The position numbers and the translations under genes were made by a program. 64,000 nucleotides of DNA, from NCBI GenBank assembly GCA_025093555.1, contig JAIWNF010000001.1, positions 372,001-436,000 on the forward strand. Reading direction: 5' to 3'. The notes beneath the pieces are model-generated. The model was not told where the DNA came from. It searched no databases and saw nothing but the letters and a program-made list of their open reading frames with translations. This stretch comes from Circinella umbellata (lineage: Eukaryota > Mucoromycota > Mucoromycetes > Mucorales > Lichtheimiaceae). Of this stretch, positions 1-64,000 are shown piece after piece; the stretch's first letter is position 1, and every line of letters starts with the position of its first letter.

Positions 1-42
1 GTCGGCTTCATAATTTTCAATCACTACCCTTTTGATTGCCAT
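1..42 (-). CDS. possible 5' end of a gene running off the left edge (partial)
   Basis: On the minus strand an ATG at 42-40 opens a frame that stays open to base 1 (14 codons, beginning MAIKRVVIENYEAD). It faces away from the gene at 413, so bases 43-412 would be a shared divergent promoter. The fragment is too short to assign a family and could be chance. Sequence left of the window would decide. Confidence 0.25.
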   Translation of the reverse strand, partial: MAIKRVVIENYEAD

Positions 43-412
43 TTGATTGGATGCTCCTAATCTTCTATTTTTGGAAAACCCATCTGCTAGTTGCTATGTT
101 TTATCATTTATTTCAAATCAAAAACCAATTATATTATATGCAATCAATCCTCAATTAAAAAGCGTTCAAAAGTACTTTTTCTTTTCCTATGTTTTCTTTT
201 TGACACTATCAAGTACATTATCAAAATGCGCAGCAATAAAAACTATAAACTCTTGGTCTGATTATGAATAGATAAATAAAAAAATTGATTGGGTGAATGC
301 TAACATGCCTATATTTTAATCAAAATTATACACTGCATACCCAAAAATTACTAGGCATGAAATTTGATATATTCAAAGCTCGCTTCTTTTTTTTTTTAAT
401 CAACACGTAAAC
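43..412. other. AT-rich intergenic / putative promoter region
   Basis: No convincing gene. An open frame at 47-271 (+) has AT-biased composition and no family resemblance. A T-tract at about 387-397 lies just upstream of the ATG at 413 and probably belongs to that gene's 5' leader. Confidence 0.5.
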
Positions 413-1231
413 ATGGTGCCTAGAAATTCACCACCACCACTCGAAACTTACATGTTTTCGCGCAATGATCTTTTCCGTCCGTGGTGGATTTCGGACAGAA
501 AAAATACAATCATTTACACGTTTTATGATTATGTTTCCAATGACAAGGAGGCATGTCAATTACTTCGTCGAAATTTTAGTGGTGAAACACGTATTATTAT
601 TCGTACACTCGAACCTATAAATTACATACAATACGATGATGAACAACAAGAACAGGAAAAAAAGTGGATTGTTCTTGAAGCACTTATACAACCCGAGGAA
701 TCGTATAAGGTGGCACTTAGACGAGGATTAAAAATCAAGCGTGATCAACAAGTCACTGTTGTGCCTGCTATCCATAGTCGTGCTGCCGGTGCTTATATGA
801 TCATGCGATTTTCTGGACTCCCATTCAATAAGGAGAAGGAAAAGAGTCGTGATGACGATGACTATGATGATGATGAAGAAGAAAGAACATGTGTAGACAA
901 AGTACGAAAGTCAATGGGAAGTATATTTCCATATTGGAAAGGTGAAAAAATTCAACTATTAGATGCGTTTGCTGAAACAGTGGATGAACAAGACGCTGTT
1001 CGATTCAAGGGCTCCGTGGTAGTTATTTTGGATGGTGATTATTATATTCCTCAAAAGAATGTGGATTCTGGATTGGCATATATTGCAGAATATAATACAG
1101 AGGTCAAGTTTAAACATATCGGTCCATTCCAATATAGTGCCTATTGTTCAACATGTCGCACAATAGATAGCCATACACCAGAAAACTGCAAGTATTTTGA
1201 AAAAGAGTACCCCGGTGGTCTATTACTTTAA
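413..1231 (+). CDS. CCHC-tailed protein, possibly derived from a retroelement ORF1/Gag
   Basis: A single-exon frame of 272 residues with start context AAACATGG. An acidic run (DDDDYDDDEEE) lies near residues 146-156. The C-terminus carries a zinc-knuckle-like cluster C245-C248-H254-C259 (CX2CX5HX4C, around YCSTC and ENCKYF). The layout is a mixed alpha/beta body, a segment with a VVVILDGDYY-type strand, then a terminal CCHC. This is the layout of LINE-type ORF1/Gag proteins common in Mucoromycota genomes, so a retroelement relic or domesticated copy is my inference. No reverse transcriptase, poly(A) tail or target duplication is visible nearby, which argues against a recent insertion. Function unknown. 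It lies in the same orientation as the zinc-knuckle microgene 1.7 kb downstream. Confidence 0.6.
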   Translation: MVPRNSPPPLETYMFSRNDLFRPWWISDRKNTIIYTFYDYVSNDKEACQLLRRNFSGETRIIIRTLEPINYIQYDDEQQEQEKKWIVLEALIQPEESYKVALRRGLKIKRDQQVTVVPAIHSRAAGAYMIMRFSGLPFNKEKEKSRDDDDYDDDEEERTCVDKVRKSMGSIFPYWKGEKIQLLDAFAETVDEQDAVRFKGSVVVILDGDYYIPQKNVDSGLAYIAEYNTEVKFKHIGPFQYSAYCSTCRTIDSHTPENCKYFEKEYPGGLLL

Positions 1232-2740
1232 AGAAATTGGAATATCACGAAATTACGAGCTTATTATATACCATCATTATTCCCTTTCAGCTTATTTACA
1301 TACTGTATCATTGAAATCAAATATCCCGCTATATAGATTACACGCCAACTGGTAGTATCTGACTTGGCTTAAGTAAAATTTATGAATCTATGTAGAGCAT
1401 TGTTGTTATTGATCCCCGTTGTATATATAGTTGAAAATAGTACAAAACCATGAGTAAATACTATCCAGGATCATTATTCCAAATGATGCTGTTTTATATA
1501 AAAGGAAAGTGATTTATGCGAGTGAACGTTGGAAGAAAAAGAAGGGAGGTAAAATCTTTCATTTACAAACAGAAGTCGATATTTGTTTGCCACATAAAGC
1601 CGTGATACAGGTATACATATCATCACTCTTTATCGTTTGAATTCCCTTTTTTTCTTGTTAATCCGAGGACGCCGCCATAAGGAATTAAAATGTGTTTCTT
1701 TTTTAAACTATGGTCCAATTGTTTTTTATTTTTGCAGAAACGCTGAGCCATATAATACATTTGACTGTTGTACGTGGTGAAACAGTGGTAATTTATTATT
1801 ATTTTTTGGCTTGGCATGCGATGTTTTATTTGAGGGAAATAATTCAATTTATCAAAGGGACCATGTGGTCGATGACTAACTTATATTTTCTTCTAATTTT
1901 TTTTTACCCGTCTCCGTATTTTAAATTCATATTCTTCGTTGTTAAATGAAAGAAAAAAGAGAAAAAGATCTACCTTTTACATAGATACGACTATTTGAGC
2001 GTAGTAACGAACTATGAATGACGATGATGATAGGTCCATGCCTCATGGCTTGCCACGCTCTATCCCAAAATGGGTAAATTATTTAGCTAGATTACAAACA
2101 ATTTTTTTTTGTTATGCATGAAAAATAATACCAGATCCTTGGTCAAAAATCATCGCTATCAATAATTTTTTATTTTACATAATATACTAATAATATCTAC
2201 ACACGACGAAAAATAATGCCACATTGTTTTATTTAAGGAGATAAGAAAAGTAATAAACTATATGCTTATCTTTACAAATTATAATTTTGTCTGATTAAAA
2301 GACTCTACTACCGTCGTGATGATGATAATGAAAACAGGAGCAGTGAAAAGAAGGAAAGAAAAATACTATATTAATAAAATTCTGCTATTGCTAAAACATA
2401 TATAGTTTAACTGCTTGACATGTATTTTCAAGGCAAAACAACCTACTTTTTGTTTCTACTGCGCAATCAAGACAAAACAAGGAGAATAAAAAAAAGTGGC
2501 GGGGGTACACAAGAATGGTATCATTTTTGCCCAGGAGGTCTAAGAATGAGCCATGTGGTCCTCGATCGAGAGAACGCCTCCGCGGCACCGGTTACTAATT
2601 CCATCATGTGCCGTGCAATAATACTTTTAGATTAGCTTTCTCTTTCTCCCTCCCCCCCCCTTTATGTCTCTGTTAATTATGCTTGCCTTTGCGCTATTTT
2701 CTCTCTCTTTCGCAGCCAACTTATCACGCTCCTCTTACAA
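1232..2740. other. intergenic, no gene recognised
   Basis: AT-rich DNA with only short open frames. About 2500-2600 is noticeably less AT-rich and precedes a C-rich run at about 2650-2660. This could be promoter-proximal sequence for the gene at 2893, but I cannot assign any factor site. Confidence 0.5.
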
Positions 2741-2744
2741 TAAA

Positions 2745-2753
2745 TATATAAAG
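2745..2753 (+). promoter_or_regulatory. TATA box of the zinc-knuckle microgene
   Basis: TATATAAAG lies 140-148 bp upstream of the ATG at 2893. It is followed by a pyrimidine-rich leader (runs of CTTTTTCTTTT) as in other expressed genes of this window. This supports real transcription of the very short coding region downstream. Confidence 0.5.
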
Positions 2754-2892
2754 GACATTATTTTCAAACTAACTTTTTCTTTTTCTTTTCTCTTAACATT
2801 GTGCTTCTTTTCCCTTTATTCTTCAACTCTCACGCATTTAAAACCTCTTCTCTTTTTTCAAAAAAAAACTTCACGAACAGCTTTAACAAACA

Positions 2893-3081
2893 ATGTCCGA
2901 TGGTAGATGTATTCACTGTGGTGCGTTGGGACATTATTCAATGTATGTTATTTGTAGCACATCACTTTTGTCTACTTTTTTTTTTTCCAATCTCATATAT
3001 TATAGCTATCTTAATAACAAAACAAAATTTCTATATACTTCTTGTAGGATGTGTCCACAAAAGCCGGCACCCTCAAAGTAA
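2893..3081 (+). CDS. 27-residue CCHC zinc-knuckle microprotein, two exons
   Basis: Exons 2893-2942 and 3048-3081 are separated by a 105-nt intron (GTATGTT donor, TTGTAG acceptor, TAATAAC-like branch site). The spliced frame encodes 27 residues, starting MSDGRCIHCGALGHYS and ending CPQKPAPSK. Splicing creates an exact CX2CX4HX4C knuckle: C6, C9 and H14 come from exon 1 and C19 from exon 2. Start context is ACAATGT. The intron is a multiple of three and stop-free, so retention would give a 62-residue protein with an altered knuckle (CX2CX4HX6C) and a hydrophobic insert. CCHC knuckles bind single-stranded nucleic acid in CNBP/Gis2 and Gag proteins; a similar role here is inference. Caveat: the terminal AAGTAAAT could also act as a splice donor into further exons, making this the first part of a longer protein. 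I found no convincing continuation. Confidence 0.55.
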   Translation: MSDGRCIHCGALGHYSMYVICSTSLLSTFFFSNLIYYSYLNNKTKFLYTSCRMCPQKPAPSK

Positions 3082-6000
3082 ATCTCACATTGTCAATAGC
3101 AGCACAGTAACGTGAAAACCAATACTTTACTTTCTTCTTGTTATTATTATTATTTTCACTTTGTATATTATATCATCAAGGTTATAATTATTTATAACCT
3201 GGATGCTGATTTCATTCAATTTTACATATTTCTTTCACACACAAATAACAGAACAATTAACCCTACTCCATATATTACATTCTTCTTCTCTCTTCCCAAC
3301 CTATACACATCCACACATCCACACTTGAACAATATACTATCTATAATCTACATAGTGTAGTTTGATACTGTATGTAGTATTATATACAATTTTGGTGTGC
3401 ACTTATATTTCTTTAAACAAAATATATAAATATTCTTATATTTATTAACAACATATAAATATATTGTTTCTGTGCAACAATTGTACTGGTTAAAAGCTTA
3501 TGTGTGTAAAAAGATGATGCGTACGCGTGTAGTATGCAGTGCATATAGGCGTACAAATATGCATCTCTGACAAGAAGATAATGCAATAAACTCATTTGTA
3601 CATGCATTATTTTGCACGATTTTTCTTTTTTTAGTAAAACAATATAATGAATTTGTGTTTCCATGCTGATTCATGGATTGTACAACGATGAATTAGTTAC
3701 TTTGTTAGACTAAACTTTTTATTCCTTACTATAATAGTGTCGTCATCACTATGAATAAAAAGAGAACTAAATGAAAAATATATATTATATTTTATCATCT
3801 CCACTGTTGTCATGTAGTATTATATAGAGTTGTGGGGTGATAAAAACAAGGTTACATTGGTTTTGTAAATACACTAAACCATATAATTATGTAAATGCAA
3901 ATTAAGGAGTAAAAGTTGAGAATAACGTTTTTTTTTCCCGGAGATTTTGAAAAAAAACTCTACATTCTCTATCACGGACGATAATTCTGAGATATAAAAA
4001 AATATATGTTTATTGCAATTCTTAATAACTCGATATTTCTATTTTATTTCTCATCTTCTCTCAAATCAGATGCAAAGGTAAATAAAACAAGCAAGATCTA
4101 AACCGTATATATTGGATTTCGAGATTAATTCTTCGACAAAAAAGATATACTAAATCATGCATTGGTTGTTTGTGTAATGCGTGACAAAAAAAATGTTGTT
4201 AAAATGATTGATGGATTGAACTACCTCACTTTTTTTTCTCTTTATATTGTACTAACAGTGGTACGATATCCATTTATTCAGCGCGGGCCTTTTGTACGAG
4301 GTGAAAGAAACAATATGATTGAATTTTAGCAAAAAATAAGTAAAAAAAGTTGTGTGAGAAGACCAAATGAAATACTTTATTGCAGTAAATGGCCTGGCCC
4401 TTATCGGCCTAATCAGCAGCAACAGACACCCGGTTTTAACTTACTCTATCTATATTTTTTCTTCGCAGTTGGGTTTCGAGTACCTTTCTTTTATTCTAAA
4501 TGTGACAGAGTTTATTATTTACTTTCAATTACTATAGTAGCAATATATATTATTATTATTATGATTGTTATTATTTGCAACAAAATGTGTTTTATAACTA
4601 GCAGTACACGCGCCTGGTATCAAACAAGTGCAACATAACAGCCTGTCACTCTCTTTCACACACAAGACTTACAATAAATAAACCTTATATTTTGTGTTAA
4701 CAGTATATTTATCAACGTTTTCGCATCTGTAAACCTTAACTTTGCCATACTCTTATAATTGAGTTCACGTTTATTTTTTTGGTGAGAGGAGAAATATGAA
4801 GTTTTGGCTGTTGATTAATTTTAAATTGGTTTATTTTATTGTATACATACTATAAAAGTATATATACAAAAGATAAGTCAAGAATATTGGAATGTCTACA
4901 TATAATCAAAAAGACTATTACTCTTTTCGCATCTATGATCTTGGCGTGATGAAATCAGTCTAGAACATCAACAGAAGTGTTGTCTCAGCAAGTAGATGTT
5001 ATAGTCGCAGTGCTACGAGTATTATGCATGATGAACACAATTGACCAGTATGTAAAGAGCAATTACTTTTTTTGTAGAGTTATACCAACAAGCCTAACGG
5101 AAAAAGGTAACATATGCATCAATGGCTACACTGATGTGATATAAATAAGCAATAATTTCTTATCGTTGAGTTTTTTTTTATTGCTTTAGAAGCAATAATG
5201 AATAATAGAGTATTTGAATACATATTTATTGATGTTTTGGGAACAAACATATCGATACATTAAAAGATTATTAATATATCTATACACACTCATGCCATTA
5301 TAGCATTTCAAACATCAATCTGACATGGAAAGACATGTTTCTAGAGTCTTGACGCTGCGCCCCACTTCGTTTTCTTTGAGACACGTTTCACAGTTAGTTT
5401 CCCCACTTTTTTTTCGCGTTGATGGCCCCCGTCTATATTAAGTTTGCATTTACTTTTGAATCTTCACTGTCTTTTGTATTTATTTTCATAAACAATTTAG
5501 CACTCTTGGACGACATCAGATCATAGCTTTTCTTTTTGGTATAATGACAAATAAGAAAGAAGTGTATTCGCTCGTTACTAATGTTGTTTGAAAGCTTCTT
5601 ACGTGATTTAATATTGTTCAAATTAAAAAATAATTTTCTATATGCATAATGCATTAATAAACTTTCTACTATGGCGGAATAATGTAGATTTTATATGATC
5701 TATCCAAAAAGCAAATAACTGAATGAACAGAAACTGGAATGATATCTATTTTTTGGGTCTCTTATTCTTTCTTTGCTCGATTTTGAGACTGTATTCAAAA
5801 GTAGTTTGTTGTATTTATTTTTCGCGAGTACAATAAGTATATATATGTTAACGAAACCGCGGATAAAGGATGGTAACACGATATCTTGCTATTTAGAATA
5901 AAAGTTCCCATTGTGTATACGGCGCTCCTGCACAATTTAATGAATATAGATACTGTCGTGCATGAGAAGTTTTTTCTTTACAAAAAAAAAAAACTGATGT

Positions 6001-8191
6001 TTTTACTTGTTTGTTGGCTTAGTATTTATCTGGATCATCGCCGTCTTTAATCATTACGTATAATTTCTCTTCTTGATTCATTCTAAATATCCAAGTTAAG
6101 TTATCTGACATCTAGAAATAGATGAAAAGAATGTTGTTGTTTACTTCCTATTAATAGATGTTTCATAGTTATTGAACTTTTACGCAAAACTAGAAAAATA
6201 TGTACATCATGACATATTATACGTAAGCAATACATATGAAAAAAAATTGATCATGCTATTCAATCTGATGAGGATAATAAAAGAAACGACACAGAAAAAT
6301 CTTTTGTGCAACTGTGTACATCATATGAGTTACGTATTAACAACTAAACAAATAAAAAAAAAGAGAGTTGTGCGTAATATGTAAATATATCTGTTTGTAC
6401 TTCTTTCTTCACGGTTGTAAATATCGGCGATGTTTAAAGATTCTGGCAATTGGCGTTTGTTGTAAATTAAATGTTGTACGTACGTAGGAAAAAGGTGAAA
6501 TCTTAATATTCCTTGTCGATATTACATAATTATGGTATCTTGAACAATTGTATTGGTTGCCAATTGATAGATATTATGGTTTTGCAAAAATAACACCCAA
6601 TGATATTTATTTATTACCGATATATAAGTTTTTTTTATTTATATAAAGCTTTATGATAATAATAAAAAGTAGTACATCACCATGTAAGGTAGTAATAATA
6701 GATAAATGACTTTATATTGATTGGAAATGAAGGTGCTATATACTTCACTACTAAGAATTCAAAAATTATAGAACCGCTTGTGCGCAGCCGAAAAAGTGGA
6801 TACATACAATCACATTTAATAATGAAAATATTATTTGTTATCTTGCATCCAAAATTATGGATTTTTGCGTTCCACTTGCAATAAACTTTCAAAACCACGT
6901 TCCCACAATATAATATATATTGTTGTATTTATGTAATAGTGTAAATAATACTTCATATCCCATTATTAATTGTTCTGTTACTATAGTACGTAACCACTGA
7001 TAAGCGGAACAAAAGTCAATAAATTGGAAATAGCCTATTAATTGACCATGCCGAACAAAACTAAGGTCATTATCATTAGCCCAAGTCATACAAATGAGTT
7101 ATAAAAATCAGCCCAATTAAAAATCTGTGGCAAACGTATATATATATGTATATATTTAATAACAGATTGTGGCAATATGATTGGCTTCAGTGCCAAATTC
7201 TATATATGTTTTGTTAAAATGGAAGATTCTTCTCGATGGCAATTTATCTTTTTATTGTATTCAAGAAGACCATTGCTAATTTTGAAAAATTATTGGCCCC
7301 GCATGATGCTACTAATATTTATCTAACGTTGAACAAAACTTCTGATAATAATAATAAACAAAAAAAAAATTATAGTAAAGAAAAAGAGAGTGGTGAATGG
7401 CTTTGTTATTATAAAAAAAAAAAAAAAAAACTTACATTTCTCACACGGATGCACATGAGTTGTGACATAATACTTATTATTAAGTTATTCTGTCCAAGGA
7501 AGTAGGGTAATCAAGATCTAATATAATATATAAAGATATATTTTGTGAACAGGGAACTCTCCTTGCTTCTCTTTTGACTGTCGTCGTACACATAACACTA
7601 AATCGTAACAAGGAAAAAGAAAAAGACGTTCATGAGAAAACACGGGATTCGTATCACTTTGGCCGAGGCCACGTTGTATTCCACAAAAAAGTAATGTGCC
7701 TCAATTACATGACGACATGGAATTCACTAACGATGGTTATGAATATATTTGGGTTTGGACAATATTTTAATAATTTTTGATTGAGTTTGTTTCTTCATAT
7801 CATATACAACAAGAATTAAGAATAATACTAAAAAAGAGACTACATACTAAGAATAAAGAACTAATTGATCAAAATGCTGCTTGAAAGGGTGTAATATACG
7901 AAAAAAAAAGAATATATAGTAGTGCGATTGATGAAGAGTAAGCAAAAGTAAAAGAAAAAAAATGAGGGGAAGAAAAAATTGATGAAAACAATATATACTA
8001 AGTAACATACATAAAAAAAATTATTATTTTGTGAAATAGAAGTATGGTGATGGGGTACAAAAGAGAGAAAGAGAGAAGGAACCTGATAATAGTTTTTGTA
8101 ATAGAAAAAAAGAATAGAATAATAATGCAGAAGGATTTGTATATTATGTGTATAGTATATAAAATACACACATTTTGTTTCTGACAATGCT
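3082..8191. other. 5.1-kb gene-poor intergenic region
   Basis: Extremely AT-rich with long A and T runs (for example about 7412-7429). Short open frames at 3112-3360, 3413-3664, 4354-4638, 5433-5654, 6172-6384, 7236-7505 and 7574-7780 show AT-driven composition (K, N, I, Y, F) without splice partners or recognisable motifs. About 4380-4440 is locally GC-richer. I see no transposase, tRNA or repeat array. Confidence 0.5.
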
Positions 8192-9482
<1,291 letters not shown>

Positions 9483-9682
9483 TTATAAGACAGTTATAGT
9501 AGAATATGTATATGTATATATAACCAAAATATTATATTATGAAAATGACGACGAAAAGAAACTTAAAAAGAAAAAGAGAAATGGGGAAATGAGAAAGAGA
9601 GAAAGAGAGAGATAAAGAAAGAAGAGAAAGAGGAAACGATCATGCATGAACGCACAACCATGATATATGTGGATCGGCGGAG
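9483..9682. repeat. purine-rich low-complexity tract upstream of the C2H2 gene
   Basis: About 9550-9640 is an almost pure A/G run on the plus strand (GAGAAAGA units), so it is a CT-rich run on the coding strand of the C2H2 gene. CT-rich leaders are common upstream of fungal start codons. It probably belongs to that gene's promoter or 5' leader. Confidence 0.45.
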
Positions 9683-10695
9683 TCATGAAACAAAAATGGT
9701 TGATGCATATTTCATTGGATTTTCCTGATAAAAGAGATCCGGTGTTTTTAACACCTTAATAGTTGCCTTTCTCACACTGGGCGAACAAAACTTAATCTGA
9801 CGAGTATTAGCAATATAGCAAAGATGCGGGTCTATACGTAGCCTGTCAAATGCTGGATGGCGAAAAACACATGATGAACAAAATGCATTAGGCACCCCGA
9901 AAAAAGAAAATAATACTGTAACAAAAAGGTTTTCTTAATAAACAATTTACCACCATCGCTATCCTTCTAATTGTTATAATTATTAACTTATTGTACAGTT
10001 ATATGCTGTGTAAGTGTTTACTGATCCTGTTTTTTCACTTTACTTCCATAATTGTACTCTAATGATCGATCGTCATTACTATAACAAAAATAGTGTTAGT
10101 ACTTATGTAACCTGAACACGCCCACACTGTATTACCTTATTATAATCACAAATTGAATGATCGCGACTGTGCACACACGACATGGATTTTTAGACAAATT
10201 AAATAATAAGATTAAGAAACTATGAGAATTAGAAAATTAAGCCTGTGGGATATAAACAATCTAGTCACCATAGATTCACAATGAAGGAATTTTCAACCAT
10301 TTTCTATTACAGCACATGAAGAAATTATAAATCACGAATAGCACGTTGAATAAACATCTATCCAAGAACAGTATAAACTTGGTGGGGAAAGTAGCAGAAA
10401 GAGGTGGCGTACGTGATTGTCTTGAAACATTCATTTACCTTGTACCGATCGCCCTATCCTGCCCCCACTCCCAGGCCAGCTTTAGCACCACCGTGACCAG
10501 GATTCCGGAATCGATTTATTCCTTTTTGATTATGTTTTTTAACCAGAGCTTTGGTAATAGAAACCACAAACTCGTTGGTCCATAACAACTGTTTCATAAT
10601 TCGAGCCGTGCGAATCACGCGCTTTGACAATTTGTACTAAGTCGTTGTTTCTTCTTTTATTCTCCACCCGCGTGATAACAGTTATAGGTCATCTG
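9683..10695 (-). pseudogene. unrecognised or decayed spliced coding region
   Basis: Two protein-like open stretches lie on the minus strand between the C2H2 and phosphotransferase genes. The upstream one (about 10692 to 10539) reads like real protein, with segments VKARDSHGSNYETVV and QRVCGFYYQSSG, then stops. The downstream one (about 9925 to 9683) follows a good acceptor (TTACAG) and contains FCSSCVFRHPAF and KATIKVLKTPDLFY before a TGA. Joining a GTTAAA donor after the first to this acceptor keeps phase, but the donor is weak and no ATG is obvious. The intervening DNA (about 10430-10530) is unusually GC-rich, with a strong donor-like GTAAAT at its end. I do not recognise the family. It may be a real gene with exons I missed, or a relic. 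Confidence 0.25.
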
Positions 10696-10935
10696 CTTTG
10701 AAAAGTAGCAAATTATTATATTTTTTCTCTCGTTCAGTACTGTAAATGAGTGTTTATTAAGTGAGAAAATAAACATGCAGTGTTTGTTTCATCGTTTAAC
10801 TATAATTTATTCTGTCTTGCTATTATTTTTAGAGGAAGAAATAACAAATAAAAAAAAATTCACATAGGTAGTGAACACGAAATAAATACAAAAGCTTAAT
10901 GAGCATATTATAACCATAAGTATATTAACGATAGC

Positions 10936-13041
10936 TCATAGTTTACTACTACCACTGTTACTACTACTACTAGAGGAAGGAAGATCTCCATTATCTATGT
11001 ATTCAAGAGCTAGTTTAATCATTGCATGACGCCTTTCACCATTCGTTTTAGCTTGAGCAGAAGATGCTTGTTTACGTGCTGCGCGCGCTGCAATTCCTTG
11101 GAAAATTACCGACAGCTAGAAAGTAATATTAGTGATTAGCGTCAGAAAGTTCAAATAAATCTCCACTTTTACTTACCCTAAATGTATTAAAGGCAACACA
11201 AAACATAAAACGGTCGATCGGGTAAGGACAACCTAAAGTTTTACAATAGACCTGGATGATCTCATCAGCTCCTGGAATAGGTAAGTTTTTTTCTCCTTTG
11301 AAACCAGTTTTCGGTCCATTAGGGGGAAGATAGAAAGGAAGTAGTAAATTAGCTAAATCAGACAATGGGTGACCAATTGTTGATAATTCCCAATCTAGTA
11401 CACCGATGACACGAGGTTCAGTTGGATGGAAAATCTAATGAAGATCAATAAATAAAAGCAATTCATTAAAAATCATTCTTGTTAAATTTTTAACTATAAT
11501 AAAGTGAGAGAAAGTGCGGAGAGATGTAGTTGAGAAATAAAAAAAATAAGATGGGAAATGATAGGGGTTAGGAGAACAATCTTTTTTTTTTTCCATTTTG
11601 CAGGGAAAACGCATTATTATCCATTAACTTACTATATTGTCCATCTATTCGAGAAGTAATTAGAATTATAGAATAGCGGTTTAATAAATAGTAAATAGTT
11701 GTAAATTATAATAGCTCTCAAAAAATATTTCATGCATAAGGGTACAGTCAACATTATTTCATTTCTTACTTTAAAATCCCCATGAACAACAGTGGACTGA
11801 TCAGGAACCATATTACGCTTAAACCATGCATATAATTCATCCAATCGAGGAAAATCACCGACAAGTTCGCCTGTATCTTCATCTTTGACTGCACCCTGTA
11901 TCTTTGTTATCTTTCCAAACGATGCCATTTGTCGGTTGTAAAACCCTGTATCCTTTCCAAATCCTTTCAATCCGGCTTTGGTGTAATCAACTTTATGTAG
12001 CTTAGCAAGTGTCTCCACCGCAGAAAACCAGCTATTGTTGTTTTTGGGTATAAGTAGGGTCCATATATAAAAATAAGAATTACTAAAATTAGTAATTTTG
12101 TTTGTTCTATCTCTTATATAATTTGATACTCAATATTGAACAAATAAAGAAGTACAGCGTTACCATTTTTTACGGTCTTCATACGGTAGATTTAATAAAC
12201 GAACATCAGAAAAGATTCGACCCTCCAAAAACTCCATGATCTATAAAAAAATGCAGTTAGACTGAGTTATTCCTTACAGGTAAGATAGTAATAATAGTGA
12301 TAATAATAATAATTATAGTTTATAAAAGAATAACCTACATAAAATGGAGTTCCCAATACTGAATTGTCCTCACAAAGAGCATAGACCTTAGGTACTGGCA
12401 CGTCGGATGACTTGCCCAGTGCGTCTAGAACCCGAAATTCTCGTTCTACTGCATGGGCAGTCTTTGATAAAAGTTGTCCTGGCGGTTTTTTGCGCATAAC
12501 GTATTGCTGCTTACTATAATGAAATTATTTGATTAACTTTACATTATTATTTTGAGCTTTTTTTTCAATAAATATTTATGTCATTATGTAAATGATAATA
12601 AATAACAGTAACAATAGTAACAATTGAAAAGGTGTCATAAAATTAATAATAACTTACTTGCCGCCTCTGAGCATATAAGTTGGGTTTGACTGCCCTAACT
12701 TAAATTGGCTTACTTCTATCGGACGAACAAATCCTGGAACGTTTTTAACTAAAAAGTTCTCTAATGCTTCTACATTCAGTTCATGACTATTTTAGAGTAA
12801 CGATTAATAGGGAGTCAAAGATCATTCTGCTGCATGTCATAAAAGTGAAAGTACAGTATAAACCGTGGGGAAAACAGATTTTTGGAAGGTTCAGTAGTAT
12901 ATTATATGCGCGTATATTATAACAACACATATGGGAGAATTTATATAAAATAAAATATATTATATAAGTAGAACACTGCTATACATAAAAAAAAACTCAC
13001 CCTTTGCGAATGCCTGAGGTCGATTGTCCAAGATCTTCCAT
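10936..13041 (-). CDS. aminoglycoside-phosphotransferase-fold kinase, ACAD10/11 N-terminal type
   Basis: Eight exons, in coding order: 13001-13041, 12658-12786, 12339-12513, 12164-12240, 11770-12031, 11633-11644, 11177-11434, 10936-11115, giving 377 residues. Family motifs: [11 protein letters not shown] (nucleotide-binding strand), [11 protein letters not shown] (phosphate-contact Lys), [28 protein letters not shown] (hinge), HGDFKMDNI at residues 224-232 (catalytic loop, Asp226, Asn231) and GVLDWE (metal Asp246). Standalone proteins like this match the kinase half of ACAD10/ACAD11, which phosphorylate 4-hydroxy acyl-CoAs before dehydration. The acyl-CoA dehydrogenase half is absent here, as is usual for the fungal form. 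The C-terminus is Ser/Asn-rich. Exon 6 is only 12 nt and encodes MDNI of the catalytic loop. The family is secure; the substrate is inferred. Confidence 0.9.
11633..11644 (-). other. 12-nt coding microexon (catalytic loop MDNI)
   Basis: On the minus strand ATGGACAATATA is flanked by a CGAATAG acceptor and a GTAAGTT donor. Upstream and downstream introns are 125 and 198 nt. Inclusion joins HGDFK to IFHPTEPR in phase and restores the APH catalytic-loop Asn. Skipping it would also keep frame but delete four catalytic residues. Confidence 0.85.
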
Positions 13042-14684
13042 AACTGATTTAAAAAGAAATGGGGAATGTGGAAAGGATAAGAAAAAAAAAAAAGGCAGTG
13101 AATACCTTTATCCAGTTCACTTCATTATTATATAAGATCTTTCACACAGCATTTTTGATTATTAAATTGAGAGCTGAGCGGGGAAACATTATTTTGCTTT
13201 GTGAACTTGCTCCTCTAATAATATTTGTAACCGGATCAAATTTACCACACCATCACTTTTTATTCTTTTCTAAATGTAACTGTGCACTCAAGTCACCATC
13301 GAGATTCTTTGATGATCTTTGCATGCTCAATTCCTCACTATTCTCTATTTTGGAAATATATGATTTGAGCTTAATACGTAGTTGTTCTTAAAACTTCTTC
13401 CTCAAGGAGTCAAGATAATGCTATCACAATAAGGTAGTTTTTCACTATCCTCCCTATAACTACAGAGCTATCGCTTTTCTTCTTCTTTATATACGTAGTT
13501 GCAATGATATATGTAATAAATGAACAGATCAGTTCTGTATTTAGAAGGATAACATTGGGAATTTGTTGCTACGTAACGAAAAAATACACCGGAATATATG
13601 AATTAAGTGTAATTGACTATTTTAAAGGCGAAATGGGTCGTGAATAGGTCATCGATTATAGTAATAGTAACAATTATTATTTACCAATAGTGTTACTACA
13701 AGACTTAATCTTACAATATGATATTTTCTTGTCGAGTGTAACTTGGATTATAACTTCTTTATTTTTACAAGCCCTATTTGATCATAAATATTCACACACC
13801 ACCAGCAATACGTAAATAAAAATAGTGATAAATGGCTCGGTACGGGGTATCCCCGAAAAAGCAGATCTTCACTTCAACAAATAGTAGCATTTCAAAAAGA
13901 TAAAAAAGAAGGGGTGAGTATTATAGGCGAATGGAAAGAAAAAATAAAACAACCAAACATAAACCCCTTTTTTTAAAAGCTCTTTGGGCAATAAACATAT
14001 ACCGCACACGCTAAACATATGAAAACTACAGATAGTTGTTCTTTTTACCCTTTTATTTACGCAGTCAAAAACAATAATTCAATTACTTCCATCGATTTAA
14101 CCACTGCTTTATCTTGTTTTTGTGCACTACGCCCTCCATCTCTGTATTCTTCACACTACTTATTTATTTCCCCCCTATTGTAATGAAAAATCTCACCCTC
14201 TCAACATTTCCCTTATATACTTGCAGAGAATTTTTTCATTTCATCTACTTCCACTATCTTGTCTCGAGCGAACATGTCCGCTAAGGACACCGTGCTCACT
14301 TTGAGACGTTCTTAGATAAAATAGATGAATTTAAATATAATAAAAAGAATCTATTATACCAATTACCATCGCATGAATTGCCCTAGCCTTTTCAATTTCT
14401 CGGCCGCTCTCTTCTACATCTTCGGTAGACATCTCTGTACATTTCTACTTTTACTCAATTTTATTTTATTTATTTTTTCTATAATAATAGTCATCATTTG
14501 TGGTGAAATCAAACCTCCACTACCTTCTCTCTCTCTCCCTTTTCTTTTTGAACACCCCTCTCCTTGATAGAACTTATAATCTCTTCCGAATTAATTGTGA
14601 TTTTTTGCTCTTCTCTCCCATCTTCAATTTTTTTAATTATAATTTGTTTTCTATTACGTAGTATTCTTTTTTCAATAATTAATA
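13042..14684. other. intergenic between divergent genes
   Basis: Contains the promoters of the phosphotransferase (minus) and the membrane-protein gene (plus). An open frame at 13059-13391 (+) overlaps the kinase promoter and looks like chance. On the minus strand about 13255-13390 there is a 44-codon coiled-coil-like stretch bounded by stops. Pyrimidine-rich DNA at about 14100-14640 includes a TATATAC element (14214-14220), a 13-codon ORF (14274-14315), and an ATG exon-like stretch (about 14373-14424, ending in a GTAGAC donor) that could be an alternative first exon of the next gene. Confidence 0.45.
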
Positions 14685-16928
14685 ATGACCCACTTAAGTG
14701 ACTTTAGTTTTTTGCGTACGTTTATTCCTACACTGTATAATGCGGACTTATTAATTCTATTTGGTTGATGAATAACTCTCATAAAATTGATCTACAAAAC
14801 AGTTTCTCACATACCTGAAAATAAAAATAAAAATAGAACGTGCTGTATCTTTGTCGTACCTTTACTTTTGGTTAATATATCGTATCTGGAGCCTGGATCG
14901 TTTTCAATGCTTAAATATAAATCGATTTCGTCAGGGTGAATTGAAGAGTATAGTAACATTGCTATTGTTATTTATGGTACCGTTTCAGCTTTTATATGGT
15001 AATATGTACAAGCAAAGACCCCAAAGTGTGAATAAAAATAAATAATACAACAATGCAAAAATATTGCTTACTAACTATATCGTTTTGATTTTCGTTTATT
15101 AGATGTGACGTCATGTAAAATCAAATATGAGGAGGGTTTTGTTGAAATTTTTGGTCACATCTTTACCAAACCAGAACAAATGTGGACTAAAGCTGATCAA
15201 AGTCTCGTGATTCCAACAGGTAAAGAAATTCTACGTGAATTTATTTTTTGATAGACTTGTTTATTTGTTTAATTGCTTGGTCTTTCTATAACATCGTTGT
15301 TTCAAATAGATTATAGTTTGTGTATTGGGTTTTCTTTACAAACGTGAGTGTAACGTATTATTATATTTATTCACTGAATTGACAAAGAAAAAAAAAGACT
15401 AACAAGTATATTATATTACATTAGCGGTACTCTTTTACTCTTACAATGCTTCTGGAATTACCTTGCCAAGTCTGTCGCGAAAGCAAATTTTATGGGTAGT
15501 CGTGAATTTCTGTTTTATATAGGCTGGTACGTGCAATAATTACAAGAAGTATCACTAAACATGACTTCAAAACAAAGCAAAACAAAGCAGTATGATTGAT
15601 GTATAATATTGCGATATATGTAAAATTTTATTATTATTAGGACGTGCGTCAGTATCATTATGTTCCCCGTAATTCAATATAATTTTTCACGAGATGTATA
15701 TGATCCAACATACAAAGAAATCATGCCTGAGCTTATTTATGGCGTTGGTAATTCTAAATTTTATCTCTTGAACTACTGCTGTATTGGCCATATTTTTCTC
15801 TTGTTGTTGAACATATAATTATGTGTATAATTTACACATTTATATAGAATTATTCATCATTTCTGTTCTTGGCTTTATGTCTCATTCCCGTTTCCAAAAG
15901 ATTTTGATTAATACTCGTGAATCAAATAATTCTCGATCGATTACACACAGAATCCGTTATTACCAGGTAAAAATAAATATGGATTTTTACATATGATAGC
16001 AAAGTTTTCAAGTTTTTTTTTTTCTGCTTTGCTCTACATTTATTTCCGTCAAATGTTGAAGTTGTTCAAATGATTATAGACTTTAATTTTTGTATTACAC
16101 GTACATGTACTTGTCTCTCCTAACGACCACATTTTTAGGAATTGAATTTGATACTCGCAATAGTTCTTTTTGAATCTTCATTAACGTTTATTATTCTCAG
16201 CGCTGATGGTTTGACGGGACGCAAGTATCTGAATGCTCACAAATTTACTGCTGACTTGATGATTTGCAACAGTAAGTACGACTACATTATGCATAGCTGC
16301 TAAATTGATATTACTATTATTTTCAAAACAAAATTAACGGAATAAACAATTTACTATTATAGTTAATATTACAACTTTAATTGTATGGTTTATTGTGATA
16401 CTTATTTTTCATCCTAAACCAATTGAAAACAGAACTGGTACCAGCATGCAACAATCTCCACACAACTTTTTATCTGCTTCTAAACCACTTGACGAAATTT
16501 CTGGCACATCAGTGCCTACAGCATTGATAACACAACAGTCGCAATCATCAAGTGATTATATTGATTATACTGAATCCATGATCACCGTTCCGGTGGAATA
16601 TATTGAGAATGATAATAATACTAACATGACTTATAATATCAACAGTGTGTCTCGGAGTGGACAATCACAGAACCCACCCAGTACCGATGGGGATGAGTCG
16701 CTTAGTCCTTATTCCACCCAGCCCCATGCAATTTTTGCCTCTCACCAGATTTCGGAATGTCGCAACTCAAAAGAAATAAGCACATTTTCTCCTCCTCCAC
16801 ACGTACCGCTGAATCTTATTAACGACCAGACTCGACAAGAAGAAACGAACTGGAATGAATCTCAAATAACAGTAATAACCAGTGACAGCAAGAACAATAG
16901 TAAAAAATCGACAATCAAACTCCAATGA
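14685..16928 (+). CDS. multi-pass membrane protein, GPCR-like, family not recognised
   Basis: Nine exons: 14685-14763, 14837-14998, 15103-15219, 15310-15343, 15425-15526, 15641-15747, 15848-15966, 16139-16271, 16363-16928, giving 472 residues. The N-terminal half holds about six or seven hydrophobic segments, including TLLLLFMVPFQLLY, a helix around GTLLLLQCFW, a helix around FYIGWTCVSIIMF, ELFIISVLGFM, LILAIVLFESSLTFII and TTLIVWFIVILIF. The remaining ~160 residues are a hydrophilic Ser/Thr/Asn-rich cytosolic-type tail. One large loop lies between the first two clear helices. The topology fits a fungal 7TM receptor, but I see no diagnostic motif of a known class and no RGS domain. The start is chosen on AATAATGAC context and phase. 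An upstream alternative first exon is possible. Confidence 0.72.
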
Positions 16929-18110
16929 TAAAATGTGGCTACAACAATCTCTTCAAGGAGGCAATCACTAATCATTGTCTATTTCAAAGTAAAACAATTA
17001 CATAAATATTCTTCTATTATAATCATTAGTTCAACTTTATTTTAACGACAAGACAATTCTCTTTTTTGTTTAAAATTAAATCTATATCTTTCCTCCTTTC
17101 TTCATTAACTATAACTAGCTATTCCCCGTTATTTTCCTTCTCCCCTCCCTCCTCACCCCTTTTCCAGATATCTATGCTTTTTATATTTTATGTTTCGAGC
17201 CTGACACTTTTTTCTCTTGTTAAAAAAAGAAAAGGGGACGACTGTGCTATTGAAATATTATCTATTTATTAGTTTCTTCCTCCTTCCCCCCTTCTTTTTG
17301 ATCAGCCTGCATTATTAGTAAAAATGGGGTGATCAAGAAATACGTAATAAGAAATAATATATTTCAAAAAAGATTGAGTACAGTTCAGTTAGTCTACAAA
17401 TGCCTTTTAAATTGCTTTTATTTATGCTGAAATAAGGCTAACATGCCCTTATGTTGTAAATGTATATTCTTCTTAACATGTTCCCAATACAAGCGATGAT
17501 GGTAATGGTCTTGATATGGGAAAAGTTATATCTGTTGGCTTTTTTTTTTGCTCCCGATATATGATTGTAGAAAAGAACGCTATTAATTTGTCGGGATTTA
17601 CGTTAACATTTTTTATGCTAAAAGATGCACTTCCCTTTTAGTTGTAGCTGCTTCTTGAAAACCTGGATTTAGTTGTCAAGGAGATGTTATGCAGAGAGTT
17701 TTTTATATACTCATTTTTTACATTTTATGATTAATATTCATGCCATCACGCCTATTAAAGTTATAAGAGCGTGTTTAAGTTATAACAGTATCATCTTCGT
17801 AATATCCTCTTTTTAAACATCTAGTGCATGAATTTCAAACAATTATTTGTTTTTAAAGTTTTTAAAAAAAGAGTATGACTCTGTATGCATTTGTTACATT
17901 TCAAGAAATACGACTATTGGAGAGGAGTTTTTTTTTAACAAACATTCTGTTTTATATGCAGTGACCATGGGAAAGGTCCAGTGTTTTTTGATAGATTGAA
18001 ACCATCTCAGCAATTTCCGCCATCGGACTTGATTGTCAAATTTACATATTTGAATAGAAAAAAAAAAAGAAAAACAAAATTCTTGTAACAAAAAACTCTA
18101 ATAAAACAAA
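16929..18110. other. intergenic; 3' region and DHODH promoter
   Basis: No gene seen. The frame at 17066-17272 is pyrimidine-driven low complexity. A short A-rich stretch just before 18111 is the likely 5' leader of the DHODH gene; no clear TATA box was found. Confidence 0.5.
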
Positions 18111-19049
18111 ATGGCTGATTTATCCACTTCCATTGCTGGCGTTGCCCTTCCTAATCTCTTCTTCAATGCTTCAGGTGTATGCTGTCAACATGAATCTGAA
18201 TTGAAGGAATTATTAGATAGTGAATCTGGATCCCTTATTACTAAATCAGCCACATTTGAACATCGCGAAGGTAACCCAAGTCCTCGTTATGTTCCTTTGC
18301 CCACTGGTAGTATCAACTCTATGGGTCTCCCTAACGAAGGTTTTGAATACTATCTTAACTATGCCAAAAATTACGATTATACCAATAAAAAGCCCTTGTT
18401 CGTCTCTCTTTCTGGTTTAAGTCTTCAAGATAACGTTAAGATGGTCGAACAATTTGCTGCCGCCGACTTGCCCTGTGTTTTAGAAATCAATTTCTCTTGT
18501 CCCAACGTTCCTGGCAAGCCTCAATTGGGTTATGATATGGAAGCCATGGAAAATGCATTAAAGGTTCTTGCACCTATTGTCAAGAAGCCATTTGGTATCA
18601 AGCTTCCTCCTTATTTCGATATTGCTCACTTTGATGCTGTTGCTGCTATTGTTAACAAAATCGATAACTTGGCCTTTGTTACTTGTGTCAACTCAGTCGG
18701 TAATGGTTTGGCTATTGATTTTGAAACTGAAACTGCTGTCATCAAGCCTAAGGATGGTTTCGGTGGTCTAGGTGGTGCCATGATCCTTAACACTGCTTTG
18801 GCTAATGTCAATGCATTCCACCGTCGTCTCACTGGTGGTAAGCAAGTTATTGGTGTTGGCGGTGTCACCTCTGGTAAGGAAGCTTTCTTACATGTTCTTG
18901 CTGGCGCAAGTGCTGTTCAAATTGGTACTCAACTCAAGGAAGAAGGTCCTTCATTCTTTGCGCGTGTCAAAAAGGAACTTGAAGAAATTATGCAAGCCAA
19001 GGGTTATAAGTCATTGGATGATTTCCGTGGCAAGGTCAAGACATTGTAA
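18111..19049 (+). CDS. URA1: dihydroorotate dehydrogenase, class 1A (cytosolic, fumarate-type)
   Basis: An intronless 312-residue frame with start context AACAAAATGGC. It oxidises dihydroorotate to orotate, step 4 of de novo pyrimidine synthesis. Class 1A enzymes are soluble FMN homodimers that reduce fumarate. Visible features: NASGV near the N-terminus, ITKSAT (Lys45), the GSINSMGLPNEGF substrate loop, EINFSCPNVPGKPQLGYD with catalytic Cys130 (the class 1A/1B base; class 2 uses Ser), FGIKLPPYFD (FMN-binding Lys), the VNSVGNG loop, and C-terminal IGVGGVTSGKEA and VQIGTQL phosphate-binding motifs. There is no mitochondrial presequence or membrane helix, so it is not the usual class 2 enzyme. 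Its third-position bias (GCC, GGT, AAG) and lack of introns differ from its intron-rich neighbours, consistent with high expression and perhaps an ancient bacterial origin. Confidence 0.95.
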   Translation: MADLSTSIAGVALPNLFFNASGVCCQHESELKELLDSESGSLITKSATFEHREGNPSPRYVPLPTGSINSMGLPNEGFEYYLNYAKNYDYTNKKPLFVSLSGLSLQDNVKMVEQFAAADLPCVLEINFSCPNVPGKPQLGYDMEAMENALKVLAPIVKKPFGIKLPPYFDIAHFDAVAAIVNKIDNLAFVTCVNSVGNGLAIDFETETAVIKPKDGFGGLGGAMILNTALANVNAFHRRLTGGKQVIGVGGVTSGKEAFLHVLAGASAVQIGTQLKEEGPSFFARVKKELEEIMQAKGYKSLDDFRGKVKTL

Positions 19050-20742
19050 ATAAATTATAAAGAAAATAAACTATATAATATAATAATAAAAACAAAACGA
19101 GTCCCATGCTAATGGCTATTGTACATTATTTAAGTCGCTTCTCCTATTAAAATAAATAAATATACATTTATAAAATGGACGTCTGATAAAAGAAACAATA
19201 TTATATTTACAAACAGACAAGATGCTTTAAAGTTTTTATTCTGATGATTTTACAAAAGTATATTCATTCGTGTGCTCTCTATATTTGCGTGTGTTGAACC
19301 AACATCCCTTATTACACTCGCTTCAAAAATATTAGAAACATTACTGTCGAGTAAAATGGTGTCTTTGTAGAAGAGAAAAAAATGATCAATAATCATGCTC
19401 TATTAAAAAAAGGTGAGTTAGTAATATTAATAATTTTTTTACTTTTCTACCTCTCTATTTCAAGAGTTTACCAGGCTTCTTTGGTAATTCTGTGAATAGA
19501 TAAAACAACCAAACATGAATAACTCCATAAAATGATCAATATTTCTTCACTCTCTTACGTACATGTATATTATTGTTGTTCAGAGTTTCAATTTTTTTTT
19601 AACAAACCAGTGATTTTCTTGATATTATGACTTTGGTATTCATGCTCAACATAAATAACGGATGTTCTTTCTGGATACAATTGACGACTTGATTTCACAC
19701 ATAGATGAAAGGTCATAGACTTTACAAGAACATCCACTTCTTCTGATCAAATCTAAAAGTAAAATGCTGATTTTGGGTTGGAAATTGCTCATATTATTTT
19801 ATCTCCATCATTTATAGTTTTATACAATGCTTTTATCATTTAAAATATCAAAGGGTGAGAGGGTATACAAAAACACGGTGTGTGAAAGTAGCTTTTACCA
19901 CAAAAAATATTAATAGAACCAGAAGATGTACTAGTACATTGCTAAATATTCATTTCTATAACTATATAGGCTTCGTTGTAAAATCTTTATGTAACTCCTC
20001 TTTCTCTTTTAAACTACAGCATATTTTAGCTTTTGCTATGTATGTGCTCTGAATAATAATAGTAAGTTTAATACGTATGCCAGGAGCAATGGTTGCTCCT
20101 CAATACAACTGCATCATTATTTTTTCTATGTGAGCCCATATGGTTTGTTGCGTGCTCCATAAGTATGTGGCAATGATTTGTGCAAGTTTTCTTGGGTTCA
20201 TTTTTTTTATCACAGTATTATGGGTTTGATGGTTTTTTCCATCTTCTAAAATTTATGCAAAATAATATTTTGTACGACATGTTGCGCTACCTTTAAAGAG
20301 TGTTCCGCCTGTATACTTACAGGGCTTTTGGTATATTATATAATAAAAATGAAAAGAAATATAGTAGCGGTGGTGATAGTCAAACGCTTTGGTGTCGTCA
20401 ACCGATGAAAACAATAAAGGTCATCTACGAAACAGTCTACTCCTACGTAAAACAGTTTGACGAAGCACTGCCAAGTAAAAAAAGACTCACCGGTAGCGGT
20501 AGCGCAGAAGTGTTAATTAGACCATGGATGAATAATTTTGACTTATTGCACTTTTCTATTTTGACAAAAACACAAGGTGAGAAAATAAAAATAAAAGCGA
20601 ATGTTGCGCAACATGTGTAAACGATTTATTTATTGGATTGAAACACAAATCACACAGAAATATATATGTGCAAAAAGAGAAAATACATGCGTTGTCAAGG
20701 ACCGAATCGAACTAGCAAGTCTTTGTACATGTTTTCTTCTAG

Positions 20743-20786
20743 TTATTAGTATTAGTATTAGTATTAGTATTAGTATTATTAGTATA
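20743..20786. repeat. (TATTAG)n microsatellite
   Basis: About six to seven tandem copies of a TATTAG hexamer, read directly from the sequence, ending in an interrupted copy. Confidence 0.85.
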
Positions 20787-20792
20787 ACTTAG

Positions 20793-20816
20793 TTATATAT
20801 ATATATATATATATAT
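20793..20816. repeat. (TA)n microsatellite
   Basis: A run of alternating T and A immediately after the hexamer repeat; a simple self-complementary tract. Confidence 0.85.
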
Positions 20817-21130
20817 TGGTATATAACTATGTTCATTACGTAATGCCGTCTAGTTTTTTTTTATAAGAACTTACCCGTTTCGATTGAAAGTTTATAAACT
20901 TGATCTTCGACTATATGAAAAGCTTAAAAATAATAATCATCTACGTAACCACCATACCAACTCAGCCTTGTTCAAGGTATAATTGTCAATGTCGTGCTCT
21001 CGTTGTACAATGAAAATATGTTTATGTTTATGTTGCGTGAGAAGTCGTGATTTTTATCCTTTTATCAGTCCTTCATAATTGATTATGTAAGCGAAGCTCA
21101 ATCATAAAAACTTTTGTCTTATTTTTAAAA

Positions 21131-21150
21131 TGTGTGTGTGTGTGTGTGTG
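21131..21150. repeat. (TG)10 microsatellite
   Basis: Ten uninterrupted TG dinucleotides in non-coding DNA. Confidence 0.85.
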
Positions 21151-22722
21151 GTCGTTTTTTTTCTTGTTGTGATATCATAGCATTATTGCCATTTATCAAA
21201 TAATTCATGTTTATTACGCAGACACATATATACATACTAATAGATTGATTTTAGTTTACATATAGCTACAAGTATGCTTCAAAATAAAGCAATCTTAAGC
21301 TAATCAAAGTATTTTTCTTCTTCCAGGAAACTGGATAACGCACTCCTCTCTCTGATAGTTCAAGGGTAGTAATAAATATTCATTCTTTGAAAAACACAAA
21401 CAAAAAAGAATGAGTCTTCTGACCGTAGAAAAATAATAAGGGCTATTTGGAGGCTAGTCAAACTCTAATGGCCTCTATTATCTCGGTACGTAAGTATGAA
21501 ATGAACTGCACTATGGTACCTACCTACCATCATGATTTTGATGATTACTGCAAGCAATGACAACAATTGCATGCTTCTCTTAAAAAATACAAAAAGATGA
21601 TTTATCTGAGCATTAATGCATGATAGGGATTTATCTGTCACTTCTTCACGACGTATAGGACAAGGAAATTCCAATACATACATATAAAAATAGGACGAGG
21701 AGCCTGGGAGCCAATATTCTTCTACTTATATTTTAATAGATCGAAGTGGTGATGTAAGCTATAATAGCCGATCATTTCATGTAAGTTGCTGCTGACTCAG
21801 GTCTTCGATATATGTTAACAGGTTTGTTCGAGTCATGTTTTTTAAATATAGAATTCTTCAATGGACTTGCATGGCCTGACTATTTTTCTTTTGACCATTT
21901 AATTCATAAATGGTAGACAATCAAGATACAATTATCAAAAGTCATTTGTAGTGTCTCAATAGTGTTGAATCTGTCATGATATGTTGCGTAAATCATGCTG
22001 TTGATACATTGCCCAAGAAAGAAATACAAACAATCAGTGATCATCCTCAAGAAATATAAGAAGTCTTATGGAAAACATGCGATCTAAAAGTATATCTTCC
22101 TATGCTAAAAAAACAACACCACAACCTTGAATTTACCATAGTAAGTTTATATATCCTCTGATATGGCTTACACTTACTACCAATGGAGATTATGCATTAG
22201 CTATTCCGATTATTATAAAATTATGAAAATAGGGATCTACAAATTATAGAGCAGTAGTATGCCAAAAAAATATCTGGTTTACGAAACAGAAACATCATAA
22301 CCACATAATCACTGAATATAGATTGTAGTATCTATGCATAACCCCATACTATTACCCATCTATTTCAAATGTTTGATCAATAAATATCACTTCTTCATTC
22401 ACTAAACACATCTGTATGAATTATTCTCCTTTTTTTCTCATAAATTATTGTACATATCCCCTCAAAAATAAGATACATTTAATATTTTTTCTTTAACAAT
22501 TATCCAAGAACAACTATCAGATAACATAATATTTACACACATAAATTTGAGGTTTTTATTATTATTCCCCGGAATAATGAGAAAAAGAAGTACATCATTT
22601 GTGTGTTCTATATAAAGAGAAAAAATAAATCAATTAATAATCCATTTATCAAATAGCATTGTCAGTGATTCTCTTTTCCTTTCTACATTTTTCACATTTC
22701 TTTATATCCTTCAATTTACTTA

Positions 22723-23657
22723 CTATTTCTTCTTGGAGACACCGACGGTACGACCGCGACGACCAGTAGTCTTGGTGTGTTGACCACGGACACGGAGACC
22801 CCAGTAGTGACGGAGACCACGATGAGCACGGATCTTCTTCAAACGTTCCAAATCTTCACGCATCTTGGTGTCAATGCCGTTGGAAATAGCTTGAGAGTAC
22901 TTGCCATCAACAGCATCCTTTTGTCTGTTAAGGAACCAGTTGGGGATCTTGTATTGAGCGGGGTTTTGAAGGATGGTGACAATACGTTCCAATTCTTCGT
23001 TGCTCAACTCGCCGGCTCTAACAGAAACAAAAAATAATAATAATTAGTATAGCGAAATTAAAAATAATAATAGTAATAATAAGCCGTGCTGCTAAATCTC
23101 AAAAAGACAGAGAAATACGTGATGGTCAATAATATTTACCTCTTGTTGAGATCGACATCGGCCTTCTTACAGGCAACGTTGGCAAAACGACGACCAACAC
23201 CCTTAACGGAGGTCAAGGCAATGGTAATCTTATCCTTACCGTCAACGTTGGTGTTGAGCAAACGGATAATGTGTTGGAACTATATATTTATATATTTATT
23301 ATAGAATGTTGAATCGTGTTTTTTTCGTTAGTCGTTATGTAATATATGTCCAAAAGTATAATTCAATTCGTTTTTTTTTCGTTTTTTATTATTGTTGTCT
23401 TTATAAATTGTACACCAACCTGATTCCTCTCAGGGACGACGAGCGACTAAATATCATGAAGAAAAAATATGAATTGACAATTGAGTGATTTTTATTCCAG
23501 TTTTAATTTTTATTTATTTATTTTCTTTCATCCATCCACCCATCCGTCTGTATCTATCCATCCATCCATATTTCAAGAACTATATTCTGTATCCATATCT
23601 CTCCTATACATCCCCCACTCTTCCTTCACTCTCGTGCTTATCTATGATCCATACCAT
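22723..23657 (-). CDS. RPS18: 40S ribosomal protein S18 (uS13)
   Basis: Four exons, in coding order: 23655-23657 (the ATG alone), 23420-23446 (27 nt), 23140-23279, 22723-23017, giving 154 residues, the usual length. Diagnostic segments are [53 protein letters not shown] and [20 protein letters not shown] with the basic [15 protein letters not shown] tail. It binds the head of the small subunit and contacts tRNA and the large subunit. The 27-nt exon encodes SLVVPERNQ, matching the MSLV start of the family. The first exon is placed at ATG|GTATGG after a CT-rich leader typical of ribosomal protein genes. It is the only upstream ATG directly followed by a donor, but the match is only three bases, so that junction is the least certain part. 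Strong codon bias. Confidence 0.95.
23530..23567. repeat. (CATC/CCAT)n degenerate tetranucleotide repeat inside RPS18 intron 1
   Basis: Repeated CATC units interrupted by a short CCGTCTGT stretch. It lies in the first intron of RPS18 (23447-23654). Confidence 0.7.
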
Positions 23658-26600
23658 GATGGCAGAAAAAGAGACCGTGCAAGTAACCGACCGAACTGTG
23701 GTATCATCCTAAGGAGCACATACGGAGAATAAATAATATCCAATGAAATTCCTCGATTGGTCCGCCCAGGTTTGCTTTTTGACAGATGGCAAATTGCTTT
23801 TTTTTCAATGCACGCTATAACCATCAACGCGTTTGCTTGTTATCAGTTTTATGATCCATCATATAGCAGAAGTTTTGATTTATTAATATCTAAAATCCAA
23901 TATTGTGTGTAGTAACTACATTTTATTTAATATTGATATTCATGTAATTTATATTTTTATTCGTTTCTACAACTTTGTTTTTTCTATATGCATTACTATG
24001 TAAGTATTTACGTGTTTACTTTTTTCATGCACGGAAACAGTACAGATATAATAACGTAGGTAAATAAATAGCTGCTAGTAATACACCATTATAGCAGCGA
24101 TTGCTGGGAAAAACAAAAGGCTTACTTTGGCGGTTGGCATGGTGATTATTACAAGGTGTATAGTTGATATGGTTTATTGGTCGCGACAGCTTTACATTGA
24201 AACATATAACTTTGGATTAAATTTAATCTACTCTATATAAAAAGTTGTAGTATTCAGACATTTTTTTTCTTGCTATTAAAACAAATAATAGTTAATTTGA
24301 ACAAAATTATATACACAAAAAAGAGTTGCCCATATTATCTTTGTTATGTTTTGATTTCCATTCGGTGAAGAAGTTGTACGACGTAAATCTTATATGATTT
24401 TTAAAAATAGTTTTTTGAGTGTTGATAACACTATACTTTATAATGAACTTCGGCATTAATTAAAAATACTAGGGCTAAGCTTATATATTATTTCCGTCCA
24501 AATATACACAGTAATAAAGAACCTCAGCCAACCTGGCATTGATCTTTTTGAATAAGTAGAGGTACATTATTGCTCTTTTGATATATTATGGAAATCCTGT
24601 GATACGTCCTTTTTTTTGTGATATGGAAATTCACTATAAAAACTTTTATATATTTAAGAAGCATAGATCAAAGATAAGAGTACATATGATATCATTTTGT
24701 CACAGGCACTTAACCTGTCATGTACAGTATAATTTTGATCTTCTTTTTTTTAGATCATGATACTATAGTTTCTACCCCAATTTTCCATTTGAGGGTGCAT
24801 TATAATTGAAATCAGGTTTTGTTTAATAAAAAGCTGCTTTTTACTACTAGAGACGTCATTGTTGAAGGTGATTTTACTTTATGCTCCAAGAAAATTTTCA
24901 GCTCATGGATCGTCAGTCATCTGATAATATAAGCAAATCCTTTTTAATAGTAATGATGTCGTCATCCTACTCTATTGTTTTTTATACAAATTGATACGTT
25001 TTCAAAGTACAACCCATTTTGATCCAGATATAAACACTGATTGTCAACTTACATCTTATATATTTTTTTTTCGCCATACGTACACATGCTACATTGCTTC
25101 TTTTCCTATAAACTGATTTATATAGATAAAATAAAATTAGCCTTTTATAGAGACCATAATAATATAAATAAAAGCATAAAAGTAAGTAGAACACAATACA
25201 ACGCAACACAACACAACGAAAAGAAAAGAGTTGTGAAATTGATGATTGCAGACAACCAACGGAATGATTGCCCTATTTTTTCCTTGTACGACGGAAAGAT
25301 GGTTAAAAATATGTTTTCCCACAAGTACGAAAAAAAATATCGATATAAAACTAACTATTAAGTTCCAGAATTTTTTTTCAAAGAAAGAGTCGGTCCGAGT
25401 GCCTACATACACAGAAAACACTGTGCTTTACAAAAAAAGAAAAACTTTAAATTTATCGAAAATATTCAAAAACACAAAGTGATAGATTTCTTTATTAAGT
25501 GGAGTGAAAAAAGAAATGGATGATGAAAAAGATTTAGAGTATATCATATATTAGTAAAAGTAACCCTTGTATATTATCACGTATAAGTAATGTGAATATC
25601 ATAGGAACAGGATGCCTATCTTTAAATCTTATCATTACTTAAACAGCCAATAACAAAAACAGTAGTAAATATTCTTGTAATTTTTTTTTTTGATTTGAAA
25701 GAAACAAAAAAGCGGGGGGGGGAGGTCGTGAAAAGGCATATCGATACGCATTTTTTATACAAAACATCATTAAACTCAAGCCAAAAACATAATAATGATG
25801 AAAATGATGGCGATCAAAGACCAGATATAGTATATAAACTCTTTGTATTCTGATGATAATGTATGATAATGAACATACTCTATCTCGTGTGGATCTGTGC
25901 AACTAAAAAAGAAATATTCCGGTAGCCAAGACCAGGGGGCCACAGACACCATAAAAGAAGACAATCGAAGTGTCAGCACGTGCAGAAAAATGACGACTGC
26001 GTGTGCATTTAAACAACATTTTCTGTATTTTCTGGCAAGTTGCATATCAGGCATGATCGCTAATTTCTATTACTTATCCTTTTGTCAACAAGGATTGAGC
26101 GGAGATATGCAGATAATGGGGGAGTGGGAGAGAGAGAAGTGGACTGTTTTGGCTTTTTATGATTGAACCCTATACAGCAGCTTATATTATTCTTTACCTT
26201 TCTATCCCTTTCGTTCTTTTCTAGTCTTTTTCTCCGATCCCCACTAAAATAATACTTCTTCTATACATTCTCTCTTTCTCTTTGTCCCCCCAACTCTTAT
26301 GCTAATTTTTTAGTAGTGGAGAAAAACTTGAGTGGGGTTTTTTTTTCATTGTCTAGGGGAGTTATAAAAAAAAAAGTGGAGTATATAATGAAACCAAAGA
26401 ATATAAAAAAAAAAGCGACATCTTTTCTTTGGCAACAATAATAAATATGTAGTTGCCATTGGGTTAAGAAAAAAAATCATAATCAATTACTTATCGGGTA
26501 GAACAAAAGATACGTCATGAAACTTTGTTTTGGCGGGGCACCTTCAGGGGCGAAATATTAAAATTTATATGATGAATGGAATATTAGAAAAGAATTGAAT

Positions 26601-26755
26601 TTTTCCTTGGTTTGTTGGGGGTGTCAAAAAAGGGTTCCGTGCCACTGTGTCGGACTTTTTTTTCTCAAAAAAAAATGGCTATATAGTCCCCCCCAAAAAA
26701 ACTAGCTCACCGCGCTGCTTTTTCGTTTCTTTTACTTGTTTTCCCAGGTACACCC
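23658..26755. other. 3.1-kb intergenic region
   Basis: Holds the RPS18 promoter (minus) at its left end and the HAD-phosphatase promoter at its right. Otherwise AT-rich, with G-rich and A-rich homopolymers near 25680-25730. Frames at 24578-24760, 24982-25209, 25041-25361 and 25137-25421 have no supporting motif. The minus frame at 25776-26054 is listed separately. Confidence 0.45.
25776..26054 (-). CDS. possible small tail-anchored membrane protein
   Basis: A 92-codon minus-strand frame ending in a single hydrophobic helix (IYYIWSLIAIIFIIIMFLA) directly before the stop, the layout of a tail-anchored protein. The segment before it (CTDPHEIEYVHYHTLSSEYKE) is hydrophilic and protein-like. It is preceded by TTTCTTTTTTAG, a strong acceptor, so the real protein may consist of this last exon joined to an exon upstream rather than the contiguous ATG frame. 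No family recognised; chance is quite possible in this base composition. Confidence 0.25.
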   Translation of the reverse strand: MPDMQLARKYRKCCLNAHAVVIFLHVLTLRLSSFMVSVAPWSWLPEYFFFSCTDPHEIEYVHYHTLSSEYKEFIYYIWSLIAIIFIIIMFLA

Positions 26756-26762
26756 TATATAC
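26756..26762 (+). promoter_or_regulatory. TATA box of the HAD phosphatase gene
   Basis: TATATAC lies 38-44 bp upstream of the ATG at 26800 in a pyrimidine-rich promoter, implying a short 5' leader. Confidence 0.5.
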
Positions 26763-26799
26763 ACTCTTCTTTTATATTCATTACAACTTCATTTCAATC

Positions 26800-28162
26800 A
26801 TGGCCAAGATCCAAGTTTTCACTGATTTTGACGGTACCCTTTCTTTGGATGGTAAGTTATGCTCTGCTATATTCTTTAAAATACTTTGACTATCTTGTAC
26901 TTGTCAAACAGTAAAAATGCACGGTCCACTAATTATATTACAACAATAGATACCGGTCTTATGTTGATCGATGATCATCGTTCCCTTGGTCCTGAACGTC
27001 GTCGTGAAATTGAACACGATATTTTAAATGAAAAGATCACCTACAAGTAAATATATAATTTTGACAGATTATACACTATAATTAAGTTAAACAGCGAAAA
27101 AAAGTGAAGATACGTAACAAGAAACACTAATCGATTATTTCCTTTCTTTAAAAATACAGAGACGGTCTTACTGAAATGTGGGCTGCCGTTCATATTAGCT
27201 GGGAAGAAGCCTGGACTGATTATTTGGACAGTAAGTCATATTTTTATTATGAGACTATAAATTATTTATGTTCTTGGTGACATAAAATATGGCTAAACTT
27301 TTGTATCAACTCTATTTAGACTGTAAGATTGATCCTGGTTTCCCGGATTTCAATGACTACTGCCGTGAGAATAACTTCCCTGTCACTATTGTTAGCAGGT
27401 AATGATATATACAATGAGAACGATAGAGGGAAAGAGAGAGAGGGAAGGGAGAGTTCTCGAAAACAGAAGCACTTTTACTAAACTATAAAATTATAGTGGT
27501 TTGTATCCCTTGTTGTCTAAGATTATGAGCAACTTCTTGGGCGAAAAGGCAAAGGATATCAAGATCGTCTCGAACGACGGTGAATGTATTGACCGTAACT
27601 GGAAGATCACTTACCACGATGACTCGTAAGTAAATTGAGATTTATCACATATACTTTTCTTATGTCATCTCATTTAATAACACAAATCATTTTTTTTCTT
27701 TACAAATTAGTATCTATGGTAACGACAAATCAAAGAGTAAGTAAAATTAAGAGACGGAGTTAAAGCAATCAGTATATGGGAACGGGAAATATGTATGATA
27801 AGAGGAATGGATGGGTTATTGGAATAGAGTGGATATTGATTAGAAAAGGTTTTCTAATATTTAAATTATCGTCATTCATTATAATAATAGCTCTTCAAGC
27901 TGCTCGTGAAGCTGCTCCTGAGGGTACCATCTTTGTCTTCTGTGGTGATGGTGTCTCGGATATTTCAGCTGCCAAACACGCTGATGTTCTTTTCGCTCGT
28001 AAGGATCGTGACTTGGAAACCTACTGTAAGATGCATCAAATCCCCTATATTGCTTTCGATACTTTCCATGAAGTTCATGCTGTCACCAAGAAATTGGCTG
28101 ATGGAAAGGCAAAGATTGAAAAGGATGAAAAGACTGGCTTCTGCAACGTCGTTGATTTGTAA
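26800..28162 (+). CDS. HAD-superfamily phosphatase (phosphoserine-phosphatase-like, YNL010W type)
   Basis: Seven exons: 26800-26851, 26950-27046, 27160-27230, 27320-27398, 27497-27625, 27711-27736, 27891-28162, giving 241 residues. Motif I is FTDFDGTLSLDG near residues 7-18 (nucleophile Asp9, acid/base Asp11). Motif II is TIVSSGLYPL (Ser). Motif IV is FCGDGVSDISAAKHAD, the metal-binding Asp pair. The cap region contains WAAVHISWEEAW. Length and motif order fit the cytosolic fungal small-molecule phosphatases related to yeast YNL010W and to PHOSPHO/MtnX enzymes. The exact substrate cannot be read from sequence. Codon bias is high, as in RPS18, and a TATA box lies close to the start, suggesting strong expression. 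Exon 6 is only 26 nt. Confidence 0.9.
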
Positions 28163-28572
28163 ATAGATTATTTTAATAACATCATCATCCAATCCCCCCC
28201 CCCTCTTCCACAATGAATCATTTATAACTTACTGGTCAAAACAAAAACAAAACACAATCCTCCTCGCTTTATTCAACAAAATGATCCGACCTTTTTTTCA
28301 AGCTTTTTTTTTTTTTCTTAAAAAAAAAGCTCTCATATTCATACCAAAATAGAGAAAATATATTTTTTTTTTGTTTTTAAATCAATTTTTTTCTGTATAT
28401 ATTTTTGTGTAGATGTATGTATTAAAGTGATATAGTTTTTGCTATACTGCAATAAAAAATGAGATATATAACAAGTACTACTTTGACTACTGAAGAGACC
28501 CAACTTTCCCGATTGGATTTAAACCACGATATATATATTTTTTCACTTTTTGTCATTGCATAAATTATATCG
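28163..28572. other. intergenic, 3' UTR and promoter
   Basis: C-rich and T-rich runs (about 28192-28205, 28303-28318) follow the phosphatase stop. No gene seen. A TATATATA stretch near 28530 may serve the next gene. Confidence 0.5.
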
Positions 28573-31500
28573 ATGGGGGTATTCAGTACAACTACCAATT
28601 CATTGACACCTCATGTTACCAATGAAGGAAGTCAAGTTTCTGAACAAGAACTTTCTCGTCATGTTACTAATATTATGAAAGAGCATCAAAAATTGAACGA
28701 GGTATATATACATACACATACATACAAGCGATAAAAACAAAAACGCGATAAACGCGTTTAGCTTCTAGTTGAATTCGAAAAAGAAAGACATGAGACTAAC
28801 TTTAATCTCGGATGGAATCAAAATACATATTTACATACACATAGAATAATGACATGAGTATGGTCAATGATCACAATGTCGATAATGAATATCAAATCCC
28901 CTTTATAAAAGTAATAGAAAATACTCTGAAAGCTGCTAAAGTTTATAATCCGGCTGCACAATATACAATTCTTCAAACGATAACGAATGTTCTTATCAAT
29001 GAAGAACTACAAAGTGATAAATATGTAAGCTGTTCTTTTTTTCTCGTTATGACCATGGAAAATAATAGATAGATTATATGTTATTATCAAGCTCATATTC
29101 GCACAACCTATATATTATATATTATATATCATATGAATTTTAATATAATGTACGATATAGCAATCGTTTTATAAAGAGGTTGGGTGGGATTTATTGGAGT
29201 GGATTGAGCCATTTATGTACGCTGCAAATGGAGAAGAACCAATAAATTCAAAAGTACGACGTAATGCTACCCAACTATTTCGACGTATTGCGCAGCAAGT
29301 GAGTGAAAAAGAAGTTATGATGCTTGCTATGGAAAAAATGAGTATGATTGATTGGGATGATATTGTACTGGATGAAGAAAAAAGTATACGCGAAGCTATT
29401 AAAATGGTTGAATACTTTGAAATTTTTGGTGAAGGTAAAAGAAAAGAGAACTTTTTTTTATATTGTTTCAGTAAAAAAAATGGTAAAATAAAAAGGTATA
29501 AGAAGAATTTACAAAGTATACCATGTTCTATCTAAAATATATATTCAGCTTTAGAAAGACTTAAGTCTTCTACAATGATATTGGATCGTATTATATACCC
29601 AACCCACTACTGCTCGAAAGCAATTCAATTCTTAGAGACGATTCTTTATGAGCATTCATCATGGGGTGACAATGAACGACCTATGAGTCAATGGGATCAA
29701 ATTATGTTTGTTGTTATGAATTCTCTCTTAGATTTCGTGGAGTATTGTAAATGTACTACCATGGTGAATAATAATAAACATCCATTATTTAATGAAGAGT
29801 TAGAAGCGGTAAGCTATCAATCAACAATTCTTTATTTAAAAAATAATGAATGGTTAATTTATGGGTTTTTTTCCTTCTTCGCGTAATAAATAATAATAAT
29901 ATATGTATGTGTAGAAGCCTAAATCAAGCGATCTGGGACAAGATAGTGATGAAGCTAAACGGTGGTATTTGGGCACCTATCTATTAAATCTCATATTTGA
30001 TAAACTTGTATTAAACATGGATATGGACTTGACAACCATCTATTCTCATCTGTATCCGTGGAAATATAATATTAAACGTCCTTTTCAAAACAAATCCAAG
30101 ACAATTGAAATGTACACCCCTGGTGGGAAAACTAAAATGTTGGATTTAGTATTTCGTTGCGCAGTAAGTTTTTTTTTTAAAAAAAATCGGATATCTTCTG
30201 TACATAGATATATATATGTACAGACATGCAAAAATTAATGTTCAATCTATATATATAATATTTAGAGAATAGTTAAATCCCTTGGTATAACATTTGATGG
30301 TCTTTTACGCTTGAGACGTTTTTTGGGAGAACCAAAGCATAATGGCAGTGAAGAAGAACAGGAAAAGAATGAAAAGGAAAAAGTCAATTCAAATATTTTT
30401 ACATTATCATATAGCGGGATTACTTCACTCTTAGCTATATCAATTTATGATGCCTATATAGTTGGCCCAGCGTTTGATATGCCTCATTTAGGATTATTGC
30501 CAATGATTATTGATCCTCAATGGATTGGTCGTGAAATGTTAGGTCTTATCTTGCGTTTAGTTACAGAGTATGTACTGATTCAAATTATGAATATATATTT
30601 TTTTTCTTTTTCAATGAAGAAAACTGTTTATTGACAAGACTTTGATTATGCATATATGTAGACCTCAACGAACGAATCGTGTAGATAAAGGATTGTTTTT
30701 ACTTATTTACTTGGCAAAACATGTGAATGTAAAAATAGATCAACAAATGTTAGTTGAGTATCAACTACCTGGTCCATTAATAACGTTACAAAAGTTTGAT
30801 TTAGTTCAAGGTTTAGAGGTTACTTTTTTTTATTATAAGACCTGTGATAGAAGAAGAGAGAAAATATTGATGATAAAAGAAAGGCGCGTAGATGACCATG
30901 ATTTTTAATCGTGCTAATTTGGTATTTTTTTAGATCATATCTTCTACTGCCGCCATGTGTCCTAATGCTGATTTGCGTTATGCTGCATATCAGATGATTC
31001 GTTGCTTTATTGATATGTGTACAGCGGAAGCACAATTATTTGTGCTCCTTAAGCTTCTTGAAAGTTGTCCATTTCAGCCTATGCGTGCTGCTACCGTCAA
31101 TTTACTTAAAGATCGTATTGCAAATGCCTTTGAAAATGATGTAGGAATAATAATCAAAACAAGAAAATATTGTTTTTTCGTTGTTAAACTTTCTCTTTTA
31201 AGAAAATTATTAATAGTAAATCTTTATTATTACTATTATTATAGGACGACTCAAATTTTTTCAACAGTCATGTTATTGCAGACAAATTCTTTCCACTTCT
31301 TTTCCAAAAACCAAGCCCATCGAAATTATGGGAGACGTATGGATATGAAATGCAAGTACTCAATTTATACTTGTATCTACTTATGCGTGATAAATCCGAT
31401 AATCAGGTAAAGAAAAAAAGAATACAGATTCGAATATTGCAAAAGGAGAGGAGAGAAATAAAATAATTACATACCGAACAAAAAAAAAAACTCTTTCATT

Positions 31501-31798
31501 TCTATTTATATAGTCCGGTGTATGGGATGATAATATAATTGACTCTGTTAAGAGTATTTATTTGGTGCCATTGAAGAAAGCAATTGAAATATTACATACA
31601 GAAGATTCTGCAAATGATGAAGAGGTAAACTATATATACAGTCGTTTTGTATTCTATACGATTAAAATAGAGAATGTGATACCAATACAATGATTGTACA
31701 TTTCTTAGACGAGACAATCTCATGCAATGCAATTGAGCTTATTAAGCAACACATTAGATCAAGTTAATGAACTTCTTAATAAAAAGAATAATCAATAA
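28573..31798 (+). CDS. YAP-binding / ALF4 / glomulin-family protein
   Basis: Eleven exons: 28573-28701, 28845-29024, 29161-29434, 29549-29808, 29915-30163, 30266-30567, 30662-30818, 30934-31140, 31245-31406, 31514-31624, 31709-31798, giving 706 residues. It is an all-helical repeat protein. Recognisable segments are PAAQYTILQTITNVL, CSKAIQFLETIL, GLFLLIYLAKHVN, the conserved block DLRYAAYQMIRCFID, then MRAATVNLLKDRI and the C-terminal LYLYLLMRDKSDNQ followed by SGVWDDNIIDSVKSIYLVPLKK. This matches the fungal Ybp1/Ybp2 and plant ALF4 / animal glomulin superfamily. Known members act in Yap1 oxidative signalling and kinetochores (yeast) or bind RBX1 and inhibit cullin ligases (glomulin, ALF4); which applies here is unknown. 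The exon 1 to 2 junction skips a tempting in-frame stretch at about 28761-28850 that lacks a donor. Confidence 0.75.
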
Positions 31799-32522
31799 CA
31801 ATAGCGATAGCGACAATGGATTATTAAGTCCTCCTCCACCTTCCGCCTTATCTTTCCAAATACAACAATTATATTTCGTACATATGTCCACAATACTTTA
31901 TTTGCTTGTGTAAAATAAATAAAAAATGAAATTCATATTCTTATGGGGAGGTTTGTAAAAAATCAAACATGCAGGGTATTGATTATGATAAATTTATGTC
32001 GTTCTTAATTTCTGCAAACGATATATCATCAGTTAATGAAAAGAGGTGGAAGAAGAAAATGATCAACGTGATTTTGATTTTTTGGTTGATGACTTTCGTT
32101 TTGATTTTGTAGGTAATGGTGAAATAGAAGTTTCTTCTTGGTGCTTTGGGGTATCATCTGGAGGCTAATTATGGAAAGTGTTTTATATTAAATATTAAAT
32201 ATTAGATATTTGTATTTTGCCATTATATTAGATCTATTTATTTCTTACTTTATAAAATCGCTCAAGATTTTGTTTAATTTCATCTTCATCTCGTTTGTTT
32301 ACTATACGATATAACCTATTCTTACGTGGAGACACGTCGAAAAGAAAATAGAGTTAAGAATTATATAGAGTAGAATGAATGAACTGTTTGTTCAAATGTC
32401 GTAATTAAGCATATTAGGCAGAGTATCAGTAAAAACTCAATCCAAGATATTAATTGTTTTATCATGTGAGTCCATAAAGAGACTCCAAATGTAAATCCTG
32501 CTCAATTATGAATGGGAGACTA
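31799..32522. other. intergenic between convergent genes
   Basis: The 3' regions of the ALF4-like gene (plus) and the Sds3-like gene (minus). AT-rich, no gene seen. A few codon-like minus- or plus-strand stretches near 32000-32170 are not bounded by splice sites or a start. Confidence 0.5.
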
Positions 32523-33429
32523 CTAGGTATCAAAAAAAAGGATATGATCATTTATGCTTTCTATTTCTTCATCAACATTATCGTCACTATCGTCGTTATT
32601 GGTAGAGAAATTCCATGAAATACCGACACGTGCAACTAGTTCTTTGATGGATCTAGGATATCTTTTTCGTCGTCGTTTTGGTGCTAATTGAAGATCAAAT
32701 TTAGTATGTGAGAAATATATATTTATATATATGTCTGTGTGATGCAATAATTGTAAGAAGAAAAACACACCATCGGGTGGATATAATGATTCCCATGCGA
32801 CTTTTAAATTTGCTTTTGCTGTTTCGAACTCCTGTTTAAGTTCTTGTTCCTCAGCATCAAAAAGTCGTTCCGTTTGTTGAATCCTTCGTTGTCTCTTTAA
32901 TTCTACAACTTTTAACCTATGATCTCGATCACTCTCAATTTCTTTGATGGTTGCTCTGAACATTGGATCCAGATGTTTTGCTTTTATCATTTTTTCAAGT
33001 GCATTGCGCTTTTGATGATAAATACTATTGTTGTTACATCATGCAAGGTATCAGATATCGTTATCATTATTAATTTTTTTTTACTCACTCCCCCTCCCAC
33101 CTTACTTTGTACGATTTTCGTTAAAGTGTTGTTCTAATTGCCTAAAAAGATTATCGCATTCATCCCATTTACTGGAATGCGGTAGATCATTGATATCATT
33201 TTGTTCCTCTATATGATAAGTAACAAAGTGCATTTTTCAGTATAACATGTTTTTTTTTTTGGTTGCCATTAGCAACAAAATTATTTCACAATATTCATTG
33301 CATTATTTAATTTAAGGTACCTTCAGATTGATATTCATATTCAGTTAATTCTGCAGGAATGACCCTAGGAACCCTCTTTTTCTCGTTATGTTCAATGGAA
33401 GATGAACGGGACCTTGATGAATTAGACAT
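32523..33429 (-). CDS. Sds3-like subunit of an Rpd3L/Sin3 histone deacetylase complex
   Basis: Four exons, in coding order: 33321-33429, 33106-33208, 32771-33024, 32523-32683, giving 208 residues. The N-terminus is Ser/Arg-rich and acidic. The core is a long charged coiled coil: LFRQLEQHFNEN, NIYHQKRNALEK, then HLDPMFRATIKEIESDRDHR followed by LKVVELKRQRRIQQTERLFD and EEQELKQEFETAKANLKVAW. This is the pattern of the Sds3/SUDS3/BRMS1 family (IYxxKxxxLxxxL...HPxYxxxxxxLxxxRDxRL...EFExxKxxLxxxL). Family members scaffold the Sin3-HDAC complex in the nucleus. A basic KRRRKRYPRS segment near the C-terminus may be a nuclear localisation signal. It is divergently transcribed from ITPA with 143 bp between start codons. 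Confidence 0.75.
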
Positions 33430-33572
33430 TATTGGATAACAAATGAAGTGATAATAATCCAAAAAAAGAAAGATACATGAAAAATCCCGCGAAAAACAAG
33501 CCGCCGTCATATCAAATTTCTTTGTCGCGTTTCTACCATTTTTTTTTCTATTCGCTACTACTAATCTAAATA
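33430..33572. promoter_or_regulatory. bidirectional promoter, Sds3-like / ITPA
   Basis: Only 143 bp separate the two opposed start codons, so both genes must share this promoter. It contains a GTCGCG-like GC patch within AT-rich DNA; no clear TATA box in either direction. Confidence 0.6.
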
Positions 33573-34717
33573 ATGTCATCGTTGAGCAAGATTGGTAAAT
33601 AATAGTTATATTTATGTTTGCATAACAATTTAGAAAATAAAATAAAAAGGAAGCGGTTTCTTAAAGATAAGGAATGACTATTAACTAAGGAAACATATAA
33701 AGTCTTTGTCACGGGCAACAAGAATAAGCTTGCTGAAGTTCAACAGATCTTGTCGGGCACCATTCAAGTTGAATCGCATAAAGTTGACTGTAAGGAAATG
33801 AAACGAAATAAAAAAAAAGCTTATTATTGAATACACTGTACTTATATCCATATATAACCGATTGATATGATATTATCTTCAAAACTGAAATAGTACCCGA
33901 ATATCAAGGAACTACTCAAGAAATTGCTAAAAAGAAATGTCAATTGGCTGCAGAAATGGTATTTTAACTGGGTCATTTGTTATCTGTCCACCGCACATAT
34001 CATTAGTACAATATGCTTACTGGACCCTTCAAACACTCTCATTATTTTTAGTTGAATGGACCTTGTATAACTGAAGATACCTGTTTATGTTTTAAGGCCA
34101 TGAATGGAATGCCTGGTCCTTATATGTAAGACACTTATATTGTCTTTAAGAAGTTAAAAACAGTTAGTAACTAATACTTATGATTGTATATAGCAAATGG
34201 TTTTTGGATGCCAATGGTCCCGAAGGCCTTGTTAAGATGTTACAAGGATTTAATGATTTCTCAGCATATGCTCTTTGTACATTTGCTTATTGTGAAGGTC
34301 CTGGTCATGAAGCTATTGTTTTTGAAGGAACTACAGATGTAAGTAGCTCTTATTAATGATTAATTATTTTATTTCCATGTATACTGTGATAAAAGAAGCG
34401 AAGAAGCTTATTCTCTTCTTTTTTTCTTTTCTCTCTTAAGGGTAAAATCGTACCTCCACGTGGCCCTCGAACATTTGGCTGGGATTGTGTATTCCAACCT
34501 GATGGATTTGATCAAACGTAAGTTGTTTTTTTAAATATAATTTATGATGCGGTGATAATAATAAAAGCACTACAAAATATATACTTATTTTTTAAAAAAA
34601 AACCCAAAAAAATACATTCATGATAGGTATGCTGAAATGTCAAAAGAAATCAAAAATACCATTTCGCATCGCTTCCGTTCTATTGAAAAATTGAAGGCTC
34701 ACTTGAGCCAATTGTAA
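33573..34717 (+). CDS. HAM1: inosine triphosphate pyrophosphatase (ITPA/HAM1)
   Basis: Seven exons: 33573-33594, 33703-33789, 33894-33958, 34052-34125, 34194-34338, 34441-34517, 34627-34717, giving 186 residues, the normal size. It hydrolyses ITP, dITP and XTP to monophosphates, cleaning non-canonical purines from the nucleotide pool in the cytosol. Visible motifs are [13 protein letters not shown] (substrate-binding loop), [36 protein letters not shown] (catalytic ED with the GxPGxY loop), [31 protein letters not shown] and the terminal SHRFRS. All introns are canonical. The first exon holds only seven codons and one base. Confidence 0.95.
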
Positions 34718-34894
34718 AAATAAATGCTATGGACGAAAATGAAATAATAACTTTTGCTCAGTTACTCAATTTTTTTAAACTGGAATTTGCCTTAACTGTT
34801 CTTTGAATGGATTTCTTCTTTAGCCTGACCTCGCTTGCGTACCATTATGCAAATCAGGAAATCCGTAAAGAATATATATATAAAGCTTAATATG
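34718..34894. other. ITPA 3' flank
   Basis: Short AT-rich 3' region before the first 7TM relic; nothing else seen. Confidence 0.5.
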
Positions 34895-35440
34895 TTTTAA
34901 AAGGCATACCGTTATGGGGTGACTTGACTATATCAATCGGTGTTACTGCTGCTCTTTAATTCAATATATATCAGCTATTATTACATTTGGGCTGATAATG
35001 TACTTGCTTTTTTGATTTAATTTTTTTTAGAAGAGGGGGTGAAAATGGTGATTATATGTATTTCGACAACAACATGAAGTCTGTCTTTATCTATATACCC
35101 CTAGTTGCTGTTATAAATGCTTATGCAATAACGGTCACAGCTCAAAGAATCTTCCATAATAACGAAAGTTATGACTTCTATGTGACATTTATTCTAGAAA
35201 CAATTTTGGTCAAAGTTATTGGATCGTTCAGTTTGATATCTATGATCATTTGTTTTTCAATGGTTGCATGGCCTGGTTTTCTACGAACATATCATGGTAG
35301 TAGTCATCAACCAATATAAAATCAACCCCCACTATCGTATGCCACTGCTATTGCTGATTCTAAGAGCCCCAATGACGATAATAGTAATTTCATTGACAAT
35401 GATCTAAGACAATATTTGATTAGTTAACAACAAACACGAC
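34895..35440 (+). pseudogene. decayed 7TM gene copy, C-terminal half
   Basis: A frame at 35056-35319 matches helices 6-7 of the intact gene at 38986: KSVFIYIPLVAVIN against KLSFITVLILSYIV, and ILETILVKVIGSFSLISMI then MVAWPGFLR against SIDTIMVKILGLVCLMVV then PTIWWPSIS. Upstream (about 34910-34970) a broken stretch ends GVTAALFN, like helix 5's HLTAAIFN. After an in-frame TAA at 35317-35319 the same frame stays open to about 35430, with a PPLSY...PNDDNS...QYLIS tail resembling the intact gene's ELPMYSK...NNSDD...QQLIT. Helices 1-4 are missing or unrecognisable. Same orientation as the intact copy, so a tandem relic. Confidence 0.7.
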
Positions 35441-35689
35441 TGAGTAGATAATAGCAATAACACTACTTGACAACAATGTATAAGGGACCACTTTATGATG
35501 AACGATACAACAGTAAAAAAACAAATTTATTTAATAAATTGCAAATTTGAATGTATCACAAATATTCTATGTGCAGTAATCATGTTTGTGCATAATTTAT
35601 TTTAAAAAATGCATAGTGTTATTTAATTTTTTGAAATTGGATACGTAACGGTGTTTTTGAAATAAAAAAGAAAATGGTTGCTATTCATG

Positions 35690-36075
35690 GTTCGTAAATG
35701 AAGTTGAGCCCCAAACAAGTGCTTCACGTATTACGTTTATCATTATAGCAGCCAAATGTTATACGTATATGCGACAAACTATTAATGATAGAGAAGGAGA
35801 GGGTGAGGCAAACTCAGTAACAATGATACGTCGTATCACTCACAATTATGTATCTTTTAGTTCTATTGTTTGTTACACATTCAAAGATGAAGATGGAAAC
35901 CTTTCTTTTTCTGCGATTCAGGGGATTAGTCACTTCGTTGGTTTGACTTGGAAGTTGCGCTTGTTGTTGACTTTTATTCTCAGTACGTACGTATCATATT
36001 ACCATATTATCATTTTTCTTTTCGTATTAACCATTAATAGTTATATTATTCATGCCAGGTCTTCAGCCTCATGAC
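35690..36075 (+). pseudogene. possible decayed 7TM fragment, helix 2-3 region
   Basis: The frame at 35769-36074 includes VSFSSIVCYTFKDEDGNLSF followed by SAIQGISHFVGLTW. It weakly parallels the intact gene's helix 2-3 region (MIVSSIIKIAMNKI and DGEAILPSYTAIHFFELIYP). The match is only position-by-position similarity by eye. It sits between two clearer relics. Confidence 0.35.
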
Positions 36076-36219
36076 TACCGTTGAGCCTTGCTAATTTAAA
36101 ATGGAACGTCTCTTTTTTTCTCTGTAAATCCTAGAAAAATACAACGCATGTAAAAAAGCGGGATAATTGCCGATAAGTTTTCTTCTTATTTTTCATAATA
36201 ATCACTTCTAATACCATGG

Positions 36220-37080
36220 CCGTTTCAGTTCTTGAGCTTGTTCCTGGTACATTTTATAGTCTATTTCGTACAATCGTTGGATTTAACTCATATATATTGA
36301 TTGATTTTATCATCAGACGGATAAAGACAGTTTCTTCACAGCGACAACAATATGGTATAATAATAATGATGATAATAACACCATTGTAGCGCCACTCAAT
36401 AGATAACGTTTAAGGCTGTACGGAATAGCTTTTATTGCAGCTTTATTTGTACGTATTGATTTCCAGCATAATTAACATTCTTCAAGATAACGTAATAGAC
36501 GACGAAGGTGGTGTTTCGTTATTGTACACAAATATCCGCTTCTTTGAAGATCTTTTCCCTTCTATAATATTTGGTATCGTGTTTAAATTTTTACTTGCTA
36601 CCCCACTCTCGGACAGAATATTTTTCTAAAAGAGAGCCAAAATAAGCTTACAGTACATTGCTCTACTTGTTACAATGATGTACTGCTGTCATATTCGGTG
36701 CTAAATTTGGTGTATTGATTGTAAAAAAATTGGAAAACACAAAAATTAAAGCATGTACTCTTGCCTACGGATGTGTCAAGTGGATTCTCAAGTATTTTAT
36801 ATATTTTTAGGTACTACGTATACAAATTGTTTTATTCTCCATATCAGGAAATTTACATCTACTCTTTGGTTTATTTGCTGTTTATATTTTACTGGTTATC
36901 ACGGCGCGGGCATGGTTAGGATCACGCACTTGTAGCGGACGGCAGGAAGAAATGAAGACATATTTACAAGTAGTGAATATTATACAGCATAAGTATCTCG
37001 TTAATTCAATCACTCCCAAGATAATCGGCACACTCAGTCTAATATATCTTGGACTATGGTTTTGGAAATTCGGTTAGCCA
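36220..37080 (+). pseudogene. decayed 7TM gene copy, near full length
   Basis: Scattered frames match the intact gene in order. PGTFYSLFRTIVGFNSY (about 36245) matches EPTTFYGYNGTIIGLAG. LYLYVLISSIINILQDNVID then LYTNIRFFEDLFPSIIFGIV (36435-36629) matches LYANIMCADLCMIVSSIIKI then YTAIHFFELIYPYSIFNVML. SITPKIIGTLSLIYLGLWFW (about 37010-37070) matches helix 7. The frames are separated by stops and frameshifts and no start-to-stop reading frame survives. Same orientation as the intact copy. Confidence 0.65.
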
Positions 37081-37677
37081 ATTATTTCTCAAGCATGTAT
37101 AATAATGCAGCTTCTTTACCACTGCCGTTTGCAGCCAAAATTATTATTTATAACAACAATGACAAAGCAGTACAAGGTTTGATGAGCAACAACCACAAAA
37201 ACAATAATAATAATGCTACTGTTACTCAACAATAACACAGTATCAGATCGGATAACAATAATGATGGAAAAGCTGCAACTTAGTAATTATCGCTGTGCTT
37301 CACGAATCTGCATATGTATGCGTGTGTCTTGTGCGTTTGCTCTGGCTCACTATATAGATAGATCCTTGCTTTTTTTTTTGCTAAATGTATTGTACCTATA
37401 TCTGAGTATTTTATCCATTTTTGTAACAACTATTATACACACATCTTTTACATGATCTCATTTGGCAATTTTTGTTGAGAATTACCCTATTGTTGTCAGT
37501 ACATGTCACGTATATAAATAGTACGTATCACCATTTTTTCTTTTGTCGTCAAAATTCTTCTGACTGGCTCACAGATGCTTTATTTGCTTTCTATACATTG
37601 TTTTTTCTTTATTTAAGCGGTACAGAAAAGTGTTTTATCATTCTGCGATGACTGAGGCTGGAGTATACCATATAACA
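37081..37677. other. intergenic, no gene recognised
   Basis: AT-rich spacer between the 7TM relics and the MITE-like element. CAA/AAT-rich runs near 37190-37210 may descend from the Asn-rich C-terminal tail of the relic copy (the intact gene ends in an AAC repeat coding poly-Asn). Confidence 0.4.
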
Positions 37678-38018
37678 CAGTCAACCCCCAGGTTAACTTT
37701 GCACACCTGAGATTTCCTGACCTTTTGTTGTAGAACCGAAGATTTGCAACAAGCAAGACTTAATATAAATATTTAAATACAGCATCTCATCAATTAATAT
37801 GCTTTGCTGACATTTGGTATTTTCCTATTTGTATAATGAATTACAAGAATACTATACACAATATTATTAAATTATAGTTAGTTTACTTTACTCGCCCAAA
37901 AATCTTGATCCGAATTGCAAGTTGCGATTCCATTAAGTATTTGTAACATTTCCAAAAACAAAGGGTGGAAAACTGAGAGATTTGGAAAAGTGGGAGGTGT
38001 AAAGACGGGGGTTGACTG
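37678..38018. mobile_element. MITE-like element with terminal inverted repeats
   Basis: The left end CAGTCAACCCCC (37678-37689) is exactly inverted at the right end (38007-38018). The similarity continues imperfectly inward (CTTTGCACACCT against CTTTACACCTCC) and outward (ATATAACA). The element is about 341 bp and has no coding potential, so a non-autonomous DNA transposon is the simplest reading. I could not define a target-site duplication, and no second copy is evident in the window. Confidence 0.5.
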
Positions 38019-38985
38019 TTATATTATACATATAGTTTGTGTTGTTTAATCATAATTAAAATGTTGTACCAGGTTACACAATGCTCAAGCCTACTAATCC
38101 TGAGCAAAATAGGAATACTGCTACCAGCATCCTTGATTTTCTTTGTTTCAGCCACATCATACCTTAATCATAACTTGCATCTTTGTATTACATCAGGATG
38201 ATTCAGCTTGTCTTACCAAATCAGTGAGATCGTCGCTATTTATTTTCTTGTTTCATAAATCCTACTACTTTATTTTTAGGCTCATATTTGATTGTTGCAT
38301 CAAGAAAAAAAACATTGATTTCTCAAATAATTGGTGTATTACTACTGATTAAGCATATTGTGCACTATGGCTTTGTGTAGTTGTAATGGTATGATACATA
38401 AATTTACACCAATAGAAAAGAAGGCTTTCTATCAACAAAAGTTCTATCAGCCACGTCACACAGAAAAAGTTGAGCTAAAAAAGAATGTAAATTAAATTTC
38501 TAGAACATCTAGAAAATCTTTATTGCATGTTCTATCATGGATACACATAATACCTTGGCAATTGTGCTACTTTATTACTTAAACATTCAATACAGTATAT
38601 AAACTGCTTTACAATTAATGATACTCTTATTAAAACCACTGTATATGAGATATGGCTATTATCATACATAAAAAGCTTGAATAGCTGTCAAAAAAAAGCT
38701 CAAGACATTCAAATATCATGAAATCTAAAGCTCTCAGTGAGGATAGTGAAAATACTGTATCTTTGAGCCTAACCATAAGCTGTCAATGGAGCTGTTGAGC
38801 CACATCATATCATATTCCCTCCCCTATTGGCAGGTGTTTTCCGTGCTTTCTCTTACACTATGCTCTTCCTAGTTATTCGAAATTATTTTATTTCTAAAAT
38901 AAAATGATAATTTTTTGCTCAGCAGATCAAAAATCTTTTTCTTTCCATTTTTATACACAATTTTTTCCTCTATCTCTTAAAAATC
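38019..38985. other. intergenic, promoter of the intact 7TM gene
   Basis: No gene seen; the frame at 38143-38352 looks like chance. C-rich CCCTCCCC near 38818 and TTTTATACACAATTT near 38950 are plausible promoter elements for the gene starting at 38986. Confidence 0.45.
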
Positions 38986-40035
38986 ATGGTCTGGGTACAT
39001 TTTATAGAGCCTACTACTTTCTATGGATATAATGGCACTATTATTGGTCTGGCAGGAATTGTGTTTATTAGTACTGTGGTTGGCTTCATCAGTATCATTC
39101 GTCATCGCAATTATATCGATCGCTCTCTCCAGACACAAATCGTACGGTTATATGCCAACATCATGTGTGCCGATTTATGTATGATCGTCTCAAGCATTAT
39201 CAAGATAGCCATGAACAAAATTATTGATGGGCAAGTCATTGACGGTGAAGCCATTTTACCATCCTACACAGCGATCCACTTTTTTGAACTCATTTATCCA
39301 TATTCAATATTCAATGTCATGTTGGAATGTATACGAGCATCTGCTTATCCACGGATTCAACACATACCTGAAGGCACAAAACGAAATAATCAAACTTCTA
39401 TGATTATTTTATTGACTTGGTTTATTTATTTAATGGTGTTCATTGACGTTATTCTATGCATTATAATTGGGACTAAAAAAACCCATACTGAATCTTTTGA
39501 AAGTCTCTATAGTTACTTTAAGTATGGTTTAATTGCCGTCATGTTCTGGGGACTTTTTCATTTGACGGCAGCCATATTTAACAATCCGCACGATTTTCGG
39601 GATTACAAGCTTTCTTTTATAACAGTGCTTATATTATCTTACATTGTGTCTATTGGGTCAATTGTAGTGGCAATAATGTCAAATGATCTTGACTTTGATT
39701 ATAATATAACGTATTCTATTGATACTATCATGGTCAAGATATTGGGATTAGTCTGTTTAATGGTGGTTGCAATCGGGTTTCCAACCATCTGGTGGCCGTC
39801 TATTTCAAAGAGATGTGATACCCCATCGTCAACACCGTTACAGCAACATACATATACTACCAGCGATATTGTTTCTATGAATGTGCCTGACGAAAACGAA
39901 CTACCTATGTACAGTAAAATCAAGAAAAATAATAGCGATGATGGCTCAACACAACAATTGATTACGGGCAATAGTGAAGCCTACAACATCAGTCGTAACA
40001 ACAACAACAACAGCAGTGGTCCCGTGGGTAATTGA
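38986..40035 (+). CDS. orphan seven-transmembrane protein, intact copy
   Basis: A single-exon frame of 349 residues. Seven hydrophobic segments are visible at about residues 17-38 (IIGLAGIVFISTVVGFISII), 52-75, 88-112, 131-156 (MIILLTWFIYLMVFIDVILC), 172-192, 207-231 and 243-266 (MVKILGLVCLMVVAIGF). After these come a WWPS motif and a hydrophilic ~80-residue tail rich in Ser/Asn/Thr, ending in a run of Asn from AAC repeats. The short extracellular N-terminus contains one NGT sequon. The topology suggests a receptor-like 7TM protein, but no motif of rhodopsin, STE2/STE3, cAMP or PAQR classes is visible. It lacks introns while most neighbours have many. At least two decayed tandem copies lie just upstream. 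Confidence 0.8.
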   Translation: MVWVHFIEPTTFYGYNGTIIGLAGIVFISTVVGFISIIRHRNYIDRSLQTQIVRLYANIMCADLCMIVSSIIKIAMNKIIDGQVIDGEAILPSYTAIHFFELIYPYSIFNVMLECIRASAYPRIQHIPEGTKRNNQTSMIILLTWFIYLMVFIDVILCIIIGTKKTHTESFESLYSYFKYGLIAVMFWGLFHLTAAIFNNPHDFRDYKLSFITVLILSYIVSIGSIVVAIMSNDLDFDYNITYSIDTIMVKILGLVCLMVVAIGFPTIWWPSISKRCDTPSSTPLQQHTYTTSDIVSMNVPDENELPMYSKIKKNNSDDGSTQQLITGNSEAYNISRNNNNNSSGPVGN

Positions 40036-40864
40036 ATGTATACAATTAAAAAGCTTGCATATTTTGCATATATATAGTATTAAATCATTTTTTCAGATTG
40101 CTTTTTATCTTACATTCGACCTTTTCTTCCCCATATTATACGTATATTAGACTATTATATGTAATATATCAGTACGTTAATGATAACTGTAAATAAAATT
40201 GACATGCCTACCCTAACTTTTTTCAATAATTCAAACAAATGCGCTATAGTAAATACATATAACATTATTCTTAATCAAATAAAACCTGATGACAAGGATA
40301 TATAACTTTAAAGAGTGTTTTATTAAAGACCTCGATCAGTTTTAATTTACCAAAAAAAAAGAAACAAATTATACGTAATCATAACGTCCAATTTTTTTTA
40401 TATGATATTCAACTTGTATGTAATATTTTAAATGCAGGGATATCTTTTAAGTTGCTTTACAACCCTTTCCAAAATAACAGTTCATAATTGGTTTATTTAT
40501 TTATGGGGAAAAAAGCTAGCGTTCTTTTGTTTCAATTGATTATTAGTTTACTACGTATAATGTATAAAACCGATACAAATTATTAATAGTTTAGATTATT
40601 GTGTAAAGTAAATTTTGAAATTACTTACTGAATAATACAACTAGTAGTAAACATTAAGGCATAAGAAAAGATGAGACCGTGTTTTATTTTTCGCATCATA
40701 TATTAAAAAAAGGTGTTTAATCATTTTTTCTTTCTTTTTCTTCTTTCTTTCTATCACCTCACACCCCCTTTTTTATCTTTCCTCGATTTCTCTCTAATTC
40801 TTATTCTAACTTACGAATTACTCTTTTTTTTATTACCCTTCAAAAAACATTATATATCAGTATT
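40036..40864. other. intergenic, no gene seen
   Basis: AT-rich 3' flank of the 7TM gene, then a pyrimidine-rich promoter (about 40720-40830, CTTTCTTTCT runs with CACCCCC) leading to the gene at 40865. Confidence 0.5.
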
Positions 40865-41710
40865 ATGAGTGATATCCAGACATTCGAAGGCTGGACTTCT
40901 TTTGAAACTGGTCATTTGACCCCACAGTATGATCAAAATTTTGTGGTATATACAGAAACAAATAATGTGTATGGCTTTTTTTCTTCTTCTTTTTTAAGAC
41001 CAAGTAAATAATACAATTTATTTGAGTCTGTTAACGTCAATTGTGTTTATGATAGTGGTAGTGGTATTAATTGTAAGATTCGAATTCATGACCTTGTTCA
41101 GTCGGATGTGGCCCAATATTTATCACGCGGTGGTATGTGCCGAGTTATTGTTCGTGGTATTATGCGTATAGCTCCAATAACAGAACAAGGATGGGTACCG
41201 ACATCAACGCGTTTTCTTCAAGTAACTTGGATAATGCGAGAGCAACAACCTGAAGACTTTGAAGAAGGAATGATTAGTCATCAAGGAAGAAAAATTCAAC
41301 AACGCCAATCATACAGTACCTCTGCTAATAATAGAAACTCTTCTGACGATGCTGATTCTGAAGATATTACTGAAGAAAAAGAACCTCAAAGTCAAGATGA
41401 AGATGATAATGAGAGTGATCCAAATTATAGTTCTATTGATGTTGAAGAAGAAGAAAGAAAACGTATGAATGATACCGACTTTGATGACTATGATAGCTCA
41501 AAAAAGAATAATGATGATTATGATGATGAAGAAGAAGCTTCGCCAGAAGATGTCAAAAAGCTGAAAGCTGAAGCAAATGAACTCTTAAATACGAAAGATA
41601 AAAGAAAACGAGATGATGCGGACGACGCTGAAGATATAAGTAATAAAAAGAAAAAAGAAAATTCCCCTAACTCTTCTCGTCGTTCTTCAAACGTAATCGC
41701 TTTGGAATAA
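40865..41710 (+). CDS. possible OB-fold protein with long acidic/basic tail
   Basis: Exons 40865-40945 and 41027-41710 give 254 residues. Exon 1 encodes MSDIQTFEGWTSFETGHL and continues to QNFV. The first part of exon 2 (NVNCVYDSGSGINCKIRIHD, SRGGMCRVIVRGIMRI, STRFLQVTWIMRE) has the alternating strand pattern of an OB fold. From about residue 105 the protein is disordered, with acidic blocks, then a basic KRKRDD...KKKKEN end that could be a nuclear localisation signal. The acceptor TTTGAG at 41026 is the only AG after an in-frame TAA, and its polypyrimidine tract is poor, so this junction is uncertain. No family recognised with confidence; a telomere TPP1/Tpz1-type OB protein is a speculation discussed in the findings. 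Confidence 0.6.
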
Positions 41711-43521
41711 ACAGTTATTTTTTTTTACATACTTTGTAATTTTTTCTATTTTCTTACTTCCCCGTACTTATATTCATTCACCTTTATCAGACTTACAATG
41801 TGTATTGTAAAGCATACTAAAAAAATAAATAACAATAGCCTTGAAACTACATATTGACACTGTATAATTATTACTATGTCATAGTATTGGTTCGCATTTG
41901 TGGAGGCCTAATAATTCAGATTTTGGATGAGATTGGTAAAAATATTATATAGTGAACAATATCAATTCCTGCAGAGACTACATGATATTGCAACAATAAA
42001 AGACCCCAACAAATTTTTTGTCTAAAAAAAACAAAAACGTAATATACATATTTTGTTACGTATGTTCTTTCCTAGTTAAGCAACATAACTCTTTAAAAGA
42101 ATGAAAGCGATGGGTTATACATGATAAACTGTTCAAGCAAAATGGTTTAAAAACAAAGACATAATCAAAAAATGAAATTCTTTCTCAACTTTGTATACAA
42201 GAGAAGCGAATCCTATTTGTTTTATTTTCAAAAGAAACAATAGAATACGTAACCATCACGAAGGAATACTTTTTTGACCATTAATAACTTCAACAGATCT
42301 AGTAAACCATCTATGGCCCCGATAGCAAAATTTCCGTCGGAGAGAAGCATGAGCATGTAAATGGTGCAATATCATATTATCAGATTTCATATTATCAGGA
42401 ATAATACGTGCCATATTTCTCACTTCCTGTATTATTAATCGACATCAACAAAAGTATATTCATATTATGATATAAAAGTATACTGAACACATGATCAAGT
42501 GACTCAAACATTGTAAAATCTTTTCGGTTCTACTTTTACCATTAGATGTGTAGTATCTCTATCATACTGGTTAATACTTGTAATACTGTTATTAGTATCA
42601 TTACCTATATATAGAGATTGAATAATTTAAATATTACGTAATACCAGTTATATAAACCATTCCCAGGTGAATTCAAAGTAACAGCGAACGGAAAAGCACA
42701 TTATATATTATACTTATAACCATTGAAATTGTTTACCATGATACCCTCTATAGTATATCCCAAAGTTAGTCTATCCTTTCATTTGAATGATTTTTGATAC
42801 ATACGTACCATTTTACTCATAGTATCATAATACAAAAAAATAATTAGAAGGGGTATTTATTCTATCAACAAGACAAGCTGTTTTTTACATGCAGCTTTCA
42901 ATGAAATAAAAGTTGATACGTATCTAGTAAAATCCCAAATAACGATTCAAACACTTTGACCCAAATTCATTTCGAAGATAGAACGACAGCCAACCTTTAG
43001 ATAGAAATTTGTCAAGTTAAATAACGTGAGACATACGTTTTCATCAGGAATACTGTACAGAATTACGTACCTACTGAAACTAACTCAAACCAATCCCTCT
43101 TCTAGATGTAAATATTCATTCTGAAAGTCCCTATGAATGTTTCTTTATACCAAGTATAGCATCCAGTATTAGCGTTTGATACGTAACAACAATAAATGTA
43201 TATAAAATCATCAAGTTTTAACATAAAACAACGGTATTACTATATATCTAAAGATGAATAATTAAATGGTTTGACAGCATCAATTGGAAAACACAGCCTT
43301 CTAATTATACCCGTTCTTCTTCCCAATAATAACAACATAATAATAAGAGTGTGCTTCGATGTTAATTAAATAAATGCTTATGATTTCTGATATTTCTTTT
43401 TAATTTTGCTTTTCTCACGTTCATTAAATCAATTTTAGGTTTCTCGAAAAAAAAAAGAAGTAAAAATAAAAATAAAATCATATTAATTTGATATGCTGTC
43501 AATATATATATTTCTATTTAT
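41711..43521. other. intergenic beyond the Nup155 stop
   Basis: AT-rich. I looked for the missing Nup155 C-terminus on the minus strand and saw no coding-like exon. A short basic minus-strand frame at 42256-42414 is the only protein-like stretch. Confidence 0.45.
42256..42414 (-). CDS. small basic ORF, 52 residues, possibly a terminal exon
   Basis: Minus-strand ATG at 42414 to TGA at 42256, with protein-like composition (MARIIPDNMKSDN start; HASLRRKFCYRGHRWFTRSV middle). An AATACAG acceptor-like site lies just upstream with the frame open across it, so it may be the last exon of an unrecognised gene. No family recognised. Confidence 0.2.
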   Translation of the reverse strand: MARIIPDNMKSDNMILHHLHAHASLRRKFCYRGHRWFTRSVEVINGQKSIPS

Positions 43522-46500
43522 TTAAGCTGATGAAAGTTGTAACTGTTTTTCTTCTTGTACTTGTTTAATCCACGACTCCAGTTGTTTTTGCAAATTGAGC
43601 ATTTCAAATTGTTTGGATGGTGCAGTAACAGATTTAGCACATATCGAAGCTTGATTAAGGTAATACAATCGTTTATCCGTAGAAATAATGTTTTGTCTAA
43701 AAACAAACAAACGAATGGATAATTGTAGCTTTACCAATTTGAAGAACCATTTTCCAACTTAGTTATTCCCCCCCCTCCAACCCATCTCATTTTTTCCTTA
43801 CTGTATACGCGCTAAGAGTCGATATACTTCAGCTGCTTCTTCATATTCTTCTTTCAATCGATAATAATATGCCAATAATTCATATAGATTCAAATCAAAT
43901 GGCTCGTGTTTTAGGTACGATTCAATGTGCGGTGGGCACATCTTATATATATATATATGTATCGTTTTCATTCAGTTAATTAAACCATTCTATTATGTAA
44001 TACATTGATTTATCAGTTGGAGGAAAAAGTAATAGTAATAACTAACCTGTATCAGATCATGTCCTAAACCATCCTTTATAAACTTGTCATAAATATACCA
44101 CTGGTAAAAAATGTCATCCGAAGCAAATGCTACACGGAAAGCTTGCTCCCTTTGTGATGCGGTTACTGTAAGAAAGCAGAGAAGAAGATTATAAGTTTAA
44201 TAACATGAATAAATCAATCTATAATTAAATTCTTTTCTCATGCCCTATATCCCTTTTTTTATATTCTTACCCTTCTGATTTGTGTTAGATGATGGTATAA
44301 TTGATTCTTTTAAAACATCGTATACACAATCATAAAACGGTTTCTTTATATCGACAATAGCAGCTCGTGGATCATTATATTGACTACCATTTCTCAAAAA
44401 CTCAGTTGAAGCGTTATGTGGATCCCTTGTATGAGCGCATGTTAATATCAGTTCTACCGCCGATACCAATGCACCTTGTTGAGTATAAGCTTTAGCAATT
44501 TCGCCTGCTTGCTCGTATGTAATATGAATAGCGATTCGTTTTAAAAGTCTAAGAGATTCCTGCAAAGCATTTTGTGATGGCATAGTGTTGGCTTCACTTT
44601 CTGCTGCCTTAATTTGTTTTTGTGCTTTGTAAAAAAGTACGTCGGATGAATTACAGAAAGTTCCACAACGTTGCTCGAGGACATCAATCACAATATCCAA
44701 GTTTGCATATTTCGCCATGGTTTCATCAATCATTGCATTTGCTAATCCCTTTGTTAAATCTCGACCATTGTTTGATACTAATAAGTCTTTGAATGTGAAT
44801 GCTCTGAATCGTTGTTGACGTTCTAACGTTAAGCTATGAATGAGAAAAATATTAAAGAAAGTAGCAAAGGAAAAGAGAAAAAAAATGTCAATAATCGTTC
44901 TCCAAATAGTAAAAAAAAACTAATAGTAAGCACCTGACAATTAAAAATTGATTAATTAATTACCTGCTCATAATTTTGGGTACATCACTGTCAAGAAGGA
45001 ATAATAAAAATGAAATTGATTCAGAGATAAGACCGGCCAAGTCATAAAGTTGACGATAAGAGTTTTCTTCATCGTTTTGTGGTTGTAATTGAGGATAAAC
45101 CGATGGATTCCTAACAAAAGTAAATTCATTTATCAGTTATTTCCTCCTATAATAAATGAACACACAGAAAGGGAAATAAAACTGAATCTATCATTACTTA
45201 GACTACTTACATATCCATGAAATTTTGAAGTTTTCGTAAAATTTGCTGTATCGAAATTAATTTGTTTCGAGGAACGACTGTACTATATTTGGCAACATTT
45301 CCTTGGATGCTAATAGCATAAAGATGGATCAAACATTCTTAGCAATCCTTTTATCTACAGATCTGATTATCCAACAAATCGAAATATTTACCTTTCTTTA
45401 ACAATTTTTTCATCCCAAATTGGGCTGATCAATCGATATATGAATAAAGCAACACTGTCACGTCTACTAGTATAAGCACTTGGTGGTGTATCCAAGTTAT
45501 TTAATATGGATGGTTGTTGACCAAGAGTTTCCAATAATTGAGTAGCTCCTTTTACAGCGGAAATAGATACATCACCACTTGCTTGTACTACATGAGAATA
45601 AGGCACATTATAACCCATTAAAATAAACATTTTATCAATATATATATATGAACATAAATAAAAGAGAAGAACTTACATTCAATTCCAGAGAGAGGAGTAG
45701 TTGTATGACATGCAAGGTCAAGGCATAATGCACATGATTGAACAAAGCCAAATAATTCAAAGAATTCTCTGAAATTACTTGCCTGGGCATTGATGTTTGA
45801 TCCAACATCATTCAACATATTCAATAGCATATCGACGGGGCGTTGCTTGGTAACGATTGTCATGCCATGAGTAGTGAAGATAAGGAAATGTCGTGCTGGT
45901 TCGGATGGTAATGATGCTAATTCATTCAATTTGTATTCAACTCCTGGCATCTCAGCAATGCCCAATACTTGTCCATTTACTTCTAAACGATTAGTAAATT
46001 CGTTATATTCCCCCCTTTGTGCGGAACCCTTAACATTTATATAAACAAATAAATATCCATATCAGTTTTTTTATACGAAATACACATTATTCTTTACTTC
46101 TTTGTTGATAAATTAAAATGAGTACATATATATAATTACCCTGTTCACCATCTTTCCAATATTTGGACTAGCAGTAATCACCCAGGATTGTTGTTCATTG
46201 TGTTTATGAAGATATAGCATGAATCCATCTTTATATAAACCACCAGAAACAGCAAGACGATTAGGTAAACCACCTACAAGATCTTCCGGTGGTGGTGTTC
46301 GTACATGTTGTTGTCTGAGTTCTTTTGGACAGCACTTTGTTTCATGATAAAGGTAAAGTCTACAACCAGATGATGTAACGGCAACTAATTGATAATTTGT
46401 AGCTTCGGCAGATGTTGTTGGATAAATTGAAATAATTTTGAAATTGTCGCTTCGAAGATATTCTGTTTGTGAGTTTTGACTACGTGCGTCTTCATTGATT

Positions 46501-47877
46501 CTTGTGTTTGCTGCGCAGTTGTTTTTAAAGCCTTTACCATCTTCTTCCAAATACACTAATTGTATACTCGAACTTTCATTAAGTTTGTATAATACCGTTC
46601 CCTCTTCGTTTACTGCAATACTAATACAACGTTCTAAAATTGTTTATATTTTTTTAAGTTGTTGATTGAATGGTTAATTAAAACAAATAATATAATATAT
46701 AATCCAATAATACACTTCTTGTATTCCTTTTACCTACCATTCTGTTTACTAAAAAAGTGCCCTGTTACCGGTGAAGACATCAAAGTCTTGGAACATTTAC
46801 TCGTAAACCATCCTTCTTCTCTCTATAAATGCATATAATTGATCAATGTTATTATCAATATTCTCACCTACACGCGTATGTCATTCATTCATTAATCAAT
46901 CAATAAACTAAAGAAATCAAAAAATAAAATGACACATACTCTGTAATCAAGTTCCCAAATATCGCCTAAATCACTCAACATGAAAACACGCCCAATCTTT
47001 GTACCAATGATAGTCTTCATAAGAGCACCTGAAGAATTGGTGGAGATTTCAGTACGATAGAAGGATAAATTATGAGATTCACCGGGTTGAGATTTGAAAG
47101 CGACAGCTATAACACTAATATTAACTGTTGTGGCGATGATCAAAACATGTGTAATTTCAGGATTGAATATATCTGGTTTGGCTTTAACAAGACCGACGCC
47201 AACAATAGGATGTGTTTCTTCATATGTATTGACATCCTTTCTATTGATTTAATTAAAAACAGAAAAAACACACATGTCAACTTTCTCTTTCATTATATTT
47301 TAGATAGAAACCCCTTTTAGTTTTGATATCTTACGTCCTCACTTACTTTTCAACATAATCCCATAGATATAATCGATTCTCTACTGCAAAATAAGCTCGA
47401 TTGATTTCTGGTAAAATACCACTCGCATCTCCTGGTTTCCCTATAAATATAATTATAAAAAATATAGTTAAGTTATTTGTTACTTTATTTAATAGGTAAA
47501 AAGTTGACAATAAGTTTTGAACGATGTTGTTTTTTTGTTGCTTACATTTTTGTACTTGTTCTAATGCAATAGGTGGTAATGTGAATGAATATTTAGAAAC
47601 AAATGGCTGGATTGCTTTTCTATCAGTTTGAAGATAATTTCCAGAAGTTGGTCCTAAAGGAAGACAAACGTGCGCGTAATAAACACACATAAAAAAATAA
47701 ATATATAAATAAATCGTGCTTATATGTATATAACTGAAACAGTGATTATTCATTCTTACCATTAAATGCTTCTCCAATGTTCACAATGTTTTTATCTATA
47801 ATACTAGCACGTGTAAGTGTAGTAGCAGCATGTTTTGCCGATTTAACGATTTCTTCAGGGCTCTTTTGATCCAGCAT
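43522..47877 (-). CDS. nucleoporin Nup155/Nup170 family, short form
   Basis: Fourteen exons, in coding order: 47760-47877, 47546-47653, 47347-47440, 46940-47240, 46738-46822, 46140-46633, 45677-46028, 45392-45587, 45211-45309, 44964-45110, 44271-44833, 44047-44165, 43802-43941, 43522-43696, giving 996 residues. The N-terminal beta-propeller carries family signatures (IPEINRAYFAVENRL-like ILPEINRAYFAVENRLYLWD, KIGRVFMLSDLGDIWELDY, GLPNRLAVSGGLYKDGFMLY, EPARHFLIFTTHGMTI). The helical domain has TYEQAGEIAKAYTQQGALVS, FASDDIFYQWYIYDKFIKDG and PPHIESYLKHEPFDLNLYEL. Nup155 is an inner-ring scaffold of the nuclear pore. Homologues usually run about 1,250-1,500 residues. This model stops after the LNQASICAKSV helix, lacking the last several helices. 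The 45.59-kb junction replaces a frame without an acceptor. Confidence 0.9.
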
Positions 47878-49147
47878 AATCTGTAAACGATCGCTCTTTT
47901 TCTTTTTTTTTTCGTTTTCGTGTAAATCTTTATTTAGAGATTTATATGGACGCGAAGAAAAAAAAAAGATTAAAAAGAATTAATATACAAAGTACAATAA
48001 AATAAAAATAAACGTTTGGATTGTTTCAAAATTAATTTACCTTAGTTTTTTTTTTTTTTTTTTTAGTTCTTTAGATTGATTCAATCAAGAACTTCGTAAC
48101 TTTTTTTAAAAAGAAAAAAAAAAGGTCGAGCTGTGAAAAGAAGAGTGGAGCGAAGCTGAAAAAAAAAATGCTTGCCGTTTCTGGATTTTAGCTAATGTTC
48201 CTCCGCTACTTTTTCCAAGTGACTGCCAGCTAAAGTAGTACTCTGTTTGCATGTATAGAATTCAAACAGGCACACGGATATACATTCTGTCACAGCCATA
48301 AATTAGAGATATTTTGTTGCTGATTATTGATATGATAAATAAGTACCTATTGAAAATTAAATAACAATATTACTTTTATATTATCACCCGATTTTATGGC
48401 GGATCGTGGCGGTGTGGTATTAACAGCATTGATAAATAAAGACAGGCACCATTCGATACTTTTTTTAACAGCACACTTTCCTATGACAACAATATATTTG
48501 ATAACAACAAAGCTATTATCAGTCGAACGAGAATATTAGATATACTTGACAAAAAACACCATCTAGTAAAGGTAACATTGAGAGAGGCATATACTGCGGT
48601 GGTAGTGAGTACTATTATTGTACGTATCTATATATTTATTAATATTAATGATTAAATTATTGTAAGATCTCTCTAAATCTAATCAATAGCACAATATTAT
48701 AATACACACAAAAAAAAATTAAAGTTAAATAGAAAAAGTTATGATCTATCATATAGTGCTTAATAAAAAGCTAGGCCTTTCTTAGCCGTTAAAACATACC
48801 CTTTGTGGATTGTTACACAAAAATTGAAGTATACCTTTAATAAAGAGTTCTCTTTGATAGTTTGTTATATAACCATGATCCCATAGCAACAAATATTATC
48901 ACTATTGATTTTGATCTCAATGTAATAATATAATCCTGTGTTTAATTCTATTATCTTATTATTGAATAAAAGCAATATTTCAAATTGACTAGAGCACTGA
49001 AACGCATAAACAGCATTGTATTTTCGCGATAATCTATCACTTTGTTTCAGAATGTGCCAAATGCGTGAACCGGAGTTTTTTTCCTTCTTCTTTCCAACAT
49101 CCCTTACTCCCTCCCATTTTTTTTCCTCGTTCAAGCAAAAAAAGAAA
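47878..49147. other. divergent promoter region, Nup155 / VPS16
   Basis: 1.27 kb between opposed starts. Long T and A homopolymers near 48045-48065 and 48110-48122 lie close to the Nup155 start. Frames here (48865-49158 and similar) are chance or overlap the VPS16 leader. No other gene seen. Confidence 0.5.
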
Positions 49148-51535
49148 ATGCCACCCAATCCAACCTCGGACTGGATTCAACTTCATGTAATGAAAATAAA
49201 GACAATAGAATATATATATAAGTAACTGACTCATGAACTTACTAAATATTATATATAAACCTTTTTTTCCAGGATCGGTTTTATAGGTACAATAGAAAAA
49301 AAAAAAGGGGTTTCCTGTTATCAACTCCATCGCGTTTTTTTATTATGTATATGTACATATATATTACAATCCGAGATTTTACTTAACATTTGTATGGTTT
49401 TTATCGTTTTTTATGACTAGGAAACAAGAAGTTTATTCATTATCATGGGACCAAACTGATTTATCGAAATTTATGATTGCTGGTGCACAAAATGGAGGAC
49501 CTATTGGTAACGTAATATTGTTAGAGGGGAAAAAGCAAAATAACTTGTTGATAAATAAAAAGTATATTAACCACACATAGATTATATAATATATATATAT
49601 AGCACTTATCCGTGACGATAAAAAAGTACTTTTATTACAGAAGCAACAACCGATCAAACCTACAATATATATGTATACCGCTGCTGGAAAACTGATTGAA
49701 CAAATCCAGGTTCGTTAGTTCATTAGTTGATGATACATATATATATATATTAAAATGTAGAGAGGTGTGGGCAAGGATTTGATAATAATAGTATTATTGA
49801 ATAACTCTTTTTTTTATCTGTTCATTTTATTTACTAGTGGGATAAAGGACGTATTGTCTCACTAGGTTGGACTGAACAAGAACAACTTGTTGTAGTAACT
49901 GAAGATGGCATTGTCAGATTATACCCTCTTCATGGACAGTATACTCAATTTTCTCTTGGAAAAGTAGGTTTTGATGGGAATTTGGCATTCTATTCTGGGA
50001 GAGATAATGGTGGTGATTTAACGATAATGTAACATATGATTAGGAGGCAAAAGAAGATGGAATTATCGATTGTCAAATATGGAATACAGGCTTAGTTGCC
50101 ATGACAAGCAGATATCAACTTGTGTCTGTTACTAATTTTTATGAACCGCGACCGAAACTTATGGCGGAAACTGGATTAGATCAAGAACCACATAGTTGGA
50201 CAGTTATTCCACCTCAATATACATTAAGTCGACATGTTGAAGTACTTATTGGAACTGGTTCTACTATTCTTGTTGTTGACAGTAAAGAAACAGTGGATCA
50301 GGTAAAAGCAAAAAAAAAAAAGATATTAGATTACTTTGAATGTCTTATATATATATGATAACGATGATGATGAAAGAAGAAAACAAAATAACATTATTAT
50401 TTATTTATTAGCGACTTCAACAAGGCCCATTTACTAAAATGGCAGTATCACCTAACGGAAAGTTTTTGGCTTTGTTTACAAGTGATGGTAAATTATGGGT
50501 TGTATCCACTGATTTCCAAAAGAACTTGTCAGAATATGCCACAAAATCTAAAATTCCACCACAGCAACTTGTATGGTAAATATCTGTTTCAGGGTCAAAA
50601 AAAGCTAGGTATGGGGATTGAAGGAAAGTTATTGAAATCTAATAATCTTTTTGAACATATTTGATGTTTATATTTAAAAAAATTAGGTGTGGTACAGATT
50701 CTGTTGTTTTATATTGGGATAAGATTGTTTTGATGGTGGGTCCATTTGGTGACTGGATTAAGTTTTCATACGAAGATCCGATTTTTATGATATCTGAAAT
50801 TGATGGTGTACGTATCATGAGCAACGATAAATGTGAATTACTTCAAAAAGTACCAGGTATTTATCAATAATGCAAGGATGTATATTAGGGAAGGTTGTTG
50901 GATAATTATTTCCTGTTATATTTTACCTATAATAACTGTTTTATTTCTACTATATTAGCTGCCACTGAGGAAATTTTCAAGATTGGATCCACATCACCTG
51001 CAGCCATGTTATTTGACGCATTAGATCATTTCGAGGTAATAACAGAATAGGAATCTTGGTTTTTTGGGCATGTTGAAAGTATAACAATGGTTTAACATCA
51101 AGGTGAGGGGACATTATATACATGCATATTTCTAGCGAAAAAGTCCTAAAGCAGATGAAAATATACGAAGTATCAAAACAGAACTAGTGGATGCAGTTGA
51201 TTGTTGTATCGAAGCTGCAGGATTTGAATTTCAGCATTATTATCAACGAGCTTTGTTAAAGGTAGAGAAAAAGTCATTGAAAGTTGGAAAGAAGAAAAGA
51301 AAGAGAGAGATAGAATATCTATACATTTTTTATTTATTTATGATATTATAATGGTTGTTGGTGGATTTATAGGCAGCTTCATTTGGTAAATGCTTTTTGG
51401 ATAATTATAATGCCGATCGATTTGTGGAAATGGCTCAATCTTTACGGGTTTTAAACGCTATTCGATACTATGATATTGGTATCCCATTGACATATGCACA
51501 GTAAGTAGTCAGTATGCAGATGAGTTATTACAATT

Positions 51536-51568
<33 letters not shown>

Positions 51569-53466
51569 AATCTAATGTCGATACAAATACTAAGAAAAGA
51601 TACCCTATATGAAATATTATTAGATATAAGCGGTTATCACCTGAAGTAGTAGTGGATAGACTTGTTTATCGTAATCATCATTTATTAGCTGTTCGTATTG
51701 CTGATTATCTAAAAGTACGATCGGATAAAATCCTAATTCATTGGGCATGCGCAAAGGTAAATTAAGCTTGCTTTGTTCTTTTTTCGTTCAAAAACTTATT
51801 ACATGTTTTACATGTTTTCAAATACAAAAGGAATTATTGATATCATTACATAAATATATTAGATCAAATCATCTTCTGAAGACGAAGACACAATATGTCG
51901 TATGATTGTTGAAAAACTTATCAAAAAACCTGGATTGTCTTATGCAGAAATCGCAAAAACAGCATATAATTCTGGTCAAACACGACTAGCAACAAAGGTA
52001 TATATATGTCAGAAAACTATGAATATATGAAGAAGGCCGATCATTAATTCTGTATTTTGTTTATCCTATATACTAAATTATAAGCTATTGGATTATGAAC
52101 CTCGAGCAGCTGATCAAGTTCCTTTACTCATATCAATGGAAGAAGACGAAATGGCACTTATGAAAGCTATTGAAAGTGGAGATACTGACCTAGGTAAGAA
52201 TTGAAACTCTACCTATGTAATATATATATTATACAGAAAAGAAGAACAAAACAAAAAAAGCTAAAAAATCTAAATTCTGTTGCTTCTTCTATTAGTATAT
52301 ATGGTTATATTTCATTTAAAAAGAAAGCTCCCATTAGGTGAATTTTTCCGTATGATCAATAATAAACCTCTAGCATGTAGCTTATTGGAAGTATATTGTA
52401 AAGAACAAGATAAGGAACTCTTGAAAGATTTCTATTATCAAGATGATCGTCGAGTAGAAAGTGCCAATGTGATATTATTGGAAGGCTTCGAGCAAGATGT
52501 AAGGCATTGTTTGTTGTTTGTTGTAAAATATCATTTTATTTTATAATGAAAAAAAAACTCATTTTGGATTTGTAAAAAATAAACAGGATATTGCAGAACG
52601 GATAAGCAAATTGAAAATTGCTGGTAAAACATATCAAGATGATAAGGAACGTGCATTTGAAGCCAAGGTAAAAATATTTTTTAATACAAATAAAAATTCA
52701 AAGACGAAAGTGAAACATTCAATATTTACGTAAAAATAAAATTATGATTATAACTAGGGCACGGATGAAGGCATTAAATTATTACAAATGCAACAACAAC
52801 TAGAAAAGGATACACATCAACCATTTACTGGATTATCTGTGAGTGAAACAATTTATAAATGTACTGTACTTGGACAGCAAAATAAAGCATCCAAAGTTAA
52901 GAGTGAGTTTAAAGTACCTGATAAACGAGTGTGGTGGATCAAGCTACGAGCTCTTGTGGAAGTTCGTGATTGGGAGAATTTGGAGAAATTCGCAAAAAGT
53001 AAAAAATCACCTATTGGCTATGAGGTAAAAACATTTATTATAGACAAGTTATAGATATAAACTATATATCACATAAAAAAAAAGAACCATATTCATAATT
53101 ATTGCTCAACTACTACAAAATTTAGCCATTTGTTGAAGAATGTATCAAAGCCAAACAATATCAAGAAGCAAGTAAATATATTTTACGGTGTGATCCACCT
53201 GTTCGACCCATGTTATTTGTTAAAATTGGAGCATTCAAGGAGGCAGGAGAACAAGCATTCCTGAATAAGGATATGGAAGGATTAAAGTAAAGTATCATTA
53301 TTAATTTTCATTTATGCCTCAGTGTATGACAAAGTATAATGAAAATCAACAACTAAAATACATAATTCTATTGTTATTATTTTATAGACAAGTACGAGCT
53401 AAATGTAGCAACCACCTTGTTGCTCAGGAAATTGATTCATTGTTGGCTCAATTGAGCGCAAGATAG
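49148..53466 (+). CDS. VPS16: vacuolar sorting protein VPS16 (HOPS/CORVET core)
   Basis: Nineteen exons: 49148-49186, 49273-49286, 49421-49506, 49603-49709, 49838-49963, 50044-50301, 50412-50575, 50687-50856, 50959-51035, 51136-51261, 51373-51500, 51624-51756, 51863-51997, 52085-52193, 52296-52498, 52587-52667, 52758-53024, 53126-53286, 53388-53466, giving 820 residues, full length for the family. The N-terminal propeller has [55 protein letters not shown] and [16 protein letters not shown]. The C-terminal helical region has [40 protein letters not shown] and [18 protein letters not shown]16 pairs with VPS33 in the HOPS and CORVET tethers that drive endosome and vacuole fusion. Exon 2 is a 14-nt microexon. 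Confidence 0.96.
49273..49286 (+). other. 14-nt coding microexon of VPS16
   Basis: GATCGGTTTTATAG sits between a TTTTCCAG acceptor and a GTACAATAG donor. It supplies D-R-F-Y and two bases of the next Arg codon, completing the conserved family segment DRFYRK. Its length is not a multiple of three, so skipping would shift the frame. Confidence 0.85.
51539..51566. repeat. (CA)14 microsatellite in a VPS16 intron
   Basis: An uninterrupted CA/AC dinucleotide run inside the intron 51501-51623. Confidence 0.85.
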
Positions 53467-54413
53467 TTTAGTTTAATTAGTTAATAATTATCAAACTGTA
53501 CGAGTATATACATACAACGGTCTTTTTAACAAATCATACCCAACAAAAATAATATTCTTTTATTCATTATTATTACATTTTCTTAAATATCTTTTCTTTT
53601 GTTGTAATATTCTTAGAATAAAAACGTAGGCGCAAAGTGAATGACAATTTGTTTTATTTGTTTAGATTTTCTTAGCAGTTGATACTACATATTACATGAT
53701 ACGATGATATATGAAATAATAATCACATGAAGTACATAGTAAAACATAAATTAATAATATGTGGTGATGTGTTTCAACTAATTTATGAGATCATTGGCTG
53801 GGAGCTTCTAGGTATGTGTTGCGGTGTTGCTAATTTCTTATTGTCTTGGCAACAAATGAATTTCAGAACGAAAAAAAGATGCGTTAAAAGCAAAAGGTTT
53901 TTTTTAATACATTTGTCTAACTTCTTATCAGCGTATTATAATATATACATAAGGATATAAAAATAGTAAACAAATAATGAAAACATTCCACGGTTATATG
54001 TATAATAAAAAAGACTATTGAGCCCTACATATTTCATATTATGTATATAATTGTTCAGCCGTCAATAATTAACTAATATGTATTCGTTTTTATATATAAC
54101 CCCAATGAAAAAGTAAGGAGTGTGCTGCATTATACTATTTATTTAATATATAACACTAACCGTGGTATGATAATAATAAAGCTAATGAGTATGAGGAGTA
54201 AAGATAAAATGAAAAGGGGAAGACAATTGCCATATTTTATAATAGTTTCATTTTTTTTTAATTGCGGCAAAAAAGTCAGTCGAAGCTTAATATCCAGCTT
54301 TCTTTTTCTTTTCCTTCTTTTTTATTATTTCAACTTCACCTCTTTTTAATTTCTCGTCTTTCCTTCAACGATTCCTTACCTGCTTTCACTACAACTTACT
54401 CATGTCTTCTACG
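53467..54413. other. intergenic, no gene seen
   Basis: VPS16 3' flank and the promoter of the vezatin-like gene; pyrimidine-rich from about 54290 to 54400. Frames at 53727-53960 and 54122-54349 look like chance. A four-codon upstream ORF (54402-54416) overlaps the next gene's start as TAATG. Confidence 0.5.
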
Positions 54414-54415
54414 TA

Positions 54416-56838
54416 ATGTCAACTTGGATTGCGTTTATCTTCCCGAGTGGCGCGCATGGAATCATGCTATTATCCTTTTTCACTCTAGTCTTTTTTGCCG
54501 TACCACTTAACAACACCACTTTTGCCCACCACCACAACGACAACGACGAAAACTTACTTTCTTTTCATAAAATATTACAACGACGCGATTATGCAGTTCT
54601 TACAACTAAAAAGTATTTTACTAAAGCTGAACAATTCACTGCTCAAATAATAATTCCTCTTGTACTTCATTGGATTGAACTTGCTCGAGTAAGTTACTCT
54701 ATATTTTATTTCTATCTCCCTCCCTTTCTTTTTCCTTTCTTCCTCGGACACTTTTTTTTTGCTGTTGCTGTTACGAGTTATCTACTTTATAAAAAAAAGT
54801 TATTGTAACGTGACACAAACACAAAAAAAAAGTTTGGTTTTACATGTGCCTTCCTTTTGTATTGTTCTTTTTAAATTATCTAAAAAAAACTAAAATGAAT
54901 TATACTCTTCTTCGAAATAGGCTTGTATTAGTTCATCACTTCCCGATGTAGAAGAAACTGCATTCGAAGAACAATTCAAATATCTTATTGTCACATCTTC
55001 ATTACTTGGAGAATTACCTTCACCCAATTCATCATCATCAACTTCCGCATCATCCAGTAACGCTATGTTCCGTAACAGCAGCAATAACACTCAAAATAGT
55101 CTGTTCAACTCCATAGTACCTGGCATGATTGTCATTGGCGCTGCCACCTCCTTTTTATTGTTTATCGCATCCTACTTAGACATGTTACCGGATTATTTTT
55201 CTTTGACTTGTTTGATTCTTGCAAGTCAAGGATTAGCTTTTTTCATATTACGGCGACGACATGTAAATATAAGAATTATTTTGTTGTTAAAATATCTTAC
55301 TGTCTAAGAAAAGAAATGTGAACTCATAATTACTATTATTATCTTTTGTTATCCTTTTTTAGAGACGTACAAAAATTCGTAGTATACATAGCACAGCATT
55401 AGTTCGTTTACGACAATTAGTAGCTCAATGCGAACAAGGTGATACCATTCTTTTACGACTTATCGATCAAATTAGACAGCTTGAATTAATTTCACAAGGA
55501 AGTACACTTGCGCCTGCAAACCATCTAAATCGTACTCGAACAACAACATCATCCTCCATTTTATCATCATCATCATCATCACCATCCCCTAATACAACAT
55601 CGAGACTTGCAGCTGATATGCGACGTGGTACATCTCATATTTTACACTCACAATTCCGTAAATTTGCAGATGTATTGAGTAATCTTGAACCTCTATCGCA
55701 TGGAGGCAATTTATCTCGTTTTCGTGACATGTATAATATTAACAATAATAATACAACTCACTTGATGATATTTGACGATCGAATTCTCAAGGCAGCCATG
55801 GATAACACTGATGAATTGGAACATTTGATACACACAATTCACTGGAAACGCCGAGAATGTGTGATTCATTTATTAGCATTGGATGTAATGACACTAGGAC
55901 ATGATTCAGAACGTGTGGATTATGAACAAAATTGGGAATCCGTCATTGAAGTAATGTCTGAGCTTTTAAACGATTATCGTCGACAAACACCTTTATTACA
56001 TCAACATCTGACTACATCTTCGCGTAAGTAATTATTATTGTACCTTAAATATATACAAAAGAAAAAGGTTACAAAAAAAATTATGGTGACACAAACTCCG
56101 TTAACACTTGAACCGATTAAGTAGTTTATAGCGAGGAAGAAGAAGAAGAACGTAAATTATTGCCAGCAACAGTTGATCAGCGTTCGCAAGCCTTGTTACA
56201 CCAGTACACTGCTCTCGAAAAGCACATGAGAAGTATTCAATCGAAACTTTTATTATGTCGTCAAGATGCAAAAGCATGCTCTTCAAGTCGAGGTAATGGG
56301 AATAAGAATAAGAAATTATGATAAATCTCATTATTATTTCTACTTAATAACAACTTTATTTATTTTTAGCTGCTGCTATTTATTCGATGGAAAGAATAGG
56401 TGAACGCTTCAGTGCAATAGATCAAGATTTATCCCACATGATTGCACAATGGGAAGATGCCAAGGATGCATATCTTCTCGTGAGCGACAATGAATCAAGT
56501 GAGGATTTGACGCAGATATTACCTTCACCACCATCCTCGCCAAAAAAAACAGATTCATCTATATCATCTTCTTCGAGTACTACAGCATCAAGGCGAGCTC
56601 ATTTTCGAAGGTCTATGATGTCAGGTGCAGCTGTTTCTAGTTTTCTAGAAAGTAAACGAGCTTCAAGGCAACAAAGAACTCGAGTACAGGTAATAATATA
56701 CAAGGGGAAAAAAACAAAGGAATAATAATGAAATAGGCAGAAATAAAAGAGTAAGAAAAAAAAGCTGACATTGTTGATTGTTTGTAATAGTTGTCAAGAT
56801 ATTCATTATTATCCTCACCATCCACGGAAACCTTATAA
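54416..56838 (+). CDS. vezatin-like (myosin-binding) membrane protein
   Basis: Six exons: 54416-54688, 54921-55262, 55363-56023, 56125-56292, 56370-56689, 56791-56838, giving 603 residues. A hydrophobic N-terminal segment is followed by a pair of membrane helices near residues 145-200 (IVPGMIVIGAATSFLLFIAS and FSLTCLILASQGLAFFIL). Next comes a conserved helical region with RRTKIRSIHSTALVRLRQLV, AQCEQGDTILLRLIDQIRQL, RFREMYNI-like RFRDMYN, and HTIHWKRRECVIHLLALDV. The tail is Ser-rich. Two helices followed by this Leu/Gln/Arg-rich block resemble the vezatin / fungal Inp2-type myosin-binding family, which link membranes such as peroxisomes or junctions to myosin. Family assignment is from pattern memory and moderately sure; organelle unknown. 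Confidence 0.68.
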
Positions 56839-57273
56839 TATTTTTTTAATATCAATTTCATCCTACTATTATCATCCTTCCATCCTTGTTTAACTTACAA
56901 CAAGTACATTGTCAATCCCTCCTCTCTCTCTTATTCATCTCTTCCTTTTATCTTATTTTCAAGCTCTCCCATTCTTTTTATCTCTCTATTTATCTTCTGT
57001 GTGTAATAATTGTTGTTTGGAGCTTGAATCTCTTGGGTTACTTGACCCTTTGTAATATATTTTATCAAAAATTTTAAAAACAACTCAATTAACCTTATTT
57101 TCCGACGTTTCAACAGTACTTTTTATTTTGATATACGTAAGTATACACACACACTTTAAAATCAATTGACATTTGATCCGGAAGAAAAAAACGGAAAGAA
57201 GAAAAAAAAAAGAAAGAAATTCTACTTCTTTTATAATCACTTTAATTTTTTTGGGTTTTTTTTACGCAAAACA
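56839..57273. other. intergenic, vezatin-like 3' flank and TVP15 promoter
   Basis: A pyrimidine-rich stretch at 56920-57000 and an A-rich stretch at 57183-57220. No gene seen; the opposing frames at 56886-57113 look like low-complexity chance. Confidence 0.5.
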
Positions 57274-58101
57274 ATGCGAATATCTCGGGCCAAAGTTGAG
57301 AATTTTATATGTTTAACCATCAATACCATTAATATAGTTCTTTATATACTTGTATTTACAGCGTCTATTGTTAAAAGTATAAATGGATCGCTGGGTATAA
57401 TTATCCAATGTGTATATTGTTGGCAAGTATTTATGATAAGTAGATCATGTCAAACTATATACTTATGCCTAAAGATTAATTCTTTTTTTAGTATCATGAG
57501 TATTTTTCTTATTATAAACGAGTGTAGAACATTTGGATTAGCACAAATTTACTTTGGATTTCTTGGTGTTCATCAAGGCCGAGGTTTACTTTTATTATTG
57601 TACGTAAGCTTACCAGTATCTTATTTTTTTTCCACTTTATCTTAACAGCAGAATACTAATAGCAATAACATTCTTTTTAATTAAAAAAGTCTCGGTTGTC
57701 TTGTAATGTGCGACAACGCCTTTAATGTCATTGTGTCCATTTTCAACTTTACATTGGGACTTGCTTACTTGATTCTTTCTTTCTTACCACAAATGCCACC
57801 ACCTAATCCATTGAGTGTTCATTGGCAACATCGTCAAGACTTTTGGGCAGAAGGGTTAGATCTGCCTGCGCCGTCAACACGATCATCCAAATTATTAACC
57901 CCAACTGGACCAGCCTTTCCACATCCATCTTTATGGCACCCCTCTTCACCTTATTATTATACCAAATTTCCAATATCTACTTTACAGAATCATCATTTTC
58001 AACCATATCAACAACAATCACAACAACCAAATGATGATGATATCTCTGTACCCTCTAACAACAACAGTAATGACAAATCTCAACATCATAAATGCTACTA
58101 A
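57274..58101 (+). CDS. TVP15 / COPI-associated Golgi membrane protein
   Basis: Exons 57274-57422, 57492-57599 and 57690-58101 give 222 residues. Four membrane segments: INTINIVLYILVFTASIVKS; IIIQCVYC joined to IMSIFLIINE; the RFLGRG-like LGVHQGRGLLLL joined to FLGCLV; and VIVSIFNFTLGLAYLILSFL. The VYC...NEC and QGRGLLxxxLGCL signatures match the COPI_assoc/TVP15 family of Tlg2-vesicle Golgi proteins. The C-terminal ~95 residues are Pro/Gln/Ser/Asn-rich and cytosolic. The first intron (57423-57491) is best read as GC-AG (donor TTG|GCAAGT), because no GT donor gives the right phase. It is 69 nt and stop-free, so its retention would add 23 residues in frame. Confidence 0.78.
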
Positions 58102-58356
58102 TAGTAATAATCAGCAAGTACGTAAAACAAGGACTGATATACAAATTCATAAATAGCATATACAAATGTAACCACTGTTAAACCCACATACATATAAGTA
58201 TATAGATACCATACAAAAAATAACATTCATTCATTCACTCGTTCATATATAGATACATAGATAAATACACATATTTGTACATTTATACAATATAATGATA
58301 TATAATATATAATATATAGTATATAATACTTTTTTAATATTAATTAAGCACAATCA
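58102..58356. other. intergenic between convergent genes
   Basis: 255 bp, extremely AT-rich (repeated ATATA units near 58290-58330), between the TVP15 and F-box gene stops. Confidence 0.5.
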
Positions 58357-60616
58357 TTAATCTGCAACAACATGCGCCACATGATCTTGAGCGTATTCAA
58401 GCGCCAACTGTGTAATCATAATACAATTATTTACAATCAAATGTTGCAATTGTGGGTTTTGATCCACGACCATTTGAACAGCAACATCTGTAACACTATA
58501 AGATCCAGAAATATCCACTGTTTTAAGATTTGGAAGATTACGTACACCATGAAGTACCGAGGCAGTGACAGCATCTTGCATGTGTTTCATTACAAGTGTA
58601 TGAAGATGAACCGCTGGTGTTTGCGCCAATCCTTGTACCAGCCATAAGAGACCCTTTTGAGTGACTCGAGGGTTATCTACAAGTCGTATCGTATGTAAAG
58701 ATTGACTCGCTTCAGCAAGAAACCCCATCAATCCATCCCCAACCGCTCTACATTGTGTTAACTCAATTTCGTGTAACTGACGAGCACTGTCGCGAATAAA
58801 TTTACCCAGGCCTATTTCGCTAATACCGTGACAATGCGAAAGTGCCAAGCGCTGTAAATGGACTGGTACGGCATCAAATACAAGGTCATTAATATTAGGA
58901 ACGTCTATAAATTCCAAATCCTTGAGTTGAGGACATTGACGTAACATGGAAACAAGTAAAACAGTGCTACATGCTACTGAACATCGGAAGGATTGTAAAT
59001 TTGAAAAGGAAAGTCCACCAAATCGAGTCCATCCTCCCATCAATTCTTCATCCCCGGCACCTACACCAATATGCAGCCGTTCCAATGTATGCTGTGTACG
59101 CTCTAGTGTATTCATAAAGATGTCACCTGAATGTTCATCTAAGTTGGCAATATATAATTCACGTAATTTTTCTGTATTATTATTATTGTAATTGTTGTTT
59201 GTGACAGAAGATGATGTTTCTTGGAGCTGTTTTCTTTTTCTTACTGCTGATGTAGTAATGGATGAAGGTGGGGTATAAGAATCTTGTGCCAAAGATGCTT
59301 GGAAATCAAAATATTCTAAATCTGGACAAAGATCGAGTACTAGTTCTGGAGCAATTCTTTGTCGTCCGTATCGCTCAGGTCGATAAGGTATAATCAAATA
59401 ACGTAATTTTGGACATCTACGTAATAATGACTCTATTGGTAATATATTTTGACTCACATCAACGGATAGATAAGTAATAGATAAAAGGCTGGTATCGGTT
59501 GATGCATTAGATGACGCTGCTTCTTGTTGGTCTCTTGTCGCAAAACGCCGCCTGATTTGTTGGAAAGTAAACGATGTCAAGTTTGGACATAATTTCATTA
59601 ATGGATCGACTGTTAAATCACTTGCTGGCGCCACTTTGATACGCAAATCTGTTAAATGGTGTCCGATTCGTCGTAATACAGGCCACATATCTTCTCGAGT
59701 CATCTGACACAAATTGAATTCTATTATGGTACCCAAATAATCGTTCGCACATTTTATCCATAAAAAAAGCAAGGAAAAAGAAGGTTAATGATGTTAAGGA
59801 TAATTTTACCAACAAAATAATATTCTAGCTGTTTTTTCTTGTTTTATTCTATATACACACACACACATATATATATGATTTACCAAGATTACGAATATTT
59901 TGACATCGATCAATCATCAAATTCAAAGCTGACCGAGTAGCATTGGATGTCATTATATTGGAAAATCCAATGGAATGAATATATGGGCCCAATAACTGAG
60001 CCACGCGTTGATCATACTTTTCATCTTTACCCCATGACTTGATATTTAAATGGCGAGTCGAAATACATCGTGGTATTACTTCTCTCCATCGACGACATAC
60101 ATCCAAACATGTGACCCACATTTCAATTCCTCCTTGTCCATCGTTGCTATTACCGAGTTCTTCTAATATAAGTGAAATAACGTCAAATGGTAAAACTTGC
60201 ATAAAATCAAAACGACGATATTGTTTTGCTTCTGCTTCTTGTTTTCTTTTCTTTATCAATTCTACTTGCTCTGACACGACAGTAATGTTACTATCACTTG
60301 TAACACTAGTCGATAATAAACCCAAATCGTATATATCAATTGCTTCACCATAGTTACATTGTACCGTATAGATATCACCAGCGCGTAGATACCCGAGTGG
60401 CGATTCTGGTGCATGGTGAATCATATCACGTGCATCATTCAAGGCACTCTTAAAATCCATTTTTTTGCTATAAGCCTCAGCTCGTACGTCCAAAATGGAT
60501 ACAAGCTCATTACGATGAAATGCTTCGATAGCCATAGTCATTTGTTGAATGGCACAATCATAGTCGTGATGATTAAGTGCTGCGCTGCCATTGTTATAAT
60601 GTTTGTTCCATGCCAT
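58357..60616 (-). CDS. TPR / F-box / LRR protein of Pof3-Dia2 type
   Basis: Two exons, in coding order 59884-60616 and 58357-59720, give 698 residues. Residues 1-100 form TPR-like repeats (GSAALNHHDYDCAIQQMTMA, RAEAYSKKMDFKSALNDARD, YLRAGDIYTVQCNYGEAIDI). Residues ~137-180 are an F-box (FMQVLPFDVISLILEELGN followed by WVTCLDVCRRWREVIP). The rest is leucine-rich repeats (LRELYIANLD, CPQLKDLEFIDV, LQRLALSHCHGISEIGLGKF, HEIELTQCRAVGDGLMGF, VDISGSYSVTDVAVQMV). This order matches S. pombe Pof3 and S. cerevisiae Dia2, SCF substrate receptors that protect replication forks. The start MAWNKHYN is preferred to an in-frame ATG at 60781 because the extra stretch is a hydrophobic AT/pyrimidine-driven leader. 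The acceptor GTACCATAATAG lies ~60 bp from its pyrimidine tract. Confidence 0.85.
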
Positions 60617-62131
60617 ATTATTTTTTTCTGAATCGCACACGATCAATGTAGCATTAAAATAAAATAAGTAGAGTATAGAGAAAAAAAAAGAAAAAAGAGA
60701 GGGGGGGCAGATAAATACACACACACACCTTGTGTATAAAGAATAAAAGGTATTGTTGGTTTGTGTTACCAAGGTAATCACTTGACATCACGCAAAGATT
60801 TGTTGCACGGAAACATTAATCCTTTTCTTATAAACGCACTTGAAAACTTAAATCATATAGGTATTCAGCAGCAATTTTATATGATAGGGATGGATCATTG
60901 CTGTTATGTCCCCAACATGATGCCAGTCTTTGATGCCACCGCTAATCAAGTAGTGGTAAGAAATGGTAGAGAGATAATAATAATAAAGTTCATAAGAAAC
61001 ATGAGATCAAGGTCTGACAGATACCCATCTGAAAAAGAATACAAAGTATTATTGGGGAATTTAGTATTTATACTAGATTTTTGTTTGCAAAATAGTACAT
61101 CGATTGACATTAGAAAAAGCATTTTATTGTCATTATTGTTCTTTGATTGGAAACTTTCCAACGGTGGCAAGAGCACTCATCAAAACATCGGAACTTATTG
61201 AGGATCCGATAAAACTTCCAAAAATACTGACAAACATCCATATAATCATGATGGATCTACAGGAGTTCAGTATACCAAGCATTCATCCGTTCATTTGTCC
61301 TATGTAATTCGACACTACGTACTATATAATGAATTTTGTTATGGATTTCAGTAAGTTGTTTAGCAAAAAAGTATATCAACATACTACAATTGTTCAACTG
61401 CTGGTCTACCCCCACACCAATTCCACTAATAGCTTGAATTCCTACCATCATCGATGAGAGAACCATTATCTCAGTATCTAATGAAACATTGTGAACTCCA
61501 TTGGCTTTTATTTTTATGTTTAAGAGAAGCAAATATATGATAACTAAAACGTATAATACCTTCATACTAGATTGGCCAGGTAATAAAATAGTTTTTAGGG
61601 CAGGAATTTTTCGTTACCATCTTCAGACGAGCCACAATATTGTCGTTTCTCTTCCCAATAATCGCATGTTGATATTATCTGAGATAATAATACCTACATA
61701 ATATGAAGGTGTCGAATTAAAGTATAGCTAGTAACATAGCTACGTAAAAAGTTCTTTTCTTTATTGGTATAGTCATGCTAAACGCTTTTTTTCAAGTTCA
61801 AAATTATAATGAAAGTGAAAGAAAAAAACGCTGAACTACTGTATTAAATAAAAAAAATTACTTGTGTATATCACAACAGCTTGCTTGTTTATTGTTTTCG
61901 TTGCTTCTCCTGACATACGTATTAAGTTTATATTGAGAGAAAAAGAAAAAAACTACGTAAAAGAAAACAAGTTACTGCTACGATGAAAAATGGTCAATAA
62001 AATATTTATTAAGTCTTAAATTAAAAAATATGAAAAAGGTATGTAACAAATGAGTTCTATATGTAATGAAATTGAAGGTCAGAGAGAAAGGGAAGAGTAA
62101 AATGCTACTGTTTATCTATGAATAAAATAGA
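60617..62131. other. intergenic with coding-like fragments on both strands
   Basis: On the plus strand 60765-60956 (LLHGNINPFLINALENL, FYMIGMDHCCYVPNMMPVFD) ends at a GTAAGA donor. It can be joined in phase to an exon starting after CTAG near 61076 and open to 61307 (AFYCHYCSLIGNFPTVARAL, IKTSELIEDPIKLPKIL). A later plus frame ends at 61701. No plausible ATG start exists, so this may be a decayed gene. The minus frame at 61257-61565 is listed separately. From 61750 to 62131 nothing is seen. Confidence 0.35.
61257..61565 (-). CDS. candidate small secreted protein
   Basis: A 102-codon frame. It begins MKVLYVLVIIYLLLLNIKIK, then ANG: a charged start, hydrophobic core and small residues, a near-ideal signal peptide. 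The mature part (~79 residues) is helical and amphipathic (DTEIMVLSSMMVGIQAIS, AKQLTEIHNKIHYIVRSVEL) with a single Cys. No intron is needed. No family recognised. It overlaps an opposite-strand coding-like fragment, so one of the two must be accidental. Confidence 0.3.
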   Translation of the reverse strand: MKVLYVLVIIYLLLLNIKIKANGVHNVSLDTEIMVLSSMMVGIQAISGIGVGVDQQLNNCSMLIYFFAKQLTEIHNKIHYIVRSVELHRTNERMNAWYTELL

Positions 62132-63144
62132 TTAATGTTGTAAAACGAGTTTTGGAATTTTACAAATTTCACAAGCAAGATTCCAGAACTCAATTGCTTC
62201 TTCTACATTATAGGACCGCTCCGAGCTTTTTGTCTCTTTACCATACGTAAAGTATTTACCAGTAACACCATCAAGCTCTTTACTTGTTGTATAATATACA
62301 TACTCTGATATACATTGTTCTTCTGATACCGCTTCACGCAGAAAGTGGCGACTGATCTTCATTATTGCACGGAATATCCAAGGCCGTTCGCGATTCAAAC
62401 CTGTAATGGGGACATATCCTGGATCACTTGTATTGATATAAATTTCTGGGAATTGTTTCGCCATCATGTATGTGACCCAAACTACAGCAAGTTTACTAAT
62501 TTTATAGTACCCCAATCCATCATAGTTTGATTTCCCATTGAGCAAATTAAGTAAGTCAGGATTGTTGACTGCAGAATTTCCAATAGCATTAAAGACACTA
62601 TCAGCCTTGGGATCATGAAGACCAGAAGTAATGAATAGAACACGGCCACCCGGTGTGATAAGAGGACGTAATAGAACAGTCAAATACCTTTTAAACAGTA
62701 ACAAAAAGCCCATAATGTATAGTATATAATTAGTCGTTATCATGCTGAATATATATTTCGAAAAAGTAATGAAAGGATTGATTTATAAACATACCAGGGA
62801 CCAATTGCGTTCGTAAAAACCGTTTTTTCCACTTTCTTGGTATCTTTTACATATTCTAGATCAACTGTTGTACAGCCTGCATTATTGATAAGAACATCAA
62901 GTGTCGGAAATCCCAATGTCTTGAAAGATTTTACAGCATCTTGGATGGATACTAGACTTTCCAAGTCTAGAATAATTGTATGTAAACGTTCTGGATTAGA
63001 AGGATTGATCCATTTAACTGCTTGTTTGAGTTTTTCTTGTGATCGACCGGTAATCACCACAGTATGGCCTTCAGAAAGTAATTGCTTTGCAGCTGAACGA
63101 CCAAGACCACCACTACCGCCTGTGAGTAAAATAATTTTTGACAT
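62132..63144 (-). CDS. short-chain dehydrogenase/reductase, retinol-dehydrogenase-like
   Basis: Two exons, in coding order 62795-63144 and 62132-62687, give 301 residues. Classical SDR fold: TGGSGGLGRSAA near residue 8 (TGxxxGxG dinucleotide loop), TGRS after strand 2 (an Arg there often favours NADP), LDLES, LINNAG (NNAG motif), VLFITSG with the catalytic Ser and YYKISK with the YxxxK pair near the middle, followed by TSDPGYVPITGL. The C-terminal extension around EFWNLACEICKI matches fungal and animal retinol-dehydrogenase/WWOX-like SDRs. The natural substrate cannot be told. An extra ATG frame into the intron (ending near 62743) is not used. Confidence 0.9.
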
Positions 63145-64000
63145 GGTATTGTTTTTTGTTATTATGATTTTTTAATAATATTTTTATGGATCACAAAAGT
63201 TTATTATTTATATATTTTTGGTTTGCTCAATAGCTTATAGTTGTAAAGATTAGTGCGCAGTATCATATGATAAATATGGAATTTAATGAGGTGTATTTTT
63301 TTATATTGGGAAGTCGACGTATGTCTTCCAAGAATAGACATATCTTCCACCGTTTTTTGCTTTTTATGGTATCAGGAGTACGTGGCTGTATGTCTTTACC
63401 ATATAAGTCAATTAAAATATGTAGCACAGGTTTTCAGCCACAACCCGAAAGTTAAAATCAACCTCTTGAATCAGTTCACTCTATGTAAATGTAAATTATC
63501 CCAAGTCGGATTCATGTTTAATTATACATAACATTAGTTAAATATATACAGTAACAGGTTTCGATTAACAATATAGTTCATCGCTTTAGATCATTACAAA
63601 TTTGCAAATAGATCATGAAAAACACCTTTTAGCCTATATAAAATATGTTATTAGGCTACAAAGTTAGAAAAAAATATTCTCTTAATGCAATTTTTACTTT
63701 AAATATGTTTATTTTTTTGTCTAAACTTTCGGAACAACAATTACTCACGAAGCTATACAAATCTTTTCGGATGGTATTCAAAAATTATAATACCCTGATA
63801 TATTAAGAAATATATTGTCATCGTGACAAATAATTCCCAATCCTGGTCACACACATTTCTCATATTTTGTTTACAGTTAATAAATAATAAAACAAATAAA
63901 ATTTTACTTCTTGTTATTTTTGTTGTTTTTTTTTTAAAAAAAAAAAGAGGATCAAAATGTATAAAATAACTATTTACGAATTTATTACAAGAACTATTAT
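63145..64000. other. right-edge intergenic, no gene seen
   Basis: AT-rich. Frames at 63267-63455 and 63286-63531 have no recognisable motif. Promoter of the SDR gene (minus) at the left end; poly-T/poly-A at about 63931-63945. Confidence 0.5.

Follow-up and report, generated by a model that had tools for sequence, protein, structure and literature searches.

The window, a 64,000-nucleotide stretch of the Circinella umbellata genome (C1:372001-436000; the searched genome comprises 50.8 Mb in 210 contigs), holds a genuine two-exon gene for a 27-residue predicted zinc-knuckle protein. Exon 1 (2893..2942, + strand) encodes MSDGRCIHCGALGHYS plus two bases of Met17; exon 2 (3048..3081, +) supplies the last base of Met17, MCPQKPAPSK, and the stop. 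Joined (2893-2942 + 3048-3081), the exons encode MSDGRCIHCGALGHYSMMCPQKPAPSK followed by a stop, 27 residues with an exact CX2CX4HX4C motif, in which exon 1 provides three zinc ligands (C6, C9, and H14) and exon 2 the fourth (C19), just as the original prediction had it. The 105-nt, phase 2 intron between them (2943..3047, +; GTATGT...CTTGTAG) starts with GTATGTTATT. It was also correctly predicted to be in frame and stop-free in this copy: its retention would give a 62-aa product in which the motif becomes CX2CX4HX6C. The start codon has an A at -3 and is preceded by an in-frame TAA, the third codon upstream, with two sense codons in between. Further upstream, a CT-rich presumed transcription start and 5' leader (2775..2860, +) can be read by eye, and a TATA-like box, ATATATAAA, lies at 2744..2752 (+), with TATATAAA at 2745-2752 and the start of TATA 148 nt before the ATG.

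Could such an arrangement arise by chance? A loose splice grammar (an ATG, a GTRNG donor, 50-150 nt to a YAG, and a protein of at most 40 aa with CX2CX4HX4C) finds exactly one spliced candidate in the window, this gene, and zero unspliced ones. Under the same grammar, dinucleotide shuffles of the window produced at least one spliced candidate in 12 of 1500 cases (mean 0.0087) and an unspliced candidate in 14 of 1500; with a stricter donor, 0 of 60 shuffles contained a candidate of either kind. Extrapolated to 50.8 Mb, the looser rate predicts about seven candidates by chance; thus, the motif alone is weak evidence for a gene, and we accept this one as real because it has paralogs and homologues.

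Elsewhere in the window, an open frame of 272 aa (413-1231, +) ends in a C-terminal CX2CX5HX4C knuckle, with all its Pfam matches below the cut-off; it has two distant relatives in the genome at 20-21% identity, a 361-aa frame with a similar knuckle (C194:40237-40956) and a place that carries one stop (C145:1052689-1053360). This frame is possibly transposon ORF1-like or a member of a host gene family. An intronless, single-exon dihydroorotate dehydrogenase (18111-19046, +) aligns with Circinella minor INT45_006446 at 100% identity across 312 residues; among the matches listed, those from Phascolomyces (95%) and Zychaea (92%) follow and, outside Mucorales and Basidiobolus, the closest named entries among the matches listed are bacterial (~60%) and kinetoplastid. 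This gene may be an old horizontal transfer. The window contains no tRNA genes and no Rfam match at the gathering score, and a search of the plasmid collection gave no match.

Paralogs in the Circinella genome

A 501-nt DNA query from the window matches one other place in the genome, at C200, over 60 nt at 80% identity; the match begins at the ATG and ends 10 nt inside the intron. The C200 copy (ATG...TCAAT/GTATGTTATT...TTAG/GATGTGCCC...TAA) encodes the 27-residue MSDGRCIHCGQKGHYSMMCPKKPNSSA, and its intron interrupts the same codon in the same phase as the window intron, with the first ten bases, GTATGTTATT, identical. The spliced window protein, used as a query, reveals a third place (C137:50270-50332, minus strand, E 6.1e-8), in which the match spans window-protein residues 4-24, straight over the splice junction. 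The C137 copy encodes MPCRGRCVHCGLTGHYSMMCPKKPVVGA without an intron, the counterpart of window exon 2 running on directly from that of exon 1; it is therefore a natural control for the splice junction and could be an old retrocopy. Used as genome queries, all three proteins recover the same three places, trailed in two of these searches by three weaker matches to other knuckle proteins and in one by none. The genome protein search scored the best candidates only: the family has at least three copies, and further diverged ones may therefore exist.

All three copies are closed at both ends, with an in-frame stop at the third, 11th, and 12th codon upstream of the ATG, respectively across the set, and a stop after codon 27-28, four residues past KP. 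Relative to the common sequence of the homologues described below, the window copy has three differences in the first 23 residues (AL for QK between two glycines and Q21 for K), and the C137 copy five, its extra codon left out; the window copy is a diverged paralog, possibly with a changed specificity. The nonamer ATATATAAA is found less than 250 nt upstream of the ATG in all three paralogs; its background in the window (14 per 128 kb of strand) corresponds to a chance of ~2.7% per place. A shared promoter-like signal is suggestive only, because the nonamer was picked after looking.

How long have these copies been apart? Across the three coding sequences, whole-protein pairwise pS is 0.80-0.94 and pN 0.17-0.28 (pN/pS 0.18-0.29; Fisher p 1.3e-8 to 6.4e-6); in the core, pN falls to 0.06-0.15 and pN/pS to 0.07-0.17 (Fisher p 2.2e-7 to 1.8e-6). 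For pN/pS and the difference counts, C137 codon 3, which lies opposite a gap in alignment A1, was dropped; the query L004:1498-1584 was shifted and takes in 9 leader bases together with 78 of the 87 that are coding. The coding sequence is under purifying selection, with synonymous sites near saturation; the duplications are old, and their protein has been retained.

The three copies have no common flanking genes that blastp matches at 1e-4, judged from open frames of at least 80 aa in the opening 25 kb of the window and in 9.9 kb around each of the C200 and C137 copies. At C137:45400-55300, the neighbours resemble, by eye only, a reverse transcriptase end, a Helitron-type helicase, and a DDE transposase.

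Homologues in other Mucorales

Searching a protein database (size 5.8 billion) with the open frame of 41 residues that C200 exon 1 naturally provides returned six matches, all from Mucorales (E 0.0017 to 0.015): Mucor plumbeus INT46_002018 (26 aa), Circinella minor INT45_010846 (27 aa), Absidia repens (61 aa), Halteromyces radiatus (67 aa), Chlamydoabsidia padenii (60 aa), and Gongronella butleri (66 aa). They belong to the Mucoraceae, Lichtheimiaceae, and Cunninghamellaceae, the last family contributing all four proteins of 60-67 aa. Residues 1-22 are identical in all six, the CX2CX4HX4C spacing is present in every paralog and homologue (3/3 and 6/6), and every homologue has MM at the junction, as in the spliced or intronless form. 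INT45_010846 is identical to the spliced C200 product; thus, a gene model from another source is consistent with the intron. UniRef names both INT45_010846 and INT46_002018 as CCHC-type domain-containing protein.

The identity of 22 residues in all six matches may partly reflect a search bias by which diverged members were missed. The window copy itself is absent from the six matches to the C200 frame, in a search known to miss relatives. The 62-aa retained-intron form as a protein query returned no homologue; by an eye count, the four 60-67-aa homologues share seven five-residue words with the 62-aa window frame and fall within its length range, so this query missed relatives that its rule should catch, and both search negatives are weak. 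Scanned with an alignment of the three paralogs, prokaryote contigs gave 34 pattern matches and viral contigs 38, none of which was confirmed. That this is a real tiny gene, as first proposed, is borne out by the position and phase of the C200 intron, the C137 junction, the signature of purifying selection, and the Mucorales homologues.

Possible roles and origins of the microprotein

Which kind of knuckle does this gene encode? The window copy scores 18.6 bits against zf-CCHC (PF00098), below the gathering score of 20.8, and 22.2 bits against zf-CCHC_6 (PF15288), for which the gathering score is 22; at E up to 1, the former profile matches all three paralogs (best E 0.0019) and the latter two of three. 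The nearest solved chains by sequence are Gag nucleocapsids (2ihx), AIR2 (2lli), LIN-28 (2cqf), and a RECQL4-like helicase (2mpj), which we take to be mostly nucleic-acid binding. The 2mpj chain has 25 residues only, so a peptide of such size can be studied as a unit. Ligand spacing, profile matches, and nearest solved chains together point to a retroviral-type knuckle. The AlphaFold model of the 67-aa Halteromyces homologue is poor as a whole (mean pLDDT 57, pTM 0.27), with block means of 75 and 81 over residues 1-20 and low confidence beyond.

Across the genome, zf-CCHC gives 48 matches at E up to 0.001, which do not include the three family copies. Six of these loci were viewed and no further microgenes were found there: in five, the knuckle lies in a stop-to-stop frame 41-81 aa long that, outside the knuckle, looks unlike the family by eye, and the sixth (L019) has no match to the knuckle regular expression. 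A by-eye transposon-like frame, L008 (C201:33191-36259), has two knuckles, the second of which (CSSCGVYGHYSQNC) is close to the microprotein.

CCHC knuckles bind single-stranded nucleic acid and can bind proteins too. We consider it probable that the window holds a genuine 27-residue, one-knuckle gene of a small Mucorales family and that its product is a stand-alone, zinc-dependent peptide that binds single-stranded RNA or DNA. Gene structure, paralogs, conservation, and selection are the sequence-based part of this proposal; the nucleic-acid role is predicted from the domain. The mRNA would be spliced constitutively and the peptide would (i) fold round one zinc ion; (ii) bind single-stranded RNA or DNA via a hydrophobic/basic face of the knuckle (I7 or V7, Y15, M17/M18, R5, and K22); and (iii) probably dock on a single specific target, being a tiny component of an RNP or another nucleic-acid-handling complex. 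One specific target seems probable because nearly all residues are fixed, not the ligands alone. More tentatively, the family may be Mucorales-wide, its near-invariant 26-28-residue single-knuckle proteins acting as a small dedicated subunit of a conserved RNA-handling complex, with three specialised copies in Circinella, among which the window copy has a changed inter-glycine loop. Because four of the six homologues are annotated at 60-67 aa, the 27-aa length may apply to part of the family only.

The near-invariance of 22 residues in all six homologues also suggests one fixed partner surface, which would suit a microprotein that acts via protein binding or zinc handling: it could compete with or stabilise a larger knuckle protein, for which the 48 genomic zf-CCHC matches are possible partners or rivals, or it could carry zinc. 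We regard this as rather less than probable: the nearest solved relatives by sequence are, presumably, mostly nucleic-acid-binding knuckles, and one zinc site per 27 residues makes a poor buffer.

Where did the single knuckle come from? A domesticated Gag or LINE ORF1 knuckle would be compatible with the nucleic-acid-binding peptide favoured above; a chance open frame, the other half of this alternative, is excluded by the paralogs and homologues, and as a whole we hold the alternative to be unlikely. The C137 copy sits among by-eye transposon-derived frames, and the best non-family genomic matches include knuckles in by-eye transposon-like frames (L007 and L008), but none of these matches is strong (E 0.005 to 0.07), and L009, which by eye looks like CPSF30, is a match of comparable strength (E 0.016 to 0.11).

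The two exons might instead be the start of a longer, basic-tailed protein, with the 26-27-aa models truncated or representing a short isoform with alternative last exons. The four Cunninghamellaceae models of 60-67 aa fit this idea, as does GTAAAT, a possible donor that overlaps the window-copy stop. After the knuckle, Absidia repens and Halteromyces radiatus have a common basic tail (LKLGRKKRFS and FKIGKKRRFS), and their tails, the best of six pairs, score 40 against a mean of 18, a value matched by one of 5000 shuffles; for the five other pairs, their own scores were reached by 113 to 4900 of 5000 shuffles, and the Gongronella tail is unlike all others. (Tails for the shuffle test were trimmed by hand past the KP region, with a start a few residues further on than in the tails used for tblastn.) Against this reading, the models from Mucor plumbeus (26 aa) and from Circinella minor (27 aa) stop at the same place, as do all three genomic copies, four residues past KP; in this genome, the gene does not look like a mere first exon of a longer CNBP-like protein, the alternative raised at the outset. 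A test for longer isoforms with a donor at the stop had also been suggested: GTAAAT is present, yet no convincing downstream tail exon emerged from tests that are themselves weak. In the C200 copy, no donor-like site lies within 60 nt of where exon 2 begins, and the C137 copy has only a loose GTGGG donor match before its stop. In tblastn, the best E for the four tails was 0.11 over 2.5 kb counted from each ATG; a genome search with an 18-aa tail, itself a weak test, gave no match, and of the whole Absidia protein only residues 1-23 matched the genome. We regard this reading as improbable. Since a tail is common to two of the four longer proteins, longer forms may exist in some lineages: the Absidia/Halteromyces tail is possibly a lineage-specific C-terminal extension, and either the tail is real in part of the Cunninghamellaceae or the models were lengthened by annotation.

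Finally, regulated intron retention as an on/off switch for the knuckle, which the in-frame, stop-free intron and 62-aa product of the window copy had inspired, is very improbable and does not hold up as a conserved feature, because retention of the C200 intron (76 nt versus 105 nt in the window, not a multiple of three, with in-frame stops) would mean a stop after 31 residues, the C137 copy has no intron, and all six homologues have MM at the junction; the retained form as a protein query also had no match, a weak negative. A switch specific to the window copy may exist.

For a conserved eukaryotic protein, 27 residues encoded by a spliced gene is an unusually small size. The part of the matching literature that was covered contained no description of such a family, and literature on an 18-residue knuckle peptide offered nothing of use; the domain is old, and its stand-alone 27-residue form, conserved to this degree, appears to be undescribed. 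As a minimal zinc knuckle that stands alone and can be tested, the protein lends itself well to the question of what one knuckle does by itself.

Comparison with known zinc-knuckle systems

The closest known proteins, INT45_010846 and INT46_002018, belong to the same family, from which the window copy differs at three of the first 23 residues. CNBP and Gis2 carry multiple tandem knuckles per protein. The microprotein has the same CX2CX4HX4C knuckle and probably shares their binding to single-stranded nucleic acid but, unlike them, consists of one knuckle in 27 aa followed by a stop in all three genomic copies. With the Gag nucleocapsid knuckles (2ihx, which we take to be from Rous sarcoma virus, and NCp10, 1a6b, presumably from Moloney virus) it shares a compact knuckle with basic flanks, and 2ihx is its best PDB sequence match. 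Unlike Gag, the microgene is not joined to a gag/pol frame, judged by reading frames, and has its own stop; two of its three copies also contain an intron, and its conservation extends across genera. AIR2 (2lli and 3nyb), which we take to be the knuckle protein of the TRAMP complex, is the second-best PDB match, shares the GHY..CP spacing, and is a fungal RNA-handling protein; the solved AIR2 chain, however, gives five aligned stretches within a larger protein. Very small stand-alone zinc fingers are also reported from Haloferax volcanii, in the form of one-domain zinc finger micro-proteins (PMC6562870; PMC11241148). The likeness lies in size and autonomy: the Haloferax fingers are reported to be of the archaeal C(P)XCG type (PMC6562870; PMC11241148), whereas the Circinella microprotein is a CCHC knuckle.
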